Source: Bacteroidetes bacterium CG23_combo_of_CG06-09_8_20_14_all_32_9 (GTDB lineage: Bacteria; Bacteroidota; Bacteroidia; Bacteroidales; GWA2-32-17). Taken from it: 15,031 nucleotides of DNA. The stretch is taken from the NCBI GenBank assembly GCA_002771395.1, contig PCSS01000037.1:1-15031 (forward strand), in the 5' to 3' direction. The notes under the pieces are model-generated. The model was not told the origin of the DNA, searched no databases, and saw only the letters and a program-made list of their open reading frames with translations. The translations under genes and the position numbers were made by a program. Positions 1 through 15,031 of the stretch are shown in pieces; within the stretch, counting starts at the first letter, position 1, and the number at the start of each line of letters is the position of its first letter.

Positions 1-70
1 GTTAGAAAAGGGACTGAAAGAAAAGGGGTTTTGATAGTTTTGGATGGCTTGGATTTATACATTATAAATT

Positions 71-136
71 GGTATAGAGGAATAGGGTATAGAGGTATAA
101 GGCGCACAAAACCAATACCTTTATACCATACCTATT
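71..136. repeat. Imperfect palindromic repeat, copy 1 of a dispersed family
   Basis: The left arm (71-102, GGTATAGAGG then AATAGGGTATAGAGG) is nearly the reverse complement of the right arm (112-136, containing ATACCTTTATACC), around a short loop CGCACAAAA. A related palindrome lies at 14007-14077. Both copies share AGAGGAATAG on the left (76-85) and ATACCTTTATACC on the right (115-127), in the same order and orientation. This suggests a small dispersed intergenic repeat of REP or MITE type; no transposase is visible beside it. Confidence 0.6.
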
Positions 137-255
137 TATGTACAAATTTATCCCGTTTTATGTATAATTTCACTCCTTCACCACCTTCCAAACCCCCACA
201 CTTTCTTTTGTTTCAAGTTTTACAAAATATATCCCGCTATTGAAACTGGAGTAAA

Positions 256-298
256 GTAGGCAGCGGCAGGAGCAGTTTGCAGTCCTGCCTACTACCGC
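256..298. repeat. GC-rich hairpin
   Basis: Several nested pairings are possible. GGCAGGA (265-271) pairs with TCCTGCC (283-289), with GCA/TGC inside around a GTT loop. GTAGGCAG (256-263) can instead pair with CTGCCTAC (285-292). An outer GCGG/CCGC (263-266 with 295-298) also exists. A short T run follows at 304-309, so it could end transcription entering from the left, although the spacing is loose for a canonical terminator. Its GC content stands out against the surrounding AT-rich DNA. Confidence 0.5.
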
Positions 299-351
299 TT
301 GTTCGTTTTTTCGGGAGTTGTACCTATTTACTGTTATGACATCACAATAGT

Positions 352-750
352 TTAAAATTCTAAAAAATCCTTTGGTTTTAGAATATCTATTCCCTGAAAA
401 TTTTTTTGTTCAAGCAGATGATGATCGCCAGAAATAATATATTTTGCTTTTCCGTTTATGGCACATTCTATAAAAATATTATCTGTCGGGTCTTCTTTGA
501 TGATATGTATTTTCGATTTAATATTTATCAGGGTAGCTGTTTTTCTGAAATCGTTGACTAAAGGAATTATTTCATGAGGAGAAAGACCAAATTTCTTATA
601 TGAAAGAACCCGTATTAATTCTGCTTCAATTTCTTTACTATACAATATTTTTATTTTATTTCTTTTGGCTAATTCATATATTTTCCTGGAGTTTCCGTTC
701 CAGAAAAAAGCAGAAACAGTAACATTTGTATCTAATACTATACGTTTCAC
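352..750 (-). CDS. PIN-domain toxin, putative endoribonuclease
   Basis: A 132-residue single PIN domain of the family often annotated as putative toxin-antitoxin toxin component, PIN family (COG1569-like). The four expected acidic positions are visible: D7 in VLDTNV (followed by N9), E44 in EIEAEL, D90 in DPTDN and D109 in SGDHHLL. In this fold they coordinate Mg2+ or Mn2+ for RNA cleavage. The length is normal for the family and the frame is intact, so the toxin is probably active. Its ATG overlaps the end of the upstream antitoxin gene by 4 bp, the usual translationally coupled antitoxin-first order. The RNA target cannot be read from the sequence. The family call is secure; toxicity is inferred from the pairing. 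Confidence 0.88.
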   Translation of the reverse strand: MKRIVLDTNVTVSAFFWNGNSRKIYELAKRNKIKILYSKEIEAELIRVLSYKKFGLSPHEIIPLVNDFRKTATLINIKSKIHIIKEDPTDNIFIECAINGKAKYIISGDHHLLEQKNFQGIDILKPKDFLEF

Positions 751-971
751 TTCAGTCCCCTGGATTCGTGAATAATTTTTTCTATTTCTTTTTCAGTTAT
801 TGCATAAAAGCCCTTTTCTCTGGCAATGTTTTCAGCAAAGGAATAAACATCGGTATCCTGCACAGGTAATAATATTACTTCAAAAACCCTTCCTTTGCGC
901 TTTGCAATTTCTTTGGGAATAGAAAGGTGTCCATCCGGGAGAACCTTACTGATAAATTTAGTCGCCTGCAT
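747..971 (-). CDS. Antitoxin of the PIN toxin, AbrB/MazE-like N-terminus
   Basis: A 74-residue protein directly upstream of the PIN toxin and overlapping it by 4 bp. Residues about 5-36 (FISKVLPDGHLSIPKE, then a basic stretch and VFEVILLP) resemble the swapped-hairpin AbrB/SpoVT/MazE DNA-binding fold, whose hallmark is a dG-x-(l/i)-x-(i/l)-P-k-e core. Residues about 40-74 are helical and charged (ENIAREKG, EKEIEKIIHE), as expected of a toxin-wrapping tail. By analogy with VapBC-type pairs it would neutralise the toxin and repress its own operon. A TAnnTTTG-type -7 box lies about 30 bp upstream. The role rests mainly on position; the fold assignment is moderately supported. Confidence 0.75.
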   Translation of the reverse strand: MQATKFISKVLPDGHLSIPKEIAKRKGRVFEVILLPVQDTDVYSFAENIAREKGFYAITEKEIEKIIHESRGLK

Positions 972-1001
972 ACATTTTACATTGTTTTAAAATATTTTGA
1001 A

Positions 1002-1009
1002 CAAAGATA
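1002..1009 (-). promoter_or_regulatory. Putative -7 box of the toxin-antitoxin operon
   Basis: Read on the minus strand this is TATCTTTG, an exact match to the Bacteroidota -7 consensus TAnnTTTG, about 30 bp upstream of the antitoxin ATG. I find no good -33 TTTG at the usual spacing, so the call rests on the -7 element and its position. Confidence 0.45.
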
Positions 1010-1049
1010 ATCTTTTTTTCAGAATAAATTTATATAAATGACGGTTTTG

Positions 1050-1200
1050 TTATTCTTTCACAAACTTCTTTATCACAACTCCTTTTTCCGTTTTTACTGG
1101 TTCGGCGACTTTGAGGTATTTTAAAACAGCATTTTCCCAGTCGGCTGTAAAAACCGCCGAAAATTTATCAAAAAAGATTTTTAGTATCAGTTTCTAGCAT
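1050..1200 (-). pseudogene. Small coding remnant with a one-base frameshift
   Basis: On the minus strand the frame ending in the stop at 1050-1052 reads FSAVFTADWENAVLKYLK and then VAEPVKTEKGVVIKKFVKE, which has protein-like composition, unlike the surrounding low-complexity DNA. This frame has no start codon before an in-frame stop at 1194-1196. A different frame starts at ATG 1198-1200 (MLETDTKNLF) and hits a stop right after a run of six T. Losing one T there would join the two into one smooth protein of about 49 residues. It may be a decayed small gene, a gene expressed by slippage on the homopolymer, or a sequencing error. I do not recognise the family, and no overlap with a known domain is claimed. 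Confidence 0.45.
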
Positions 1201-1250
1201 GATTAAAATTTATAAGGCGGTGTAAAGGTAGCCAAAAAATAGCAAAATAT

Positions 1251-1417
1251 TTAGTTTTTGGTTTTTAGTTTTTGGTTATGGTTTTTATAGTTTCCGGTTA
1301 TGGTTTTATGGTTTTATAGTTCAGCAACACTAAAATAATTGCTTGAAACGAACTAATAAACCAATGAACTAAAACAAGTAACCAAAAAACTAAAACCAAT
1401 AACCACCAACTATAAAC
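1251..1417. repeat. Large GT/AC-rich imperfect inverted repeat
   Basis: The left side (about 1251-1322) is built of recurring TTAGTTTTTGG, GGTTATGG and TTTTATAGTT words. The right side (about 1345-1417) holds their complements (AACTAAAAC, AACCAAAAAACTAAAACC, AACTATAAAC). The two sides pair imperfectly across a short unique centre. It lies in the gap between the toxin pair and the MORN-repeat gene and carries no open frame. Strand asymmetry (G+T on one arm, A+C on the other) is striking. Similar words recur near 14139-14170. Confidence 0.55.
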
Positions 1418-1484
1418 AAAATTGCCTGTTTGGTTGTGGCTTTTTCACGTTGGGATTTACGAATTAAGAAATTGTTAATAATTT

Positions 1485-1516
1485 TTTGAAATTTTATTTT
1501 ACAAAATGTAATTTTG
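1485..1516 (+). promoter_or_regulatory. Bacteroidota-type promoter of the MORN-repeat gene
   Basis: TTTG at 1485-1488 and TAATTTTG at 1509-1516 fit the -33 TTTG / -7 TAnnTTTG consensus with a 20-bp spacer. Transcription would start near 1522, giving a leader of about 33 nt before the ATG at 1556. This also argues against the upstream in-frame ATG at 1514, which would lie inside the -7 box. Confidence 0.65.
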
Positions 1517-1555
1517 ATTTATCAAATAACTAAATTCAACAAAAAAATTTATATC

Positions 1556-3295
1556 ATGAAAAGGTACTTTTTCGTAATCTTTATTAGCTTTATATCAGCA
1601 TTTTCATACTCGCAGGATACAGTTGTGAACTATTACAAGAACAAGAAAAAAGCCAGCGAGGGAGTTATTCTTAAAGGTGCAGAATACGGGCGATGGAAAT
1701 ATTATAGCCAAAATGGAAAACTTATCCAGGAAACTGATTTTGTGAATGGCTTCGCTCACGGAAAAATAATTTATTATTATCCGAATGGAAAAAAACAAAA
1801 CGAAGGGGAATGGAAATATGGTTTGCAGCGAGGTGAATACGACGAATGGTTTGAAAGCGGACAATTAAAAGTGAAAGGTTTTTACAAACTCGGAAGCAAA
1901 GACAGTATTTGGACATACTGGTACGAAGCCGGACAAAAGAAAAAAGAAGTTTTTTATGCAAACAATAATGATTATAAATTACAGAATTTCTGGTCGTTTG
2001 ATAGTAAGTTGATGGTTGATAAAGGAAACGGAATATATGAAGATAAATATTCAAACGGAAAATCTAAAGTAAACGGAGAATATAAAAACGGAAAAGAAAC
2101 AGGCGAATGGAATTATTGGTACGAAAACGGACAAAAACAATCGTCGGGAAATTATACAAACGGAGTACGAACAGGAAAGTGGCTTTCGTGGTTTAATGAT
2201 GGCGTTTTGCAATCTGAATTAAATTACGAAAACGGGAAAAATATAACCTACTATCACAACAGTCAAAAAGAAATGGAGGGAACCTTAAAAGACAGCCTTA
2301 AAGAAGGATTGTGGATTTTTTATTACGAAAGCGGGCAAAAGAAAATGGAAGGCGGATTTAAAGCGGATTTGCGAACCGGCATTCACACAAAATGGTACGA
2401 AAACAGCAACAAAGAATCAGAAATAACATTTGACACCGGAAAAAAGAACGGCTCGGCAAAATGGTATTTGGAAAACGGAAAACCGTATATTGATGGAAAC
2501 TTTGCAAATGACATTCAGGAAGGTAAATGGACATATTGGCGCACTGATGGAGTAAAAGGCAACGAAGGCAACTATTCTAACGGTAAAATGAACGGAATGT
2601 GGACTTATTGGTACGGCAACGGAAAAACATGGAAAGAAATTAATTTTAATGATGGTTTAAAAAACGGGAAAGTGATTTTTTATTACGAAAACGGTAACAA
2701 AGAGCACGAAGGTGATATGGAAAATGGCTTGGAAACAGGATATTGGAATATGTGGTACGAAAACGGAAATAAAAAAATGGAAGGAAATTTTGTGAACGGA
2801 ATAATGGACGGACTATGGAAAGGTTACCACGAAAACGCACAGAAAAAATATGAAATTACTTATAAGGACAGCATTCAGGATGGAAAAGTAACATATTGGT
2901 TTCCAAATGGTAATTTGCTTTCTGAAGAAACATTTATTAATAACATTCATCAAGGAGCTTATAAAACATGGTATTCCAACGGAAAAACCAATACAACCGG
3001 AAATTATAAAAATGATGAAAAAATTGGCGAATGGCTATATTACAGTGAACAGGGACAGTTACTACGCCAGGAATCATATAAAAACGGCAGAGCAGATGGC
3101 AAATGGTTAACTTATTATCCACAAGGTCCAATAGAAAGTGAAATTAATTATAAAAATGGCTTAAAAGACGGAAAAACAATTTATTACGAGTCAAACGGAA
3201 AAATAATTTTTGAAGCTGTTTTCCAGTTTAACAAACTTGTAAAAGTAATTTCCGGAACAAATCCCGAAGAAAAAAGTCCGGCAAATAAAGAGTAA
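1556..3295 (+). CDS. Secreted MORN-variant (YwqK-like) repeat protein
   Basis: A 579-residue protein with an N-terminal signal peptide (MKRYFFVIFISFISAFSYSQ) followed almost entirely by about 21 tandem repeats of roughly 24 residues. The pattern is G-x-W-x-x-W-Y-x-N-G-x-K-x-x-E-G-x-(F/Y)-x-N-G. This is the MORN_2 / YwqK-type repeat, expected to form an elongated beta-hairpin array. Databases often label such proteins antitoxin YwqK, but an exported, single-domain repeat protein with no toxin beside it gives no support for that role. A scaffold or surface-binding role is more likely, but unproven. I start at 1556 because it begins the signal peptide and lies just downstream of a well-matched promoter; an in-frame ATG at 1514 falls within the -7 box. 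The 3' end overlaps the convergent truncated gene by 105 bp. Repeats near residues 145-165 and 240 are degenerate. Confidence 0.9.
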   Translation: MKRYFFVIFISFISAFSYSQDTVVNYYKNKKKASEGVILKGAEYGRWKYYSQNGKLIQETDFVNGFAHGKIIYYYPNGKKQNEGEWKYGLQRGEYDEWFESGQLKVKGFYKLGSKDSIWTYWYEAGQKKKEVFYANNNDYKLQNFWSFDSKLMVDKGNGIYEDKYSNGKSKVNGEYKNGKETGEWNYWYENGQKQSSGNYTNGVRTGKWLSWFNDGVLQSELNYENGKNITYYHNSQKEMEGTLKDSLKEGLWIFYYESGQKKMEGGFKADLRTGIHTKWYENSNKESEITFDTGKKNGSAKWYLENGKPYIDGNFANDIQEGKWTYWRTDGVKGNEGNYSNGKMNGMWTYWYGNGKTWKEINFNDGLKNGKVIFYYENGNKEHEGDMENGLETGYWNMWYENGNKKMEGNFVNGIMDGLWKGYHENAQKKYEITYKDSIQDGKVTYWFPNGNLLSEETFINNIHQGAYKTWYSNGKTNTTGNYKNDEKIGEWLYYSEQGQLLRQESYKNGRADGKWLTYYPQGPIESEINYKNGLKDGKTIYYESNGKIIFEAVFQFNKLVKVISGTNPEEKSPANKE

Positions 3296-3829
3296 AGTTA
3301 TACTTTGAAAAATAATGTCTTTGCCATCGCTGCTTATTTGAGTTTCTGATGAAATTGCCCGAATAACCATAGCCGGGTTATTTGAACCGGTAATATTTTT
3401 AATAGTTGCAGGTAATATTGGAGTTTTTCCTATTTGCCCGGGGTCAATAAGTTTTGCATCGTCTTTTTCGGGTCGTACTTCTATGCCATCCCTACCACCT
3501 ATTAAAATTCCTTCCGATAATTTAACATCTTTCATAAACGTAGGTTCACCGGGAAAAACGCTTGCATCATGGGTTTGCGTTGTGTAACCAACGTAAGAGA
3601 AATTTACCTGATAAGTGCCCGATGGAAGCGGTTTTATAGTAAACATTCCATCGGCATTTGTTATTGTTCCGGTTTTGCTTCCATCTGCATCAATATATAC
3701 ATTGCAACCTGGCAATGGCTGTTTTGACAAGGCATCAAGCACCCGCCCTTTTAGCGAACCTGCGTTTTGTGCATGTATCCATATAAACGGCAGAATTGCA
3801 AAAATGATGACAAATTTTAATGTTTTCAT
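3191..3829 (-). pseudogene. 3'-truncated outer-membrane receptor (CarboxypepD_reg + plug start)
   Basis: The first 20 residues are a signal peptide (MKTLKFVIIFAILPFIWIHA). Residues about 25-105 are a carboxypeptidase-regulatory-like beta-sandwich (SLKGRVLDALSKQPLPGCNV, then TNADGMFTIKPLPSGTYQV and SYVGYTTQT). Residues about 137-174 (ATIKNITGSNNPAMVIRAIS, SSDGKDIIF) look like the start of a TonB-dependent plug-type region. In intact relatives this normally continues into a plug and barrel. Here recognisable sequence stops near residue 175 (about 3305), and the remaining 37 residues are hydrophobic noise read antisense through the 3' end of the MORN-repeat gene. I therefore read it as the 5' remnant of a much longer gene, cut by a deletion or rearrangement at about 3300. 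A truncated secreted protein could still be made. The domain call is firm; non-functionality is inferred. Confidence 0.7.
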
Positions 3830-4033
3830 GATTTAAGATTTTTTTAGTTTAACAATTTTTGTGAGCTTTTAATATATGAAGCCAATGTCATATATTTTCC
3901 ACAAAAAAATCTAAAAAATATGCACTTTTGATATTTACTTCGTAAAATATATTTATGAGTAAATTGCTTTGCATAGTTAAAATACGTTATCAAACGTAAT
4001 GAATTTTAAATTTAAGAATGATGTTTCTTATAA

Positions 4034-4067
4034 ATTGTAAATAATTTTAAAATAGTCAATTTTACTA
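4034..4067 (+). repeat. 34-bp direct repeat, left copy
   Basis: It begins ATTGTAAATAATTTT and ends GTCAATTTTACTA. It is identical over all 34 positions to 7668-7701, and the match stops on both sides (A versus C before, G versus A after). The two copies enclose the mutase and two glycosyltransferase genes plus their promoter. Within the repeat, GTAAA and TTTAC form a weak inverted pair around ATTTTAAAAT, a layout that could suit a recombinase core site, though that is inference. Confidence 0.9.
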
Positions 4068-4083
4068 GAAACGCAATAAACCC

Positions 4084-4116
4084 TTGTTTCTTAATTACAC
4101 AAATTGTGTATCTTTG
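4084..4116 (+). promoter_or_regulatory. Promoter of the glycosylation cassette
   Basis: TATCTTTG at 4109-4116 is an exact TAnnTTTG -7 box. TTG at 4084-4086 lies 22 bp upstream, a slightly long spacer for the -33 element. Transcription would begin near 4123, about 180 nt before the mutase start, and the promoter sits inside the direct repeats, so the cassette carries its own expression signal. Confidence 0.6.
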
Positions 4117-4192
4117 TTTTACAATTAAATGTTTTTTCATTTTACAACTTTTTTTTTTGACGAGGACTATGTAAAATTAAACTTTATCCATC

Positions 4193-4230
4193 AAGGCAAA
4201 GAGAAAGAATTTTTCTTTCTCTTTTGTCTT
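4193..4230 (+). promoter_or_regulatory. Leader hairpin upstream of the mutase gene
   Basis: AAAGAGAAAGAA (4198-4209) and TTCTTTCTCTTT (4213-4224) form a perfect 12-bp stem with a 3-nt loop. Five more pairs extend it past one bulged T (4193-4197 with 4226-4230, one of them a G-U wobble). No T run follows on the plus strand, so it is not a standard intrinsic terminator. It lies in the predicted leader and could affect mRNA stability or translation. Confidence 0.6.
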
Positions 4231-4302
4231 AAAAAATATTATTTTACAAATTCACAAAGTACTATAAAAAGTTGCATTAATTACTCGAATTTAGGAAATA
4301 AT

Positions 4303-5448
4303 ATGAAGCACATAAATAAAAAAGATGCCATTAACAAAGCAAAATTTGACATTTTAATAGTCGGTGCAGGTATTTCAGGCGCTGTACTTGCAGAACGTTT
4401 TGCTTCCAGATGTAATAAGAAAGTCCTTATTATTGATAAAAGAGAACATATAGGTGGTAACTGTTATGACTTTATTGATCAAAATGGGATTCTAATAAAT
4501 AAATACGGAGCACATATATTTCATACAAATTATAAAAAAGTATGGGAATATATACATAAATTTAGTGAATGGGAACGTTGGGATCATAGAGTTTTAGGAT
4601 TTATTGAAGGTAAGTATATCAATATTCCTGTAAATATTAATACTGTTAATGCACTTTGTGGAACTAATATTAAAGATGAAAATGAGATGAATCGATGGTT
4701 AAAATCAAATCAAGTAAAATATAACAAATTAAATAATAGTGAAGAAACCGCTAAGTCGCGGGTAGGCGAAGAATTATATAATAAAATATTCAGAAATTAT
4801 ACATATAAACAATGGAATAAATACCCCGAAGAGTTAGACTATCCAGTCCTTTCACGAATACCTGTTCGTAAAAATTTTGATGATAGATATTTTGATGATA
4901 AATATCAAGTTCTACCAAAATATGGTTATACTAAATTTATTGAAAATATTTTAAAGCACCCTAATATTTATGTCCTAACGAATACTGATTATTTTGAATT
5001 TAAAAACACTATCAATTTTGATAATTTAATTTATACAGGACCTATTGACAAATACTTTGAAGAATCGGGCTTTCATAAATTAGAATACCGCTCAATTGAA
5101 TTTATAGAAGAACGGTATAAAAACATGAATTTCTATCAAGTAAATTCTGTTATTAATTACCCTGAGATTAATGTACTTTATACCCGAATAGTAGAATACA
5201 AGCACTTTCTAAATCAGCAATCGCCACATACAACAATAGTAAAAGAATTTCCTAAAGATTCCGGAGAGCCATACTATCCTGTTCCTGACAAGAAAAATCT
5301 TATACTTTTAAAAAAATATAAAAAACTGTCAGAACATGAAAAACATGTCCGTTTTATAGGTAGGTTAGCTAATTATAAGTATATTAATATGGACCAGGCA
5401 ATCAAAAATTCCCTTGAATTCTTTAATAATTATAACCACTGCAAATAA
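4303..5448 (+). CDS. glf: UDP-galactopyranose mutase
   Basis: A 381-residue flavoenzyme that interconverts UDP-galactopyranose and UDP-galactofuranose in the cytoplasm, supplying galactofuranose for surface polysaccharides. The Rossmann FAD motif is at residues 16-26 (DILIVGAGISG), followed by IIDKREHIGGNCYD, the family signature YGAHIFHTN (68-76), YTGPIDKYF, the YTRIVEYKHF segment, GEPYYPVPDKKN, and the C-terminal GRLANYKYINMDQAI that closes the FAD site. Length matches the family (about 370-390). I start at 4303 because AGGAAA lies 5 nt upstream and the recognisable fold starts soon after; a stop-free frame continues upstream to 4129. First gene of a three-gene unit; the next start is 16 nt after its stop. 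Codon use is visibly more AT-rich than in genes outside the direct repeats, consistent with acquisition. Identification is very secure. Confidence 0.95.
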   Translation: MKHINKKDAINKAKFDILIVGAGISGAVLAERFASRCNKKVLIIDKREHIGGNCYDFIDQNGILINKYGAHIFHTNYKKVWEYIHKFSEWERWDHRVLGFIEGKYINIPVNINTVNALCGTNIKDENEMNRWLKSNQVKYNKLNNSEETAKSRVGEELYNKIFRNYTYKQWNKYPEELDYPVLSRIPVRKNFDDRYFDDKYQVLPKYGYTKFIENILKHPNIYVLTNTDYFEFKNTINFDNLIYTGPIDKYFEESGFHKLEYRSIEFIEERYKNMNFYQVNSVINYPEINVLYTRIVEYKHFLNQQSPHTTIVKEFPKDSGEPYYPVPDKKNLILLKKYKKLSEHEKHVRFIGRLANYKYINMDQAIKNSLEFFNNYNHCK

Positions 5449-5464
5449 TGTTAAAGATAGTATT

Positions 5465-6205
5465 ATGAATGATAAATTATACATTGTTATGCCTTCATAT
5501 AATGAAGAAGCGAATATTGAAGAAAACGTAAAACAATGGCATAGTGTTATTGAAAAAGTTGGGTTAAATTCACGGTTATTTGTTTTTGATGATGGTAGTA
5601 CTGATAATACTTATGAAATAATGCAACGTTTAAAAAATAAGTATTTACAATTCATACCATTTACAAAATCAAATACTGGGCATGGTCAAACATGTATTTT
5701 TGCATATAAAAACAGTATAAGTGCTGGTGCAGACTTCATTTTTCAAACTGATTCCGATAGTCAAACTAATCCTGAAGAATTTTGGCAATTCTGGGAAAAA
5801 CGAAATGATTATGATTTTATAATTGGCGAAAGAAAAAAACGTCAAGATGGTATTAGCAGAAAGGCAGTTGCATTTATTTTAAAATTAATTATTTTGCTAA
5901 TTTATGGAGTAAATGTAAAAGATTGCAATTGTCCTTTCAGATTGATGAATGCTAAAAAATTAAAACCAATATTAGAAATTATTCCTGACAACTTTTTTCT
6001 TTCAAATGTTATTATTAGTATTTTAGTAGTTAAGAAAAAAGAAAAACACTTATGGATTCCAATATCATTTAAACCTCGAAAATATGGTGTAAATTCAATT
6101 AATTTAAAAAAAATTATTAAAATTGGTTTTAAATCTATTTTTGATTTTTATTCTATAAAACATAAAATCGCAAATTTGAAAAATGAATGTAAACCTGAAA
6201 AATAA
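5465..6205 (+). CDS. DPM1-like family 2 glycosyltransferase
   Basis: A 246-residue GT-A fold enzyme. The nucleotide-sugar binding region shows VMPSYNEE (8-15) and DDGSTDNT (42-49), the metal-binding DSD is at 96-98, and GERKKRQDG (121-129) and DCNCPFRLM (153-161) follow. This order matches the dolichyl- or polyprenyl-phosphate sugar synthase branch of GT2, which moves a sugar from a nucleotide donor to a polyprenyl phosphate. It lacks the C-terminal transmembrane pair of GtrB-type members; residues 132-150 are hydrophobic and may dip into the membrane. It starts 16 nt after the mutase stop and its 3' end overlaps the next gene by 23 nt, so the three genes are probably one transcript. I start at 5465, where the fold begins; an in-frame ATG at 5414 would overlap the mutase. 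The sugar is unknown, but the mutase next door makes galactofuranose a candidate. Confidence 0.88.
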   Translation: MNDKLYIVMPSYNEEANIEENVKQWHSVIEKVGLNSRLFVFDDGSTDNTYEIMQRLKNKYLQFIPFTKSNTGHGQTCIFAYKNSISAGADFIFQTDSDSQTNPEEFWQFWEKRNDYDFIIGERKKRQDGISRKAVAFILKLIILLIYGVNVKDCNCPFRLMNAKKLKPILEIIPDNFFLSNVIISILVVKKKEKHLWIPISFKPRKYGVNSINLKKIIKIGFKSIFDFYSIKHKIANLKNECKPEK

Positions 6206-7661
6206 TAAAACGTTTTTACTTATTATTATTGGAATTTATATTCTAACATTTATAATTATTTCAAAAAATATTAATACGCCATACTTATGGTATGATGAAG
6301 CTGGTCAATTTTTTATTTCAAAAGGATTAAATCACGATTCAAATCCAATGGAAAATGAAAAAGGTTTAATAGATGTTGTAAAAAATAATGCTTTTTATAA
6401 TCTTGACCCGGGTGGTTTTAGTATTTTATTACATTTTTGGACACAAATATCAAATTCTCATATTTGGTTACGATTTCTTCCGTTTATTTTTTTTGTTGGC
6501 ATATTGTTATCGGTTATTTATTTATCGTATTTATGGTTAAAAAACTTAAATATTGCTTTATTATTAGGTTTTATTCCGATTTTAATACCCACATTTATTA
6601 GGATGGGGTTTGAATTAAGGGCATACAGCATGGAAATTTTAGGTGCTATGTTAGGAGTTGTTGCATTAGAAAAGTTAAAAAATAAAATAAGTGTCAAATA
6701 TCTTTTTTTGTGGGGTTGCGTATTTTCATTTTTTATTACTTCACGTTACTCCGAAATTGTTATTATTTTTGTTGTATCTATTTATGTTTTATATTTTATT
6801 TTAATTTTAAAATTATCATTAATACAAAAAATAACAGCAGTTTTAAGCTATTCGCTACCTATATTAATATCTTTAACTTACATTTATTTTTTTGCATTAG
6901 TTTATCAAAATAAAAATATCGAACAAGTTGCATATCTTCCATATATTAGTAACGATATAAATATTTTGTTTACACCTAATGACAACTTAATTTACATAAG
7001 CTTTATAGCGTTTTTAATAATATTATACTTCATGAAAAACAGATTCACAATAATTAAAAAATATCAATTATTAATATCTTTAACTATTTCGATAAATGTT
7101 TTTTTTGTTTTTCTTTCATTTATAGGCAAACATCCATGGTGCCCATTTTCTAACAGATGCATTTCTTTTTTCTCAATTACACTACTTTGCATTATTGCAT
7201 TTTTAGGAGAATTAATTATTAGCAATTTAAAAAAATATGAGTTTTTGAAATATTTTATTATTCCATCATTAATTTTCATACTATTTCTAAAACGGAACAC
7301 ATTAACTATCAGACAAGTTCAAAATAATACATATTATAATTTTGTAAAAACTGATATTAAGAATTTTAATAGAATTTATGTTGATTGGTGGGAATCGCCA
7401 TGTATAAGATATTTATTTGAGTATGGCAAATTAAAAACAACAGAAAAAAGCGATTATCCCGAAAAATTTACTTTTGGAAAATATATTAGACATGGTTTTT
7501 ATAAGGGAAAAATATCCAGAGACGATTTTATTAAGTTACATCCTAAAATGAATAATCTTCTTGAATATGATTTGCTTATAACCCCTGAGTTGATTGATTA
7601 TGGTTTTAGTGATAAATGGAAATTAATTGATGGAACTACGAATTTCTTTATTAAACGATAA
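6183..7661 (+). CDS. Multi-spanning GT-C glycosyltransferase (PMT/ArnT-like)
   Basis: A 492-residue integral membrane protein with roughly ten hydrophobic segments. The first is at about 11-27, several more run to about 370, and an extracytoplasmic soluble tail takes up about 385-492. After the first helix comes LWYDEAGQFF, with the Asp-Glu pair (D38, E39) typical of the first outer loop of GT-C enzymes (GT39/GT83), where an acidic residue acts in catalysis. LDPGGFSILLHFW (74-86), WLRFLPFI (95-102) and FELRAYSM (143-150) also match family landmarks. Such enzymes use polyprenyl-phosphate sugars on the outer face of the inner membrane, which fits a DPM1-like donor synthase immediately upstream. 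The gene overlaps its neighbour by 23 nt and ends 6 nt before the right direct repeat. Very AT-rich, Ile/Phe/Asn-rich. Acceptor (lipid A, O-antigen, protein) cannot be read. Confidence 0.85.
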   Translation: MNVNLKNNKTFLLIIIGIYILTFIIISKNINTPYLWYDEAGQFFISKGLNHDSNPMENEKGLIDVVKNNAFYNLDPGGFSILLHFWTQISNSHIWLRFLPFIFFVGILLSVIYLSYLWLKNLNIALLLGFIPILIPTFIRMGFELRAYSMEILGAMLGVVALEKLKNKISVKYLFLWGCVFSFFITSRYSEIVIIFVVSIYVLYFILILKLSLIQKITAVLSYSLPILISLTYIYFFALVYQNKNIEQVAYLPYISNDINILFTPNDNLIYISFIAFLIILYFMKNRFTIIKKYQLLISLTISINVFFVFLSFIGKHPWCPFSNRCISFFSITLLCIIAFLGELIISNLKKYEFLKYFIIPSLIFILFLKRNTLTIRQVQNNTYYNFVKTDIKNFNRIYVDWWESPCIRYLFEYGKLKTTEKSDYPEKFTFGKYIRHGFYKGKISRDDFIKLHPKMNNLLEYDLLITPELIDYGFSDKWKLIDGTTNFFIKR

Positions 7662-7667
7662 CTACAC

Positions 7668-7701
7668 ATTGTAAATAATTTTAAAATAGTCAATTTTACT
7701 A
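7668..7701 (+). repeat. 34-bp direct repeat, right copy
   Basis: Identical to 4034-4067. It lies 6 nt after the stop codon of the GT-C gene, so the repeated unit (repeat plus three genes and promoter) is about 3.63 kb. No integrase or transposase gene is visible inside or beside the unit. Confidence 0.9.
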
Positions 7702-7706
7702 AAAAA

Positions 7707-7756
7707 GGGTAAAACCATACATCTTGCATCCTGTATCAGATAGTACTAATTTACCC
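7707..7756. terminator. Nested inverted repeat after the glycosylation cassette
   Basis: GGGTAAA (7707-7713) pairs with TTTACCC (7750-7756), and inside them ATACA pairs with TGTAT. It sits in the 115-bp gap between the convergent cassette and CAP-domain gene, directly next to the right direct repeat. It could end transcription from either side, but there is no T tract, so a recombination-related or incidental role is equally possible. Confidence 0.35.
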
Positions 7757-7776
7757 CGTGCAAAGTATAAATCAAA

Positions 7777-8358
7777 TTATTTTTCACATTCCGGTAACGC
7801 AGGTTCTTTATCTGGCTCTGTGCCAAACCAAATAAGTACGTAATATCCTTCGGCAGATATACCAATAGCTTTCCATTTTATTTTATTAAATGTACCTTTT
7901 TCCGTGATAACATTATTGTGTCCCGTGCTTTTTTTCCAGCAGGTTAAAACTTCGGATGGTACAATGTTTCCGGAAGTTTTGTAAGCAATTTCATATCCTT
8001 CTGATTTGTAATTTGTTAATTCACCGGGTTTTGACCACATTAATTTAGAGTTTTTATGGTCCTCTGTATAGCAACAATTTTTCCACGTCCCTTTATCCGA
8101 CCAGCTATGCATATTACATACTCCCGTATCGGGATGATTTGTATCTAAATCGTGTGCATGAATTTTTGCAACCTTAGTGAGTTCGGCAGAAAGTTGAACA
8201 GCAGGTAGGTTCTTGCTTTTACGATACTGATTAATAATCTTTAACATTTCTTTTTCGTAAGAATTAATACAAAATTTATTTGGAATAGCATTTTGGGCTA
8301 ATAACAAATTAGCACTAACAAAAAAAATAACTATTAATAAAGCAGTAAATTTTTTCAT
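7777..8358 (-). CDS. Secreted CAP-domain (SCP/PR-1-like) protein
   Basis: A 193-residue protein with a signal peptide (about residues 1-21, ending LLLAQ) and a single CAP domain covering most of the rest. Landmarks: the N-terminal helix EKEMLKIINQYRKSKNLPAV (35-54), HAHDLDTNH with MHSWS (H84), SEGYEIAY (E120 and E123 region), and CWKKSTGHNNVI (140-151, H147), then AIGISAEGYYVLIWFG. H84, the glutamate region and H147 match the cavity tetrad of the family. Six cysteines (30, 81, 95, 96, 140, 192) suggest disulfides after export. CAP proteins bind lipids or peptides or act as proteases, and bacterial members are mostly uncharacterised; no activity is claimed. It is divergent from the ankyrin gene with only 40 bp between the two starts, so their promoters must overlap. 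Confidence 0.88.
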   Translation of the reverse strand: MKKFTALLIVIFFVSANLLLAQNAIPNKFCINSYEKEMLKIINQYRKSKNLPAVQLSAELTKVAKIHAHDLDTNHPDTGVCNMHSWSDKGTWKNCCYTEDHKNSKLMWSKPGELTNYKSEGYEIAYKTSGNIVPSEVLTCWKKSTGHNNVITEKGTFNKIKWKAIGISAEGYYVLIWFGTEPDKEPALPECEK

Positions 8359-8398
8359 AAAAATTGTTTTGTATTTTTACATGATAAACGTATAACTT

Positions 8399-9793
8399 AT
8401 GGCTAAAGTTTTTGGTATAATATTTTTTTTATGGTGTTTAATGCCAGTGCTTTGCTTTAGTCAGCAAGATACTACAAATACAGGAGATACAATAACAAAG
8501 GAACAACTTGATTTTCAGCTTATAGTTACTGCAGCAAAAGGCGATGCTGCTACTGTGCTTTATTTGATTGGTAAAGGAGCCGATGTAAATGCGAAAGCCA
8601 ATAACGGAATTTCTGCTTTAATGTATGCAGCACAAAACAAGTATATATTAGTTGTAAAAACTTTGGTAGCCAATGGTGCAGATATAAATTATTTTCCCCA
8701 GTTTGAAGTTTCTGCACTATCATCGGCAGTTATAAATAATCAATTTGAGATTGTTAAGTATCTTTTGAGAAGAGGCGCTGATATTAATATTTTAAATTAT
8801 AAAAAAATTACTCCTTTAATGTATGCTGCCGCTTATGGTTATGAGCCTATAGTTCAATTGCTTTTACAACAAAGTGCAGATATTAATAAAAAAGACATTT
8901 ACGGCAACGATGCACTTATTTTATCGGTAATGTATAATCATCCCGATGTTTCTGAACTTTTGCTTAACTACGGGGCAAATCCTAACACCTGCGATAACGA
9001 AAAATTTACTCCGCTTATATTGGCATCGCAAAACGGACAAATATGGTATTTTGATATGCTTAAAATATTTAATGCGGATTTTACAGCCATAAATATTGAT
9101 AATTATTCTGCACTTGATATGGCTGTTATAAATAACAAGCCGGAATCAATTACAAAACTTTTAGAATCAGATTCTTCAGGAAAATTAATTTCAACTCAAC
9201 CTATAAAATTAGCTTATCTGTCGGGGAATAGCGAATTGATTACTGTACTGAAAAAAGGTGGTTGCAAACCATATCTTTTACCATTATTTGATAAAATATC
9301 AATTGGCTATGGCTTTGATGCAAATTTTAATGATATAATGTTTGGCGCTGCTGTTGGCTTGCTGGAAGCAAGATATAACTTTATGTTTACATTTTCGCAT
9401 TTTTCAAGATATTGGGCAAAACGTGTTCTGGTTGATTACGGAAATGACATTTTTATGCAATTTTGGGAACGGCGGTCGTATCTTTCATTAGGTATTGATA
9501 AACGAGTTAAACTGGGCGGAGCAGGAAATAAACAACTCGGAATATCTGTTGGAGCTAAAGAATTTTGTACTTATGGGCATTATAGAGGAGCAATTATTTC
9601 ACCATCAATTAGTTGGATTATTGTGCCAACCATAGGATTTTATTCAGGAAACAAAATAGGAGGTATTTCCTGCTCTCTGGAATATGTTAATTTTGAAACA
9701 GAAAAAGTTTCACCTTTGCGAATTAATACTACGGCTTATTTTTATATTGATATAAAAAGGTTTAAGAAAATCATAAAAGAACCCGAATGGTAA
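8399..9793 (+). CDS. Exported ankyrin-repeat protein with C-terminal barrel-like domain
   Basis: A 464-residue protein with three parts. Residues 1-22 are a signal peptide (LWCLMPVLCFSQ). Residues about 38-290 hold seven to eight ankyrin repeats; clear ones include GADVNAKANNGISALMYAA, RRGADINILNYKKITPLMYA and NYGANPNTCDNEKFTPLILA, and later copies are degenerate. Residues about 298-464 alternate polar and hydrophobic or aromatic positions (ISIGYGFDANF, LLEARYNFMFTF, TIGFYSGNKIGGISCSLEYV, TTAYFYIDI) and look like an eight-stranded outer-membrane barrel. The likely picture is periplasmic ankyrin repeats tethered to the outer membrane. Ankyrin repeats bind proteins, so a scaffold role is plausible. 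The lipoprotein gene downstream overlaps its stop by 7 nt, implying co-translation. The ankyrin call is firm; the barrel is inferred from strand pattern alone. Confidence 0.85.
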   Translation: MAKVFGIIFFLWCLMPVLCFSQQDTTNTGDTITKEQLDFQLIVTAAKGDAATVLYLIGKGADVNAKANNGISALMYAAQNKYILVVKTLVANGADINYFPQFEVSALSSAVINNQFEIVKYLLRRGADINILNYKKITPLMYAAAYGYEPIVQLLLQQSADINKKDIYGNDALILSVMYNHPDVSELLLNYGANPNTCDNEKFTPLILASQNGQIWYFDMLKIFNADFTAINIDNYSALDMAVINNKPESITKLLESDSSGKLISTQPIKLAYLSGNSELITVLKKGGCKPYLLPLFDKISIGYGFDANFNDIMFGAAVGLLEARYNFMFTFSHFSRYWAKRVLVDYGNDIFMQFWERRSYLSLGIDKRVKLGGAGNKQLGISVGAKEFCTYGHYRGAIISPSISWIIVPTIGFYSGNKIGGISCSLEYVNFETEKVSPLRINTTAYFYIDIKRFKKIIKEPEW

Positions 9794-10245
9794 AAAAACA
9801 TAGTTGCACTTTGTTAATATTCATTTTGCTGGCTTTTGGCTGCAACAAAAATTCATATACCGATTGTGAAAGTTACGATTATTCATCGTGCAATACCGTT
9901 GAGCCAACAGATGGGGTGCTTCAAATTATTGTAAGCCAGGAAAACGATTCTTCAAAAGTTCCGGTTTGGCTTTATAAAGGGAAATACGGTGCACCGGAAG
10001 TTCTTATTTATATGGATACCGTTTCTACAGTTGAAATAAAATTTAATCTTTCACTTAACAAAGATTATTATGCTGTGGCTGAATATGTTAAAAATGGAAA
10101 ACATATCTATGCTGTTGATGGAACTTTTTTTAAAAAGAAAGGTCAAACAATTTGCGATTCAACATGCTGGACAATAAATGGAGATGTAATAGATGTTAGG
10201 CTAAAAAATCAGAAAGTCCAGCCTAAGCCAACTAAAGGACCGTAA
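9787..10245 (+). CDS. Small lipoprotein of unknown function
   Basis: A 152-residue protein with a lipoprotein signal peptide: basic start (MVKK), hydrophobic stretch, and lipobox LAFGC with the lipidated Cys at 19. The mature part is probably a compact beta-sandwich (GVLQIIVSQEN, VPVWLYKGKYG, VEIKFNLSLNKDYYAVAEYV, HIYAVDGTFFKKKG). Four cysteines (27, 35, 123, 127) could form disulfides. It resembles small carboxypeptidase-regulatory-like or transthyretin-like sandwich lipoproteins in shape, but I do not recognise a family. Its ATG lies inside the end of the ankyrin gene (7-nt overlap), so the two products likely act together at the outer membrane. The 3' end overlaps the convergent barrel gene by 37 bp. 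Confidence 0.75.
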   Translation: MVKKHSCTLLIFILLAFGCNKNSYTDCESYDYSSCNTVEPTDGVLQIIVSQENDSSKVPVWLYKGKYGAPEVLIYMDTVSTVEIKFNLSLNKDYYAVAEYVKNGKHIYAVDGTFFKKKGQTICDSTCWTINGDVIDVRLKNQKVQPKPTKGP

Positions 10246-10829
10246 ACTGCTGTTTTGGAAACATTTCTACCTATAAAATCGTAAGAACGCTCAAGGTGTA
10301 TGTCGCATGCAATGCGGCACATAAAGCCGCCTTTTGGTTCCTGGTATCTGAAACCAACAGAAACATAAGGAGTAAGTATTTCTCTGTATTTATAATAATA
10401 TGCACCCGAACCCAATTCAAATTGATATATGCGTCCTAATAAAAGATTTATTCCAAAGGGGAAAAAATTTTCGTTTCCTTTATAAGTTGTGTCATTTGTA
10501 GCGTTATTTAAGCCGACACCTATGCGTGCTGTTAGTGCGTTGTTTTCGCGTGATTGCAACAATAAATCATAGTTTACCGAATACCTTTCTCCTGTATAAT
10601 ATCCCCAGAAATATCCGCCTTCTGCGAAAAACGTATGAATTCCATATCGGCGTTTCTTAAAACCCCGGCGGGGTTTAGTAAAATCATTATCAGTAGAAGT
10701 AGTTATTTTAAATGAAACGCCATCAGTATTATTAAACGAAAACTGTGCTTCACTTTCACAGCAAAATATTGAAATTAAAATATTGAAAATAAGAATGTTG
10801 CCTAATTTAAAATAAGGGTTCATTGCCAT
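10209..10829 (-). CDS. Outer-membrane beta-barrel-like protein
   Basis: A 206-residue protein with an N-terminal signal peptide (hydrophobic stretch through ILISIFCC, cleavage near SEAQ). The rest is made of alternating aromatic or hydrophobic strands (HTFFAEGGYFWGYYTGERYS, ARIGVGLNNA, INLLLGRIYQFELGSGAYYY, PYVSVGFRYQ, GPLVGLGWTF). It ends in a terminal Phe, the usual signal for outer-membrane barrel assembly. Strand count suggests a small barrel of about eight strands. I do not recognise the family. The annotated start is the first of two nearby ATGs (10829 and 10823); the second is equally possible. The gene is convergent with the lipoprotein gene and divergent from tex by 106 bp. Confidence 0.72.
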   Translation of the reverse strand: MAMNPYFKLGNILIFNILISIFCCESEAQFSFNNTDGVSFKITTSTDNDFTKPRRGFKKRRYGIHTFFAEGGYFWGYYTGERYSVNYDLLLQSRENNALTARIGVGLNNATNDTTYKGNENFFPFGINLLLGRIYQFELGSGAYYYKYREILTPYVSVGFRYQEPKGGFMCRIACDIHLERSYDFIGRNVSKTAVYGPLVGLGWTF

Positions 10830-10935
10830 TTTTAATAAAAACCATTTAAATTTTAAAATGTAAATGTAAAAAACTTTTTTATTATTAACCTATTTTAATA
10901 CCGAAAATCTTTTTCAATCTTTGCAAAAAAACAAT

Positions 10936-13065
10936 ATGGAAATTGAAATAATTAAACTTATAGCAAGTGAATTAACTTGCGAAACATGGCAGGTAAACAA
11001 TGTTACAGTTCTTTTTGAAAGTGGCGCAACAATCCCATTTATAAGCCGGTACCGAAAAGAAATGACAGGAAGCCTTAATGAAGTTATTATTTCGCAAATA
11101 AAAGAATTGGTTGATAAATATCAAATTCTTGAAAAAAGAAAAATAACTATTATCGAAACAATTAACAAAGCAGGGAAACTTACACCTGAACTTGAACAAA
11201 AAATAAAAAACTGTTACAATTCCACCGAACTCGAAGATATTTATTTACCTTTTAAGCCAAAGCATAAAACACGTGCCGAAATTGCCCGTTCAAAAGGATT
11301 AGAGCCTTTGGCAGACTATATTTATTTACAGAAAAATCAAAATATCAGGCAATATGCTCAAACTTTTTTATCTGAAAATGTAAAAAATGTTGATGATGCA
11401 ATTTCAGGTGCAAATGATATTATTGCCGAAAAAATAAATGAGGATATAAAAGCACGAAATATAATTCGTAATCTATTTGAAAAAGAGGCTGTTATAACTT
11501 CAAAACTAATAAAAAGTAAAGCAACCGAAGCGGTAAAGTATTCAGATTATTTTAATTTACACGAAAAACTTGCAAAATGCCCGTCGCACAGGCTACTTGC
11601 CATGCGCAGGGGCGAAAAAGAAGGTTTTTTAAGAGTTTCAATAGAAATTGATGATGAAAATGCTGTTCAGCAGTTATCAAAATTGTTTGTTATTGACAGA
11701 GGTGATGCTTCCGAACAAGTATTTTTATCTGTTCAGGATGCTTATAAAAGATTGATGTGTCCATCTATTGAAAATGAATTTGCTGCATTATCAAAAGAAA
11801 AGGCCGATAAAGAGGCTATTCGTGTTTTTGGTGAAAATTTACGACAGTTGTTATTGTTGCCGCCTTTAGGGAACAAACGAGTTTTAGCCATTGACCCTGG
11901 TTTTCGTACTGGTTGTAAAGTGGTTTGTATTAACGAACAGGGAAATATTTTACATAACGAAACTATTTATCCGCACCCGCCGCAAAAAGAAATTATTGCA
12001 GCCTCAAAAAAGATTTCTTCAATTGTAAATGCTTATAAAATTGAATGTATAGCTATTGGAAATGCCACAGCAGGTCGCGAAACCGAAATATTTATTAAAA
12101 ATGTGCGTCTCGAAAAACCTATAAAAGTTTATATGGTAAGCGAAGCAGGTGCATCGGTTTACAGTGCCTCGCCGGTAGCCCGCGAAGAATTGCCTGAATA
12201 TGATGTTACAGTTAGAGGAGCTGTTTCCATTGGAAGAAGACTTCAGAATCCGCTTGCCGAATTGGTAAAAATTGACCCAAAAGCTATTGGCGTAGGACAA
12301 TATCAGCACGATGTTAATCAAATTTTACTTAAAAATAGTCTTAATAATATTGTTGAAGAGTGTGTAAATAAAGTTGGTGTAAATTTGAACACATCAAACA
12401 GATATTTATTATCTTATGTATCGGGAATTAGTCCCCAATTAGCAAAAAATATAAATTATTACTGTGCTAAAAACGGTCCATTTAAATCGAGAAAAGATTT
12501 GTTAAAAGTTCCTCGTTTTGGCGAAAAGGCTTTTGAACTTGCAGCAGGTTTTTTGCGTATTTCCAATGCCGTTAATCCTCTTGACAACACCGCCGTTCAT
12601 CCCGAAAGATATGATTTAATATCAAAAATATGCAGCAATTTGGGTTGTTCCATTAACCAATTAATTGCCAATAAAGAATTAATTGAAAAAATAAAAATTG
12701 AAAATTATGTTTCCGAAAAAGTAGGCTTACCAACATTAACCGATATGATTCGCGAATTAGAAAAACCCGGACGTGATATACGCTTAAATATAAAAGTTTT
12801 TGAGTTTTCGCCCGACGTTTTTACTATTGATGATTTAAAAGCGGGAATGGTGATTCCGGGAATTATTACCAATATTACAAATTTTGGAGCTTTTGTTGAT
12901 ATTGGTATCAAACAAAACGGACTTGTACATATTTCAAATATTTGTAATGAGTTTATTACAAATCCAGCCGATAAAGTTTCATTAAATCAGCATGTAAAGG
13001 TAAAAGTTCTTGAGGTGAATAAGGAAAGAGGAAGAATTCAGTTATCAATGAAAGAAAATGAGTAA
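10936..13065 (+). CDS. tex: Tex family RNA-binding transcription accessory protein
   Basis: A 709-residue protein with the full Tex architecture. The N-terminal helical region carries the family sequence ESGATIPFISRYRKEMTGSL (about 28-47). A YqgF/RNase H-like domain starts near 314 with the DPG signature (RVLAIDPGFRTGCKVV, D320). A helix-hairpin-helix region spans about 480-545 (SGISPQLAKNINYYC, SRKDLLKVPRFGEKAFE), and a C-terminal S1 domain lies at about 637-707 (GIITNITNFGAFVDIGIKQN, GLVHISN). Tex proteins bind nucleic acid and affect transcription and its coupling to translation. Length and domain order are normal and intact. I choose the ATG at 10936; an in-frame TTG at 10921 would add five residues unlike Tex. 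AATCTTTG at 10914-10921 is one base off a -7 box but would leave a leader of only a few nt. A terminator follows the stop. Confidence 0.96.
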   Translation: MEIEIIKLIASELTCETWQVNNVTVLFESGATIPFISRYRKEMTGSLNEVIISQIKELVDKYQILEKRKITIIETINKAGKLTPELEQKIKNCYNSTELEDIYLPFKPKHKTRAEIARSKGLEPLADYIYLQKNQNIRQYAQTFLSENVKNVDDAISGANDIIAEKINEDIKARNIIRNLFEKEAVITSKLIKSKATEAVKYSDYFNLHEKLAKCPSHRLLAMRRGEKEGFLRVSIEIDDENAVQQLSKLFVIDRGDASEQVFLSVQDAYKRLMCPSIENEFAALSKEKADKEAIRVFGENLRQLLLLPPLGNKRVLAIDPGFRTGCKVVCINEQGNILHNETIYPHPPQKEIIAASKKISSIVNAYKIECIAIGNATAGRETEIFIKNVRLEKPIKVYMVSEAGASVYSASPVAREELPEYDVTVRGAVSIGRRLQNPLAELVKIDPKAIGVGQYQHDVNQILLKNSLNNIVEECVNKVGVNLNTSNRYLLSYVSGISPQLAKNINYYCAKNGPFKSRKDLLKVPRFGEKAFELAAGFLRISNAVNPLDNTAVHPERYDLISKICSNLGCSINQLIANKELIEKIKIENYVSEKVGLPTLTDMIRELEKPGRDIRLNIKVFEFSPDVFTIDDLKAGMVIPGIITNITNFGAFVDIGIKQNGLVHISNICNEFITNPADKVSLNQHVKVKVLEVNKERGRIQLSMKENE

Positions 13066-13066
13066 A

Positions 13067-13090
13067 AAAAAAGGCTATTCGCCCTTTTTT
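13067..13090. terminator. Bidirectional intrinsic terminator between tex and the AP2 gene
   Basis: AAAAAAGG (13067-13074) pairs with CCTTTTTT (13083-13090) around an 8-nt loop, with A and T runs on either side that serve both strands. It starts 2 nt after the tex stop and ends 6 nt before the AP2 gene stop. Confidence 0.75.
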
Positions 13091-13096
13091 ACTACG

Positions 13097-13711
13097 TTAT
13101 CTTTTCTTACATTTTGGAGCAACTTTTGCTTTATGAACAACTTTAGTTGTAGTCTTATGAGCAGATGCAACAGACTTTTTAGCGATTATATTAAGCGTAT
13201 TTGTTTTTCCAAATAATTCTGTTGACTTTTTGTTATAAGCCGCAGCAGCTTCTTCGGCTGTTTTAAAAGAGCCAAGAGAAATGCCTTTGCGATTAACATA
13301 AATATATGAATAATATTTACGTCCTTGTTTTACTACACCGCGATATCCTGTGCTGTTTCTGATTTTGCGTGTGTTTCGTACAAGATTTGAAAAGGTGCTC
13401 CACTCAAGGTTTTCAAGACGGCAGTCGTTAGGGTTGGAATTAATAAAGCGTACAAACCAACGAACTTTTCCTCCAGGTTTTTTAATAAATTTTTCAGAAA
13501 TAAGTTTATGAAGGTAAATAGTTTCATTTTTGTATAAACCATCTTTTTGCTTCCAGTTTTTCTGAAAGAAAACATACCCGCTGGAATGTTCTCTCAGGTT
13601 TTCAAAAAAATTAATGGTCTTTAAGCGATTGTCCTGATTAAGTTTCTCGTAAACATGTTCATCGAGAAGAATTTTTTTGTTTGAATTTTTCAGATTTAAT
13701 TTTACTGACAT
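13097..13711 (-). CDS. AP2-domain DNA-binding protein with degenerate HNH-like half
   Basis: A 204-residue protein. Residues about 62-115 resemble the core of HNH homing-type endonucleases found with AP2 domains (TIYLHKLISEKFI, then NPNDCRLENLEWSTFSNLVR). The expected middle histidine segment (usually v-x-H-i-d-G-n) reads VRFINSNP here, so the nuclease site appears lost. Residues about 120-174 are an AP2/ERF-type three-strand-plus-helix DNA-binding domain (STGYRGVVKQGRKYYSYIYV, then GISLGSFKTAEEAAAAYNKK). The tail (about 178-204) is Lys/Ala/Thr-rich and histone-like (KTTTKVVHKAKVAPKCKKR), likely gripping DNA non-specifically. A domesticated former homing protein acting as a DNA-binding or regulatory factor fits, as inference. 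Upstream lie a promoter and four TTTAATGTTAA-like repeats. AP2 identity is secure; function is not known. Confidence 0.85.
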   Translation of the reverse strand: MSVKLNLKNSNKKILLDEHVYEKLNQDNRLKTINFFENLREHSSGYVFFQKNWKQKDGLYKNETIYLHKLISEKFIKKPGGKVRWFVRFINSNPNDCRLENLEWSTFSNLVRNTRKIRNSTGYRGVVKQGRKYYSYIYVNRKGISLGSFKTAEEAAAAYNKKSTELFGKTNTLNIIAKKSVASAHKTTTKVVHKAKVAPKCKKR

Positions 13712-13714
13712 TTT

Positions 13715-13908
13715 TTTAATGTTTAAATTAATACTATGTTAAGAATTTTGAAAATATTATACAAATGTACATATAATTATAATATAATGAAACATTTTTT
13801 CAAAATTTTATTTTATAATACATTTATAACAATATCAGATAGATAGAACAATATTTAATGTTAATATTTAAGTTTAATGTTAATATACAAATACTTATTT
13901 AATGTTAA
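13715..13908. repeat. Cluster of TTTAATGTTAA repeats upstream of the AP2 gene
   Basis: TTTAATGTTAATAT occurs at 13854-13867 and 13873-13886, TTTAATGTTAA at 13898-13908, and the variant TTTAATGTTTAA at 13715-13726, between the promoter and the AP2 start codon. The distances between the first three are 19 and 25 bp. They could be binding sites for a regulator, possibly the AP2 protein itself. AT richness makes some chance recurrence possible. Confidence 0.5.
13762..13792 (-). promoter_or_regulatory. Putative promoter of the AP2 gene
   Basis: On the minus strand TACATTTG (13769 to 13762) matches the TAnnTTTG -7 box exactly, and TTTC (13792 to 13789) lies 19 bp upstream as a one-mismatch -33 element. 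The leader would be about 45 nt. Confidence 0.5.
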
Positions 13909-14006
13909 AAACAGCATTTTTTCTATTATTTTAAAAATATTAGTAAAAAATAGCAATCTTAATAGTAATTAAGGGGATTTGAAATAATTAATTCCAATAA
14001 AAATAA

Positions 14007-14077
14007 AGAGGAATAGAGGTATAGGGAAATACGGCTGTATCCTTATACCTTTATACCCTATACTTTCATACCTAATT
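14007..14077. repeat. Imperfect palindromic repeat, copy 2 of a dispersed family
   Basis: AGAGGAATAG (14007-14016), then AGGTATAGGG on the left, and CCTTATACCTTTATACCC (14041-14058) on the right, pair imperfectly around a short centre. It shares its left 10-mer and right ATACCTTTATACC with the palindrome at 71-136, in the same arrangement. Confidence 0.6.
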
Positions 14078-14231
14078 TGCAAAATGGGATTTATTTTTTT
14101 CATGTCCCCTAACTTTGTTATTATTCGGTTTGCTTGTTACTTGTTGCCGGTAAAAACCAGTAACCAGAAGCCAAAGGACACATCCCTGATTTCCTATCCA
14201 AACAGTTACCTGATTTTGTTAGTTTATTTTT

Positions 14232-14239
14232 TAATTTTG
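14232..14239 (+). promoter_or_regulatory. -7 box of the tRNA-Thr gene
   Basis: TAATTTTG matches TAnnTTTG exactly and ends 9 nt before the tRNA. A TTTG at 14215-14218 is too close (13 bp) to serve as a normal -33 element, so only the -7 half is supported. Confidence 0.45.
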
Positions 14240-14248
14240 CTGCAAATT

Positions 14249-14321
14249 GCCTCTTTAGCTCAGTTGGTAGAGCAACGGTTTCGTAAACCGCAGGTCGTGG
14301 GTTCAAGTCCCATGAGAGGCT
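14249..14321 (+). tRNA. tRNA-Thr (anticodon CGT)
   Basis: A full 73-nt cloverleaf. The acceptor stem GCCTCTT pairs with GAGAGGC (one G-U), the D arm is GCTC/GAGC, and the anticodon loop TTCGTAA is centred on CGT (14282-14284). The variable region is AGGTC, and the T arm GTGGG/CCCAT carries TTCAAGT; its first pair is G-T and the rest pair normally. The bottom A-C pair of the anticodon stem (14275 with 14291) is a mismatch. CGT reads ACG threonine codons, and the first acceptor pairs G-C and C-G fit threonine identity. CCA is not encoded. Confidence 0.94.
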
Positions 14322-14508
14322 CAAAGTTGTAATTTTTTTATTTTGTACCTACTCATCATCAAATGAAGAAAGACCGAAAAATGAACAATGTCAAATATTC
14401 AATTTACAATAAACAAACATACGAATAATAACAAAAATTTTTATTCCAATGATAAATAAATCAAAAATTACTACTAACTTTAAACTTCTAAAAATCTAAC
14501 TTTTAAAA

Positions 14509-14712
14509 ATGGAAATCTCTTTAAATAATAAAATAGAAAAATTTGACGAAGAAACGTTTAACATTACAGAACTCCTTAAAAGAAAGAATTTTACTTTTAG
14601 AATGCTGGTGGTAAAAGTAAATAATAAGATTGTGAAGCGAAACGATTTCGAAAACACCTTTGTTAAAAACGGCGACAATGTCAGTGTTATTCACCTTATC
14701 AGCGGTGGATAA
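14509..14712 (+). CDS. thiS: Sulfur carrier protein ThiS
   Basis: A 67-residue beta-grasp protein ending in Gly-Gly (HLISGG), the tail that is adenylated and then thiocarboxylated to carry sulfur into the thiazole ring of thiamine. MEISLNNKIEKFDEETFNIT forms the first hairpin, LLKRKNFTFRMLVVKVNNKI the helix and next strand, and FVKNGDNVSVIHLISGG the final strands. Length is normal for ThiS (about 65-67). No other thiamine gene is seen in the window, and a septum gene follows 53 bp later under its own promoter, so the carrier is either isolated or its partners lie elsewhere. I see no TPP riboswitch upstream. MoaD would be the alternative, but the short length favours ThiS. Confidence 0.88.
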   Translation: MEISLNNKIEKFDEETFNITELLKRKNFTFRMLVVKVNNKIVKRNDFENTFVKNGDNVSVIHLISGG

Positions 14713-14717
14713 TTTAA

Positions 14718-14749
14718 TTTTTAATTCTAAAATCAACTTCGTATATTTG
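14718..14749 (+). promoter_or_regulatory. Promoter of the DivIC-like gene
   Basis: TATATTTG at 14742-14749 matches TAnnTTTG exactly; TTTT at 14718-14721 lies 20 bp upstream as a one-mismatch -33 element. Transcription would start about 10 nt before the ATG at 14766. Confidence 0.55.
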
Positions 14750-14765
14750 AAAACAATTTGATGAT

Positions 14766-15031
14766 ATGAAATTTCCAAAAGCGATATTTATTAAACTACT
14801 TAAAAATAAGTATCTTCTTACTTCTTTGGCTTTTATTCTTTACATTACAATTTTTAGCCAAAACAACCTGATTGAAAGATTCTCAGCAATTCACGAACTC
14901 AAAAAACTCGAATCGCAAAAAGAATATTACCTTAAAATTATAAAAGACAATACCGAAAAAATTAAAGAACTAAAAACCGATCAGGCTCACCTTGAGAAAT
15001 TCGCCCGTGAAGAATATCTTATGAAAAAAGA
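14766..15031 (+). CDS. FtsB/DivIC-family septum formation initiator (partial, runs off window)
   Basis: The first 88 codons of an intact frame that continues past the window edge. A short basic start (MKFPKAIFIKLLKNKY) leads into one transmembrane helix (about 17-32, LLTSLAFILYITIFSQ). A coiled coil follows (about 36-75, HELKKLESQKEYYLKIIKDN, then TEKIKELKTDQAHLEKF), ending in the family signature KFAREEYLMKK. This is the layout of FtsB/DivIC bitopic division proteins, which form the FtsQ/DivIB-FtsL-FtsB complex that activates septal wall synthesis; the coiled coil would lie in the periplasm. Full-length relatives are about 100 residues, so only the end is missing. An upstream ATG at 14761 is followed at once by a stop and is not used. 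Confidence 0.9.
   Translation, partial: MKFPKAIFIKLLKNKYLLTSLAFILYITIFSQNNLIERFSAIHELKKLESQKEYYLKIIKDNTEKIKELKTDQAHLEKFAREEYLMKK

Follow-up and report, generated by a model that had tools for sequence, protein, structure and literature searches.

Repeat-bounded surface-glycan modules and Gtr-type glycosylation systems are already known, and the closest of them are summarized here. At the wzy locus of Salmonella Typhimurium, a 2558-bp deletion and a circle were detected between identical direct repeats of 113 bp, with RecA-dependent, RecA-independent, and integrase routes left open; the minimum repeat quoted in that source is 23–27 bp for RecA/RecBC and 44–90 bp for RecA/RecF (PMC12074656). 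Salmonella gtr locus 2 (SPI-16) is a horizontally acquired gtr-type operon bounded by direct repeats, associated with phage and adjoining tRNA-Arg (PMC3688519). The GtlA-GtcA-GtlB and CsbB-GtcA-YfhO systems combine a GT-A C55-P-sugar synthase with a GT-C transferase, and Wzx-type proteins are named as alternative flippases in some multi-component systems (PMC8035078). Klebsiella gmlABC lies beside a glf-containing rfb locus and adds Galp branches to a galactan already holding Galf (PMC7556023).

We analyzed a 15,031-nucleotide stretch of a Bacteroidota contig (PCSS01000037.1; hereafter, the window) in which a probable surface-sugar cassette shares features with each of these systems. As at the wzy locus, surface-glycan genes lie between perfect direct repeats with no recombinase identified, spanning 3.6 kb here versus 2.6 kb for attL/attR-wzy. 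The wzy case has 113-bp repeats, demonstrated excision and circle, and an O-antigen polymerase, whereas the present one has 34-bp repeats and Galf/Gtr genes (PMC12074656). Relative to Salmonella gtr locus 2, the cassette carries glf in addition, lacks gtrA, and has no tRNA at its 34-bp repeats (PMC3688519). The predicted pairing of a GT-A synthase with a GT-C transferase recalls GtlA-GtcA-GtlB and CsbB-GtcA-YfhO, from which the cassette departs by a dedicated UDP-Galp mutase and the lack of a GtrA flippase (PMC8035078). With Klebsiella gml it shares gtr-like decoration genes near glf and, presumably, a Galf-containing polymer, although gml differs in adding Galp branches to a polymer in which Galf is already present (PMC7556023). 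In searches of open-licence papers (including PMC7198725, PMC10821137, PMC9746298, PMC7556023, and PMC8035078), we came across no Gtr-type system that has its own mutase gene or works through lipid-linked Galf. The variant features of this locus are the dedicated mutase in the combination, the missing gtrA, and the 34-bp bounds.

Three predicted glycosylation genes between identical 34-bp repeats

An earlier note on this DNA had described identical 34-bp segments enclosing a mutase, a GT2, and a GT-C gene, and our analysis bears this out. The left (4034–4067) and right (7668–7701) copies, neither assigned a strand, match perfectly, and no longer exact repeat exists in the window; random sequences of first order (100) and third order (100) gave maxima of 20 and 19, respectively. 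Both copies are intergenic, and the close spacing reported for them is correct. The right copy begins 6 nt past the last stop codon (gene end 7661), and TATCTTTG (4109–4116) begins 42 bp past the final base of the left copy. The latter octamer belongs to a sequence read as TTG, 22 nt, TATCTTTG (4084–4116, + strand), a candidate Bacteroidetes-type promoter-like element. Further into the 5′ leader of the operon lies a strong hairpin (4193–4230, + strand), a possible attenuator; folding of region 4190–4235 gave a z of -5.2, and 0 of 200 shuffles were equally stable.

All three enclosed genes are on the + strand. The first, glf (4303–5448), encodes a UDP-galactopyranose mutase that scores above cut-off for PF03275 and for the equivalog-level TIGR00031 (358.1 bits, cut-off 303.75) and matches a solved UGM (3hdq) with an E value of 9.5e-110. 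The GT2 gene (5465–6205) encodes a GtrB/DPM1-like polyprenyl-phosphate glycosyltransferase by its matches to PF00535, to phrog_841 of a phage-protein library ("GtrB-like O-antigen conversion," 1.2e-26), and to ArnC, dolichol-phosphate mannose synthase, and sll0501, relatives of solved structure. On this homology, its product is a predicted GtrB-type (GT-A) polyprenyl-phosphate sugar synthase. The third gene (6183–7661) encodes a multi-pass, GT-C-like membrane protein and predicted final transferase with 232 homologues and about 9 hydrophobic segments, some overlapping. Its closest relatives (P0002 to P0013) share 58–65% identity with it. The residues D38-E39, just past the first of these segments, are invariant. 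The protein itself has no Pfam match, one of 40 relatives matches PMT_2 weakly (E 0.0042), and the family profile matched no solved structure at E ≤ 10; on this weak evidence, a GT-C fold is the likely reading. No GtrA (PF04138) was found in the window or elsewhere in the host MAG, which is 74% complete.

Two other ideas about these genes were set aside. We rejected the idea that the GT-C gene came from a phage or plasmid, having found no match to its protein among phage, plasmid, and viral sequence sets. Members of the glf and GT2 families are nonetheless present among the phage protein families (phrog_9677 and phrog_841), and genes of these types may therefore be carried by phages. Decay of the cassette was likewise rejected: unique departures at otherwise invariant columns numbered 1, 1, and 0 in alignments of 10, 13, and 13 rows for the three genes.

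Related loci carrying the same gene set

Beyond the window, we examined 21 loci of a genome contig collection that encode a member of the GT-C family. Twelve of them have a gtrB-type GT2 gene as the immediate upstream neighbor of the GT-C gene, and in nine of these 12, glf belongs to the same cluster and strand (seven upstream, two downstream). One further locus (L045) has a second GT-C copy, together with glf and GT2, on the opposite strand. A gtrA gene immediately precedes gtrB in 10 of the 12 GT2–GT-C loci, three of which were checked against Pfam; the window lacks it, as do L042 and L043. Five of the 12 (L033, L034, L037, L046, and L048) show the complete order glf-gtrA-gtrB-GT-C, and L047 is cut by the contig end. 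Given this prevalence of gtrA, the cassette studied here resembles a Gtr-type modification cassette, probably for galactofuranose, without gtrA.

Close bounding repeats are uncommon at these loci. In nine of 10 compared, no repeat within 1.5 kb clearly exceeded the control, a count that uses shorter flanks for L033, L037, and L048, includes L045 despite its opposite-strand glf and GT2, and leaves out the repeat of 14 at L046 (control maximum, 13). The exception is L037, where the gene upstream has its 3′ end copied (290 nt, 94%) 180 nt past the GT-C stop. This repeat is one of several at the end of that contig and is a loose parallel, with a sequence that differs from the 34-mer. The L039 cassette is enclosed more distantly by weaker direct repeats (356, 223, and 78 nt; 83, 77, and 74%; coordinates 2424–2984, 4582–4659, and 10972–12486), each pair having at least one member outside the 1.5-kb range of the 10-locus comparison.

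Probable foreign origin of the enclosed segment

As the earlier note had stated, the enclosed genes are more AT-rich than their surroundings. Their G+C contents of 0.280, 0.250, and 0.236 compare with 0.348 for the MORN-repeat gene, 0.332 for CAP, 0.328 for ANK, and 0.331 for Tex, and rank at percentiles 8, 4, and 2 among 89 ORFs on 20 host contigs. Codon choice in the three genes is typical of the host (percentiles 88, 97, and 88), a point against the acquisition reading.

Distribution among relatives agrees with a foreign origin. At E ≤ 1e-20, glf has no match in nine other genomes of the family (host only, 1 of 10), and of 393 genomes from the order, four carry the GT-C family, one of them being the host. 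The right flank is anchored by a CAP-domain protein gene (7777–8358, - strand) that was identified by family search and is present in all four other same-genus genomes (G001 to G004), each of which also retains the right-hand neighbors CAP, ANK, lipoprotein, OMP, and Tex. The left flank holds the gene of a carboxypeptidase-regulatory-like protein (CPDreg; 3337–3829, - strand), which has lost its 3′ end to a deletion on the side of the MORN-repeat gene. G003 alone also keeps CPDreg and MORN on the left, in the same gene order as the host, while the best CPDreg match in G001, G002, and G004 is on a contig other than that of CAP.

What the relatives carry in place of the cassette varies. A crcB gene (PF02537) lies beyond CAP in G001, G003, and G004, followed by a rubrerythrin-like gene; in G003, these two stand between CAP and CPDreg, where the host has the cassette. 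The Pfam match of the rubrerythrin-like gene is weak, passing the cut-off in G003, falling short of it in G001, and missing in G004; the G001 and G004 genes share 80 and 81% identity with the G003 gene. This gene was detected in three of 10 family genomes and was not found in the host. At the same spot, G002 encodes an SBF-family transporter, a phosphatase-type protein, an ArsR-type regulator, and an ArsP_1 permease, a run that we read as arsenic-type.

Nucleotide homology to the matching flanks of these four relatives is lacking over 3920–7765 (no strand), with limits at 3883–3919 and 7766–7822. On the left it ends at 3906 (G003), 3908 (G004), 3919 (G001), and 3883 (G002), and on the right it resumes at 7801, 7766, 7769, and 7822, respectively. 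The 34-mers therefore lie 114–150 bp inside the left limit and 64–120 bp inside the right limit. A clean empty site with one copy of the repeat, which the earlier note had proposed to look for, was not seen in any relative, where the spot holds other genes and no 34-mer at up to three mismatches. The left side has further lost ~3 kb relative to G003 (a sigma-70-type gene and two more), so that the CPDreg remnant now adjoins the end of the MORN gene. Together with the CAP–CPDreg adjacency being confined to G003, this deletion beside the site indicates that the place has been rearranged more than once.

The 34-bp repeats as proposed endpoints of an insertion

We consider it somewhat better than an even bet that this is a horizontally acquired Gtr-type glycosylation cassette and that the 34-mers mark the endpoints of its insertion. 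A search of the host MAG (2.28 Mb, 400 contigs) for further copies, also suggested in the earlier note, returned only the two border copies at up to three mismatches. The 34-mer was not found at this tolerance in 59 related genomes, no exact copy occurs in the genome contig or viral contig collections, and a 23-mer piece of it is likewise missing from the viral contigs. Of the two results that the earlier note had named as refuting its reading, we found neither: no dozens of scattered 34-mers, and no set of relatives all carrying the cassette with unrelated flanks. For diverged copies, the best ungapped match was no better than those of shuffled queries at five of six loci in relatives. The sixth (L032, in G002) matches at 26 of 34 positions at 1328, where shuffled queries reach 24; a blastn alignment there spans 28 nt with 86% identity (E 3e-4). 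This match may be a diverged copy; because it adjoins an HNH gene ~5.6 kb from CAP, we take it as chance in AT-rich DNA.

The foremost alternative, which we regard as possible but doubtful, is that the 34-mer is a low-copy intergenic repeat whose border position is incidental, the cassette having entered by ordinary homologous or illegitimate recombination. The host does contain several dispersed intergenic repeats, one with 176 half-sites. Among 40 further host contigs (269,348 bp; 20 of the 40 chosen for weak matches in an earlier search), perfect repeats of at least 30 bp spaced 1–10 kb apart bracket unrelated genes in two (L071 and L099). The L071 repeat is a 36-mer with 10 copies in the host, and pieces of the L099 repeat have three and six copies within the 40 contigs. 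Both are thus pieces of repeats with further copies, whereas the 34-mer has exactly two, one in each gap bordering the foreign segment; the chance of two random non-coding 34-mers landing in both gaps is 0.009, a post hoc figure. Copy number and this figure lead us to prefer the endpoint reading over an incidental repeat. A dispersed TTTACCCCGTT element was also considered as the cassette border and rejected, as its one remnant, at 7750, is on the right side only.

The earlier note had further proposed that the module inserted, or can be excised, through recombination between the repeats, giving phase- or strain-variable glycosylation; this is partly supported. Insertion is supported by the lack of a glf match in nine relatives, the other genes at the spot, the breaks in homology, the AT-rich composition, and the confinement of the 34-mer to the two borders. 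A part played by the repeats in that insertion, or in excision, is only putative: we saw no clean one-copy site, no inverted arms beyond chance, no terminal inverted repeats inside, and no comparable close repeats at nine of 10 related loci. If the module were actively excised and phase-variable, recombination of the 34-mers by RecA or by a recombinase acting in trans would free a 3634-bp circle, turning decoration off, and cells might regain the module by transfer. The layout is that of the wzy locus, and 34 bp exceeds the quoted 23–27 bp minimum for RecA/RecBC while falling below the 44–90 bp for RecA/RecF (PMC12074656). A single match to the phage-integrase family was found in the MAG; it sits at the end of a contig and has no known link to the locus. 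Nevertheless, 34 bp is short, and family searches found no recombinase or integrase among the three enclosed genes, as the earlier note had observed. The 34-mer also shows no symmetry above chance level, with 278 of 500 shuffles giving inverted arms as good. Its hairpin is no stronger than chance either (z of -0.50 and -0.28), and no terminator-like site was detected at 3800–7900. We judge this explanation improbable; as 34 bp reaches only the RecBC-type threshold, frequent phase switching would be unlikely unless a dedicated recombinase took part.

Two remaining explanations carry very little weight. The 34-mers could represent a long target-site duplication from transposition, since IS1549 and IS1634 reportedly generate direct repeats 8–514 bp long (PMC2266710); the three genes include no transposase, and no terminal inverted repeats occur inside the 34-mers (68, 249, and 459 of 500 shuffles were as good for 25, 40, and 60 bases), which makes this very improbable. 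Equally hard to credit is an assembly artefact joining the cassette of another organism to the contig at a common 34-mer, to which short metagenome contigs and the odd base composition lend some color, given that the GT-C cluster at 90% identity has five member sequences and that a false join requires the identical 34-mer at both ends.

Proposed pathway and implications

Under the preferred reading, a cassette acquired horizontally with the 34-mers at its endpoints would have inserted between the CAP and CPDreg genes. The simplest route would be a single crossover between a resident 34-mer and the single 34-mer of a donor that was presumably circular or repeated. Once in place, Glf would make UDP-galactofuranose, and the GT2 enzyme would load a sugar onto undecaprenyl phosphate at the inner face. 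The decorating sugar, an unusual one, is most likely galactofuranose. A flippase supplied from elsewhere, gtrA being missing here, would turn the lipid-linked sugar over, and the GT-C-like protein would then transfer it to a surface glycan, the presumed acceptor. In outline this follows the multi-component systems reviewed in PMC8035078.

By analogy with the proposal for Salmonella wzy, one may also imagine an exchangeable Bacteroidota cassette that moves in and out via the 34-bp repeat, switches on a polyprenyl-phosphate-galactofuranose pathway, and reversibly changes a phage receptor; we offer this as a long shot. Should the repeats prove functional, this uncultured lineage and Salmonella would share the loss and regain of a surface sugar as one unit, which would bear on phage resistance. 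The recurrence of glf, gtrA, and gtrB with this membrane-protein family, glf accompanying nine of the 12 GT2–GT-C loci, points to a lipid-linked galactofuranose donor that may be used outside the membrane. For the host itself, the cassette has the look of an acquisition, one that might in turn be lost.

Flanks and leader of the Galf cassette

The region 3' of CAP, the right-flank gene (7777..8358, minus strand), is, judged from gene content in the window and in four other loci of the genus (L029, L030, L031, and L032), a site that varies within the genus. Three genomes carry crcB and a rubrerythrin-like gene at this position, G002 carries a run of ArsP_1/ArsR-type genes, and the window carries the Galf cassette. 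On the left flank, the CPDreg gene (3191-3829) lacks about its last third. Relative to G003, ~3 kb comprising a sigma-70-type gene and two more has been deleted, which placed CPDreg against the end of the MORN-repeat gene. Within the cassette, a strong leader hairpin (4193-4230; z −5.2) lies between the promoter and glf and is a possible attenuator of the glf operon.

Repeats around related cassettes and in the host genome

Two related loci, L037 and L039, also show repeats around their cassettes. In L037, where the cassette is complete (glf-gtrA-gtrB-GT-C), the 3' end of the upstream gene (5037-5330) recurs past the cassette (9670-9963); a contig end and other repeats lie near this copy. In L039, where the gene order is gtrA-gtrB-GT-C-glf, three direct-repeat pairs (2424-2984, 4582-4659, and 10972-12486; 78-356 nt, 74-83% alike) enclose the cassette, lying at some distance to either side of it. 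On a further host contig sampled as a repeat control (L099), near-identical 51- and 58-nt repeats at 6672-6785 and 8179-8314 bracket a radical-SAM gene (PF04055), and pieces of them are present in further host contigs. A 26/34 match to the 34-mer beside an HNH gene in G002 (L032:1328-1361), slightly above shuffled controls, may be coincidental or may represent a copy that has diverged.

Spread throughout the host genome (e.g., G000:C9:1637-1705) is an intergenic palindrome whose ends read TTTACCCCGTTGGATA; a 36-mer from its interior occurs 10 times when up to 3 mismatches are allowed. Window positions 7750-7759 are a remnant of this element. Searches for its half-sites (≤1 mismatch) returned 176 matches in the host, 62 in G002, and none in G001, G003, or G004. 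The element is MITE- or REP-like and very patchily distributed within one genus.
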